Positions 1 through 42,772 of a stretch of 42,772 nucleotides of DNA are shown one piece after another. The stretch is from an uncultured Erysipelothrix sp. (GTDB lineage: Bacteria; Bacillota_I; Bacilli_A; Erysipelotrichales; Erysipelotrichaceae), in the NCBI GenBank assembly GCA_947631935.1, contig CANRNG010000007.1, positions 1-42,772 on the forward strand, written 5' to 3'. Both the position numbers and the translations under genes were made by a program. The notes under the pieces are model-generated. The model was not told the DNA's origin and searched no databases. It was given only the letters and a program-made list of their open reading frames with translations. Position 1 is the stretch's first letter. Each line of letters begins with the position of its first letter.

Positions 1-783
1 TTTATTCAAGAAATCACTTATGGATATAATAATCTACCGTACGTAGTAATGTATAAGATTAAAAGTGGTCGTTATTACTTACATATCTGGATTGCTGATC
101 GTGAATGGAGTAATGAAGTTAAAACCTATGCCAGAGACTACTGGTTTGACAAAAATACAGGTAAAACAACAACTGAAGATAATCCTAACGCTATAAAAAA
201 ATGTAGCAAAGGTGATCCTAAGCTAAATAAGGATGGTGATCCTATCATTGTAACCTGGTCAAGCACCAAATCATTAATCTTTAATGAATCTTATGAGTTC
301 AGTCAACCTAGATTGTACGACACGTTTCAGGCAATAATGACAAAAATTAAAAGCACTATTAAAAACAGATTATTGCGCTCAAAGAGTGGCAAAAGACGAT
401 CTAGAGTTTACTTTAAAAAAGGGGGTGATCGTAACAAAGAACACTTATATCGTGAAGCAGCTGCTTTACAGCTATATATAAGTTGGGAATGTTACAGGTC
501 GATTCTTGAAGTCTTTGATTACGATAAGTGGTATTCAGATAACTTGAAGATAGGTGAAATCGGTTATCCAAACGTGTTGGAGCCAGTCGGTAAAAAGGCA
601 AAAAAAATACTAAGTGTTTTTTACCACTATATAAACAGAATAAAACATGGTAATTTCACCAAAGAAAATGGCGAGAAAAGTTATATCTTCAAAAATGTTC
701 GATATATGGTTGGAATTTACAATCTCACTATACTAAAAAGAATGTTTAAAGAAGATATTAGAAAAGTTATGGAAGGTAAATAA
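1..783 (+). CDS. Hypothetical protein, 5' end outside the window
   Basis: The frame is open from base 1, and the first internal ATG (base 49) has no Shine-Dalgarno sequence before it, so the gene probably begins upstream of the window. At least 260 residues are visible. The protein is rich in Lys, Arg, Tyr and Trp (for example ISWECYRSILEVFDYDKWY), with no signal peptide or membrane segment. No family is recognised. It is followed directly by a gene whose ATG abuts its TAA, so the two are probably cotranscribed. By position (upstream of parA/parB) it belongs to the accessory part of the ICE. A DNA-binding or replication role is possible but not shown. Confidence 0.6.
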   Translation, partial: FIQEITYGYNNLPYVVMYKIKSGRYYLHIWIADREWSNEVKTYARDYWFDKNTGKTTTEDNPNAIKKCSKGDPKLNKDGDPIIVTWSSTKSLIFNESYEFSQPRLYDTFQAIMTKIKSTIKNRLLRSKSGKRRSRVYFKKGGDRNKEHLYREAAALQLYISWECYRSILEVFDYDKWYSDNLKIGEIGYPNVLEPVGKKAKKILSVFYHYINRIKHGNFTKENGEKSYIFKNVRYMVGIYNLTILKRMFKEDIRKVMEGK

Positions 784-1056
784 ATGAACAAAGGATCCTG
801 GCAAATGAAAAAATTGGAAAAGTTATTACTTATAAAAAATAATTACTTGTTTAACTCTTTAGATAACATGACACAAGATGAAGTCAATAGTTTTTATGGT
901 AGTTTAATGACATTGCTTGAGAAAAATTTTTATTTTCCTCTGATAAATCAAGTGGGATATCAATTCGATAATGATCTTGATAGAAGGGCTTTTGATTTAT
1001 ACTTAAAGATTAGTAATTCAAGAAATTTTAATGAAAGGATAGGTGGTGAAGAATGA
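784..1056 (+). CDS. Hypothetical small cytoplasmic protein
   Basis: This is a 90-residue protein whose ATG directly follows the stop of the upstream gene. A GGAAGG Shine-Dalgarno lies in the end of that gene, which points to translational coupling. The protein is mixed charged and helical-looking, with no membrane segment or recognisable motif. A second in-frame Met at residue 8 is a less likely start because the first has the better spaced ribosome site. Its last codons overlap the next gene (ATGA overlap). No function can be given. Confidence 0.55.
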   Translation: MNKGSWQMKKLEKLLLIKNNYLFNSLDNMTQDEVNSFYGSLMTLLEKNFYFPLINQVGYQFDNDLDRRAFDLYLKISNSRNFNERIGGEE

Positions 1057-1241
1057 AAATTAACAAAGTACAAATAGTAATGTTTGTTTCTCTATTATTA
1101 TTGTGGGTAATCCTAACATCTTACATTTCAGAACTATTAAAATACGCTTTGAATATACCTGAAACCATTACGACTGTTACGTCATATATTTTGTTGTTTA
1201 TGGCAATGATGAAAGTAGTAAACACTAAAAGAGATATATAA
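1053..1241 (+). CDS. Small two-helix membrane protein
   Basis: The 62-residue protein has two hydrophobic stretches (about residues 8-30 and 38-55) separated by a short polar loop, and a basic C-terminus (KVVNTKRDI). The ATG overlaps the stop of the previous gene by 4 bases, and GGTGG before it can serve as ribosome site, so it belongs to the same operon. It is too short and generic to assign. Several similar tiny membrane proteins (1964, 3599, 5357) occur in this accessory operon. Confidence 0.55.
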   Translation: MKINKVQIVMFVSLLLLWVILTSYISELLKYALNIPETITTVTSYILLFMAMMKVVNTKRDI

Positions 1242-1245
1242 ACGT

Positions 1246-1256
1246 GATGTCCATGA
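1246..1256. repeat. Half-site of the 21-bp palindrome family
   Basis: Only the right arm (ATGTCCATG) is conserved. The left arm is lost. It sits directly before AGAAAGGA, the Shine-Dalgarno of the gene at 1270, which is the same arrangement as in the full copies. It is probably a decayed member of the family. Confidence 0.55.
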
Positions 1257-1269
1257 GAAAGGAATAATA

Positions 1270-1959
1270 ATGACTGATGAACGAAAAAAAATAATCAATC
1301 GTATTAAAAAATTATTAGCAATGGTTAATGGGGGTACGATCCATGAAAAAGAGGTCGCAATTTACCAAGCGCAGCGATTAATGGCAAAGTATCACATTGA
1401 AGAGTATCAAATTAGGGATTTCGCTAAAGATAAAATTGTTGAAGTTATGTCGAATGTATCAGTAAGAAAAGTCATTTGGCAGATATTGGCATCATCTATC
1501 GCATCTAATTTTAGATGCAAACTGTATCACAGTAGTCCGAATGGAAAACGAACCTTAATTAGACCTGTATTTATGGGTTATCAAACAGATGCTGAAGTCG
1601 CCAAGGAAATATTCGAGAGCGCATTTAGGTTTGCTAAGAAAGAATCGACCCGTGTGGCAAATTATTATTATCGAACAGAAGGTACATCGTTTGGTGTTAA
1701 GGATGAATGGTTGGTGGGATTCATTAATGGATTAAAAGATGGGTTTGCAGATCAAGTAGAGTTATCAAATGAATCAGCATTGATGGTAATAATACCACCA
1801 GAAGTTGAAGATGTTTATGGGAAAAAGACTTGGGCTAATAATGCTTTAGATCCGTTGGGTGTTAATCGAAATGGTAATAAAGCATTGTATGATGCGGGGT
1901 TCAATAATGGTTATGCGTTTTCAAATAACAGAAAGCAAAGTGCCTTGAAAGGGGATTGA
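1270..1959 (+). CDS. DUF2786 domain protein
   Basis: The N-terminal 45 residues match the DUF2786 pattern: a KIINRIKKLLAM helix, then EKEVAIYQAQRLMAKYHIE. This domain is common in phage and plasmid proteins and its biochemical role is unknown. The remaining 180 residues contain the later part typical of longer DUF2786 proteins (KKESTRVANYYYRTEGT, WLVGFINGLKDGF), in which the domain is followed by a conserved helical region. The start is set by AGAAAGGA eight bases upstream, next to a half copy of the palindrome. It lies in the run of accessory genes leading to parA/parB. The domain call is from memory of the motif. Confidence 0.7.
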   Translation: MTDERKKIINRIKKLLAMVNGGTIHEKEVAIYQAQRLMAKYHIEEYQIRDFAKDKIVEVMSNVSVRKVIWQILASSIASNFRCKLYHSSPNGKRTLIRPVFMGYQTDAEVAKEIFESAFRFAKKESTRVANYYYRTEGTSFGVKDEWLVGFINGLKDGFADQVELSNESALMVIIPPEVEDVYGKKTWANNALDPLGVNRNGNKALYDAGFNNGYAFSNNRKQSALKGD

Positions 1960-1963
1960 GAAT

Positions 1964-2236
1964 ATGAAGCGAAACAATGGTTCGAAAAATAAAATTGATA
2001 TGTTTGATTTTTTTTCTGTGCTTATACCGTTTTTGGTAGTCAGTTGGATGTTTTGGAGAAACTTTATGTTGCCGATGTTAGTAATAATTTTTGTTTGCTC
2101 TGTGGTATATACTACACATTCATTTCTGGACTTTTTAAAAAAACAGTCTGATTCAAACCATTTATTGCGAAATCTATTACCTAAGAAAAGTAAAAATAAA
2201 TGTTTTATTAGTAACATGGACATGATGTCCATGTAG
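1964..2236 (+). CDS. Small membrane protein whose 3' end lies in an inverted repeat
   Basis: The protein has 90 residues, with two hydrophobic segments at about residues 14-29 and 33-50 and a basic tail. The C-terminal coding DNA (2146-2190) is an inverted copy of DNA at 5495-5539, inside another small membrane-protein gene. One of the two genes therefore probably acquired its tail by inversion or duplication. The stop lies inside the palindrome upstream of parA. The tail may be a secondary addition. No function is recognised. Confidence 0.45.
   Translation: MKRNNGSKNKIDMFDFFSVLIPFLVVSWMFWRNFMLPMLVIIFVCSVVYTTHSFLDFLKKQSDSNHLLRNLLPKKSKNKCFISNMDMMSM
2146..2190. repeat. 45-bp inverted repeat, left copy
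   Basis: Reverse-complementary to 5495-5539 with one mismatch by eye. It begins GTCTGATTCAAACC and ends CCTAAGAAAAG. It lies within the coding region of the small membrane protein at 1964-2236. Inverted copies 3.3 kb apart could invert or delete parA/parB by recombination. Confidence 0.85.
2214..2234. repeat. 21-bp palindrome, perfect copy (upstream of parA)
   Basis: Perfect 10-bp arms (ACATGGACAT and ATGTCCATGT) surround a central G. AGAAAGGAA follows at once and is the ribosome site for parA at 2252. This is the best copy of the family and lies at the promoter-proximal end of parA-parB, where partition operons are usually autoregulated. Confidence 0.9.
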
Positions 2237-2251
2237 AAAGGAAATAAGAAT

Positions 2252-2842
2252 ATGAGTAAAGTTATTGTAGTTTTAAATCCAAAAGGTGGTGCAGGAAAAA
2301 CAACCACTGCCGTATCAATTTCAAATTGTTTATCAACAATAGGCGACGTTCAACTTAAGGATGCAGATCCGCAAGCATCTGCTACTTCGTGGATTGAAAT
2401 CGCTGAAGAGTCAGGCGAATTGCCATTTCATTTTGAGATTACCAATAAATCTCAAATGGCAAGAAATAGCGAAAAGTATGATTTTACAGTCATAGATACA
2501 CCACCTCAAGATAGCTCAATAATAGATGCAGCAGTTAAAGTTGCTGATTTCATCATCATACCAACAGCACCAAGCGGATTAGATCTTGAACGTGTATATG
2601 GAATAATCGAAGTCTTGGATTCAAACAACTATGCGGTGTTATTTACTCAAGCAAATCATCGAACAAACACATATAAGTTTGCCCGTGCAGCCCTTGAAGA
2701 TGAAAAAATAAAAACATTTAAGATATTTATTCCATTCAGGGAATCAATTAAGTCATCCTTTGGGAAACTAGACTCATGCGAACATTATGGTGCATTTACA
2801 CATGAATTGTTAGACCGTTTAAAAGAAGGTGAAGAAAAATGA
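2252..2842 (+). CDS. parA: ParA-family partition ATPase
   Basis: This 196-residue protein starts with the deviant Walker A motif NPKGGAGKTTTA (about residues 8-19). It continues with DADPQASATSW (switch I/A' region) and a Walker B-like TVIDTPPQDS near residue 85, all typical of small ParA/MipZ ATPases. These dimerise on ATP, bind DNA non-specifically and position DNA with ParB. It is the short (type Ib-like) form with no N-terminal HTH, so regulation of the operon would fall to ParB. It overlaps parB by 4 bases. In an ICE it would stabilise the excised circular form. The LKDADPQ sequence departs slightly from the usual LLIDADPQ. Confidence 0.92.
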   Translation: MSKVIVVLNPKGGAGKTTTAVSISNCLSTIGDVQLKDADPQASATSWIEIAEESGELPFHFEITNKSQMARNSEKYDFTVIDTPPQDSSIIDAAVKVADFIIIPTAPSGLDLERVYGIIEVLDSNNYAVLFTQANHRTNTYKFARAALEDEKIKTFKIFIPFRESIKSSFGKLDSCEHYGAFTHELLDRLKEGEEK

Positions 2843-3588
2843 GTAATACTGGAATCTATAAACCACGAAAAAAAGGAATCAAATCTACAAGCGATCTATT
2901 CGTAAATAATCAGCAAACAAAATATGAAGAAATCTCATTAGAGGATATTAGGCCTAATAAGCTGAACAACTTACCAATAACAAATGTAGAAGAGCTTGCT
3001 GAAGTTTTAGAAAAAGATGGCCAAACAGTTCCGCTGGTAGTTTATAGACATGATGCTACTTATGTTTTAATTGCTGGTGAAAGAAGGTGGAATGCTTTGA
3101 AACTAACTGATATCACAACAGCACATTGTATTGTTGTTGAAAGACCGAAGGACGAAGTTGAAGAACGTTTGATGATTGAATCAGCAAATGCGCAACGTGA
3201 AGAAACTCAGGAACTGGTAAAATTACGAGTTGATAATTTTGAAAAAATATATGATTTGCTAAAAGAAGAGAAGAAGATTGAGACAGGGGTACTAAAAAGG
3301 GACTGGATAGGATTAAGAATGAATATGTCTGGGAGGAATATTCAAAGATATCTTTCTCAAACACAACATGGACATGATGGCCATGTAGATAAAAAATCGT
3401 CAACCCAAACAGAAATTAGTCAGGTAGTTAAAGTCGCGAAAAGCCTCCTTAGAAAACTTGAAAATATAGACTACTCAGATCCTTTGATAAATCATAGTGA
3501 ATTATCTAACCTATTTGGATCACTTAAAGAATTAGACTATGAAGTAGGTATATCAATTAAACAAATTGAAGCACAGTTAAAAAAATAA
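2839..3588 (+). CDS. parB: ParB-like centromere/operator-binding protein
   Basis: The protein has 249 residues. The N-terminal ParB/sulfiredoxin-like domain (about residues 30-110) includes PLVVYRHDATYVLIAGERRWNAL, with the GERR(W) CTP-binding box. A helix-turn-helix region follows near residues 150-175 (GLRMNMSGRNIQRYLS), then a C-terminal dimerisation segment. ParB proteins bind palindromic parS sites, spread using CTP, and stimulate ParA. Some, such as KorB of RK2, also act as repressors at dispersed operators. A copy of the recurring 21-bp palindrome lies inside this gene just after the HTH codons, and another lies upstream of parA. Target recognition of that palindrome by this protein is inference. 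Confidence 0.88.
   Translation: MSNTGIYKPRKKGIKSTSDLFVNNQQTKYEEISLEDIRPNKLNNLPITNVEELAEVLEKDGQTVPLVVYRHDATYVLIAGERRWNALKLTDITTAHCIVVERPKDEVEERLMIESANAQREETQELVKLRVDNFEKIYDLLKEEKKIETGVLKRDWIGLRMNMSGRNIQRYLSQTQHGHDGHVDKKSSTQTEISQVVKVAKSLLRKLENIDYSDPLINHSELSNLFGSLKELDYEVGISIKQIEAQLKK
3366..3386. repeat. 21-bp palindrome inside parB
   Basis: The arms are ACATGGACAT and ATGGCCATGT, with one mismatch (G for T). The site is translated in the parB frame as QHGHDGHV. The copy in the adhesin gene (8496-8516) is read in the same frame as QHGQDVHV. Because it is internal to a gene it cannot act as a leader of that gene, which favours a DNA-level role. Confidence 0.85.
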
Positions 3589-3598
3589 AGGGGATCTT

Positions 3599-3946
3599 AT
3601 GAGAAAAATTGCAGCATTCATATTCAGTTTTATTACCGCTATTCTGATCGTAATAATACATATTGTTTTGGGAATATTCCTAACACTCTATCAATTTTTC
3701 ATGATCTTAAAGAATGCGTTGGTGGGAATATGTGGACTCATATTAATTATTTATGTTTTTGTTGGAAACTGGGAGTATGTTAAAAATGCGTTTCTGGCTA
3801 TGGTGATATTAGGCGTTGGAGGCTTAATAATAGATTTGTTAGCTCTAGGATTGGTTAACGCTCCAGAAGTATTGAACGAAAAAAGAGAAGCACTAATTCA
3901 TGAAATCCGTTGGGGAAGGAGTAATATTAATGAACACATTAAATAA
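3599..3946 (+). CDS. Hypothetical membrane protein downstream of parB
   Basis: This 115-residue protein has three or four hydrophobic stretches covering about residues 4-95, then a charged tail (NEKREALIHEIRWGRSN). AAAGGGGATC before the ATG is the ribosome site. It lies 10 bases after parB, so it is probably in the same transcript, and its end overlaps the start of the next gene. No family is recognised. A membrane helper of partition or transfer is only a guess from position. Confidence 0.55.
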   Translation: MRKIAAFIFSFITAILIVIIHIVLGIFLTLYQFFMILKNALVGICGLILIIYVFVGNWEYVKNAFLAMVILGVGGLIIDLLALGLVNAPEVLNEKREALIHEIRWGRSNINEHIK

Positions 3947-4253
3947 AATTGAACAAATAATTGATTCAGTACTATTAGACGATCTACAAGAAAGCTATCC
4001 AAAAGAGATATTGTATGATATTAAGAGAGTTTTAGATAGCGGTAAAAATCCCAAGATTGCTGATCTATCAACCGTTTATCCTTTGTTTGTAAAGTTGAAA
4101 AATGAAATTTGTGAATGGATCGGATTGCCTGAACCAATGGTAATTGAAAAAATTAAAAACAAATTATTCACTCCTACTGAAGTTAAATTAATTCTTACCA
4201 ATATGTTTTTGGTGGTTGAAGAAAAGGAGGAAGCTGATGAATCACTTTATTAA
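3930..4253 (+). CDS. Hypothetical small helical protein
   Basis: The start is taken at 3930 (MNTLNKIEQIID) because GGGAAGGAG lies the right distance upstream. An ATG 30 bases earlier has no such site. The protein has 107 residues and looks acidic and mainly helical (IDSVLLDDLQESYPKEIL), without membrane segments. It overlaps the previous gene by 17 bases and the next one by 17 bases, so it sits in a tightly packed operon. It is not recognised. Confidence 0.55.
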   Translation: MNTLNKIEQIIDSVLLDDLQESYPKEILYDIKRVLDSGKNPKIADLSTVYPLFVKLKNEICEWIGLPEPMVIEKIKNKLFTPTEVKLILTNMFLVVEEKEEADESLY

Positions 4254-4830
4254 GGGCAAAGAGTATATTGAAATTATGCGCCAAGCTCAATACTTTAGTC
4301 AGGATCCAGGAATTGGGCATAAAAAATTGGTAGAACTCTTTAATCGAGCGCATGGTACTTTTTATTTAAAAAATGGCTTCTTAGAATTTGAACCAGATTA
4401 TTATGCTTGGACAAAGTATTCTAAGGTGGGTAGCTCGTTATTGAGAGTTAATGATGATGATGGAAAGAGGAGTGATCACAATCTAGATTTACGTAATGCA
4501 ATGGATGATGAGTTCGATGTAGTAAAAAGGATGATTAAAAGGTTTAATAATGCATTTAAAGATTGGGAGCGTGGCGATGAGTGGCGTGCCTTCTGGGCGG
4601 AAAAGTATATCTTCCACTTAAAAATATATGATCATATGGATAAGTACTATTTTTCAAAAAGAACCTACTACATGTATAAACACTGTTCTGAACATGTAAT
4701 AAAAACGGAGTTCCATATTTTGCCACACAAGATTGTTAACCCTTTGCAACATCTTTACGATAAAGCGTTGGATGAATATAACCAGTGGATGCAAGATGAA
4801 GGCTTGCCACCACTCGTGATTGAAAATTAA
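4237..4830 (+). CDS. Hypothetical protein rich in aromatic residues
   Basis: The start is placed at 4237 (MNHFIKGKEYIE) because AAAGGAGG ends 6 bases upstream. The protein has 197 residues, many Tyr, Trp and His (KYIFHLKIYDHMDKYYFSKR), and no signal or membrane segment. The composition resembles the phage ArpU/RinA-like helical regulators, but no motif allows that assignment. The stop codon is the first base pair of a copy of the 21-bp palindrome, which separates it from the next gene. Confidence 0.55.
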   Translation: MNHFIKGKEYIEIMRQAQYFSQDPGIGHKKLVELFNRAHGTFYLKNGFLEFEPDYYAWTKYSKVGSSLLRVNDDDGKRSDHNLDLRNAMDDEFDVVKRMIKRFNNAFKDWERGDEWRAFWAEKYIFHLKIYDHMDKYYFSKRTYYMYKHCSEHVIKTEFHILPHKIVNPLQHLYDKALDEYNQWMQDEGLPPLVIEN

Positions 4831-4850
4831 CATGGAAGTCCTGTCCATGT
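4830..4850. repeat. 21-bp palindrome, imperfect copy
   Basis: The arms are ACATGGAAGT and CTGTCCATGT around C. The central positions diverge, while the outer ACATGGA/TCCATGT blocks are kept. It is followed by TGAAAGAGA and lies 63 bp upstream of the gene at 4913. Confidence 0.75.
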
Positions 4851-4912
4851 TGAAAGAGATATATAATTAAACATTTACTATAAGAAATTAGTAATGAAAG
4901 GAATACTGGAAA

Positions 4913-5332
4913 ATGAACAAACAAGAACAATTAAGATATGACTATATTGGAGTTGGTATATGTATCGCTGTTGCATCAGTTTTGCGTAATAGTGCTGGTT
5001 CTTCACCAAGTGTAACTGAAGCGCTTTGTGGGGCGGGTATTGATATGAAAGAATTGAATAGGCTTAAACCATTATTAGATTTGGATGATTATGAACATAT
5101 AATTAAACATTTACGAGAAGAAAGTAAAAACGATAGGTGGAAGTTAAGGGTTGATGGTGACAATGGAGAAAGCGGACAAGTGTTTATTCAGAATCTAAAC
5201 GACTTCCTAAGAAATAGCGATGAAATTGATGAAAGAAGTAATCAAAGTGTAGAAGTCAATAAACAATTTTTAATCGATGAAGGATATTTAATTGAGGAGA
5301 AGTTTCCTACTAAAGTTAATACAGATAAATAA
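4913..5332 (+). CDS. Hypothetical protein
   Basis: The protein has 139 residues and the start is supported by GAAAGGAATACTGG just upstream. The N-terminal third is weakly hydrophobic (YIGVGICIAVASVLRN) and the rest is charged (ELNRLKPLLDLDDYEHIIKHL). No known domain is seen. It lies in the accessory operon, downstream of a palindrome copy. A short sequence (TTAAACATTTA) occurs both in its leader and inside it, which may be chance in such A+T-rich DNA. Confidence 0.5.
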   Translation: MNKQEQLRYDYIGVGICIAVASVLRNSAGSSPSVTEALCGAGIDMKELNRLKPLLDLDDYEHIIKHLREESKNDRWKLRVDGDNGESGQVFIQNLNDFLRNSDEIDERSNQSVEVNKQFLIDEGYLIEEKFPTKVNTDK

Positions 5333-5356
5333 ACAGTAAGAAAGAAGAAGTAGTTT

Positions 5357-5608
5357 ATGAAAAAAGGAATTGAGTTGTATGATGTGCTGTATATCGCTTT
5401 TTGTATTTTAATTTTTGGATTTTTCATGGTTCTAATAATATCTGTTGAATTTTTAAGAAATTTATTTTTGCTGTTTTTGACAACAGTATTTTTTCTTTTC
5501 TTAGGTAATAGATTTCGCAATAAATGGTTTGATTCAGACAATGAAGAAATCGAACATAACCGTAAAACACGGGATGAATTGAGAAAATATGATAAGGAAA
5601 ATCGGTGA
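5357..5608 (+). CDS. Small membrane protein sharing an inverted repeat with 1964-2236
   Basis: This 83-residue protein has two hydrophobic stretches (about residues 9-32 and 34-50), followed by the basic and acidic tail FRNKWFDSDNEEIEHNRK. Part of the gene (5495-5539) is the reverse complement of DNA in the gene at 1964-2236, so the same DNA is read from opposite strands in the two places. GAAAGAAGAAG upstream can act as a ribosome site. It ends the first gene block. A 330-base gap follows. Confidence 0.5.
   Translation: MKKGIELYDVLYIAFCILIFGFFMVLIISVEFLRNLFLLFLTTVFFLFLGNRFRNKWFDSDNEEIEHNRKTRDELRKYDKENR
5495..5539. repeat. 45-bp inverted repeat, right copy
   Basis: Reverse complement of 2146-2190 with one mismatch. 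It is translated here as part of FLGNRFRNKWFDSD. Confidence 0.85.
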
Positions 5609-5728
5609 AGGTAAGAAGCACTGAATCAATACCACTAAATAAAAATAATAACTTGTCAGTAAACCATTAAAAACTGTTTGAAACCCTGCAAATAAAGGGT
5701 CAAATGCTATCACACAGAAATCACATAC

Positions 5729-5753
5729 TTTTTCCCAAAACGATTGGGAAAAA
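5729..5753 (+). terminator. Symmetric hairpin, probable terminator
   Basis: A 10-bp stem (TTTTTCCCAA pairing with TTGGGAAAAA) around AACGA, with A/T runs on both sides, so it could work in both directions. It follows the first gene block. Its 3' arm contains TTGGGA, which may also be the -35 box of the promoter after it. The rest of the gap 5609-5728 holds nothing I can identify. Confidence 0.5.
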
Positions 5754-5779
5754 TATACACCCCAAATATGCTATACTAC

Positions 5780-5872
5780 TAATGTAGAGGTTATGATGAA
5801 ACTTGTCCCCCCCACATGTTATCATTGTAGCTCTAATAAAGGGCTGTAGTTAGTATTAACTACAGCTTTTTA
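5780..5872 (+). ncRNA. Short leader or small RNA candidate with terminator
   Basis: TTGGGA (5744-5749) and TATGCT (5767-5772) with 17-bp spacing form a plausible promoter. About 60 bases later a strong intrinsic terminator occurs: GCTGTAGTTA pairs with TAACTACAGC (5843-5866), followed by a T run. Between them is a run of seven C. No coding frame of note is present. The transcript could be a small RNA, or an attenuated leader of the secreted-protein gene at 5939. It was found by eye only. Confidence 0.4.
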
Positions 5873-5938
5873 TTTTATATACTATGGAGTATGTTAAAAA
5901 AATAGTATATATTTAAAGTAAGAAAGAGAGGATATTCC

Positions 5939-6898
5939 ATGATCACAAAATTAATAAAGAAGGTTCCAAAATCAATTATGATCACAAGTACATTGATTCT
6001 AACACTCATTGTAGGAACCGTTACGATCGACGCTTTCAAAAACAATGGCAACAAACCTGTTGTTATTTTCAAAGAGGATATCGTCTTAGAGTATGGGGAC
6101 GAGATTCATTCCAATGACATCGTGGACTTGTTTGTTGATACTGAAGCATCCGTATTTAAAACTTTAGAATTTCTCGAAGCTGAAATTGACACGTTTGTAG
6201 TTGGAAATAATCAATCAACGATGTTAGAATATTCCTTAAATGGATTAAGAAACCAAAGCGAATTACTCTATTCTGTTGAAGATACGAATTCACCCGTCTT
6301 GGATAATGTTTCGGATTTGGTTGTTAGATATAAAGAAGGAGAAGAAATTTTGGTAGATCTAGTTGGGGATGCCACAGCAAGCGACGTCGTGGATGGGTCA
6401 TTGGAAGTAAAAATTGATGATTCAAAATTAGATCTGAATAAAGATGGAGTCTATGAAGTGGTAGCATTTGCTGAAGACAAAAATGGTAATATAACTAAAG
6501 AAACATTCAAAGTTACTGTCGAGATTGAGGTTGTTGATTTAGAAAACTTGTCAAACACTGGTAATGAATCAACCCAACAAAACACATCAAAGAAACCCGT
6601 AGCTTCTGGCCCTTCAGGTAGTTCAAAACCTACACAACCATCTAAGCCAGCTGATAAAGAGACGCCTTCAACTAAGGAACCAGATCCAATTAATGAGGAT
6701 AACTGTTCCTGGTATGATTGCCCTCCAGAAGAAAAATTTGTGTCATCTGACGGATGGACATATTATCTATATAAAGTATATGATACATTTCCAATGTGTA
6801 GAACTGCTGCAGATGAACTATTAGATTCTAAATCAGAATGGATTTCTACCCTTTGCCTAGATACTGCGCTGTACTATGTTCTACACAGTGAAAGTTGA
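5939..6898 (+). CDS. Secreted or membrane-anchored Ig-like protein
   Basis: The protein has 319 residues. A basic N-terminus and hydrophobic segment (about residues 12-31) act as signal or anchor. Residues about 95-205 resemble bacterial Ig-like/HYR folds (DTNSPVLDN, DATASDVVDGSLEV, NGNITKETFKVTV). Next come a Ser/Thr/Pro/Lys-rich linker (residues about 215-250) and a small C-terminal part with four cysteines (NCSWYDC, PMC, TLC). No sortase signal is present. GAAAGAGAGGA precedes the ATG. It is followed by a terminator and then the giant adhesin, so it is probably part of the element's surface or mating module. Its exact role is unknown. Confidence 0.7.
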   Translation: MITKLIKKVPKSIMITSTLILTLIVGTVTIDAFKNNGNKPVVIFKEDIVLEYGDEIHSNDIVDLFVDTEASVFKTLEFLEAEIDTFVVGNNQSTMLEYSLNGLRNQSELLYSVEDTNSPVLDNVSDLVVRYKEGEEILVDLVGDATASDVVDGSLEVKIDDSKLDLNKDGVYEVVAFAEDKNGNITKETFKVTVEIEVVDLENLSNTGNESTQQNTSKKPVASGPSGSSKPTQPSKPADKETPSTKEPDPINEDNCSWYDCPPEEKFVSSDGWTYYLYKVYDTFPMCRTAADELLDSKSEWISTLCLDTALYYVLHSES

Positions 6899-6916
6899 CT
6901 GAAACTATATATAAAC

Positions 6917-6942
6917 ATGGGAGTCCTAAAGGCCTCCTTTTT
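6917..6942 (+). terminator. Intrinsic terminator after the Ig-like protein
   Basis: GGAGTCC and GGCCTCC pair around TAAA (one mismatch), followed by TTTTT. It lies between the stop at 6898 and the next palindrome. A partial palindrome arm (ACATGG) overlaps its 5' side. Confidence 0.6.
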
Positions 6943-6963
6943 ACGTGGACATCGCGTCCATGT
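6943..6963. repeat. 21-bp palindrome upstream of the adhesin gene
   Basis: The arms are ACGTGGACAT and GCGTCCATGT around C, with two departures from the consensus. GAAAGAAAGGAAAG, the ribosome site of the adhesin, follows within a few bases. Confidence 0.8.
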
Positions 6964-6984
6964 TGAAAGAAAGGAAAGAAGAGA

Positions 6985-9900
6985 ATGATAAAAATATTTA
7001 GGAAGTTAAGAAAGGTTTTTGAGAATATCGTTCAATTAAGTTTAAAGAAAGTTTATAAAGCAACTGCAATATTTGTAGTTGCTTTTTTAGTCTTCTTTAC
7101 AGCTGTCATACCTATAATTGCTGCATCAAGAGTTACAACCACTCCAAATATAAGTGGCACGAATGTAACTGTGAGATGGAATCAAAATACGTCATTTTAT
7201 TGGGTAGGTAATTATCCAGCAATTAATGTTGATGGTGTAGTAGCATACTGTATTGAACCGTTGGTTACGGGAGTACCTACCAACTCAGCATCTGCAACTA
7301 ATTTAGACTCGTTATCTCAATTAAGAGTTATGCACGGGTATTCTCAAGTAAATAGTATTAATACCTCACAAAAAAGACAGGTTTCTTTAATTGCAAATTA
7401 TGGATATGGATACCCTGGCCATAATACAACAGCTTATAGATGGGCGACCCAAGTTCTTATTTGGGAAGAACTAGGGTTTACTGTAACGGGCGGCATAAAC
7501 ATATCCACGGAGAAAGCCAATATATCCGCACTTGTGAACAATCACCGTAGCGTACCGTCATGGAATAAAACAACAAGAACGGTTAAGAACGGAGATATAG
7601 TTGACTTATCTCATAGTTCAATATCGATGTTTAATATTACAACGATTAGAGGATTAACCGTAACGGAACATTTAGGCAATACTTTAAAAGTTAGAGTAAC
7701 AGATGCAACAAACGCATACTTAAGGTTAGATAAAAAACAAGGAATCACCACAGGTTCTTCTTTAATCTATACTGATGGTACTACCCAAAGAGCGGGTGTT
7801 TTTGGGCTTTATGATCCAGTAGAGTCGATATTAAATTTCAAACCCGCTACTGGAAATATTACACTTGAAAAGCAAGACGTTGCTAAAAAAACATATGCTA
7901 ACGTTGTTTTTGAGTTATCACAAAACAAGTCAACCATTCTGGGGACATACACGACAGGTTCAAATGGAAAAGTAACTGTTTCAAACCTTGAGGCAGGAAC
8001 CTATTATGTAAGAGAAAAATCAGTGCCAGAACCTCTTGTATTAGATCCGTCATGGAAAACAATCACTGTTACTGCTGGAAATACGACGGCATTCTTAGCA
8101 GTGAACGAAATTAAGCCAGTGGCAACCATTGGAATTAATAAAGTTAGAATTGATACTAAAAAAGCGTCTCAAGGCTTAGACGTAGAAGTATGGTATGACA
8201 AGGTTCAAAATTATAACTGGAATTTAAGCGAATACAGTAATACTCCTATAAAAATAACACTTACAAATAAAACAACTGGCAAAGAAGTTCTGAGTAAAAC
8301 ACATACAATTCAGAATTTCCCCACAAGTGAAGTATACAAAGTACCGTCAAATTTATTGAGTGTCAACAATAAGTCTAATTATGAGGTTTCGCTTTCGGTT
8401 GCATCAAATGTTTCGCATCAAATAGAAATTGATAAATCACCTATAAACACAGATGGCTACACTGCTTCTGAAGCTTTGATTGAGCAAAAAGCACAACATG
8501 GACAAGATGTCCATGTAGAACAAATTATTCGTACAGAGCGAGAATTTGGAAAATCGATGCAAACTTGGAAAGAAAGTTTCACCATTGATGTTCCTGTGAT
8601 GAAATCACTCCGCGCAGGAAGAGGGTATGCTTATGATACTCTTGCTTCTTATTCGAATGAGTTGAATCAATCCCATTCTTTCGAGCTAGTGTTGAATTCA
8701 AGTAATGAATTGGTAGATGGTAATTGGTATCAGCGTGGAAGCACTCATGCAAAAATACCTCTTCTTTTAAAAGAAAATTCAACTTATGTTACGCCACGTG
8801 TTGCTGCCAAAAGAGTTGTTAGTGGTGATGCAATATCAGGTGATCACTATGATAGTTTATCATCTTCAGAAAAATTGAAATATAGAGAAGGTGGCCATCA
8901 GATTTTAACTCCGATGTGGTCAACCGATGTTGGGATTTATGATTTATATTTAGAGACATCAAGTATTGGGGTCAATAGTTTTAGGGTAAAACTGAATGAC
9001 GAAATTGAAATCTATGCTTACATGTTCGGATGGTTTGACGAAAACGGAACATCACCAACCATAAAAGAAGATGAAACGATTATCTCTCCAATTATGGCAG
9101 TTGATCGCGATGGCAATGGCATGATTGACATGTGGGATGAATCGGGTGTTCCTGATAACTGGGGTGTTGAATTAGCAGATGGGACTAAAGTCCTTACCCT
9201 TGTTGAAAAGCAATTTTTTGATATTCTTGGGCCTGCCACTGTCTCATATGATTTAAACGGTGGGTCTGGATCTTTTCCTGGACTTGAAGTTACAGAGGGG
9301 GATTTATATCAAGTAAACGCCTCCACCCCTACAAAGAACAATTTTATTTTTGGTGGTTGGACAAACAGTGTTGATGGTAAAACATATCAACCTGGAGAGT
9401 CTTTCATAGTTGAACACGATACAAAGTTAACAGCACAATGGAAACAAAATGTTTATACTGTTACTTTTAATCTTAATGGTGGTGGTGGGTCAATTGCATC
9501 ACAAACTGTGGAGTATGGATCCAAGGTTATTAAACCATCAAATCCATCTCGTACTGGATATTCATTTACAGGATGGAGTCCCGACATCAATCAGCCTATT
9601 ACAACAAATACAACCTTTGTAGCACAATGGTCAATTAACACATATAGCATTACTTATAATGCAAATGGTGGTAGTGGCGCTCCAAGTGCGCATACCAAAA
9701 CACATGATCAAGCTAACCAAAAAATAAGTTCAACTGTACCCACTAGAACAGGTTACACTTTTGTCGGATGGAATACCGTTGCAGACGGTAGTGGTACGAG
9801 TTACGCTTCGGGTGCCAATTGGACTGTTAATCAAAACTTAACACTATATGCAAGGTGGTCGCTTAATACATATAGCATTACTTATAATGCAAATGGTGGT

Positions 9901-10710
9901 AGTGGAGCTCCGTCATCCCAAACAAAGGGGTATGGAACAAACATATCCTTAAGCACAGCTAAGCCCACTAGAACAGGTTACACATTTACTGGATGGAATA
10001 CTTCAGCAAACGGTAGCGGTACGAGCTATGCTTCGGGTGCAACGTATACAGGAAATGCAAACGTTACGCTCTATGCACAATGGTCTGCAGACACATATAG
10101 CATTACTTATAATGCAAATGGTGGTAGTGGCGCTCCTGGTGTTCAAACCAAGACACACGGCACAAAAGTTGCTTTAAGTGCTACAAAGCCAACCAGGGCA
10201 GGATATACTTTTGCTGGGTGGAATACTTTAGCGAATGGTAGTGGCACGAGCTATGCATCTGGTGCAACGTATACAGGAAATGCAAACGTTACACTGTATG
10301 CAAAATGGACTGCAATGGCTGTAACCACACATACAAAAACTGTCTCAAAAGCATTTAGTAATAACAGTGCATACACTTTAACGTTGAAGTATACTTCTCA
10401 CTACCAAGGCACAATCTTGTTAAAGGTTGAGTATGAATACTATGTACGAAAATCAAGTGGTAGTGGATTCTTTTCAAATGTCTCTGCAAACAACTCTTAT
10501 AGTCAGACTGTAGCAGGCACGAAAACCAGCGGTTCTGCCACCTATGATTTTAGAGTACCACCACAGTTCAGTAATACAACATTTAATAATACAAATAAAC
10601 GTACTGGAACAAGAACAATTAATAGTACGTCATTTACAAACAGTATTACTGTAACGGTTTCTTTAGCCAATCTTGGTAGTGCGACTGTTAGTGGTAATTT
10701 TAATAAGTAA
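6985..10710 (+). CDS. Giant thioester adhesin with SpaA-like and InlB-type repeats
   Basis: The protein has 1241 residues. A long basic leader and hydrophobic segment (about 28-47) form the signal or anchor. A thioester (TQXA-type) domain follows: the YCIEP cysteine (C89) and the glutamine of ATQVLIWE (Q156) can form the internal thioester used by Gram-positive adhesins to bond host or partner proteins covalently. A SpaA/Cna-B-like domain spans about 290-375. Near residue 706 is an EF-hand-like loop, DRDGNGMIDMWDE. Five InlB B-type repeats run from about 750 to 1110 and are nearly identical in DNA over the last three. A unique C-terminal domain ends the protein. There is no LPXTG or C-terminal anchor, so it is held by its N-terminus or released. 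It lies just upstream of the pilus cluster, which suggests a mating or attachment role. Confidence 0.85.
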   Translation: MIKIFRKLRKVFENIVQLSLKKVYKATAIFVVAFLVFFTAVIPIIAASRVTTTPNISGTNVTVRWNQNTSFYWVGNYPAINVDGVVAYCIEPLVTGVPTNSASATNLDSLSQLRVMHGYSQVNSINTSQKRQVSLIANYGYGYPGHNTTAYRWATQVLIWEELGFTVTGGINISTEKANISALVNNHRSVPSWNKTTRTVKNGDIVDLSHSSISMFNITTIRGLTVTEHLGNTLKVRVTDATNAYLRLDKKQGITTGSSLIYTDGTTQRAGVFGLYDPVESILNFKPATGNITLEKQDVAKKTYANVVFELSQNKSTILGTYTTGSNGKVTVSNLEAGTYYVREKSVPEPLVLDPSWKTITVTAGNTTAFLAVNEIKPVATIGINKVRIDTKKASQGLDVEVWYDKVQNYNWNLSEYSNTPIKITLTNKTTGKEVLSKTHTIQNFPTSEVYKVPSNLLSVNNKSNYEVSLSVASNVSHQIEIDKSPINTDGYTASEALIEQKAQHGQDVHVEQIIRTEREFGKSMQTWKESFTIDVPVMKSLRAGRGYAYDTLASYSNELNQSHSFELVLNSSNELVDGNWYQRGSTHAKIPLLLKENSTYVTPRVAAKRVVSGDAISGDHYDSLSSSEKLKYREGGHQILTPMWSTDVGIYDLYLETSSIGVNSFRVKLNDEIEIYAYMFGWFDENGTSPTIKEDETIISPIMAVDRDGNGMIDMWDESGVPDNWGVELADGTKVLTLVEKQFFDILGPATVSYDLNGGSGSFPGLEVTEGDLYQVNASTPTKNNFIFGGWTNSVDGKTYQPGESFIVEHDTKLTAQWKQNVYTVTFNLNGGGGSIASQTVEYGSKVIKPSNPSRTGYSFTGWSPDINQPITTNTTFVAQWSINTYSITYNANGGSGAPSAHTKTHDQANQKISSTVPTRTGYTFVGWNTVADGSGTSYASGANWTVNQNLTLYARWSLNTYSITYNANGGSGAPSSQTKGYGTNISLSTAKPTRTGYTFTGWNTSANGSGTSYASGATYTGNANVTLYAQWSADTYSITYNANGGSGAPGVQTKTHGTKVALSATKPTRAGYTFAGWNTLANGSGTSYASGATYTGNANVTLYAKWTAMAVTTHTKTVSKAFSNNSAYTLTLKYTSHYQGTILLKVEYEYYVRKSSGSGFFSNVSANNSYSQTVAGTKTSGSATYDFRVPPQFSNTTFNNTNKRTGTRTINSTSFTNSITVTVSLANLGSATVSGNFNK
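8496..8516. repeat. 21-bp palindrome inside the adhesin gene
   Basis: The arms are ACATGGACAA and ATGTCCATGT around G, with one mismatch. It is translated as QHGQDVHV near residue 505, in the same frame as the copy in parB. It is far from any start codon. Confidence 0.85.
9640..10318 (+). repeat. Tandem 225-228-bp coding repeats in the adhesin
   Basis: Three units start at 9640, 9868 and 10093, each opening with ACATATAGCATTACTTATAA. They encode InlB B-type repeats with the core YNANGGSGAP and the end LYA(R/Q/K)W. Near-identity at DNA level implies recent duplication or conversion, so copy number may vary between strains. Confidence 0.85.
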
Positions 10711-10726
10711 ATTTTAAGAAGGATCA

Positions 10727-10747
10727 ACATGGACACTATGTCCATGT
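10727..10747. repeat. 21-bp palindrome before the pilus operon
   Basis: The arms are ACATGGACAC and ATGTCCATGT around T, with one mismatch. It lies upstream of GGGAAGGAG, the ribosome site of the gene at 10768. Confidence 0.85.
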
Positions 10748-10767
10748 TGATGGGAAGGAGTAAATAG

Positions 10768-11214
10768 GTGAGGAAAATATTTGTAACAACCATGATCTTT
10801 GTTTTAGGGATCGTGGTCTTTTATTTGTTAGTACAATATAATCTTGAATCTACATTAAGAGATAGTATTTTTAAAACAACTGAGCTTGCAAGTGAAGCAG
10901 CTCTTATTGAAGCACAAGACGGCTCTTTAAGAGTCAAAGAAAGTGGTATGACACTTTACGATTTAAAATATTTTGAAAGTACTTTTAAAAACTCGTTTGA
11001 GAAATATGCAACATTTAATTCGGAAAAGGTAAGCCTAGAGTACAGATTCGAATACTTTATAATCAACTCAGAAGGTGTTGAAGAAATTATTACCTCAAAC
11101 AATCCATTAAATGATAATACGGTTGTAAAAGCAGTTACTACCATAGTAATTGCAGATGGAAACGAGTATAAAATTAGAAATGTTTTTGATATAACGGAAG
11201 GTAGGGTTGATTAA
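10768..11214 (+). CDS. TadE/pseudopilin-like membrane protein
   Basis: The GTG start is chosen because GGGAAGGAG precedes it. The 148-residue protein has one N-terminal hydrophobic segment (about residues 4-24) and then an extracytoplasmic domain with a long helix (LASEAALIEAQDGSLRV), the usual layout of pseudopilins. It overlaps the TadA-like ATPase gene by one base and opens the Tad-like cluster. No GxxxxE prepilin-peptidase site is obvious, so processing is uncertain. The assignment rests on topology and position rather than on a motif. Confidence 0.5.
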   Translation: MRKIFVTTMIFVLGIVVFYLLVQYNLESTLRDSIFKTTELASEAALIEAQDGSLRVKESGMTLYDLKYFESTFKNSFEKYATFNSEKVSLEYRFEYFIINSEGVEEIITSNNPLNDNTVVKAVTTIVIADGNEYKIRNVFDITEGRVD

Positions 11215-12431
11215 TGGAAGAGAAATTAAAGGGTATTATTGAATTAGTTGAGGATTCAATTAATACAGATTACCCAGACCTTGCCGTAGAAGCGATGTTT
11301 AATCCAGACAAAAGGTTGGAGTTAAGGAAACGAATACTATCAGATCATAAGAAAATTTTATCAGAAGATACTGTCGATACAATTTTGGCTGAAATTGTTG
11401 GTTTGGGCTACTTTGAAGATTTGATAAGGGATGAAGAAATTACAGATATTGGGTGGAATGGGACGGATTTGTGGGTTGAAACTTCTCAATATAAAGAGAA
11501 AATTGTGGATGTAAAAATGGACGAACGCTATATAAGAAGAATCATTCAAAGGTTTGCTAATTATGCGCATCAAGATTTTTCTGAAAAGAACCCAATCTTG
11601 GATACACAGTTGGGGAATATTCGTATTAATGCAGTCCACAATGTAATCTCAACGGTTGGTACAACAATGTCAATGCGACACGCCCGAAATCGACTTGTTT
11701 TAACAAAAGAGAATTGGCATACATTTGCAAAGATGAGTGTTTATGAACTTTTTGAAGACTTATTTAAGGTAGGTATAAATGTAGTAATCACGGGAGAGGT
11801 TGGTACAGGTAAGACTGAACTTCAAAAACTTTTGATTGGATTCGTGCCTGATAAAGAAAAATTGATTATGATCGAAGACACATTAGAAACTCATTTGAAA
11901 GATATTTATCCTGAAAAAGATATAATTTCTTGGTTAGTACCACCAGGTTTCAGTCATACGCAAATGATTAAAGCCTCATTAAGAAACAACCCAAAATATG
12001 TAGTGCTTTCTGAGGCGCGTGATGCAGCGATTTATGAAATCCATCAATCTGTACTAACAGGTCATAAAATCATCCTAACAGCGCACGCTGTGGATGCTAG
12101 AGCCTTTATCCCACGAATGATTGGGATGACTAAGCAAGAATACGATGTGGACGAGCGTACGTTAGAAATGGAATTGTTAAAATATTACAACATCGGAGTC
12201 CATATAGAAAAAAGACTGATCGATGGGAAAATGCATAGATACATAGATGAGGTAGTCGAGTACACCGAAAACGGATTACTTACACTCTATAAACAAGTAA
12301 TAATTGAGGGTGAAGATACCATTGAAATTGAAGAGTCATTTGGTTTGCTATCACAAGAAATGGTTGATCTTTTGAAAAACCATAATATTCATTCAAAATG
12401 GAATAATCAAATTCCAAAGAAAGGGGGTTAA
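11214..12431 (+). CDS. tadA: TadA/CpaF/VirB11-family secretion ATPase
   Basis: The 405-residue protein has the layout of hexameric type II/IV secretion ATPases. The N-terminal domain contains LIRDEEITDIGWNG and an RRIIQRFANYA helix. Walker A is GEVGTGKTE near residue 195, the Asp box region is LIMIEDTLE, and a conserved His-box region includes VLTGHKIILTAHA. It would power pilus assembly or substrate export at the inner face of the membrane. The order ATPase, TadB-like, TadC-like, TadE-like and small pilin-like gene matches Tad/Flp clusters better than a VirB11 next to VirB4. It is part of one long transcript that runs on into the VirB-like genes. Confidence 0.88.
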   Translation: MEEKLKGIIELVEDSINTDYPDLAVEAMFNPDKRLELRKRILSDHKKILSEDTVDTILAEIVGLGYFEDLIRDEEITDIGWNGTDLWVETSQYKEKIVDVKMDERYIRRIIQRFANYAHQDFSEKNPILDTQLGNIRINAVHNVISTVGTTMSMRHARNRLVLTKENWHTFAKMSVYELFEDLFKVGINVVITGEVGTGKTELQKLLIGFVPDKEKLIMIEDTLETHLKDIYPEKDIISWLVPPGFSHTQMIKASLRNNPKYVVLSEARDAAIYEIHQSVLTGHKIILTAHAVDARAFIPRMIGMTKQEYDVDERTLEMELLKYYNIGVHIEKRLIDGKMHRYIDEVVEYTENGLLTLYKQVIIEGEDTIEIEESFGLLSQEMVDLLKNHNIHSKWNNQIPKKGG

Positions 12432-12435
12432 AATA

Positions 12436-13236
12436 GTGAAAAAGCTAATGTCTATAGATGAAATGAATGCAATTAAGACAAAATATGATCACAAATTATC
12501 AAGGAAAGATATATTCAAAATGGCGATACTGCCTGCAATATATTTACCAACGATCTTGTTTTTAACTTTCTTTTATTGGTGGTTAATACCAATCGGTATA
12601 ATCGGAGGATTTGTTTATGCAATTACAGTTATGATTCCCAAACAAATTCAATCAAGCTATGAAAGACAATCTTTTAGAGAGAGAAACAGGTTTATTAACA
12701 ATTTTTCCCAAAGTGTACATCGGAAAAATGCAACAATCTTGGATGCATTGACTGAGGTTTCCAGTCATCGTTTAAAAGGAGAACTTCAGACTGATATAAA
12801 ACAATTGGCCGCAAAGATTGATGGATTAGAGCCTGCTGGGCGGAAAGATGCATATAATGATTTAATTAACAAATATACAAAAGATAGAATATTTGTTCAA
12901 TTCGTCGAACATATGATCACGTTGGACATTAATGGAAAAATGTACCTTGAAGCACTGGATGAAACAGCTGAAGCTCATGATCATTCACTTGAGTGGCAAG
13001 AGCATTTAATGGAAGAAAAGAAGGCAAAATTAATTTATTACTTAGTCAACAGCGCGTTGGCTTTTTTATTAGCTGAAGCAGCCATCTTATTAACTTGGGA
13101 AACATACCTTCGATCATTCGCGCATTCGGTCGTTGGCTGGATCTTTGGTATCGCCTACCTGGGAATGACATTTAATTTTAATCATCGTTTTGTACTTGAT
13201 TATAACGACGAAGAAATCATGGAGGTAAGGTTTTAA
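12436..13236 (+). CDS. tadB: TadB-like pilus platform protein
   Basis: Start is GTG after AAAGGGGGTTAAAATA. The 266-residue protein has paired hydrophobic segments near residues 28-65 and again near 195-245, flanking a charged cytoplasmic region (FRERNRFINNFSQSVHRKNATILDALTEVS). This resembles the T2SSF/TadB fold that couples the ATPase to pilin extrusion. It lies directly after the TadA-like gene and shares its boundary with the next platform gene (TAATGA). Sequence similarity to TadB is weak by eye. The call comes from topology plus gene order. Confidence 0.7.
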   Translation: MKKLMSIDEMNAIKTKYDHKLSRKDIFKMAILPAIYLPTILFLTFFYWWLIPIGIIGGFVYAITVMIPKQIQSSYERQSFRERNRFINNFSQSVHRKNATILDALTEVSSHRLKGELQTDIKQLAAKIDGLEPAGRKDAYNDLINKYTKDRIFVQFVEHMITLDINGKMYLEALDETAEAHDHSLEWQEHLMEEKKAKLIYYLVNSALAFLLAEAAILLTWETYLRSFAHSVVGWIFGIAYLGMTFNFNHRFVLDYNDEEIMEVRF

Positions 13237-14000
13237 TGAAAAAAAGTCTGTGGTTGAAGTTGTTATCGAAAAATGTAATTGACATGCAACATGAGATGGG
13301 CGACACCTACCAACGAATAGAAAAGTGGTCGATGAAATTACATTTGTTTTACTTTTTATTGATCCTAGTTTCAATTGTAATGTTGATTAGAATCGATAAC
13401 AAAGTGCTATCCGTTGTCCCGTTGGGTATGGTAGTTCTTCTCAGAAGTGCTTCTATGTATGATGTAAAACTTCAATTTAAAACATTTTCGCAAAGAAGAC
13501 ATTTCGAATTTTTATATTTTTTTACACTTCTTGTTCCCCACCTAAGTAGCGCAAGGGACAGTAAAACAGGGCTTTATAGAGTCCTTACAAAAATGGAAGA
13601 AAGATTAAAAGAAGAAGGTGAAGGAGAAAGTGATGGTGTTCTAAAGGCAGGAGTCAATCGACTAATTCTTGAAATGACAAATAATCCAGGAGTGTTGACT
13701 CCTTTTATTGATTTCGCAAGAACGTGTTCTGGCACTGAAATTGCTGAAGATGTTGCGGTTGCATTGTTTGATTTCCAACAAAATTCAGATGATCAACAAG
13801 CAATTACACGACTTAAAAATAAAGTTAATAGGGCTTTAGAAAAACGGATAGGCGAAATTGTTGATATTAAGTTAAGAAGATTCAATTGGTATTCTGAGCG
13901 GGTGGTAATGGCTGTATTCGTATTTTTGATTGGGATCATCGGAACATCCATCTATGTGCGGGTGGTCGATACATTTAATTTGATTAAGGATTTAAATTAA
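13236..14000 (+). CDS. tadC: TadC-like pilus platform protein
   Basis: This 254-residue protein has hydrophobic segments near residues 33-65 and a C-terminal one near 223-245, with a T2SSF-like cytoplasmic region between (FEFLYFFTLLVPHLSSARDSKTGLYRVL; EIAEDVAVALFDFQQ). Two consecutive T2SSF-type proteins are the signature of Tad systems. GGAGGTAAGG upstream of the ATG is the ribosome site inside the previous gene. It is followed by a palindrome and a pseudopilin gene. Confidence 0.7.
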   Translation: MKKSLWLKLLSKNVIDMQHEMGDTYQRIEKWSMKLHLFYFLLILVSIVMLIRIDNKVLSVVPLGMVVLLRSASMYDVKLQFKTFSQRRHFEFLYFFTLLVPHLSSARDSKTGLYRVLTKMEERLKEEGEGESDGVLKAGVNRLILEMTNNPGVLTPFIDFARTCSGTEIAEDVAVALFDFQQNSDDQQAITRLKNKVNRALEKRIGEIVDIKLRRFNWYSERVVMAVFVFLIGIIGTSIYVRVVDTFNLIKDLN

Positions 14001-14020
14001 CATGGACATAATGGCCGTGT
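14000..14020. repeat. 21-bp palindrome between tadC-like and pseudopilin genes
   Basis: The arms are ACATGGACAT and ATGGCCGTGT around A, with two mismatches in the right arm. AGAAAGGA follows and serves the gene at 14033. Confidence 0.85.
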
Positions 14021-14032
14021 AGAAAGGATAGT

Positions 14033-14398
14033 ATGTTTAAAGCAGAAAAAGGAATTATAGGCGACTTTCTTACCATGTTTATTTGGGGAATGGTCGTTGT
14101 CTTTATTCTTGTCTTCATGATCGTTTTCAAACAGGTCTCAGACAACAATCATATGGTTGATTATTCTAGCCAGGTGGTTGCGAGATATGGAGGTATGACA
14201 AACCAGGCAAAGAGAGAAATTGAAGAATACAGTATGACGACTTTTAACGGTAGATATAAAGTGATCAGTGAAATTCAAACAGCACGGTCATATGGCCAAC
14301 CGCTAAAATTTACATTGTCGAGTGATATAGAAGTGTTGTATTTTAAAATTCCATTAAATTTAAAAATCGGTGGTACATCCACTTCAAGGAGGCGGTGA
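14033..14398 (+). CDS. TadE-like minor pilin
   Basis: The protein has 121 residues. The short N-terminal leader MFKAEKGIIGDFL is followed by a hydrophobic helix (about 12-35) and a small extracytoplasmic domain. TadE/TadF pseudopilins share this pattern, a basic leader and glycine before a helix with an acidic residue near +5. Here the acidic residue is at +4, so cleavage is possible but not certain. It is translated from the Shine-Dalgarno next to the palindrome at 14000. Confidence 0.6.
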   Translation: MFKAEKGIIGDFLTMFIWGMVVVFILVFMIVFKQVSDNNHMVDYSSQVVARYGGMTNQAKREIEEYSMTTFNGRYKVISEIQTARSYGQPLKFTLSSDIEVLYFKIPLNLKIGGTSTSRRR

Positions 14399-14399
14399 T

Positions 14400-14540
14400 G
14401 TGTTTAGTGGTGAAAAAGAAATCACACACGAACTTGTAATGATGATTTACTATGTGCTTATTTTTGTTGGGATGATTGCTCTGATGTGGGTGTTATTTAA
14501 ACTTAACGTAGCCATCGTAGATACGACACAAAGTTTTTAG
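14400..14540 (+). CDS. Short single-helix membrane protein
   Basis: This is a 46-residue frame with a GTG start and AAGGAGG seven bases before. It has one hydrophobic helix (MMIYYVLIFVGMIALMWVLF) and starts right after the stop of the TadE-like gene. It sits among pilin-like genes and may be a minor pilin or assembly helper. No family is known to me. It is easily missed because of its size. Confidence 0.55.
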   Translation: MFSGEKEITHELVMMIYYVLIFVGMIALMWVLFKLNVAIVDTTQSF

Positions 14541-14550
14541 GAGTGGTGAG

Positions 14551-14635
14551 ATGAAAAAGGTTTTCTGGGGGTTACCCCCTTAAATTAATAAAGGGTCATT
14601 ATTAATTTTTATTTAAACATAATGCGATAATCGCA
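14551..14635 (+). promoter_or_regulatory. Leader peptide and hairpin region before the pilin gene
   Basis: A 10-codon frame (MKKVFWGLPP, 14551-14583) follows the good ribosome site AGGAGTGG. Its end is a GGGGG-TTA-CCCCC hairpin (14567-14579). It is followed by a second stem (AATTAATAA with TTATTAATT, 14583-14607) before a T-rich run, and then a TGCGAT-A-ATCGCA palindrome (14623-14635). The layout resembles a translated leader with attenuator, and it separates the pilin gene from the upstream pilus genes. Function is inferred from layout only. Confidence 0.5.
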
Positions 14636-14649
14636 ATAGGAGGTCTAAA

Positions 14650-14883
14650 ATGTTTAAAAAGTTATTAAAAAAGTTGAATGGATTGGTTATTCGTAAAAAA
14701 GTACAAATGGAAGGTGTAGCGGTATTTAGTGCTGAAAAAGAACAAACAAACACTTTAGTGGGGATCATTTATATCCTAGCAATTGCTGCAGCAGTAGGTG
14801 CATTGTTTTTACTTGCGTTTCCTGAAATTGGTGATACAGTAGTTGATTCAATCAAAGGGTTTTTCACATCGCTAGGTGTGTAG
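14650..14883 (+). CDS. Flp-like major pilin candidate
   Basis: The 77-residue protein has a basic N-terminus (MFKKLLKKLNGLVIRKK), then EKEQTNTLVGIIYILAIAAA and a hydrophobic helix (about residues 36-57), then a short polar end. Size and layout fit Flp pilins, which are small, helical and packed by their N-terminal helix. The classical G/xxxxEY cleavage site is not present, so it may be processed differently or not at all. A VirB2-like subunit is the alternative. AGGAGGTC gives a strong ribosome site, and the gene has its own structured leader, consistent with high or separately tuned expression. Confidence 0.55.
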   Translation: MFKKLLKKLNGLVIRKKVQMEGVAVFSAEKEQTNTLVGIIYILAIAAAVGALFLLAFPEIGDTVVDSIKGFFTSLGV

Positions 14884-14889
14884 GTTGAG

Positions 14890-15462
14890 ATGGTTTCGGC
14901 AAAAGTTGCCAATAAAATGATAAAAAACTACTATGATCGAGTGGGAAATGACTCATTAAGAATTAAATTTACAAAGGTTCTTAATTTTTTGGTCGATCAA
15001 AAAGTAAGCAAGCAGGTGTTGTATGAGTTCTATCATGAATTCGGGCATCATACCAAAATAGTTGAATTAAAAGGAACAAGTTCATATCTAAAAGTGGACA
15101 TGTTCCTTTTTCGTTTTAAACAAGACAGAGTTTTTGTATCGAACCAAGATAATAACGCATCTTTTTGTTTAGGATACTTTATAGATAGAGATCCAAAAAC
15201 ATTTATTAATAATTTTGAAAAGGTGGCTTTTGAGGGGATGAAGTTTAGTCAATCTCTTTTGTTGTTCAGTATATCAAATTCTTTGTCGGGAGCTGTATTT
15301 AACATGGTTAATTCAGCGTATTGGCCTTTCTATAGAAAAGGAAGCGACCAATACTTATATAAATATCACTGGACTCTTGGTAGAGCCATTGAATTTAATT
15401 TAAAGTCTATTGAATATGAAAAAAAACTAGAACAAACGATTCTAGAATATAGGGAGGTTTAG
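14890..15462 (+). CDS. Hypothetical protein of the pilus cluster
   Basis: The protein has 190 residues and no signal or membrane segment, so it is probably cytoplasmic. It contains EFYHEFGHHTKIVELKG near residue 50. HEFGHH resembles the HExxH metal motif, but the Glu is followed by Phe-Gly-His as in HEFGH zincins, and no third ligand is evident. The FGHH stretch could be chance. It lies between the pilin-like gene and the VirB2-like gene with very short gaps, so it is likely to be needed for the apparatus. The family is not known to me. Confidence 0.6.
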   Translation: MVSAKVANKMIKNYYDRVGNDSLRIKFTKVLNFLVDQKVSKQVLYEFYHEFGHHTKIVELKGTSSYLKVDMFLFRFKQDRVFVSNQDNNASFCLGYFIDRDPKTFINNFEKVAFEGMKFSQSLLLFSISNSLSGAVFNMVNSAYWPFYRKGSDQYLYKYHWTLGRAIEFNLKSIEYEKKLEQTILEYREV

Positions 15463-15463
15463 T

Positions 15464-15772
15464 ATGAAGTTACTACACATGAAATTATTGCGTATAAAAA
15501 TAATGACACTATTGGCTTATACCCCAACCGTTAACGAGGGAGAAGCAAGAAATTTGTTTTCTGGCTTTATGACACCTTTAACAAGTTTTCTACTGTTTGG
15601 AATTCCACCTTTGACAGTGGTCGCTGGTATGGTCGCAGGTTGGAGATACTTTCAGTTAACTGAAGAGGAAAGAGAGCAACGTCCACTTGGCAAATCTCTA
15701 ACTTCAATTGTTAAGTGGGCAATTGTTCTATATGCATTTCCGGTAATCTTACGCGTGTTTGGTTTGTATTGA
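15464..15772 (+). CDS. VirB2/TrbC-like two-helix membrane protein
   Basis: The 102-residue protein has two hydrophobic segments (about 38-60 and 82-100) joined by a charged loop (YFQLTEEEREQRPLGKSL), preceded by a polar N-terminus with possible signal-like start. AGGGAGG is the ribosome site. It stands immediately before the VirB6-like gene, the usual place of the small VirB2/TrbC-type or Maff2-type protein of Gram-positive conjugation clusters. Assignment is by topology and place. Confidence 0.5.
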   Translation: MKLLHMKLLRIKIMTLLAYTPTVNEGEARNLFSGFMTPLTSFLLFGIPPLTVVAGMVAGWRYFQLTEEEREQRPLGKSLTSIVKWAIVLYAFPVILRVFGLY

Positions 15773-15781
15773 AATCTAATA

Positions 15782-15802
15782 GCAAGGACAATTTGTCCAT
15801 GT
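15782..15802. repeat. 21-bp palindrome before the VirB6-like gene
   Basis: The left arm GCAAGGACAA is degenerate. The right arm TTGTCCATGT keeps the core. AGGAAGGAGTG, the ribosome site of the gene at 15819, follows. Confidence 0.75.
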
Positions 15803-15818
15803 AGGAAGGAGTGGGTTT

Positions 15819-17270
15819 ATGACTTGGGCATGGGATATAGTAAGATCTCTTTTTTGGGGAATTGTTGAAGCGAGCTTATGGCTTACCGATACAGTTTACT
15901 CAATTACATCAAGTGTTTTAAAATTGGACGTTGGGCAACAAACTATTTTGTGGGGGTGGTGGAGTGTCCTAATGTTCTCAATTGCACTGTTCGTTTTAAT
16001 TCGAGTTGGATCGATGACTTTAAAGTTATTTCTTGATGAAGACTATCGAGATAAAATGGGTTCAAAAACAATTCTCTTTAGAATCATACCTGTTGTTCTT
16101 GCAATGGGTTTGGCCCCGATTGGGATAAAATATGTTACAAGCGCGGGTACGATTGCAGTTTCTAACATTTCTATTTTTGTGGGTGGAGATCCAAAAATAA
16201 CACCCAGCACTTTATTACTATCTAATGTAATTAACGAGAAAAAAGGTAATACGGTTGTAGAATACAAACTAGATGACATTGAAATTAACAAGAAAAGCAC
16301 AGTGGACGGGAAAACCTATGAATATTTTGACAATTTTTCTGAGATTGTCATTATGCTTGTAATGGCTATTATTGCTGTTGCTGGGTTTCTTTTAAATGCA
16401 ATTCAAATTGCTAAAAGGTTCTATTCTATCGGTGTCAAAATTCTTATTGCACCAATTCCAATTTCAGGATTAATCAACCCAGACGACGATAGTTTTGGGG
16501 TTTGGGTAAAGATGATTGTTGCAGATGTTTTATCTAATTTTATTCAATATTTGTTACTCTTCTTTGTTTTAATGATTACAAGCTCACAACAAGTTAGAAC
16601 AGCTGTTGGCACATGGGGAATTATTATTCTTTTTATTGGGGGTATCCTCACTGTACTAACTGGAGTACCAGAGCTTGCAAGACTAATTGGTGGCGATACA
16701 TCTACTGGATCAGTAATGCAACAAGTTGCTTCTGTTAGGCACGCAACTGCAGGTTTTGGTAGTGCAGTCGGTGGCGCTCTAGGAGGTGCTGCTGGCTCGT
16801 TGGCAGGTGTTGCTGGGCTTGGTGCTGCAGCATCCGCTGTGATTGGTGGAAAAGCACTAGGAGGAGAATCCTTTGGTGTTATGTCTAAAGCTTTAGGAGC
16901 TACAGGAGCTGCTTCAAATGGGTTTAAAGGAGCAACATCAAAGGCATCAAATTTTTCGTCAGGTAGAAGCGTGAATGAAGAACCACAAGCAACTTATTCG
17001 ACTTCATCGGCTTCAGATGAATCTTCTTCTACAGATTATGGATATCAGTCTTATGCAAAAGAAGGAACTTTCGCAAAAAAAGTAGCTGAGTATGGATATG
17101 AGAACACAGGCAAAAGAGCAACAATTGCCAGAATGGCCTCTGTCGGTGGAAGACACATGTATGCTTCATCTGTCAATCGTATCAATCAATCTGCACCAAT
17201 GAAATTGGCACAACGAGTTAGAAATCTAAATCAGGTTCCAAGTGGTTACCAAACAGAGAGGGATGAATAA
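15819..17270 (+). CDS. VirB6/TrbL-like polytopic conjugation protein
   Basis: This 483-residue protein has several hydrophobic segments: about residues 38-62, 90-110, 172-195 and 220-300. A glycine/alanine-rich region near 310-365 and a low-complexity Ser-rich tail follow. It has the size and layout of VirB6/TrbL proteins of Gram-positive type IV secretion systems, which form the inner-membrane channel. PrgI-like and VirB4-like genes follow at once, as in ICEs and conjugative plasmids of Bacillota. The Gly/Ala-rich segment is the expected place of strand-to-tail variation in this family. Confidence 0.72.
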   Translation: MTWAWDIVRSLFWGIVEASLWLTDTVYSITSSVLKLDVGQQTILWGWWSVLMFSIALFVLIRVGSMTLKLFLDEDYRDKMGSKTILFRIIPVVLAMGLAPIGIKYVTSAGTIAVSNISIFVGGDPKITPSTLLLSNVINEKKGNTVVEYKLDDIEINKKSTVDGKTYEYFDNFSEIVIMLVMAIIAVAGFLLNAIQIAKRFYSIGVKILIAPIPISGLINPDDDSFGVWVKMIVADVLSNFIQYLLLFFVLMITSSQQVRTAVGTWGIIILFIGGILTVLTGVPELARLIGGDTSTGSVMQQVASVRHATAGFGSAVGGALGGAAGSLAGVAGLGAAASAVIGGKALGGESFGVMSKALGATGAASNGFKGATSKASNFSSGRSVNEEPQATYSTSSASDESSSTDYGYQSYAKEGTFAKKVAEYGYENTGKRATIARMASVGGRHMYASSVNRINQSAPMKLAQRVRNLNQVPSGYQTERDE

Positions 17271-17271
17271 T

Positions 17272-17598
17272 ATGATATTTAAAAATCCTAAAACATTTAA
17301 AGGTGGATCGCTAATAATGGGGCAATATAGAGTTGTAGACCTAATCTTGCTTATTAGTGGGTTTTCGGTCAGCATCATTGGTCTAACCGTCTTTTTGTCT
17401 GGTGAAGTTGATGGATACATTTTATTGTTTTATATACTAATTTGCTTATTCCCAAGTGTTATTGCATTTATACTAACTTCTAAAATACCTGGATATCACA
17501 ATGCATTGGAGTTCTTACAGGTTTGTTATCAATTTTATAAAAAATATCAAAAAAACTACATGTGGGAAGGAGTAATAATTAATGACGAATCAGAGTAA
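17272..17598 (+). CDS. prgI: PrgI-family (VirB3-like) membrane protein
   Basis: The start is set at 17272 after AGAGAGGGATG. The 108-residue protein has two hydrophobic segments (about 22-44 and 49-68) and a short cytoplasmic tail with LEFLQVCYQFYKKYQKNY. This is the small PrgI/TcpE type, the functional partner of the VirB4 ATPase in Gram-positive conjugation systems. It overlaps the next gene by 17 bases, and VirB4-like genes follow, which is the conserved order. Confidence 0.7.
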   Translation: MIFKNPKTFKGGSLIMGQYRVVDLILLISGFSVSIIGLTVFLSGEVDGYILLFYILICLFPSVIAFILTSKIPGYHNALEFLQVCYQFYKKYQKNYMWEGVIINDESE

Positions 17599-18271
17599 CA
17601 AAAAGTCAGTAAAAATTGGAAATTATGAAGTTGTTAAAAGTATAAAACCAGTCAAAAAAACTGCGAAGTCTGTTCAAAGATTAAAAAATAAAGTTGCATC
17701 TACTTTAGAGTGGCTAGATTTATCTGATATTTATGAAGATCATATGATTTTGAATAAAGGAAAAGTTGAAAGAATTGTAAAAGGTTATAAAATACACCCT
17801 CATAACATTTTTTTAGATTCATCATCAGAACAAGCGAACCGTATTGGTCGTTTACGAGGACTTTATAATAGTGTCAATTTTAAACTTTACCATGCATTTG
17901 TTTTTAACCCAGTAAACTTGGATATTCAAATTGCAGAATTATCCAGGCAATATGAAAGGGAAGACGATTCTAAAATCCAGGAGCTGATCCTTGACGATAT
18001 TCAAAAAATGATGGTATTTATCGATATGTGGAAAGAATTGGAATTTTACATAGTCATTCAAGGAAAGCCTGGAAAAGAATTTGATGATCAATTTATTCAA
18101 CTGGGACAAGAACTCAAAGCATCAAGATTAATTTATCAAACATTAAACAAGGTAGATTACGATAACTATGCAGCATATTTGTTTGAAAATACATTAATCA
18201 ATGATTTCTACTTTAGTAGAGGTGAATTTAATTTGGAGATGCCTGAAATAGAAAACGAGGTACAATTATGA
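17582..18271 (+). CDS. Separate N-terminal part of a VirB4-like system
   Basis: The 229-residue protein has no Walker motifs. It has EWLDLSDIYEDHMILNKGKVERIVKGYKI and later ELEFYIVIQGKPGKEF, features of the N-terminal, membrane-proximal domain of VirB4/TraC-type proteins. The next gene, overlapping by 4 bases (ATGA), supplies the ATPase motor. Together they add up to 840 residues, the size of a single VirB4. VirB4 thus seems to be made as two polypeptides, an inference that depends on weak similarity in this part. Confidence 0.6.
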   Translation: MTNQSNKKSVKIGNYEVVKSIKPVKKTAKSVQRLKNKVASTLEWLDLSDIYEDHMILNKGKVERIVKGYKIHPHNIFLDSSSEQANRIGRLRGLYNSVNFKLYHAFVFNPVNLDIQIAELSRQYEREDDSKIQELILDDIQKMMVFIDMWKELEFYIVIQGKPGKEFDDQFIQLGQELKASRLIYQTLNKVDYDNYAAYLFENTLINDFYFSRGEFNLEMPEIENEVQL

Positions 18272-20103
18272 GTTTATTTGATAAAAGTAAGATCGCACCT
18301 ACTTCGATACGTGTGATGCGAGATTACTATATTTTAGGTGAGCGTTATTTTAAAAATTTACTGGTAACCTCGTTGCCAGATCGTTTCGGCTTAGGAATGT
18401 TATCATTTTATATTTCAGACCAAAACATTAAACTGTTTATGGTAACTGAAAAATCTTACATGGATATTCCTAAGGCATTAAGAAACGAACTTAGAGAAAA
18501 GAAGCAATCATACAATAAATCAAAGGATGATGTTGTTCGTGAAAGATTAGCAAAAGATATCGATTCACTGGATGCTTACATCAAAGACTTCGTCAATAGT
18601 GGGGATGTCAGTCATAATGTTCTGATGGTTTTTTCGTTGGGCGCAGATACTCTTGACGAGTTAAATAGGTTGGTTAAGGATTTAAAGAGCAGACTACAAG
18701 TAGAAGGCTTTTCTACTGTAACCTTACAATTTATGCAACTTGAATTAATGAAATATACAACGCCCTACTTTGTTGAAGATGCTTTGCCTAAAGTACTCAA
18801 GGAAAGTTATGGATCTGTTACTACATCTACTTCGGTTGCAGGAATGTATCCATACACCTTTCAATCTTTAAAAGATCCTGGAGGCATGCTTTTTGGTAGA
18901 GAGAAAAACCAAGCAGGAATTGTTCTGTGGAATCCTATGCTTTATAAACACGATAAAGAACGTGCGCGAATCGATAATCGTTTAACTGGGAATTCGGTCG
19001 TTGTTGGTGTAAGTGGCAGTGGGAAATCTACTGACATGGGATTAATCATCAGACATGCTATCAGACAAAAAATGAGAATAGTATGGATTGATCCTGAAGA
19101 CAGAAATATGTACTTAACAAGAAAATATGGGGGAAACTTCGTTAAATGGGGTACCCGCGACTCAATGATCAATATGTTTGATTTAAAACCCATTTCAACT
19201 GAAGAGGGTGAAGAAGTGGATCGTTTTGATACAGAGTTGGCCATGCTTAATGTCATTAGTGAATTTAAAGAAATAATGAAACTCTATAAACCGACTGTTA
19301 ATGAAGATTCTTTAGATATTATTGGGCCTGTCATTATTAAAATGTATAAGAACAAAGGCATTGATTTTAATACCCAATTTGAATACTTGGGTGTTAAAGA
19401 TTATCCAATTTTAGAAGATTTAAACCATCAGATTGATTTGGAAATTGAACAACTGAAGGACGATGAATCGAATCAAGGTATTGTTCATCTATACCGTGAT
19501 TTGCAATCAAAAATGTTACCAATGCTTACAGAACATAAGTACTACTTTAATGGCCACACAACCATTGTTATGGGTGAGAATGGTTCGGAAATTTTAGCTT
19601 TTGGTAGTAAACAACTTTATTCTGTATCGGTTGAATTAAGAAGTGCTATGAATCATTTAATGTTTAGGTTCGCCTGGAGTCTTTGTTTGGATCCACAGGT
19701 TGATTCGTTATTTGCAGTAGATGAAGCGCATATGATGATACTTGAAGGATTGGCTGCGGAACAGTTGGCCATATTCTGGAGACGTGCAAGAAAATACAAC
19801 AATGCGTGTTTATTAGGAACGCAAGAACCACAGGACTTGGCCAGCGATGTTCAAGTCAATGGTGTTTCTGTTTCAGTTCATGGTAAAGCAATCTTTAATA
19901 ACTCAACCTATAAGATTATTAAAAAGTTGAACAAAGACGGTGTTGAATCGGTATCAAGGCTCATGACTATTAATGACTCTCAAAAACAAATTATTCAAGA
20001 TTTTGATATGGGAGATGCATTGTTTTGTTATGGGGATCGAGTTATGAGTGTCTCTGTTCTTGCAACAGAAAAAGAACTAAGAGAATTTGAAACGATGGGA
20101 TGA
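18268..20103 (+). CDS. virB4: VirB4/TraE-like conjugation ATPase
   Basis: The protein has 611 residues. Walker A is GVSGSGKSTDMG near residue 250, followed by IVWIDPEDRNMYLTRKYGG, as in VirB4 proteins. Walker B is LFAVDEAHMMIL near residue 485, and TQEPQDLASD is the conserved downstream box. The DEAH-like motif and TQ box identify the VirB4 motor that energises conjugative type IV secretion at the cytoplasmic membrane. The N-terminal part of the family is encoded by the preceding gene. The stop overlaps the start region of the M23 peptidase gene. Confidence 0.92.
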   Translation: MSLFDKSKIAPTSIRVMRDYYILGERYFKNLLVTSLPDRFGLGMLSFYISDQNIKLFMVTEKSYMDIPKALRNELREKKQSYNKSKDDVVRERLAKDIDSLDAYIKDFVNSGDVSHNVLMVFSLGADTLDELNRLVKDLKSRLQVEGFSTVTLQFMQLELMKYTTPYFVEDALPKVLKESYGSVTTSTSVAGMYPYTFQSLKDPGGMLFGREKNQAGIVLWNPMLYKHDKERARIDNRLTGNSVVVGVSGSGKSTDMGLIIRHAIRQKMRIVWIDPEDRNMYLTRKYGGNFVKWGTRDSMINMFDLKPISTEEGEEVDRFDTELAMLNVISEFKEIMKLYKPTVNEDSLDIIGPVIIKMYKNKGIDFNTQFEYLGVKDYPILEDLNHQIDLEIEQLKDDESNQGIVHLYRDLQSKMLPMLTEHKYYFNGHTTIVMGENGSEILAFGSKQLYSVSVELRSAMNHLMFRFAWSLCLDPQVDSLFAVDEAHMMILEGLAAEQLAIFWRRARKYNNACLLGTQEPQDLASDVQVNGVSVSVHGKAIFNNSTYKIIKKLNKDGVESVSRLMTINDSQKQIIQDFDMGDALFCYGDRVMSVSVLATEKELREFETMG

Positions 20104-20104
20104 T

Positions 20105-21133
20105 ATGAAAAAGAAACTAATTGGTGCTATTGGTGCTGCATCAATGGCTTTAATAATTGTGATTATTGTGGTGGTGGCAGTTGTTTCTGTTGTAGCTGCC
20201 CCTATATCAATTGTTTCCAGTATGTTTGCCCAAATGGGGAATAGACTATATGGATCATCCTCAGAATCTACTGATCTAAAGGATGTGCTTACTCTATCCT
20301 TACAAAGTGCAGAAGTTCAAAGCGACATATCTACTCATTGGGGAAGTGTTATTAATCAAGATAAAGATGTTGGCGTGCCTCTAAATTACATTGTTATAAC
20401 TCAATTTTTGTCTGGGGTTGAATACCATGAATTAACAGATCCAATCAAAAAGGAAATTGTTGATGCAACCAAAAACAAACATACCAGAATCGAAGTCGAT
20501 GAAGAGGGTGAAGAAACAGCAGTAGTTTACTATACGGTTGCTTCAGAAAGAGAATTCGCGAGTCGGATTAAACAGATAGAGCCTTTTAAATCTAAATTAG
20601 AACTCGTTAGTAGTAACGTGTTGGCAAGTTATTTATTAGAAATAACTGATGTATATCACCATCCATCACTACCTGTTGAGTTTGTAGAAAACCATAAAGG
20701 ATTTATTTATCCATTACCTAAAATTGCTCATATAACTGCTGAATACGGTTGGTATGATCCTTTTAATACAGGTACCTTAAGTAGACATCGAGGGATTGAT
20801 TTGGCTTATGCTGGCGATATAAACACCTGTGGAGTACCTATTTACTCAGTCAGCGACGGAACAGTGTCTGTTCGCAATAATAACCGTGAAGATGAACGCG
20901 GTTTTTTTATTACTATAAAAAGCGGCCAATATGAGTTCCAGTATTATCACTTAGCAGCTGCTTCAGGGCTAAAGGTTGGAGATACAGTTTCAAAGGGAAC
21001 GTTTATTGGCGCTATTGGTAACACGGGAAAATCGACTGCTTGTCATTTGCACTTAGGCACAATGGTTAACGGTGTTTATTACAACCCTAGATTAATTATT
21101 AATTTTGATAATCCCATAGTGTATGAAAACTAA
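20105..21133 (+). CDS. Membrane-anchored M23 peptidase
   Basis: The start is set at 20105, two bases after the VirB4 stop, with ATGGGATG before it. The 342-residue protein has an N-terminal hydrophobic anchor (about 11-37), a linker domain and a C-terminal LytM/M23 domain with H228, D232 (HRGID), H282 (YYHL) and the HLH pair (H314, H316). These Zn ligands look complete. Such enzymes cut peptidoglycan cross-links to let the conjugation channel through. They fill the VirB1-like place in Gram-positive systems. Its presence argues for a donor with a cell wall, or for an element that came from one. Confidence 0.88.
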   Translation: MKKKLIGAIGAASMALIIVIIVVVAVVSVVAAPISIVSSMFAQMGNRLYGSSSESTDLKDVLTLSLQSAEVQSDISTHWGSVINQDKDVGVPLNYIVITQFLSGVEYHELTDPIKKEIVDATKNKHTRIEVDEEGEETAVVYYTVASEREFASRIKQIEPFKSKLELVSSNVLASYLLEITDVYHHPSLPVEFVENHKGFIYPLPKIAHITAEYGWYDPFNTGTLSRHRGIDLAYAGDINTCGVPIYSVSDGTVSVRNNNREDERGFFITIKSGQYEFQYYHLAAASGLKVGDTVSKGTFIGAIGNTGKSTACHLHLGTMVNGVYYNPRLIINFDNPIVYEN

Positions 21134-21153
21134 CATGGACATCGTGTCCATGT
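21133..21153. repeat. 21-bp palindrome after the M23 gene
   Basis: The arms are ACATGGACAT and GTGTCCATGT around C, with one mismatch. AGGAAGGAAG follows and leads into the small frame at 21164. The left arm touches the stop of the M23 gene. Confidence 0.88.
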
Positions 21154-21163
21154 AGGAAGGAAG

Positions 21164-21271
21164 ATGATTGTGAGTTTTGGGAACAAAGGGTTCAGGAAGT
21201 GTTTGTTGGATATAGTTTTGATGGTGGGGTTGTGTCGGCTGACGATTGGCAATTTATACCCAAAAAAATAG
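21164..21271 (+). CDS. Short hydrophobic peptide
   Basis: This is a 35-residue frame whose ATG follows GTAGGAAGGAAG at good spacing, right after a palindrome copy. It contains a hydrophobic stretch (LLDIVLMVGLCRLTIG). It may be a real tiny protein or a translated leader of the next gene. It has no known relatives that I can name. Confidence 0.35.
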   Translation: MIVSFGNKGFRKCLLDIVLMVGLCRLTIGNLYPKK

Positions 21272-21315
21272 TATTAAACCAAACAAAAATAGGTCTCAAG
21301 AAAAGAGGTGAAAAA

Positions 21316-21663
21316 ATGGTAGAAAATGAAAAATATTGGATTATAGAAAGTGAATTTAAAGGTTCTGTTAAAGATATTCAAATCAACAACCAACAAATTT
21401 TTGAAACTATAAGGTGGAGTGATGAATTACTTAGAGAAAATGGATTTAATGTAAATTCGGAATTCATTGCAGATATGGTAGAAGATCTAAATAAGTCATG
21501 GCAAAAAACAGAGCATTTTTCTTTTGATTCATTTGAAGAAAGTTTTGCAAATGAATTAGAAAAACTTGAATATTCAGCTGGGGAGAACCTTAAATTAAAT
21601 ATTGATGGTATGTGCGTTACTTTTAATAATGAATTAAATAATGATCAGGAACTAGACTTATAA
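21316..21663 (+). CDS. Hypothetical acidic protein
   Basis: The start is placed at 21316 (MVENEKYWIIESEFKG) because AGAGGTGA is six bases before it. An in-frame ATG at 21199 has no ribosome site. The 115-residue protein is acidic and rich in Glu, Asn and Phe, with no membrane segment. Its composition is typical of small ICE and phage accessory proteins such as anti-restriction or regulator proteins, but no motif decides this. Confidence 0.5.
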   Translation: MVENEKYWIIESEFKGSVKDIQINNQQIFETIRWSDELLRENGFNVNSEFIADMVEDLNKSWQKTEHFSFDSFEESFANELEKLEYSAGENLKLNIDGMCVTFNNELNNDQELDL

Positions 21664-21678
21664 GAAGGGAGAATAATA

Positions 21679-21813
21679 ATGAGTGGAATAACAACAATAA
21701 CCTTGAATGAATTGAAAGAGCAAATTAACAATTATGACGAAAATATTGATTATGTAATTACGGTTTCTTTTAATGAGCGTAAAGAGGGTAATAAAGATGA
21801 AACTAGCAGTTAG
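21679..21813 (+). CDS. Short acidic protein
   Basis: The 44-residue frame begins with ATG after AAGGGAGAATAATA and overlaps the start of the RadC-like gene by 17 bases. The sequence is acidic (LKEQINNYDENIDYV). It fits into the operon between 21316-21663 and the RadC-like gene. Function unknown. Confidence 0.4.
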   Translation: MSGITTITLNELKEQINNYDENIDYVITVSFNERKEGNKDETSS

Positions 21814-23443
21814 ACAAGTTGTAGAGAAAAGATATCAATCCGACATAAAGATTGATACCTACGAAGATGCGTTACATCTGATCATTGGTAATTTCTTTGA
21901 TTTGGATAGAGAAGCGTTCATAACGATTAATTTGGACAAGGATGATAGGCCTATAAACTTTTGCATACAGCACGTAGGCTCATTGGATAGATCGGTGATA
22001 CATCCCAGAGAAATATTTAAATCTGCGCTACTATCGAACGCAAGCTCGTTTGTTGCGATTCACAATCACCCAAGCGGGTCTTTAGTCTTTAGCCAAGCGG
22101 ATAAAGATAGTAAAGAAGCTTTGGATAATGTTGGCGATTTATTGGAAATTCCACTGAAAGATTTTCTAATATTTAATCCAAATCAAGAATTTGTTAGCAT
22201 TAATGATGAGGAAGATGTTAGAAAACTAAATGAAAATGAAATCCAGTTATCATTAGAAATATTACTTGATGAATCGAATGTTCTTGAGTCTGTAGGAACC
22301 AGACAAAACCATTTGACTAAAGATAAACAGTATCAAATAGCTACAGATACTGATGTAGAAAAATTCATTCAAGGAGGGACAATTAACGAAGGAGATGAAA
22401 GGTTAAATACTGTTTTATATTTAAATAAACAAAACATAATAACTGGCATCCTACGATTTACAAACCCAAAATTCTCTTTAAAACAAATTATGAAAGAGGC
22501 TGTTTTAAGTAATGCATCACGATTTATCTTTGTTCGGGAAAACGGAATTGTCAACGAAACCTCCGATATAGAAAATTTTGAAATATTAAATAATGTGGGT
22601 TCAACATTTGGTATTAGCTTATTAGATTACTTTACATACAATAAAGGGAAGGTGGTCTCATATAGAAAGGACTACCCTAACCTATTTAACAATTATATTC
22701 AAGAGGATCTGAAAACTGTTGAAGAAATTAAAGTATATTCAAAATACGAAAATTTAACTTTAAGAGGATATATATTAAATGATAAAGATGAGATCCAAGA
22801 AATTGTTTATTTCAAATCAAGTCCAAATAATATTGCATCTTTCATAATGCACAACAAGACTAACAAAGTTGTTGTAACAGATCTTAAAGATAGCTTAATT
22901 GTTACTTCAGAAATAAGTGGATTTATAGATCGGTGTCCTGATCAAGACTATCTCCAAAATTATCTTCATCCAGCAATTTTAAAAATTCAACTTGAAGATG
23001 AAAAACCAAAGGAAATTGATTACATTATATTTCCAGAAGGGGCAACCCCAATTTACGAAAATAGTTTGGTAAGAATATCTCAAGACGAAGGTCATTCTTA
23101 TATTACTAACAAAAAAATAAATTCTTTAAGTAAAGTTGATTTGTCTGATAAGAATCTTCTGTCTGAGTATATTCAATACATTATTGAAGATCCATATGTT
23201 ACCTGGTATTTCGATGATGTTAAAGATGTGCTATTTGAAGCGATACTAAACTCCAGTGATAAAGATATTTATTTAGAATCGCTAATAGAAAGATTAGAAG
23301 ATATAGAAATGCAAAACGACGAATTTGGAAAGCCTAGTTTGCCAGAAGCGTGGTTTATTTTTGATAAGAATACTCCTAAAGTAGAAATTATAGGTTTCTT
23401 TAACGAGATGCAGTCAAGTCATTATTTTGAGCTAGAACAATGA
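21797..23443 (+). CDS. Protein with an intact and a decayed RadC/JAB-like domain
   Basis: The start is set at 21797 after AAAGAGGGTAATAAAG. The protein has 548 residues. The first domain (about 15-125) has the RadC-type JAMM motif H89-N-H91-P-S-G, then S99 and D102, so a Zn-dependent hydrolase fold is likely. A second RadC-like stretch (about 195-295) repeats the strand pattern (LKQIMKEAVLSNASRFIFV) but has VRENGIV where HNHPSG should be. A possible third, weaker copy begins near 320. RadC-like proteins are frequent in ICEs and plasmids; their role is unsettled. It lies in the DNA-processing part, upstream of ArdC. Confidence 0.75.
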   Translation: MKLAVRQVVEKRYQSDIKIDTYEDALHLIIGNFFDLDREAFITINLDKDDRPINFCIQHVGSLDRSVIHPREIFKSALLSNASSFVAIHNHPSGSLVFSQADKDSKEALDNVGDLLEIPLKDFLIFNPNQEFVSINDEEDVRKLNENEIQLSLEILLDESNVLESVGTRQNHLTKDKQYQIATDTDVEKFIQGGTINEGDERLNTVLYLNKQNIITGILRFTNPKFSLKQIMKEAVLSNASRFIFVRENGIVNETSDIENFEILNNVGSTFGISLLDYFTYNKGKVVSYRKDYPNLFNNYIQEDLKTVEEIKVYSKYENLTLRGYILNDKDEIQEIVYFKSSPNNIASFIMHNKTNKVVVTDLKDSLIVTSEISGFIDRCPDQDYLQNYLHPAILKIQLEDEKPKEIDYIIFPEGATPIYENSLVRISQDEGHSYITNKKINSLSKVDLSDKNLLSEYIQYIIEDPYVTWYFDDVKDVLFEAILNSSDKDIYLESLIERLEDIEMQNDEFGKPSLPEAWFIFDKNTPKVEIIGFFNEMQSSHYFELEQ

Positions 23444-23457
23444 GGGAGTGATTATGA

Positions 23458-23553
23458 ATGAATGACAAAGAGAGAGTATATGCAGAATTAAACGAATATG
23501 ATTTTATTGATGAGTCTATATTAGATGGGGAAGAGGATGGAGATGGGCCATGA
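23458..23553 (+). CDS. Short acidic protein overlapping the ArdC gene
   Basis: This 31-residue frame follows GAGGGAG and overlaps the next ATG (ATGA). It is extremely acidic (DFIDESILDGEEDGDG). Such a small acidic peptide could imitate DNA or only couple translation of the next gene. I see no homologue. Confidence 0.35.
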   Translation: MNDKERVYAELNEYDFIDESILDGEEDGDGP

Positions 23554-26030
23554 CAAAAAGATATAATAAGACAATAGAAAAAGCACAAGACGAGTTGCTG
23601 GAAACTATACTTGGATCTTTAAAAGAAAATAAATTGCCTTGGCAAAAACCATGGAAAGGTAATTTTTATTCTCCATATAATCCAACAACAAACAAAGAGT
23701 ATGAAAAAACAAATAGGTTTACTCTATTGATTACCCAATTTGTAAATGGTTGGGAAGATCCGCGCTGGATGACATATAAGCAAGCGCAGGCCAAAGGATA
23801 TTGGATTAAAAAAGGATCTGTAGCAACCACACTTTACTTTGCTCAATGGGTATATCAAGATACAGGTAAGCCACTTAAAAATGAGGATTATTTTGGTTTA
23901 TCAGATAAAGAAAAAGATGAGCTAAGAGCAAAGCTCGTATTAAAATCGAAACCCTTCTATGTATTTAACGCAGCACAAATTACTGGATTACCAGAATTGG
24001 AGAACGAACCTATTGTGCCGTTGACGTTCAATAATACTTTAGCAGAAGAATTCGCCAACAATCTCATCAATAAGATGAATTTAAGGGTTGAACACCTCGG
24101 TACATCGGCATACTACATACCAAGCGAAGACAGAGTTGTTATGCCCCCAGATTCACTGTTTGAAGACGAACAATACTATTACAGTACTCTTATTCATGAA
24201 TTGGGTCATTCAACGGGGCATGAATCGCGATTGGCGCGCGATTTAAGCGGTAAATTCGGGTCTAAAGAGTATGCTTTAGAGGAACTTAGGGCAGAGATGG
24301 TTTCGGCTCTCATGGCGTTAGAAATCGGTTTTGAAAACAGTCCAGAACATATTATTAACCATCAGGCTTATTGCCAAAGTTGGTATAAAATTCTGGAAGA
24401 CAATCCCAAAATTTTGATGGATGCAATTCGAGATGCACAGGATATTCGGAAATATATGATCGAAACTGGCGAGCTTGATTTAATAATTGAAGCAGACAAA
24501 AATAATCAATTAAAAGAATTTAATAAAGTATACTATGAATTCGTTGAGCGTGAAGGCCTACCTGTCCGGGTGGAGGGTCATATCTATACATTAATTAAAG
24601 GATCAAAAGATGGAGTTAGATTTGAAGTTGAGTTTGATACTGTCAATTTCGTGGAAAGACATAGATTGATGGATGATTATATTTCGTTCACAGATGCAAT
24701 TTCATACAACTTAAATATGTATACTGAAGCTTTAAGAGAAAAACTATCTTATGATGGTTTATTAGAAAAAAGTGAAACTGATATAAAGTTTACAACAGAA
24801 GATTTGGTACATATTAGACAGATGATTGCTTACACCAATAACGATTTAGGTGATGTTATTGATAAAATGCTTCAACCTTATCTTGAAAATGGCAGCATTC
24901 ATATTGATTATGAATTAATCGCAAAGAATAAGTTTGATATTGTCAGTGAAATAGATCATGAAACTATACAATACTTTCAAAAACATGGAATTGACACTGC
25001 TAAAATTGAAAAGGATTTAAAAAACAAAGAGCAAAACAAACAAAAAAATAGAATTCCTATAGATCAATTAAAAGCAGAAGTAAGTATAATCGATTTTGCA
25101 GAAGAAGTTTTTGGTCTTAAATCAGTATCTCAATCAGGTAATCTTTATCAGTTAGTCGAACATGATTCTTGTAAAATATATCGAGATAATTCTTTTGTTA
25201 GGTTCTCTCAAATTCAAGCGAATGGAAAACCTGTTGGTGGAAGTGTTATAGATTTTGCAATGCATTTCGGTGGTTTGGAATTGTCTGAAGCGGTAAAGTT
25301 GGTTGAAAATTATTATCTTCAAAACGGGAAAACCCAAAGAATATTTACAGCCATTCAAAAAGACGAAATTTTAAACTTGGAGTTGCCTGAAAAAGAAAGT
25401 CATTCAAAAAATGTTTATGCTTATCTTACCAAAACTAGAGGTATTTCTGCATCGGTAGTTAATAGATATTTAAAAGAAGGACTTTTATACCAGGAAGCTA
25501 AAAAGGCAAACTGCATTTTTGTTGGAAAATTAGGACAAGATGTTCTATACGCAACAAAAAGAGGGACTCGAACAGACAGTAAATTTATGGGCGATGTGCC
25601 AAAATCAATAGTCGAGGTGGGGGTATATCTAGATAATGGTTCATCTACACTGATTTTAACAGAAAGTGTAATTGATCAGATGTCCTACCAAGTTTTAGAA
25701 AAGAATCCAACAAATTACAATTACTTAAGTACTAACGGAGTAGCCAAAGCTATGAATGTACTAAAATTTCATTTGGTAAAAAGAAATGAGAACGTTGAAA
25801 AGGTTATCCTTGCATTTGATAATGATGACAAAGGCGAGGAGGCAACATTAGTGTGTGCTGAGTTTTTATCAAAAGAGTATCCAGAAATCGAACACTTTGT
25901 TATCAGCCCCAAGAATAAAGATTGGAACCAAGATCTTCAGGAATTAAAGTTTGGTAAGATTAACGAAAAAAAAATAGAAGACCATTTAACACAACAGGTG
26001 TTAGATGAACATGTAATGACTAAAAATTAG
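23550..26030 (+). CDS. ArdC-like antirestriction/metallopeptidase/Toprim polyvalent protein
   Basis: This is a large, 826-residue protein. Residues 1-150 form the ArdC N-terminal ssDNA-binding domain (LPWQKPWKGNFYSPYNP; WMTYKQAQAKGYWIKKGS). Next is a zincin domain with HELGHSTGHESR (H216, E217, H220) and the later EELRAEM. A middle part (about 330-430) resembles the YodL/LPD-type domains. From about 510 a DUF3991-like primase-associated region (GSVIDFAMHFGG) leads to a Toprim domain with LTESVIDQMSYQ and FDNDDKGEEA. Iyer and colleagues described such mosaic polyvalent proteins in phages and ICEs. They enter the recipient and protect or process the incoming strand. Confidence 0.85.
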   Translation: MTKRYNKTIEKAQDELLETILGSLKENKLPWQKPWKGNFYSPYNPTTNKEYEKTNRFTLLITQFVNGWEDPRWMTYKQAQAKGYWIKKGSVATTLYFAQWVYQDTGKPLKNEDYFGLSDKEKDELRAKLVLKSKPFYVFNAAQITGLPELENEPIVPLTFNNTLAEEFANNLINKMNLRVEHLGTSAYYIPSEDRVVMPPDSLFEDEQYYYSTLIHELGHSTGHESRLARDLSGKFGSKEYALEELRAEMVSALMALEIGFENSPEHIINHQAYCQSWYKILEDNPKILMDAIRDAQDIRKYMIETGELDLIIEADKNNQLKEFNKVYYEFVEREGLPVRVEGHIYTLIKGSKDGVRFEVEFDTVNFVERHRLMDDYISFTDAISYNLNMYTEALREKLSYDGLLEKSETDIKFTTEDLVHIRQMIAYTNNDLGDVIDKMLQPYLENGSIHIDYELIAKNKFDIVSEIDHETIQYFQKHGIDTAKIEKDLKNKEQNKQKNRIPIDQLKAEVSIIDFAEEVFGLKSVSQSGNLYQLVEHDSCKIYRDNSFVRFSQIQANGKPVGGSVIDFAMHFGGLELSEAVKLVENYYLQNGKTQRIFTAIQKDEILNLELPEKESHSKNVYAYLTKTRGISASVVNRYLKEGLLYQEAKKANCIFVGKLGQDVLYATKRGTRTDSKFMGDVPKSIVEVGVYLDNGSSTLILTESVIDQMSYQVLEKNPTNYNYLSTNGVAKAMNVLKFHLVKRNENVEKVILAFDNDDKGEEATLVCAEFLSKEYPEIEHFVISPKNKDWNQDLQELKFGKINEKKIEDHLTQQVLDEHVMTKN

Positions 26031-26041
26031 GAGGAAAAAAT

Positions 26042-26380
26042 ATGTCAGCAAAAATGTTTGTAGTTGGTAATATTACAAAAGAATTAGAGTTAAAAGAAGT
26101 AGTAGGAAGTGATGGAACCAAAAAGAACGTTTCAAATTTTACGGTAGCTTGTCGCGACGGAAAGGGATCGGTTTATGTTCAAGTAACAGCATGGGGAAGC
26201 GCAGCTGAAGTAATAAAAGAAAACACTACTAAGGGTTCAAAAATTGAAATTTATGGTAGATATAAAGTCTCTTCTTACAAAACAAAAGATAAAGAATCAG
26301 AACAAAGACACTATGTAGAAGTTGAGTCTTTTGAATTTTTAGATCCGAAGCCTGATAAGCAGATTGGTCTTGATGTTTAA
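26042..26380 (+). CDS. ssb: Single-stranded DNA-binding protein
   Basis: The 112-residue OB-fold protein has MFVVGNITKELELKEV, FTVACRDGK, YVQVTAWGSAAE and KIEIYGRYKVSSYK, which follow the SSB pattern. AGGAGGAAAAAAT gives a strong ribosome site 12 bases after the ArdC-Toprim stop. It lacks the usual acidic tail (DDDIPF). It ends in IGLDV, so recruitment of host partners via the tail may be lost, as in some plasmid SSBs. It would coat the transferred strand. Confidence 0.85.
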   Translation: MSAKMFVVGNITKELELKEVVGSDGTKKNVSNFTVACRDGKGSVYVQVTAWGSAAEVIKENTTKGSKIEIYGRYKVSSYKTKDKESEQRHYVEVESFEFLDPKPDKQIGLDV

Positions 26381-26398
26381 TCAGCATCTTGATATAAT
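26370..26398 (+). promoter_or_regulatory. Promoter overlapping the ssb end
   Basis: TTGATG (26370-26375) and TATAAT (26393-26398) with exactly 17 bp between form a close match to the vegetative consensus. The start would be near 26405, within the region described next. Confidence 0.7.
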
Positions 26399-26404
26399 AT
26401 AGGT

Positions 26405-26505
26405 GCTTAATTAAGCGTTAACGATCATAGGCAATCTGTCTATGTGGGAGGCAGTTAAATCTGTCATAGAAACGAAGAGGGTGAGCAATCGCCCTCTTTT
26501 ATTAT
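26405..26505 (+). ncRNA. Structured short RNA or leader with terminator
   Basis: Starting after the promoter at 26370, the RNA would be about 100 bases. The first hairpin (CATAGGC with GTCTATG, 26426-26444) overlaps a degenerate palindrome copy. GGGAGG follows. The intrinsic terminator (8 bp, 26476-26497, with one G-U pair) ends in a T run. No useful coding frame is seen. It may be a counter-regulatory RNA or an attenuated leader of the gene at 26587. Seen by eye, not folded by program. Confidence 0.5.
26425..26445. repeat. Degenerate copy of the palindrome
   Basis: The arms are TCATAGGCAA and CTGTCTATGT. It agrees with the consensus in outline and has the same relation to a purine-rich ribosome-like run (GGGAGG). 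A second, weaker trace (ATCCAGGTAGAAAGGA) lies at 26545-26572 before the gene at 26587. Confidence 0.45.
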
Positions 26506-26586
26506 TTAAAGTAACAAGGCACATCTAAAGTGTCTTTTTTTGTAGTTTGAACACTTTATCCAGGTAGAAAGGATGAATTTACCTAA

Positions 26587-27297
26587 ATGAATATTTACGA
26601 TGTAGACAGAAATTATACCGAATATCTTCAAAAAAAAGAAATTGAGGAACGGGGTTTTACTACAGTACCTAATTTCGATTATGAAGATGTAGGTCGAGAA
26701 AAGAAATTTGTTTCTGGCCCCGTATTTGAAATTGACAATATTAAATATTATGTAGGTGCATCTCATAAAAAAATTTTAAATGATGATTGCTATCCAATAT
26801 ATTTTGAAAAGGAACCAGGGATAATTAAAGGAACTTTGAGATTTCAATACATGATTCCGATAGCACCCAGTGCCGTTAAATTTAGAAACATAAGAATGGA
26901 ACCTAGTAAAAGCAGAAGAAATTTCTTATGGCAATATTTGAAAAGTATCCAAAAAAACAAGCCTTTTATTATGGAAAAGAGTAATGAAGTCTATTTGAAA
27001 CAGATATCTAACCAAATTCCAGAAGATCTAAAGGATCGATTCAATCAATTCAAATTTCTAGAGTCAAAGATGATCCAATACGAATTAAATTACAAATTAG
27101 GATTACTGAATACTGAAGAAGAATTACCCGTTGTTTATAATGAAAATCTTCAACAGCATATTGTATTATATGAGGGATACGGAAGACCAGTTGAACCTAA
27201 ACACTTGAAAGATTTTAATTTACTTGCGCACACAGTGGATTTTGATTTAGAAGAAATGGAGTCTGTTGAAGAATATTTAAATGAGATTGAGTTGTAA
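26587..27297 (+). CDS. Hypothetical protein
   Basis: This protein has 236 residues and no signal or membrane segments. It has a middle basic stretch (FRNIRMEPSKSRRNFLWQYLKS) and an acidic C-terminus (DLEEMESVEEYLNEIEL). The ribosome site GAAAGGA lies 14 bases upstream, with a five-codon frame (MNLPK, 26573-26590) ending in a TGA that overlaps the ATG of this gene, so it may be translated by coupling. It lies between ssb and the oriT-like region. No family is recognised. Confidence 0.6.
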   Translation: MNIYDVDRNYTEYLQKKEIEERGFTTVPNFDYEDVGREKKFVSGPVFEIDNIKYYVGASHKKILNDDCYPIYFEKEPGIIKGTLRFQYMIPIAPSAVKFRNIRMEPSKSRRNFLWQYLKSIQKNKPFIMEKSNEVYLKQISNQIPEDLKDRFNQFKFLESKMIQYELNYKLGLLNTEEELPVVYNENLQQHIVLYEGYGRPVEPKHLKDFNLLAHTVDFDLEEMESVEEYLNEIEL

Positions 27298-27305
27298 ATT
27301 TCAGG

Positions 27306-27506
27306 GTGTTGAATAACAAATTTCTTACACAAAGTCGTTTTTTGTTTGGGTTAAAGCAAAACTTGAATAAAAAAAGAAAGAGAGCAAAGAAGATTAATTA
27401 TAAAAATAGGAAGAAAAACCGTTTAAGTTTCCCACCCGTTTTTCGAGTAGAAAAACGGGGCGTGATTTTGCATCAGATTTACAAATGGAGACTTACTAAA
27501 AATTAA
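27306..27506 (+). CDS. Doubtful short basic protein
   Basis: A 66-residue frame from GTG is very Lys/Arg-rich (LNKKRKRAKKINYKNRKKN), which is what purine-rich DNA would give by chance. It has no clear ribosome site. A 10-bp hairpin (CCCGTTTTTC with GAAAAACGGG, 27435-27459) lies in it. It is more likely a non-coding or oriT-related stretch than a gene, but I cannot exclude a small nucleic-acid-binding protein. Confidence 0.2.
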   Translation: MLNNKFLTQSRFLFGLKQNLNKKRKRAKKINYKNRKKNRLSFPPVFRVEKRGVILHQIYKWRLTKN

Positions 27507-27542
27507 GATTTGAATAATACGATAAATCTAAGGTGAGAATTA

Positions 27543-27583
27543 AGCAGGTACAACAGACCATTGTGGTAGTACCTGCTTTTTTG
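27543..27583 (+). terminator. Intrinsic terminator
   Basis: AGCAGGTAC pairs with GTACCTGCT (9 bp), with an inner ACCA/TGGT stem, followed by TTTTTTG. It isolates the oriT-like region from upstream genes. Confidence 0.75.
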
Positions 27584-27633
27584 TTTTTATCGTTGAAATA
27601 ATGATATTTCTTTAAAAACGAGCATAAGGGGTT

Positions 27634-27765
27634 TTGGCGTACAAAATGTACACCAACCCAGGAGAACAAGTGGACATAGTCCACTTTTTAAAAGGTTTAT
27701 GTTTGGCGCACAAGTATAAAAATCTTGGCGCATAGTCGAGTTTATTTGGCGCACATTTGGCGCAC
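27634..27765. other. Candidate oriT or operator with phased repeats
   Basis: Upstream of the accessory protein and relaxase genes, TTGGCG repeats occur five times. One (27634) is in an inverted repeat TTGGCGTACA/TGTACACCAA (27634-27656). Four more copies of (T/C)TTGGCGCA(C/T) start at 27702, 27724, 27745 and 27756. The last four steps are 22, 21 and 11 bp, close to whole helical turns. An AAGTGGAC/GTCCACTT palindrome (27668-27686) lies between. This is what binding sites of a ribbon-helix-helix relaxosome protein next to nic would look like. Confidence 0.5.
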
Positions 27766-27794
27766 AGTGATTTTACGGTAGAAGGAGTAAAAAT

Positions 27795-28238
27795 ATGACA
27801 AGAAAAACTGTTAGAAAGCATTTGAGAATTACCCCTCAAATGGAAGACAAAATTCAGCAATTAAAAAGTGCAATAAATGCAGAAAATGAAAAATATGGAA
27901 AACCAGAAGTGAGGGACACAGAAGTAATCGAAGCAGCTATAACCTTTTTTCACTCTCATACTTTTGGAAAAGATGTCATGGAATCGACTGTAGATCAACT
28001 TGAAGTTATTATTTCATCTTCTATAAAATTGACGATGAGAAATTGGTGGGATGACTTAGCTAAGGCAATGAATAGATTAAATTACAATAGTGATAAAACT
28101 TTAGATTCGCTTTATATTTTGATGATGTCTTTGGATCTGATTCCAAACGATCAACAAAAAATGAACGACTTAATTAAAGCAAGTGAAGTCTACCATGATG
28201 TAGTCGACGTCGCTATAAAGAAAAAGAATGAAGGGTAG
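27795..28238 (+). CDS. Ribbon-helix-helix-like relaxosome accessory protein
   Basis: The 147-residue protein starts after AGAAGGAGT. Residues 1-40 (TVRKHLRITPQMEDKIQQLKSA) resemble a MetJ/Arc-type ribbon-helix-helix, and RDTEVIEAAITFF adds a helical segment. The rest is helical. RHH proteins placed directly before relaxase genes bind oriT and guide nicking, and often repress their own operon. The phased repeats just upstream are the natural target. The identification is from length, position and N-terminal pattern. Confidence 0.55.
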   Translation: MTRKTVRKHLRITPQMEDKIQQLKSAINAENEKYGKPEVRDTEVIEAAITFFHSHTFGKDVMESTVDQLEVIISSSIKLTMRNWWDDLAKAMNRLNYNSDKTLDSLYILMMSLDLIPNDQQKMNDLIKASEVYHDVVDVAIKKKNEG

Positions 28239-28247
28239 GTGAATTAA

Positions 28248-29546
28248 GTGAGTGTAGATTTAGCTACAAACTTTTCCTTTATGGTTCACGGAAAGGAACA
28301 TCGATCTCAAGGTGGTCGAAGGAAAAATGGACTGGTGTCGTCTAAAGATTTGATTGGTTACTTGCGTTACACACGCAGGAAGGACTCTAGAGAACCTGTT
28401 AGAGATAATCTTGAAGTAGAAGGGGGATACTTCGAATATACCAGTCGCGATTCTGCATCAATTAAGACTTTCACTAACTATGGTTGGTTGACTGCAGAAA
28501 AGGACATAGACAACTTTAAAACTGAAGTGTCCAATAGTTTTAATAATGAGGGTAATATAGCTTGGTTACCGATTCAAGCCTATAAGGATTATATGACTGC
28601 TGCTCAATATGGACTATTTCATGCTGAAGACTATGCTGCAATTACTGGAAAAGTATTAAATAAGTTCTTTAAATATGTAAACTTAGACCCTAATAATATG
28701 TTGTGGTGGATGGATTATCACAACGATAAAAAACATCCACATGTACACCTTGTGTTTCTTGAAAGAAACCAAACTAGAACGCGAGGGAAATTTACTCAAA
28801 AAGAATTAGACTATTTTAAAGGGGCTTTATTCCAGGAAATGAAGTTAAGAGAAATGATCATAACAGATACATATCAATTGAACTTGGACGTAATAAAAGA
28901 AAACTCCAACGATAAAAAAATGCTTAGGGAAGTGATCAGTGAAATGATTACATTACGAAAAGATGATGAAATAAAAAAAATGTTAATCAATTTAAGAATG
29001 AAGCTTCCATCTAAAGGGCGGTTGCAATATGGTGCATCACACATGATTCCGTACAGGTCGGAGATTGATAAAGTGGTCGATACGATATTAACCCACCCGA
29101 CCATCAAGGGCGATTATGAAACCCTAATTACTAAATGGCAGTTTTTGGATAGTGAAAAATCTAGAGAATTGAAAACAACCTATACTGCAGTTTTTGATGC
29201 TGAAGATGGAAAGCTTAGAAAAAATGTGGCCAATGAAATTTTGAGAAGCATGAAAGATATAGAAAAAACAAATGATAAAAACATAATTCGTAGTTTCGAT
29301 GAAGAATCTGAAAAGCAAGTTGAAACTGAAGATGGTCAAAAGAATGGCTACAAGAAAAGTGATCATCAAGAAAACTCAAAATTAAACCCGTTAGAAGAAT
29401 CAAAGAAACCTAATGAAACCGAATATATTAAATCATATGCCAATCTCCAAGTGAAACAAGCTTTAGATAAAATTGAAGCTGAAATTGAACATGAGGTAGA
29501 ACAGGCTCAATATGATTACTACGATGGAAAGGATTTTTATATATGA
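28248..29546 (+). CDS. MobL/MobP-type relaxase
   Basis: GTG start after GGTAGGTGA. The protein has 432 residues. An N-terminal Tyr-rich part (LIGYLRYTRRKDS; GYFEYTSRDSA) holds candidate catalytic tyrosines. The three-histidine metal box is HNDKKHPHVHLVF near residues 160-172. These features match MobL/MobP relaxases of Gram-positive plasmids and ICEs. The enzyme cuts one strand at nic, stays bound to the 5' end and is led to the channel by the coupling protein, whose gene overlaps by 4 bases. The C-terminal acidic tail may serve recognition. Confidence 0.85.
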   Translation: MSVDLATNFSFMVHGKEHRSQGGRRKNGLVSSKDLIGYLRYTRRKDSREPVRDNLEVEGGYFEYTSRDSASIKTFTNYGWLTAEKDIDNFKTEVSNSFNNEGNIAWLPIQAYKDYMTAAQYGLFHAEDYAAITGKVLNKFFKYVNLDPNNMLWWMDYHNDKKHPHVHLVFLERNQTRTRGKFTQKELDYFKGALFQEMKLREMIITDTYQLNLDVIKENSNDKKMLREVISEMITLRKDDEIKKMLINLRMKLPSKGRLQYGASHMIPYRSEIDKVVDTILTHPTIKGDYETLITKWQFLDSEKSRELKTTYTAVFDAEDGKLRKNVANEILRSMKDIEKTNDKNIIRSFDEESEKQVETEDGQKNGYKKSDHQENSKLNPLEESKKPNETEYIKSYANLQVKQALDKIEAEIEHEVEQAQYDYYDGKDFYI

Positions 29547-31675
29547 TAAAAAAGATATTTTTTATAGTATTGGGTGCAATCTTTGTATATTATTCACTTG
29601 CATTCATTATGCTCAATATTGGGTATTTCGTGTTGTACTTTAAAGCCACAATTCAATCGATTGAAGACTTAACAAATTTCCCGTTACAAACTAATTTGAA
29701 TTTACTAAAAACCCCAGAATACACTTTATATCAAAGAGTAGTGTTTTTGGGAACGATATTTATTATTGCTCTGATATTGGTCAACAATCTTTCGACTTTC
29801 TTTGAAAGCAGAGGGGTCTGGTTAAAAAACAAATATGAGAGAGCAAGCTATTCTAAATGGTTAACAAAAATTCAGAGAACGCGCGGGTCGTTATTTGTAA
29901 AAGTAAGTAAAAAAGGGAATGTAGTTTATACTGGTGTAGAAGAATTGTTTATAAAGATGAAAAATCCAATTGCAAAACTTCAGAACAAATATGTAGAATG
30001 GAGAATGTTGCCAGACACTAAGAAATGGAACACAATACCGACATATATTAACAATGGTGAAAAGACAAGAATATCTGGTGGTGTACCAGTTATGGCTCTA
30101 AGGAAATATCTTTTGTTTGGAAAGTTTAATAGGCTGTGGTATTTGACAGGAGATAAGCATTCCCTTTTTGTAGCGTCTACAGGTAAAGGTAAATCCATGA
30201 CCTTTGTTTTACCTATGATTTTCAGCTATATTGCAGCGGAAGAAAACATGGTTATTCATGATCCAAAAGGTGAACTATACGCGCATACCAAAGATGCCTT
30301 AAAGGATGCAGGCTACAAAATCGTAACAATAGATTTTGTACGCCCCGAGTGTAGTGATGGATGGAATCCGTTGGATGTGCCTTATAAAGCGTGGAAAGAG
30401 GCCTTGATAGATGCTGAGGAAAGGTTGATGCAATCCCATGATCTGGATATCCAAGGGAACTTTATTGAACGCTCTAAAGGAGAGGTTATCAAGAAAAAAG
30501 ACCTCTATAAACACGCAGAGTTATCTGAAGCAGTTGAACAGGTGTTAGATATCGCTCGGGCGATGAGTTTTGAAGAAGATGCAAAAAATCCATATTGGCA
30601 CGAAGGTGCTGGAGATATGATTGCGGGATGTTCTCTATTTATGATGGAAGAGGGAAACGAAGACTATGTAAATTTAACAAGTGGACGATACTTAATTCAG
30701 TTAGGCGATGAAGACGGAAAGGGGACTCTTTTAAAAAAATATTTAAACGAGAATAGAGATGTTGATGCACCTTCGCGTTCTAAATTAGACACTTACTTAA
30801 CTGCTGAAGGAGTTACTAAATCAGGATTAAAGTCAGTCTTTAATAATAAGATGTCATTAGTTACAGCAACGGATGCAATCGCAAGAATGACCTCAAAAAG
30901 TACATTTGATATGAGAGATGTCTTTACAGAAAAAACTGCAGTCTTATTAATGACACATGATGAAAAGTCAACATACTATCCTTTGGTAACTATGTTCTTT
31001 AAACAACTCTATGAAGTTGGAATTAAAGAATCAAGAAAAAATCCCATGCGAAGATTAAAGATTCCAATGAATTGGGTCATCGATGAGTTTGCTCAGTTGC
31101 CAGAGATTAAAGACATTGGCCCAATTTATGGTGCCGCAAGATCCCGCGGTGTGCGAATAAATGCGTTTATACAATCTTTTTCTCAGTTAGAAGAAAAATA
31201 CGAGAAGAATGTATCGAACATTATCGAAGATAACTCAACAAATGTTATCTACATCGGATCCATGACAACCGAAGCACAAGCGCACTTTAGTGATATTGCT
31301 GGAGACGAGCTTGTATGGGATAAGAAGAAAAAAGATTTTATTACCAGACCTTTAATAACTAAGACAAGGTTATCAAAAATGGAAAAAGGTCGATCACTCA
31401 TTAAGACATTAGAATGGGATCCCTTCATGTCTAAGTTACCCCCATTTACTAGATACGTTCATTACCGTAAACCAGATTGGGATAAGGAAGTTAAACCTCA
31501 AGAGAAGGTTAAATTCTTTAATATTAAAGAGGCTTCTAAAACTAAACTGAATAAAAAACTTTCTAAATTAGGAAGCAAGCGTTTAGAAGTAAATAATTTT
31601 AATGAAATTGATACAAACCAGATCATCAATAATAAAAAGTTAGAAGATCGAGGCATGATTAAAATTCAAGATTAA
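29543..31675 (+). CDS. virD4: VirD4/TraG-type coupling protein
   Basis: The protein has 710 residues, with two N-terminal membrane segments (about 8-30 and 70-88). Walker A is ASTGKGKSMTF near residue 212, followed by DPKGELYAHT. Walker B is NWVIDEFAQLP near 510, and RSRGVRINAFIQSFSQLEEKY is the conserved box after it. It is the ATPase that links the relaxase-DNA complex to the VirB4-based channel. The gene overlaps the relaxase stop and ends at a strong terminator, so it closes the transfer operon. Confidence 0.93.
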   Translation: MIKKIFFIVLGAIFVYYSLAFIMLNIGYFVLYFKATIQSIEDLTNFPLQTNLNLLKTPEYTLYQRVVFLGTIFIIALILVNNLSTFFESRGVWLKNKYERASYSKWLTKIQRTRGSLFVKVSKKGNVVYTGVEELFIKMKNPIAKLQNKYVEWRMLPDTKKWNTIPTYINNGEKTRISGGVPVMALRKYLLFGKFNRLWYLTGDKHSLFVASTGKGKSMTFVLPMIFSYIAAEENMVIHDPKGELYAHTKDALKDAGYKIVTIDFVRPECSDGWNPLDVPYKAWKEALIDAEERLMQSHDLDIQGNFIERSKGEVIKKKDLYKHAELSEAVEQVLDIARAMSFEEDAKNPYWHEGAGDMIAGCSLFMMEEGNEDYVNLTSGRYLIQLGDEDGKGTLLKKYLNENRDVDAPSRSKLDTYLTAEGVTKSGLKSVFNNKMSLVTATDAIARMTSKSTFDMRDVFTEKTAVLLMTHDEKSTYYPLVTMFFKQLYEVGIKESRKNPMRRLKIPMNWVIDEFAQLPEIKDIGPIYGAARSRGVRINAFIQSFSQLEEKYEKNVSNIIEDNSTNVIYIGSMTTEAQAHFSDIAGDELVWDKKKKDFITRPLITKTRLSKMEKGRSLIKTLEWDPFMSKLPPFTRYVHYRKPDWDKEVKPQEKVKFFNIKEASKTKLNKKLSKLGSKRLEVNNFNEIDTNQIINNKKLEDRGMIKIQD

Positions 31676-31680
31676 TTTAT

Positions 31681-31718
31681 TGGATCTAACAATTTAGTTG
31701 TTAGATCCAGTTTTTTTT
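31681..31718 (+). terminator. Strong intrinsic terminator
   Basis: A 12-bp perfect stem (TGGATCTAACAA with TTGTTAGATCCA) around TTTAG, followed after AG... by eight T. It ends the relaxase-coupling protein operon. Confidence 0.9.
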
Positions 31719-31834
31719 ATAATTTCTAATAATTATAGGCCGTCCATTTGTAAATCTGAATCTAATCGTGGATAAGTGTACATAATTTTTCAAATGCGAA
31801 ATCAAGTAATGAACTCTTTTGTCGACTGTACCTT

Positions 31835-32012
31835 ATCATGGGTCGTTCCAAATGCAAGATTCAAAACTTTTTAATTTACTTCGTAAATTTATAAAAACTT
31901 TTTCTCAAGCGTAGCAAAAGCATTCCTTCACTTCGTGAAGCCTACACCCGCGCCAACGCGATTTTCGGTGCTTTGTGCTTTACGTCTTGCATTTATCTCT
32001 TTACCCCATGAT
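31835..32012. other. Highly structured intergenic region
   Basis: An outer stem (ATCATGGG 31835-31842 with CCCATGAT 32005-32012) and an inner stem (AAATGCAAG 31850-31858 with CTTGCATTT 31986-31994) enclose 127 bases. These hold small hairpins AATTTAC/GTAAATT, CTTCAC/GTGAAG and CGCG/CGCG. It is richer in G+C than its surroundings and has no coding frame. Candidate roles are a single-strand origin that directs complementary-strand synthesis after transfer, or a structured RNA. No rolling-circle gene is beside it. The rest of 31719-31834 shows nothing. Confidence 0.5.
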
Positions 32013-32060
32013 GCGTTAAAGTCGGCACTAAGATAGATGCCTAGAAAGAGTAGGTGGAGT

Positions 32061-32444
32061 ATGAAATACTTTATCGCAAGAAATGTTGAAAATGGAGAGC
32101 AAAGTCTGTATCAATCAGATAATGCAAGAATTGAGAAAGACTGTTATGTTGTTGTAAGTGATTATGATGATATACCAGTAACGGCTAAAGTGGTTGAAAT
32201 CGTTAGTAGGCACAAAGCACTGACTTCTAATTTCAAACCAATTGACATAATTGGCTATGTCGATATGAGTTCATGGTTAGCAAATCGTGAAAAAGAGCTT
32301 GATAGTATCATTCTGATTGATAAAATGGAGCAAGAAATTAAACGAGTTCAACTTATGGACAAGTTAGAGAAGTATGCAGGAAAAGACCCAGCAATTCTTG
32401 AACTATGGTCTCAGTTGAATGGCCACAATAATCTTGATGATTAA
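32061..32444 (+). CDS. DUF5839-like short protein
   Basis: The start is put at 32061 (MKYFIARNVENGEQ) behind GGTGGAGT. An earlier in-frame ATG at 32037 gives 135 residues. The first half (CYVVVSDYDDIPVTAKVVEIVSR) resembles the short proteins called DUF5839 in Gram-positive plasmids, recalled without confirmation. The C-terminal half is helical (EQEIKRVQLMDKLEKYAG). A truncated second copy lies at 33807-33950. It follows the structured region and ends at a terminator. Confidence 0.6.
   Translation: MKYFIARNVENGEQSLYQSDNARIEKDCYVVVSDYDDIPVTAKVVEIVSRHKALTSNFKPIDIIGYVDMSSWLANREKELDSIILIDKMEQEIKRVQLMDKLEKYAGKDPAILELWSQLNGHNNLDD
32320..32422. repeat. 103-bp direct repeat, copy 1
   Basis: Matches 33826-33928 with five substitutions by eye. 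All five fall in third codon positions and are synonymous. It covers the C-terminal coding part of the DUF5839-like gene. Confidence 0.85.
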
Positions 32445-32458
32445 ATAATCGTAAAGAA

Positions 32459-32493
32459 AAGGTATATATCAATTTAGATACATACCTTTTTTT
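32459..32493 (+). terminator. Intrinsic terminator
   Basis: GGTAT and ATACC pair, with inner A/T pairs around CAATTTAG, followed by seven T. The downstream stretch to 32650 contains a CTATCTTAG copy (32541-32549) inverted relative to 32028-32036, so an imperfect inverted repeat flanks the gene. Confidence 0.7.
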
Positions 32494-32629
32494 GAGTTGT
32501 TAACGCCCGTTCGTCGGCACTTATGCACGACTCTCTTTCACTATCTTAGTTAAAACAGTTATAAAATCATAGTGTCTAATATTTAGCACGATTATTATCA
32601 ACAGTATTTGATTAATTTTGAATTTAATA

Positions 32630-32650
32630 AAAAGGAGCTGTAGCTCTTTC
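32630..32650 (-). terminator. Terminator of the minus-strand operon
   Basis: On the minus strand GAGCT and AGCTC pair, with flanking A and T pairs, and then come T residues. It lies right after the stop of the small membrane protein at 32651. The loop is tight, so the exact pairing is uncertain. Confidence 0.4.
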
Positions 32651-32752
32651 TTATTTAAATTTTTTCTTTAAAAACCGAATAAAAAAGTAGGCAATTGAAG
32701 TTATTAGTAATACGAACGATATAAATATAATTATTTCAATTAATTCTTCCAT
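32651..32752 (-). CDS. 33-residue single-helix membrane peptide
   Basis: The frame runs from an ATG preceded by AAGGGGAT to a TAA. It is a single hydrophobic helix (IIIFISFVLLITSIAYFFI) ended by a basic tail (RFLKKKFK), a typical type of tiny membrane peptide. It directly follows the secreted-protein gene on the same strand, so the two probably form an operon. Immunity, holin-like or toxic-peptide roles are possible. None is shown. Confidence 0.45.
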   Translation of the reverse strand: MEELIEIIIFISFVLLITSIAYFFIRFLKKKFK

Positions 32753-32764
32753 AAATATCCCCTT

Positions 32765-33334
32765 CTATATGAGCCAAGTTGTACGCATTCTTCCAATTGC
32801 ACTCACTTGAATAGTTAGATAACCTGTTTTCATTGCAACAGGAATACCTACCATATCTTTATTTGATTCCCAGTAAAGAGATGCTCTTGCTGGCGTAGAA
32901 TGAGTAGCTTTTTTGACACCTATTTCCAGGGACATTTTGGTGATCGAACGAAGATAATATTTAACATGGGGATTATATGCATCTGTTATGGCGTATCCAC
33001 CACGAGTATCTAACACATATTCAAACGATAATGTTCCCAAACCCTTTTTTTTCTCTGCTCTAAAGTAATACACTGTACCACTTGGGGGTGTTCCACCACT
33101 CCACCCAGAATCCCCGGATTTGAACAGTGTTATTGGGTTGTTGTTATGAAACTCAATATCTGTTAATGTTAGCTCGACTGAATAACCTTCTGTTTTATTC
33201 TCTTCAAGAACAATAGTTTCTCCTATTTCTAAGTCATATATATTTATTTCGTTATTATTTTCTTCTGCTTCTGTCGAAATAACAAAAGAAAGAGAAATTA
33301 ATAAGGATAATCCAAAAACTAAAATTTTTTTCAT
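32765..33334 (-). CDS. Secreted protein, possibly DUF5626-like
   Basis: The protein has 189 residues and begins with a clear signal peptide (KKILVFGLSLLISLSFVIS, cleavage near STEA-EE). The mature part is beta-rich, with GGYAITDAYNPHVKYYLRSITK and VAMKTGYLTIQVS. These resemble the DUF5626 family of small secreted Gram-positive proteins, recalled without confirmation. AGGGAGGAAAAATG gives the ribosome site. It is cargo placed opposite to the element's main direction. The function is unknown. Confidence 0.55.
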   Translation of the reverse strand: MKKILVFGLSLLISLSFVISTEAEENNNEINIYDLEIGETIVLEENKTEGYSVELTLTDIEFHNNNPITLFKSGDSGWSGGTPPSGTVYYFRAEKKKGLGTLSFEYVLDTRGGYAITDAYNPHVKYYLRSITKMSLEIGVKKATHSTPARASLYWESNKDMVGIPVAMKTGYLTIQVSAIGRMRTTWLI

Positions 33335-33440
33335 TTTTCCCTCCTACCCTTACGGTTTATATCTATATTTACAATTATAATTGATTACATTGATGAGTAA
33401 AAGACTTATATTACGTCTATAGTTATGATATAATGAGAGA

Positions 33441-33528
33441 CAGTAGTCAAAAATTAGAGAATTCCACTTTAAGTTTATTATAAAATAAACACTATAACAG
33501 AAGAACCAATATTTTTAGGTTCTTTTTT
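33441..33528 (+). ncRNA. Promoter-terminator unit without a gene
   Basis: TATAAT at 33429-33434 (weak -35) is followed after about 70 bases by a terminator (AAGAACC with GGTTCTT, 33501-33524) and T residues. No frame lies between. It may be a small RNA or the remnant of a larger unit. The stretch 33529-33722 shows only short open frames (for example VDAYIGHYFICI...) without starts, probably gene remains. Confidence 0.35.
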
Positions 33529-33732
33529 CTTTCATAAAGCATGACTAAGATTTGTAGATGCCTATATTGGACATTATTTTATATGTATTACCAAAAGCAT
33601 TGAGAATGCATTTCATAAAATCATTAAAAACCACGAATTAGCAAATATGATCAACTAACTATTAGTAAACCTACAAAAGGAATAGGTTTTGGATTGTTTT
33701 ATATGGATTTTATAAACTAAATTTTCATTCTT

Positions 33733-33787
33733 ACTGTACAGTGGATATAATGGAATATGCTTGCTCAATTTAATTGAGCCGTTTTTT
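33733..33787 (+). promoter_or_regulatory. Promoter, operator-like palindrome and attenuator
   Basis: ACTGTACAGT (33733-33742), a perfect 10-bp palindrome, precedes TATAAT (33746-33751). A terminator-like hairpin (GCTCAATT with AATTGAGC, 33763-33779) and T run follow after about 12 bases, before the start of the truncated gene. Expression of that gene may thus be held by attenuation and a repressor. Confidence 0.4.
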
Positions 33788-33806
33788 AAAGAAAAGAGGA
33801 TTAATT

Positions 33807-33950
33807 ATGCAAAGTTTGATTATTAATAAAATGGAGCAAGAAATTAAACGTGTTCAACTTATGGACAAGTTAGAGAAATATGCAGGAAAAGACCCAGCAA
33901 TTCTTGAGCTATGGTCTCAATTAAATGGTAAGAGTAATTATGAAGATTAG
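33807..33950 (+). pseudogene. Truncated second copy of the DUF5839-like gene
   Basis: The 47-codon frame starts MQSLIINKM and then repeats the last 40 residues of the gene at 32061. DNA identity is high (five differences in 103 bp, all synonymous). AAGAGGA precedes the ATG and a promoter lies upstream, so a peptide could still be made. A remnant is more likely, but the synonymous-only pattern shows the copy came from a selected coding sequence rather than decaying freely. Confidence 0.65.
33826..33928. repeat. 103-bp direct repeat, copy 2
   Basis: Partner of 32320-32422. Here it encodes most of the truncated protein. Confidence 0.85.
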
Positions 33951-33995
33951 GTAATCATATAAAAAGGTAGGTGTCAAAATTGGGAACTGCAATAG

Positions 33996-34187
33996 TTATA
34001 AAAGTTTGATATTTCGAACATCCTGCCATTCAATTTCTTCTGAATCTAGAAATAGAGTGATATCGTCAGCATAACCTTCAAATTTTCCTGTGATACTGTC
34101 GAGCAGATTACCGAATGAATTACGTATATTCAACTTTATTTCAAAAAGGTGATCTGAAGGAATTTTATCAATTATTAGTCTAGACAT
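33996..34187 (-). pseudogene. Fragment of a YolD-like gene
   Basis: The 63-residue frame matches the C-terminus of the YolD-like protein at 36548: FGNLLDSITGKFEGYADDITLFLD against FGNLLDSITGTFEGYADDTTLFLD. It lacks the N-terminal half and stands alone, convergent to the truncated copy at 33807. It is probably a scar of an earlier polymerase operon or of recombination with a related ICE. Confidence 0.7.
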
Positions 34188-34260
34188 TGTACGTAATTCC
34201 TGTGTTTCCTTGGTTACTTATTTGGTTAGCATTAATAGATGGGGTTATTATCCCATAGTG

Positions 34261-34605
34261 TCAAATGAATGTGGCCAAATCATGGAATGTGTCAGTTCCG
34301 AGATATAAATCCTTTAACCAAGTTATAAGTTTGTGATTTATTTTGATATGAACTACCCTCAAATATCGAGAAATCGTTGACTTCTTTTTAACAGGTTGAA
34401 ATTTATTAGATTTCTCAAAATCTAATGTATTAAGATAAGTATTGATGATGTCAATTTCATTTAAATGTAAATCTCTAAGGCTAATATAGTTTTTTAAATG
34501 CTTCTCAGAGTATCTTTTCGTCCTGTTGCTAAATATAGATGCGAGATTATGAGAGATATGATATACTAATATTAAATAGCTTGATGTGTTAGTGAAATCA
34601 CATCT
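34261..34605 (-). pseudogene. Open frame without start, decayed gene
   Basis: On the minus strand 114 codons are open between two stops. The translation looks protein-like: LILVYHISHNLASIFSNR, SEKHLKNYISLRDLHLNE, ISRYLRVVHIKINHKLITWL. No start with a ribosome site is seen and it overlaps the promoter of the gene at 34627. The helical YHISHNL pattern recalls HEPN-type defence proteins, but only weakly. A 5'-truncated cargo gene is the best reading. Confidence 0.3.
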
Positions 34606-34626
34606 TCAAAAGAAAGGAAGTACAAT

Positions 34627-34833
34627 ATGAATACTATCTGGAATACTGAGACAAAGAAAAAATTTATGAGCGAAATGATTTTCTTGTTAGGATTTGGCGT
34701 TATATTTTTCGGTTTCTTGTTTTTTGCTCTAAAAATTGTTCCAACAGTAAGAGAAGTCGTTCTATTCTTGATTGTAGCAATTGCAACTCAAACAATTAAA
34801 ATAATAGTAAAGAATAAGAATAACCACAAATGA
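34627..34833 (+). CDS. Small two-helix membrane protein cut by an IS end
   Basis: This protein has 68 residues, hydrophobic segments near 15-35 and 42-60, and a basic end (KNKNNHK). GAAAGGAAG precedes the ATG. TATACT near 34562 may be its -10 box. Its TGA stop abuts the left inverted repeat of an IS remnant at 34834, so the original protein may have been longer. No function is known. Confidence 0.5.
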   Translation: MNTIWNTETKKKFMSEMIFLLGFGVIFFGFLFFALKIVPTVREVVLFLIVAIATQTIKIIVKNKNNHK

Positions 34834-35165
34834 TGTCAAGACCCCAGTAAAATGGGACAGTAATAAAAAAGCAATTGAAAATCGAGTAGGGGATAAATCA
34901 TTATTTTATTTATCGTCCTCTCACGCCACTGTATACGGTGGCTCAACATATATTATATGGAATATTGAAAGTAGAGGGTTTCTATTGAGGGGAATTCTCT
35001 TTTTTCTAATGTTTCATCACATAAATGAATTAAAAGAAAAATATGGTGAGCATATTTGGTAGAATAAGAATGAACGCAGACATTCATCATTGGGATTCAA
35101 AAGTCCTATTATCTATGCACGAGAATTGAGTAGATAACTATTTTTGTCCGTTTTTAGTGTTGACA
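34834..35165. mobile_element. Internally deleted IS3-family remnant
   Basis: The left end reads TGTCAAGACCCCAGTAAAA and the right end, inverted, TGTCAACACTAAAAACGGAC, agreeing in the outer bases and in the AAAA/GGACA part. Inside, after ATGTTTCATCACATAAATGA, a frame gives NKNERRHSSLGFKSPIIYA, the conserved C-terminus of IS3-type transposases (NERRHSSLGxxSP). A stop and the loss of the DDE core show that it is dead. A further remnant frame (ISEKSYVEQLIRKNPAVKW) ends at 35362. Confidence 0.7.
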
Positions 35166-35552
35166 AGTCCATTATACGGTGAATCTAACAAGATATAATA
35201 AAAAGTCAAATATCTACTCAAGAAAAAGTAGTTACTTCCAAATTATTTAGTAGAGTAATAATAGCCATCACAAGCATAATGACAATCTCAGAGAAATCGT
35301 ATGTTGAGCAGTTGATTAGAAAAAATCCCGCTGTGAAGTGGATGGACTTTTATCAATTATAAGATAAATATATAATTATCTCTAGAAGTTTGCTTAACAT
35401 TTTAAGTTAAAATTAAAGAAATTGGTGAAAAATATCAACACTTGCATAAACTATATCATAAATATTTTTAAAAGTAACCCCTTACATAACTGTTTTTGTG
35501 AGATAGAATTATAATAAAGAAACACGCTACGAGCGTAAAGGAGGCATTACAT
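35166..35552. other. Gap between IS remnant and secreted-protein gene
   Basis: Most of it is A+T-rich with broken frames. A start-less frame of about 56 codons ends at 35362 and may be the remains of a second transposase or cargo gene. TATAAT at 35510-35515 is a plausible -10 box for the next gene. The -35 region is not convincing. Confidence 0.35.
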
Positions 35553-36080
35553 ATGCAGAAGATTATACGAACTTTTACAAATTGTATACTTTCACTATCA
35601 TTGGGGTTGTTACTGTTTACTCCTGTAACTGCACAACAACCAAATGGTGAAGAAGATTATTACTATGAATCTTTAACAGATTCCACAACCATTAAATATA
35701 ACAGTGATGGGACTGTTGAGTCATTTATTGTTCTTGGAGATAGCCAGGACAATATTGATTTGTTTGGTAACTATGATTTTGAAAATAGATCTATGGTTGA
35801 GACCCGGGCAATATCATGGACTTTAATTGGGAAATTCTTAGTTAAAGTACTTATATATGTTGGAGAAGTGGTAGTAATAAGTTGTATCGACGGAGGCAAC
35901 ATATGTAAACCATTATTACAAAAAAGATTCGCTTTTCCGCAAGTAACACAGGCCGAAGCAAATAGATTGCCGGTTGCTTATTGGAGGAGATTTACTCCTG
36001 GAAGAGTTCCTGGTTGTGAACCGATGCATTCTGGGCCATGTAATTCTGGATACTGGGAATATAAATTAACAAGGCAATAA
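35553..36080 (+). CDS. Secreted protein of unknown function
   Basis: The protein has 175 residues. It starts with a signal peptide (NCILSLSLGLLLFTPVTA, cleavage near TAQQ). An acidic part (EEDYYYESLTDS) follows, then a hydrophobic stretch around 90-112 (ISWTLIGKFLVKVLIYVGEVVVISC), and a C-terminal domain with cysteines in GNIC, GCEPMHSGPC, rich in Arg, Pro and Tyr. AAAGGAGGC is the ribosome site. The acidic leader, hydrophobic middle and Cys/Arg end recall secreted bacteriocin-like or toxin-like proteins, but no family is recognised. It is cargo of the element. Confidence 0.55.
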   Translation: MQKIIRTFTNCILSLSLGLLLFTPVTAQQPNGEEDYYYESLTDSTTIKYNSDGTVESFIVLGDSQDNIDLFGNYDFENRSMVETRAISWTLIGKFLVKVLIYVGEVVVISCIDGGNICKPLLQKRFAFPQVTQAEANRLPVAYWRRFTPGRVPGCEPMHSGPCNSGYWEYKLTRQ

Positions 36081-36107
36081 TATATAAAATTTTAAAGTTA
36101 AAATTGA

Positions 36108-36408
36108 TTGTATTGCGGCAGAAGTCATTATGTTAACTGCGCAGAAGGCGCAAATAAAGATACCAATCTGTCATTGTTGTTGGTCGCTGTTATTATTGTA
36201 AATTTGTATCTAAACTTTATGACATCTTTTGGTTTTGCTATCAAATTCTTTGATGGGACTGCACAGTTTGATATAAATGAAGTTATTGATATGTATGACT
36301 ATACATTGAAAAGATAACTGATATTAACTATCCTATCACTTTTAGTAGTGGGTATACCGTCTTTGGTTACGATTCATAAACTTACTAAGGCAGAGAAAAC
36401 TTCTTAAA
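36108..36408 (+). pseudogene. Decayed membrane-protein gene
   Basis: A frame without a good start has a hydrophobic helix (SLLLVAVIIVNLYLNF), meets TAA at 36315-36317, and continues in the same frame with a second helix (LILTILSLLVVGIPSLV) to a stop at 36408. One nonsense change thus appears to split a two-helix protein. It follows the secreted protein closely and might have been its immunity or transport partner. That is a guess. Confidence 0.35.
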
Positions 36409-36452
36409 TAGAAATTTGAGTTCTTGTAAGTGCTAATAGTACTTTTGTAATT

Positions 36453-36481
36453 GATCTCATCTTAGGATGGGACCTTTTTTC
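36453..36481 (+). terminator. Intrinsic terminator
   Basis: TCTCATC pairs with GATGGGA (one G-T pair) around TTAG, followed by six T. It would end the transcript of the secreted-protein region before the convergent YolD-like gene. Confidence 0.6.
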
Positions 36482-36547
36482 ATTGAAGTATTATTTTCTT
36501 GCTAGGTTAGTAAGGTGTGGATGTGATTATAGAAAAATTAAAAATAA

Positions 36548-36919
36548 TTATAAAAGTTTGATGTTGCGTATATCTCCCCATTGAATATCTACAGAATCTA
36601 AAAATAGAGTGGTATCGTCAGCATAACCTTCAAATGTTCCAGTGATACTGTCGAGAAGATTGCCGAAAGAATCTCGGGTGTTCAACTGGATTTCGATCTT
36701 CCTAGATTTCAAAAAAGCAATCTGAAGAATGTTATCAATTTCTAGTCTAGACATTTTAGGTAATTCCTCTATTTCTTTGGTGGCACTAATTTGGTTAGTT
36801 TTAATAGATGTGGTTAATTCTGCAATTTCAAAAGCGGTACCCCATTTCAAACCAAAAGGCCTATCTTCATAATCATTATATTTTAAAAATTCTTTTTTTG
36901 ACTTATTTCTTTTCATCAT
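36548..36919 (-). CDS. YolD-like protein
   Basis: The start is taken at the first ATG, 36919, because GAAGG lies just before it in the end of the polymerase gene (17-base overlap). The 123-residue protein has FGLKWGTAFEIAEL near its start, like the YolD core (RG..KW..a..LPE), and a C-terminal strand unit (GTFEGYADDTTLFLDSVDIQWGDIRNIKLL) of the WYL/YolD kind. In Bacillus, YolD-like proteins are encoded with UvrX/YqjW polymerases. The same pairing is seen here. Its activity is not known. A partial copy lies at 33996. Confidence 0.75.
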   Translation of the reverse strand: MMKRNKSKKEFLKYNDYEDRPFGLKWGTAFEIAELTTSIKTNQISATKEIEELPKMSRLEIDNILQIAFLKSRKIEIQLNTRDSFGNLLDSITGTFEGYADDTTLFLDSVDIQWGDIRNIKLL

Positions 36920-38268
36920 TTTTACCTTCAATACCACTCATTCCGCCTGCATGTCCACCGACAAGAGAGCTTCTTTCAATTGCTCTTCCACCTTTAAGTA
37001 AGCTGCTAGCATATACAAGTTTAGTAAAGCCATGTTTTTGCCGAATAGTATCAACCACCTTGTCAAGCTCATCATACTTATCGAGCTTTTTGGTGTCCTC
37101 AAATAAACTAATTTGATGGTGTGTTGTTGGTTCGAGTTTTGAACATGTTACACCAATGTTTCTAACCACTTGGCCATAATAGTTTTTGTTAAAAATTTGT
37201 AATAAATATTCACTGATTTGTTTGCTGCTGTGGGTAGCATCAACATTTATTTGCTTGCTGAATCCCTTTCTACCATCTTCATCAATATAACTTAAGGAAT
37301 AGCCTACCCAAAGACTGATCGAAGATGCGCTTAGGTTTTCCCGTCTGAGTCTTGTAGCTACCTGGTCTCCCATTTCTCTAATAACAACTTCAATTTCATC
37401 TCTTTTGAAATAATCGCGGTTTAATACTTGCGAATTACCGATAGATTTTGATTTTGGTGTATATGTTTCACCTAAAAAAGTGCGATCGATACCCCATGAG
37501 TGAGCATAAAGTTGTGATCCGATAACACCCATTTCTTTTTTTAATTTATAGTAGTTAAAATTTGCCAGGTCTTTTATTGAGAAAATTTTCAGAGAATTCA
37601 ATCTTTTTTTTTGTCTGGCGGCCAATCCCCCAAAAGTCTGTTAATTCAGGTATATTCCATAGCTTAGTTTTGACATCTTCATATCTCCACTCAGCTTTCA
37701 TGTTCTTGTTGTGTTTTGCTTCGTTATCAAGTGCAAGCTTTGCGAGAAGGGGATTGTCTCCAATTCCTACAGTAGTATAAATTCCAGTTTCTTCGTAAAC
37801 TTTTGTCTGTATTTTCCGAGCAAGCTCGAAGGCCGTTTTACACTTAAAGTATCTGAGTGAATCTGTAACATCTAAAAAAGTTTCATCAACAGAGTAAACT
37901 GCAATGTTATCATCATCAACAAAGGATCTATAAATATTGTTTATTTTTTGGTGGATGGCCATATACAGTTTCATTCGTGGGGGCGCGATTATTAAGTCCT
38001 TTGGGTAAGGGAAAGGAAGATCTCTGGCTCTACTAACATTAGAAATTCCATATGATTTTTTGGCCATTGGACTTGAAGCAAGAATCAAACCACTACCTCT
38101 TTCTTTTTGATTGTTGCTGGGATAACTCATAACAACAAGTTTGACCCTCAATGGATTCAAACCTCTCTCTACAGCCTCACAAGAAGCGTAGAAACTTTTA
38201 CAATCAATACATAGTATGTCTCTTGACGGTTCTTTATTGTAATCAAACTCCAGGGTACTTTCAAACAT
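36903..38268 (-). pseudogene. uvrX: UvrX/UmuC-type Y-family DNA polymerase, frameshifted
   Basis: The N-terminal frame (237 residues) has D22 in IDCKSFYASCE and the SVDE acidic pair (D128, E129), so the catalytic palm looks intact. It ends shortly after FWGIGRQTKKK. The second frame gives the continuation RLNSLKIFSIKDLA and the little-finger region. The junction is a run of nine A (T run at 37604-37612 on the plus strand). With eight A the reading is FWGIGRQTKKRLNSL as in relatives. It may be a mutation, a sequencing error or a site of transcriptional slippage. The family does error-prone bypass synthesis. Confidence 0.8.
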
Positions 38269-38295
38269 GATACCACCTTCTTATTCTATAGTAAT

Positions 38296-38324
38296 ATTAT
38301 ACAACAGAAAAATGATTGTTTTCT
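38296..38324 (-). promoter_or_regulatory. Promoter and operator candidate for the polymerase operon
   Basis: On the minus strand TATAAT (38296-38301) lies before AGAAGGTGG. An inverted repeat AGAAAA-N7-TTTTCT (38306-38324) covers the -35 region. That is a good site for a repressor such as a LexA- or CI-like protein, which would fit damage-controlled expression. The bound protein is not known. Confidence 0.4.
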
Positions 38325-38380
38325 ATACTATTATGAGGAGCTTTGATAACATATTATGAAAGCTTATAAAAATTGATATG

Positions 38381-38409
38381 TTTTCAAATTTCAATGAATT
38401 AGATATAAT
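38381..38409 (+). promoter_or_regulatory. Promoter of the serine recombinase
   Basis: TTTTCA (38381-38386) and TATAAT (38404-38409) with 17 bp spacing. Transcription would start near 38416, only a few bases before GGAGGG of the recombinase, giving a very short leader. It is divergent from the polymerase promoter. Confidence 0.55.
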
Positions 38410-38426
38410 TGTCTATGGAGGGTTAA

Positions 38427-39719
38427 ATGGGAAGAATGAAAACAGCAATATATTGTCGTGTTTCCACTGATGATCAAGCAGAACATGGGTATAGTCTACG
38501 CGATCAAGAAAGAAGTATAAGAAAATACATATCGTTGTACGAAGATGAATTTATTGACGAGATTGAAACATACATTGATGATGGTTTCTCAGCAAAAAAT
38601 CTAGAGAGAAGAGATATCCAAATATTGTTAAAAGATATTAAAGATGGAATTATTTCCAAAGTTGTCGTACATAATTTAGATCGGCTTACCAGGAGTATTA
38701 TGGATCTGATGTTTCTGATTGAGTATTTTGAGAAATACGACGTAAAATTATATAGTTTAAAGGAAAAAATTGATACTGATACGGCCATTGGTAGATTTTT
38801 TGTAAGTGTTATTGTTTTAATATCTCAGTGGGAAAGAGAAGCTATCAGCGAGAGAACAATTAGGGGTATGGATCAGTCTTCTTTGGAAGGTAATTATGTA
38901 AGAGGTATGCCACCATTTGGATATGAGTTGATTGATAAAAAATTGGTAATAAATGATAAAAAGGCAGCAATTGTAAAGCAAATTTATACGATGTACTATT
39001 TTGAGGAAAATAGTATCAATCAAATTTATCATTACCATGCTTCGAACCATAATGACTTTAATTTTATATGGACATATGACAGAGTGAGAAGGGTTCTAAA
39101 CAATGAAATTTATACTGGTTTATTTAAAAACAAAAGATTAGAAATACGTAATCATAGTCCAGCTATAATTAGCGAAAAATTATTTAAGGAAACCCAGGAG
39201 ATGTTGAAAATTAAAAACAGATACAATTCTCTTGGATTTATATTTGGAAGAAAGTGTTATAATTCAAAAACGAAGGAGAACCTTGTTTTAGATAGTACTA
39301 AGAAGCCAAACAAAACATATTATTACTATTATGATAGAAAAGAGAATATTAGAATTAATGAAGGTCTGTTGGATTCACAGGTAGGTAAATGGATGAATGT
39401 ATACTTCAAAGAGAGAGTAAATGAGATCATAGTAAAGAAGATATCTGCTATTAATAGGCAAAATTTAGAGATTAAATTTGTTGAAGAGTTAATGATGATT
39501 GGTGCGATTACTAAAGAATACTATCTTAGTGCGATTAATAAATTATCAAACGTAGCAAAAAATAGAATTTACGATATAGAAGAATTACGAAATAACATTC
39601 AGTACTGGGAAGATTTAACCAGGAATGAAAAAATAAAATCGATTAAGTATTCTGTTGATAGAATTGAGATTAACCTATCTACAAAGTCAATCGAAGAAGT
39701 GTTTTTCAAAGTTGAATAA
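38427..39719 (+). CDS. int: Large serine recombinase (integrase)
   Basis: Start after GGAGGGTTAA. The 430-residue protein has the resolvase domain AIYCRVSTDDQ (catalytic S13), LDRLTRS near residue 90 and FVSVIVLISQWERE, then a recombinase domain (GMPPFGYELI). A coiled-coil end with IEFVEELMM follows. It is shorter than most (usually 450-550), and the zinc-ribbon part (GRKCYNSKTKENL...) keeps only one Cys, so metal binding seems lost. Such enzymes insert and excise ICEs and phages without a tRNA target. Its place at the right end of the element fits this. Confidence 0.88.
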   Translation: MGRMKTAIYCRVSTDDQAEHGYSLRDQERSIRKYISLYEDEFIDEIETYIDDGFSAKNLERRDIQILLKDIKDGIISKVVVHNLDRLTRSIMDLMFLIEYFEKYDVKLYSLKEKIDTDTAIGRFFVSVIVLISQWEREAISERTIRGMDQSSLEGNYVRGMPPFGYELIDKKLVINDKKAAIVKQIYTMYYFEENSINQIYHYHASNHNDFNFIWTYDRVRRVLNNEIYTGLFKNKRLEIRNHSPAIISEKLFKETQEMLKIKNRYNSLGFIFGRKCYNSKTKENLVLDSTKKPNKTYYYYYDRKENIRINEGLLDSQVGKWMNVYFKERVNEIIVKKISAINRQNLEIKFVEELMMIGAITKEYYLSAINKLSNVAKNRIYDIEELRNNIQYWEDLTRNEKIKSIKYSVDRIEINLSTKSIEEVFFKVE

Positions 39720-39781
39720 TTGCAATAAAATTTATCTATAAATAGATTTTTATCAAAAATTAAAATATTTACCATTTTTAC

Positions 39782-39936
39782 TTTACTAGATAGTAATAAT
39801 ATAGTATAATTGTTTTGTGAAGAAGATTCGCATTAAATGATAGCGCAACTGATTGAACAAAGTTCGATATTAAAGTTGTTGGCGCACCATGAGCGAAAAT
39901 AGACCGGAAATTATTCTTATAATTTCTGGTTTTTTT
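39782..39936 (+). ncRNA. Promoter, structured leader or small RNA, and terminator
   Basis: TTTACT (39782-39787) and TATAAT (39805-39810), 17 bp apart, drive an RNA of about 120 bases. The terminator CCGGAAATTA/TAATTTCTGG (39904-39929) is followed by seven T. The RNA contains GCGCAAC and GTTGTTGGCGC, which can pair imperfectly. The TTGGCGCAC word of the oriT region recurs at 39879-39887. It may be a small RNA or a terminating leader for the frame at 39958. I do not recognise a riboswitch class. Confidence 0.5.
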
Positions 39937-39957
39937 GTATTTCATGAGGTGTAAAAA

Positions 39958-40128
39958 ATGGAAAGAAAACCTTTGGGAGTGCTGTTTAGCGAATTCGTGA
40001 AAGATGAGTTTGCTAAAATTGGTTTAGCTTCAATGGACAAGATCATTCACAAGAAAGGATTCGGTTTTATTCCGAGTTTACACAAGATATTTTATACTAT
40101 GGTTTTTCTTTCAAAAGGAGCGATATAA
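39958..40128 (+). CDS. Hypothetical 56-residue protein
   Basis: Begins ATG after GAGGTGTAAAAA and ends TAA. The sequence is balanced (LFSEFVKDEFAKIGLAS, then a basic middle and a hydrophobic end). It lies at the probable junction of ICE and chromosome, behind the leader RNA, so it might be a chromosomal gene trimmed by insertion. Not recognised. Confidence 0.4.
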   Translation: MERKPLGVLFSEFVKDEFAKIGLASMDKIIHKKGFGFIPSLHKIFYTMVFLSKGAI

Positions 40129-40159
40129 TAATGATAGTATTAGAAGAAAGGTAGGAAAT

Positions 40160-40495
40160 ATGATGAAAATTAATGAAGAAGTGACCTATTATGCAGAACT
40201 TGAACCGGATGCAAGAGGATTTCAAACATTTTTAGAAGTTAAGAAGTATGAGGGTAGGATTGTCTCTGTTAGGGTGGATGGGGTTAACTATGCTGATAAT
40301 CCTTATGGTCCTTATAAGTCTTTGTCTGAAAAGTATAATCATGATATGCATGAAGAATCTAACACTTACTATCGTGATGCAAAGGTGGCTTATGAAAAAA
40401 GTATTTTAGAGGGGGGTCCTTTAATTAGAGTTCAAGGTGCTGGGGCACTTTATAATGATTTGTTGATATTGTTGGATAATTTGAAGCGCATATGA
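40160..40495 (+). CDS. Possible FMN-binding-domain-like small protein
   Basis: The protein has 111 residues, read from ATG after GAAAGGTAGG. GFQTFLEVKKYEGRIVSVRVDGVN, then YKSLSEKYNHDM and a C-terminal GPLIRVQGAGALYNDLLILL resemble the FMN_bind/lipoprotein pattern (strand, DGKI, then SGAT-like motif and helix). The SGAT threonine that carries FMN covalently is not obvious (QGAGA), so it may bind no flavin. No signal peptide is present. The resemblance is by pattern only. Confidence 0.4.
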   Translation: MMKINEEVTYYAELEPDARGFQTFLEVKKYEGRIVSVRVDGVNYADNPYGPYKSLSEKYNHDMHEESNTYYRDAKVAYEKSILEGGPLIRVQGAGALYNDLLILLDNLKRI

Positions 40496-40498
40496 AAT

Positions 40499-40535
40499 GA
40501 AAAACCGGGATTGATAGAGATCTCGGTTTTATTTT
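40499..40535 (+). terminator. Intrinsic terminator
   Basis: AAAACCG and CGGTTTT pair, extended by GAT/ATC around TGATAGAG, then ATTTTT. It ends the plus-strand gene at 40160. Confidence 0.65.
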
Positions 40536-40601
40536 TGTTCAGTCGAAGAATCTTGTATTAAAGTGTTGATGAGGTTGACTGAATAATGGGGTTGTAAGAA
40601 A

Positions 40602-40630
40602 AAAACCAGTTTTGAGACTGGTTTTATTTT
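40602..40630 (-). terminator. Terminator of ridA-ilvA
   Basis: A 9-bp stem (AAAACCAGT with ACTGGTTTT) around TTTGAG. On the minus strand the 3' side runs into T residues, so it ends the ilvA-ridA transcript. Confidence 0.65.
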
Positions 40631-40995
40631 GCGACGATAGCATCAATTTCAACAACCGCATTCATGGGTAGTTGATGGACTGCAATGGCAACTCGGGCTG
40701 GTTTGTGCGCGCCCATAAAGGCGCCATAGATGCCGTTTACGGTTTGGAAATCTGCCATATCGGTGAGATAGATGGTACATTTAACAATGCCATCAATCTG
40801 ATAGTCAGCCCCTTCTAAAATGGTTTGTAGGTTATTAAGGGCTTGATGCGTTTGGGCTTCAATCCCTTCTTTTAATTGCATGGTTTCTGGATCAAGTCCA
40901 AGTTGTCCTGAGACATAAAGCACATCGTTTGCGATAGCGGCATGTGAGTAAGGCCCAATTGCGCTGGGTGCGCCTTTAACGTTTAATGTTTTCAT
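40624..40995 (-). CDS. ridA: RidA-family imine deaminase
   Basis: The 123-residue protein has the RidA signature: GPYSHA near residue 19, YVSGQLGLDP, ALNNLQTILEGA, VKCTIYLTDM and KPARVAIAVHQLPMNAVVEIDAI with the catalytic Arg. RidA hydrolyses reactive 2-aminoacrylate and 2-iminobutanoate, released by PLP enzymes such as IlvA, to 2-oxoacids and ammonia. The gene overlaps ilvA by 20 bases, with GGGAG before its ATG, a direct link of enzyme and cleanup. G+C is higher than in the ICE, as for chromosomal genes. Confidence 0.95.
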   Translation of the reverse strand: MKTLNVKGAPSAIGPYSHAAIANDVLYVSGQLGLDPETMQLKEGIEAQTHQALNNLQTILEGADYQIDGIVKCTIYLTDMADFQTVNGIYGAFMGAHKPARVAIAVHQLPMNAVVEIDAIVAK

Positions 40996-42202
40996 AATTT
41001 TTTGACTCCCATCTTAAAACATATTCTTGTGTAGATATTGTATCATAAATTCTTTGTGCATGGTGTTCATCAAATGTTTCAATTACGATATTTGCGATAA
41101 CACGATTGACACTCAATCCCAATTGGGTACGATTGTGGTCGATTTGAATGATGTTGCCATTCAAATTGGCAATGTCATTGATGAGTTTGGCAAGGGTGCC
41201 TGGCTTGTCATAAATTTCAGCACTGAGCTCGATCAATCTTCCCCGATTGATTAGGGCGCGGTTTAGAGATCGATTGAGCATTTCAACATCCACATTCCCA
41301 CCCGAAAGTACACAAGCAACTTTTTTATTTTTAATGTTAATCTTATCACTCAGAATGGCAGCATACGCTGCTGCTCCTGCACCTTCTACAACAAGATGGT
41401 TCTTTTCGAGTAAAGATAACATCGCGTCATAGATTTCATCTTCGTTCACAGTTACAATATGATCTACATACTTTTTAACCATTTCCAATGTGATTTTACC
41501 GGGTTTTTTAACTGCAATCCCATCAGCGATGGTTTCAAGTCCAGTAACTTCAATGTGTTCATTAGCATCAATACATGCTTTCATTGAGGCGACATTCTCA
41601 GCCTCAACACCAATAACTTCAATTGAAGGCTTTAGTTGTTTAAGGACATATGCAACACCAGAAATTAAACCGCCCCCACCAATTGAAACCACAACCGTAT
41701 CTATATCCTCTAAATCTTCAAATATTTCCAAACCAATAGTACCTTGACCTGAAATAATGTCGACATGATCATAAGGATGCACGACTGTATAGTTGAATTT
41801 TTCTTTTAAGTCCATCGCCACTTGCATGGCCCCTTCAAAACCACCATCACAAAGCACAACGTTGGCATCATGTCCTCTGGTCGCTTCTATCTTGGAGATG
41901 GGCGCTGTTTTTGGGATACAAATGGTGGCAGAGATGTTTTGTGTTTTAGCGGAATAAGCAACCCCTTGTGCATGGTTTCCGGCTGAAAAAGCAATGATAC
42001 CATTTTGTTTTTCTGCATCACTTAAATGGGCCAGCCGATTCATCGCACCTCTAATTTTAAAAGATCCCGTAACCTGCATATTTTCACATTTAAGATAAAC
42101 ATTTTTAAGGTCACCGGTTAGTGCCGCTGGGATCAACGGTGTTTTTAACACAGAGCCTTTCATAATTTCTTTTGCCTTATAGACAGATTCCATAGTGATC
42201 AT
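40976..42202 (-). CDS. ilvA: Threonine ammonia-lyase with ACT domain
   Basis: This 408-residue PLP enzyme has the lysine in GSFKIRGAMNRL (K49), the phosphate loop SIGGGGLISG, and the later LSGGNVD. The last 75 residues are an ACT domain (AEIYDKPGTLAKLINDIANLNGNI), as in the short IlvA/TdcB-like type. It turns threonine (and serine) into 2-oxobutanoate (pyruvate) and ammonia. The start is backed by GGAAGAGG. Without other ilv genes near, a catabolic role is as likely as isoleucine synthesis. RidA follows. Confidence 0.95.
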   Translation of the reverse strand: MITMESVYKAKEIMKGSVLKTPLIPAALTGDLKNVYLKCENMQVTGSFKIRGAMNRLAHLSDAEKQNGIIAFSAGNHAQGVAYSAKTQNISATICIPKTAPISKIEATRGHDANVVLCDGGFEGAMQVAMDLKEKFNYTVVHPYDHVDIISGQGTIGLEIFEDLEDIDTVVVSIGGGGLISGVAYVLKQLKPSIEVIGVEAENVASMKACIDANEHIEVTGLETIADGIAVKKPGKITLEMVKKYVDHIVTVNEDEIYDAMLSLLEKNHLVVEGAGAAAYAAILSDKINIKNKKVACVLSGGNVDVEMLNRSLNRALINRGRLIELSAEIYDKPGTLAKLINDIANLNGNIIQIDHNRTQLGLSVNRVIANIVIETFDEHHAQRIYDTISTQEYVLRWESKNYENIKR

Positions 42203-42361
42203 GATATACCTCTTCCATTCATACTTATAGTTTATAGCTGAATGCGATAGATATCAATGTGAAAGTAATTTTTTTATTAAAAATGTGATGGATTGTAAAT
42301 GAGAAAATAATGGTTTATGATATAGATAAGCAACCGCTAATATGCGTAGTAAGGATTTGCG

Positions 42362-42601
42362 ATGACAGAAAAAGAACTGTTCGATAAGGGATATCGTATT
42401 TATACAGGTGAGGGTATTAAGGTATTCTTCAATTTGGATATGTGCACTCATTCAGCAAACTGTGTACGGGGATTAAATTCGGTCTTTAACACAAAAAAGA
42501 AGCCTTGGATAAACCTTGAGAATGCAGATAATGAAAAGGTTAAGGAAGTCATTCATACTTGTCCAAGTGGGGCATTACAGTACATAGAAGGAGAAAATTA
42601 A
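42362..42601 (+). CDS. yjdI: YjdI-like 4Fe-4S mono-cluster protein
   Basis: The 79-residue protein has FFNLDMCTHSANCVRGL, PWI and HTCPSGALQY, the pattern of divergent 4Fe-4S mono-cluster proteins (Fer4_19, YjdI). Three Cys and the SGAL motif are present. Start after AAGGATTTGCG. It shares its last base with the next ATG, and a YjdJ-like acetyltransferase follows, the same pair as in E. coli. The role of the pair is not known. It is divergent from ilvA. Confidence 0.85.
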   Translation: MTEKELFDKGYRIYTGEGIKVFFNLDMCTHSANCVRGLNSVFNTKKKPWINLENADNEKVKEVIHTCPSGALQYIEGEN

Positions 42602-42772
42602 TGGAATTCAAAACAGGAACAAACCGCATTTATATAGAAGATAATGGCAAAGAAATTGGTGAAATCACATTCTCACCTGCTGGAGAGGGTATGATTATCA
42701 TTGACCATACAGGAGTCAATAATGACTATCGCAACCAAGGTTTGGCCAAACAATTGGTTTATAAGGCAGCAG
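42601..42772 (+). CDS. yjdJ: YjdJ-like GNAT-type acetyltransferase, cut by the window end
   Basis: The first 57 residues are visible. GEITFSPAGEGMIIIDHTGVNNDYRNQGLAKQLVYKA holds the (R/Q)xxGxA acetyl-CoA loop of the short GNAT (Acetyltransf_CG) family. It is probably about 90 residues in full. Translation is coupled to the YjdI-like gene (TAATG). Confidence 0.82.
   Translation, partial: MEFKTGTNRIYIEDNGKEIGEITFSPAGEGMIIIDHTGVNNDYRNQGLAKQLVYKAA

Follow-up and report, generated by a model that had tools for sequence, protein, structure and literature searches.

A candidate origin of transfer with helically phased specificity sites before an RHH-like gene and a MobL/MobP3-like relaxase gene in Erysipelothrix

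The window analysed here is a stretch of 42,772 nucleotides from an uncultured Erysipelothrix sp., one whole contig of its genome. Genes of T4SS type (secretion ATPase, TrbL, VirB4-like ATPase and M23 hydrolase) lie upstream of a region in which an array of short repeats precedes a gene for a 147-aa protein, a relaxase gene and the gene of a VirD4-type coupling protein (Table 1). The order given in an earlier sequence-only reading, with the 147-aa gene and then the relaxase directly after the repeats, is correct. The relaxase gives profile matches to SmpP and RelLS20, while its score with NF041499 (MobP3) is 109.5 bits against a cut-off of 150. Two other genes likely belong to the same element: a large surface protein with SpaA and Listeria-Bacteroides repeats (6985-10710) as cargo or adhesin, and a large serine recombinase (38427-39719) as integrase.

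Upstream of the repeats lies a gene for a ToxN-type toxin (26587-27297; PF13958, 4e-19), on the side predicted to lead during transfer. No ToxI repeat array or Rfam match is recognisable upstream of toxN, and its antitoxin RNA may be divergent or missing. Two terminator-like hairpins, at 27435-27459 and 27542-27578, stand between toxN and the candidate oriT, within the 200 bases that are predicted to be transferred first, and could also be active on the single strand. The interval proposed earlier for the oriT, 27543-27794, does contain the repeats, but it also takes in the second of these hairpins, which is outside the repeat system.

Table 1. Coordinates of the candidate oriT and of neighbouring genes in the window
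Feature	Position	Strand	Sequence or evidence
ArdC / zincin / Toprim protein, predicted first-transferred side	23550..26030	+	
Single-stranded DNA-binding protein (SSB), predicted first-transferred side	26042..26380	+	
Predicted oriT nic core	27620..27631	-	5'-CCCCTTATGCTC/G (slash, predicted nick); 12 bases identical to pWBG749 core (PMC4652767)
Inverted repeat beside core (IR2 equivalent)	27628..27659	.	GGGGTTTTGGCGTACA-AAA-TGTACACCAACCC
Specificity site, core-side arm of inverted repeat (ossB-like)	27634..27643	+	TTGGCGTACA; position as ossB45 of pWBG745
Degenerate inverted copy, distal arm of inverted repeat	27647..27656	-	minus strand TTGGTGTACA; read from sequence
Linker, inverted repeat to hairpin	27660..27669	+	AGGAGAACAA; GAACAA kept in most relatives (alignment)
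Conserved oriT hairpin	27668..27686	.	AAGTGGAC-ATA-GTCCACTT
Specificity site 1 (ossA-like)	27703..27712	+	TTGGCGCACA; inverted-repeat centre +64
Specificity site 2	27725..27734	+	TTGGCGCATA; inverted-repeat centre +86
Specificity site 3	27746..27755	+	TTGGCGCACA; inverted-repeat centre +107
Specificity site 4	27757..27766	+	TTGGCGCACA; inverted-repeat centre +118
147-aa RHH-like relaxosome accessory protein, predicted site binder	27795..28238	+	position and alignment with relatives, some weakly matching RHH_1
MobL/MobP3-like relaxase, H-P-H-V-H motif	28248..29546	+	PF18555 2e-14, above gathering; NF041499 2e-31, below cut-off
VirD4-type coupling protein	29543..31675	+	PF02534 7e-36

The locus was compared with about 20 relatives, among them E. 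aquatica, Erysipelothrix sp. HDW6A, Breznakia and Holdemania. On the plus strand the core position of the window reads GAGCATAAGGGG, the reverse complement of the pWBG749 nic core, and the fetched pWBG749 sequence has CCCCTTATGCTC on its core strand, identical to the window over 12 bases. The minus strand from 27631 to 27619 reads CCCCTTATGCTCG, with CCC 5' of the core as in pWBG749. The core common to pWBG749, pMG2200, pMC189, pHTbeta and pGL5 is CTTATGCTCTT, with nic within CCTTATGCTCTTACGG (O'Brien et al. 2015, PMC4652767); nine of its 11 bases are contiguous in the window (CTTATGCTC) and the last two differ. At this position nine loci of the relatives carry TTATCCTG or TTTATCCTG; other loci have TTATCTTG, TTATGCTC or a similar sequence. 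The MOBP nick consensus is (C/T)ATCCTG(C/T) (PMC3772185). Its hexamer, as in RP4 and VirD2, stands at the core position in nine relatives, while the window departs from YATCCTG/Y in having ATGCTC in place of ATCCTG. By alignment, the nick is predicted between 27620 and 27619 on the minus strand. Neither this core nor the minus orientation had been noticed in the sequence-only reading, which had proposed the oriT from the repeats and the palindrome; both of these are present.

Next to the core lies an inverted repeat whose letters differ among relatives with pairing largely kept; this variable repeat is not column-aligned across them. Behind it follows the perfect palindrome AAGTGGAC-ATA-GTCCACTT, described earlier and the only exact one in the window. 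It had been taken as likely to be a separate site. We assign it to the candidate oriT because its stem is conserved, with compensatory changes, its covariation score was reached by none of 500 shuffles, and sliding the partner abolishes the signal. The stem has 8 pairs and a 3-nt loop; across 15 loci, pairing is kept in 95% of cells, and changes on both sides occur at 6 of the 8 pairs. As an ICE-wide regulatory motif the AAGTGGAC palindrome was rejected, with only partial matches at 15092 and 15670. These imperfect palindromes (15092-15110 and 15670-15688, 3 mismatches each) lie 0.6 kb apart within transfer genes. A search of the 42.8-kb window for the core together with an inverted repeat and an 8-bp hairpin with a 3-nt loop gives a single hit, against none in 20 shuffles, and the whole unit folds as single-stranded DNA with z of -6.2. 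Hairpin-forming inverted repeats 5' of the core are thus present in the window, as two stem-loops and not as the IR1-IR3 branched fold.

Beyond the hairpin, the four TTGGCGCA copies start 22, 21 and 11 bp apart, exactly as first described, and the fifth copy reported in an inverted repeat is TTGGCGTA at 27634. The consensus of the specificity sites is TTGGCGYACA. Two or more TTGGCGCA were found in 0 of 5000 dinucleotide shuffles of the 108-bp stretch, against four observed, so the clustering is not due to chance. No second array of specificity sites exists in the window's own genome. The sequence-only reading had put all copies on one face of the helix; this holds for four of the five, the copy in the inverted repeat being out of phase. 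For the window's four copies alone phase coherence is weak (p about 0.02). Among the relatives, the 29 distances from one site to the next group around 11, 22 and 32 bp with a best period of 10.85 bp, and these distances are kept even where the site letters differ. At 10.5 bp they have a mean cosine of 0.59 (Monte Carlo p about 1e-5), a value to be read with the half-site motifs chosen by eye, gaps within one locus not independent, and some 12-13 bp gaps representing both arms of a palindromic site. Preferred site positions are +64, +74, +85, +96, +107 and +118 from the inverted-repeat centre. Helical phasing, for which the window by itself gives weak evidence, gains support from the relatives as far as the downstream copies are concerned.

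Each relative shows letters of its inverted repeat again on the far side of the hairpin: TTGTCCGACA in E. aquatica (where the sites are TGTCGGACA), TTGTAATACA in Holdemania, TACGTA in Breznakia, and TTTGTTAACA, TTTGTACTACA, TGTTTACA, TTTTGTATACAC and more elsewhere. The pairing of each inverted repeat with its own downstream stretch was matched by 0 of 50,000 random pairings of 17 loci, picked to drop near-duplicates (the test was also run with 15 loci). Two loci, G096 and G121b, fit this co-variation poorly. In the window, the inverted repeat differs from its own downstream sites by one mismatch (TTTGGCGTACAA/TTTGGCGCACAA), which is modest against its own shuffles (17/400). One genome, G124, carries four oriTs of the window type (L071, L072, L073 and L075) with four different specificity sites. 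This is consistent with orthogonal address tags, in an assembly of 220 contigs with 6% contamination that may be composite.

Which protein reads these sites? The label RHH-like, given to the 147-aa protein from the start, is reasonable, but the window protein itself has no RHH match in Pfam, PDB profiles or Foldseek. Its AlphaFold models show helices at 14-34 and 41-57 and no ribbon strand. Four of ten distant homologues match RHH_1 with E of 0.002-0.09, below cut-off, and distant homologues align over an RHH-like pattern. In pWBG749, SmpO binds ossA and ossB (PMC8136818, PMC4652767). We consider it unlikely that the sites are bound by the relaxase itself and not by the accessory protein. Relaxases of this broad group are known to bind inverted repeats next to nic, RP4 TraI being the established case (PMC3772185). 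However, in two loci of one genus (G121 and G134) relaxases that are 80% identical go with different sites, while the ribbon residues of the accessory proteins differ (KVLGFRF, KTTSIRF), and it is SmpO, not the relaxase SmpP, that sets mobilisation specificity in pWBG749 (PMC4652767). Six loci with a V(L/M)SFRF ribbon have TGTTTACA in common even though their accessory proteins are down to 43% identical; site classes also track relaxase branches, so that half-site and relaxase phylogeny are partly confounded. The correspondence between ribbon and sites in one genus points to the accessory protein as the binder that reads them.

The TTGGCGCA copies might also be operators only, used by the accessory protein to repress its own gene together with the relaxase operon, with the oriT elsewhere or limited to core and hairpin. 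They end 29 bp before the start codon of the 147-aa gene, and relaxosome proteins of the RHH type, for instance TraM and possibly SmpO, control their own expression (PMC8136818). Still, a matching site lies in the inverted repeat that adjoins the nic core, its letters change together with those of the downstream copies, and the stretch holds no sigma-70-type promoter above chance, which makes a purely regulatory function quite improbable. It should be noted that operator and oriT roles are not exclusive and both are possible. An array of iterons for partition or replication (parC- or oriV-like) is barely credible. Phased direct repeats do stand beside an RHH-like gene, and phased repeats with a spacing of about 11 bp are also bound by RHH proteins of partition systems. 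Against this reading, the genes that follow code for a relaxase and a coupling protein, there is no adjoining gene for ParM/ParA or Rep, and the nic core and hairpin are conserved.

The candidate oriT of the sequence-only reading gains strong support from the nic core, the compensatory hairpin, the co-varying sites and the position before the RHH-like gene and the relaxase. Very probably, a chromosomal conjugative element has its oriT at 27620-27767, read on the minus strand, and an RHH-like protein on phased sites recruits the relaxase there. The 147-aa protein would bind the TTGGCGYACA sites, of which the core-side arm has one and the stretch past the hairpin four, and the whole-turn spacing of these four would line up its oligomers on one helix face. 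This complex would load the MobL/MobP3-like relaxase, which would recognise hairpin and core and nick TTATGCTC/G; its predicted target on the minus strand is CCCCTTATGCTCGTTT. The 5' end would then carry the ToxN, SSB and ArdC/Toprim side into the recipient first. The accessory gene is possibly autoregulated.

Since the predicted nick is on the minus strand, DNA of lower coordinates (toxN, SSB, ArdC/Toprim) is predicted to enter first. The window and four relatives have SSB and/or ArdC/Toprim genes on the side predicted to lead. In pWBG749 the core points the other way with respect to the relaxase, and there too the ArdC-like and Toprim genes are found on the side of the core. Leading regions with many genes of this kind are already known (PMC11541004).

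Among known systems, the pWBG749 family of Staphylococcus shares with the window the identical CCCCTTATGCTC core, a hairpin and a variable inverted repeat beside the core, a matching specificity site both in the core-side arm and further away, a small accessory gene adjoining oriT and relaxase, and a homologous relaxase superfamily. The orientation of oriT relative to the relaxase gene, in contrast, is inverted between the two systems, and the window has four extra sites on a helical lattice where pWBG749 has one ossA. The site distance of 69 bp (27634 to 27703) is slightly outside the 65-67 bp of the pWBG749 type, the accessory protein has 147 aa versus 84 aa for SmpO with no detectable sequence match, and the relaxase is MobP3-like, not MobP2. 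Judged by the features that can be tested in sequence, all of which are found here, the window follows the same logic as a pWBG749-type oriT, with more sites and a fixed helical geometry. Within the comparison set, one oriT-like unit (L020) is inverted, as in pWBG749, and Erysipelothrix sp. HDW6A (L003 / L037; apparently also G165) has a tandem pair of small RHH-like genes separating oriT from relaxase. The resemblance to pLS20 (Aux1/Aux2 and RelLS20, the MOBL founder) lies in the MobL relaxase domain, the RHH-like accessory gene upstream and the repeated oriT motifs, whereas its nic GCCGG/CTTTT and surroundings differ, the window core being of pWBG749/RP4 type. The RP4/VirD2 MOBP nic region is resembled by window relatives in which TTATCCTG, of the YATCCTG consensus, stands beside an inverted repeat. 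It differs in that ATGCTC or ATCTTG takes this place in the window and in some of the relatives, and the relaxase is MobL-type.

The window's genome encodes a second conjugation relaxase, a true MobP3 (L050; G000:C16:16079-17092), and no oriT of the window type is present in the 1.5 kb upstream of it. At true MobP3 relaxases above cut-off the architecture was not detected, and the claim is therefore limited to the window subclade. Viral contigs contained no relative of the window relaxase, and plasmids contained one distant relaxase and no oriT-like DNA. For the subclade, we give an even chance to a general rule: a clade of conjugative elements in which one fixed nicking unit is combined with interchangeable address cassettes (RHH-like protein and half-sites) on a constant lattice with a step of ∼10.8 bp, its anchor point lying 64 bp from the inverted repeat, with letters free, geometry fixed and several elements per cell kept orthogonal.

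Our analysis provides a predicted oriT, nick position, strand and protein-site pairing for an unstudied group of conjugative elements in Erysipelotrichaceae, whose members are gut and animal bacteria, and joins three oriT types that were described separately: pWBG749, RP4-like nick and MOBL. The short repeats look like an address tag, differing between relatives while the cutting site stays similar, which hints at how elements of this kind may recognise their own DNA. If the address-cassette rule is true, oriTs, cross-mobilisation and oriT mimics would be predictable from sequence in this clade.
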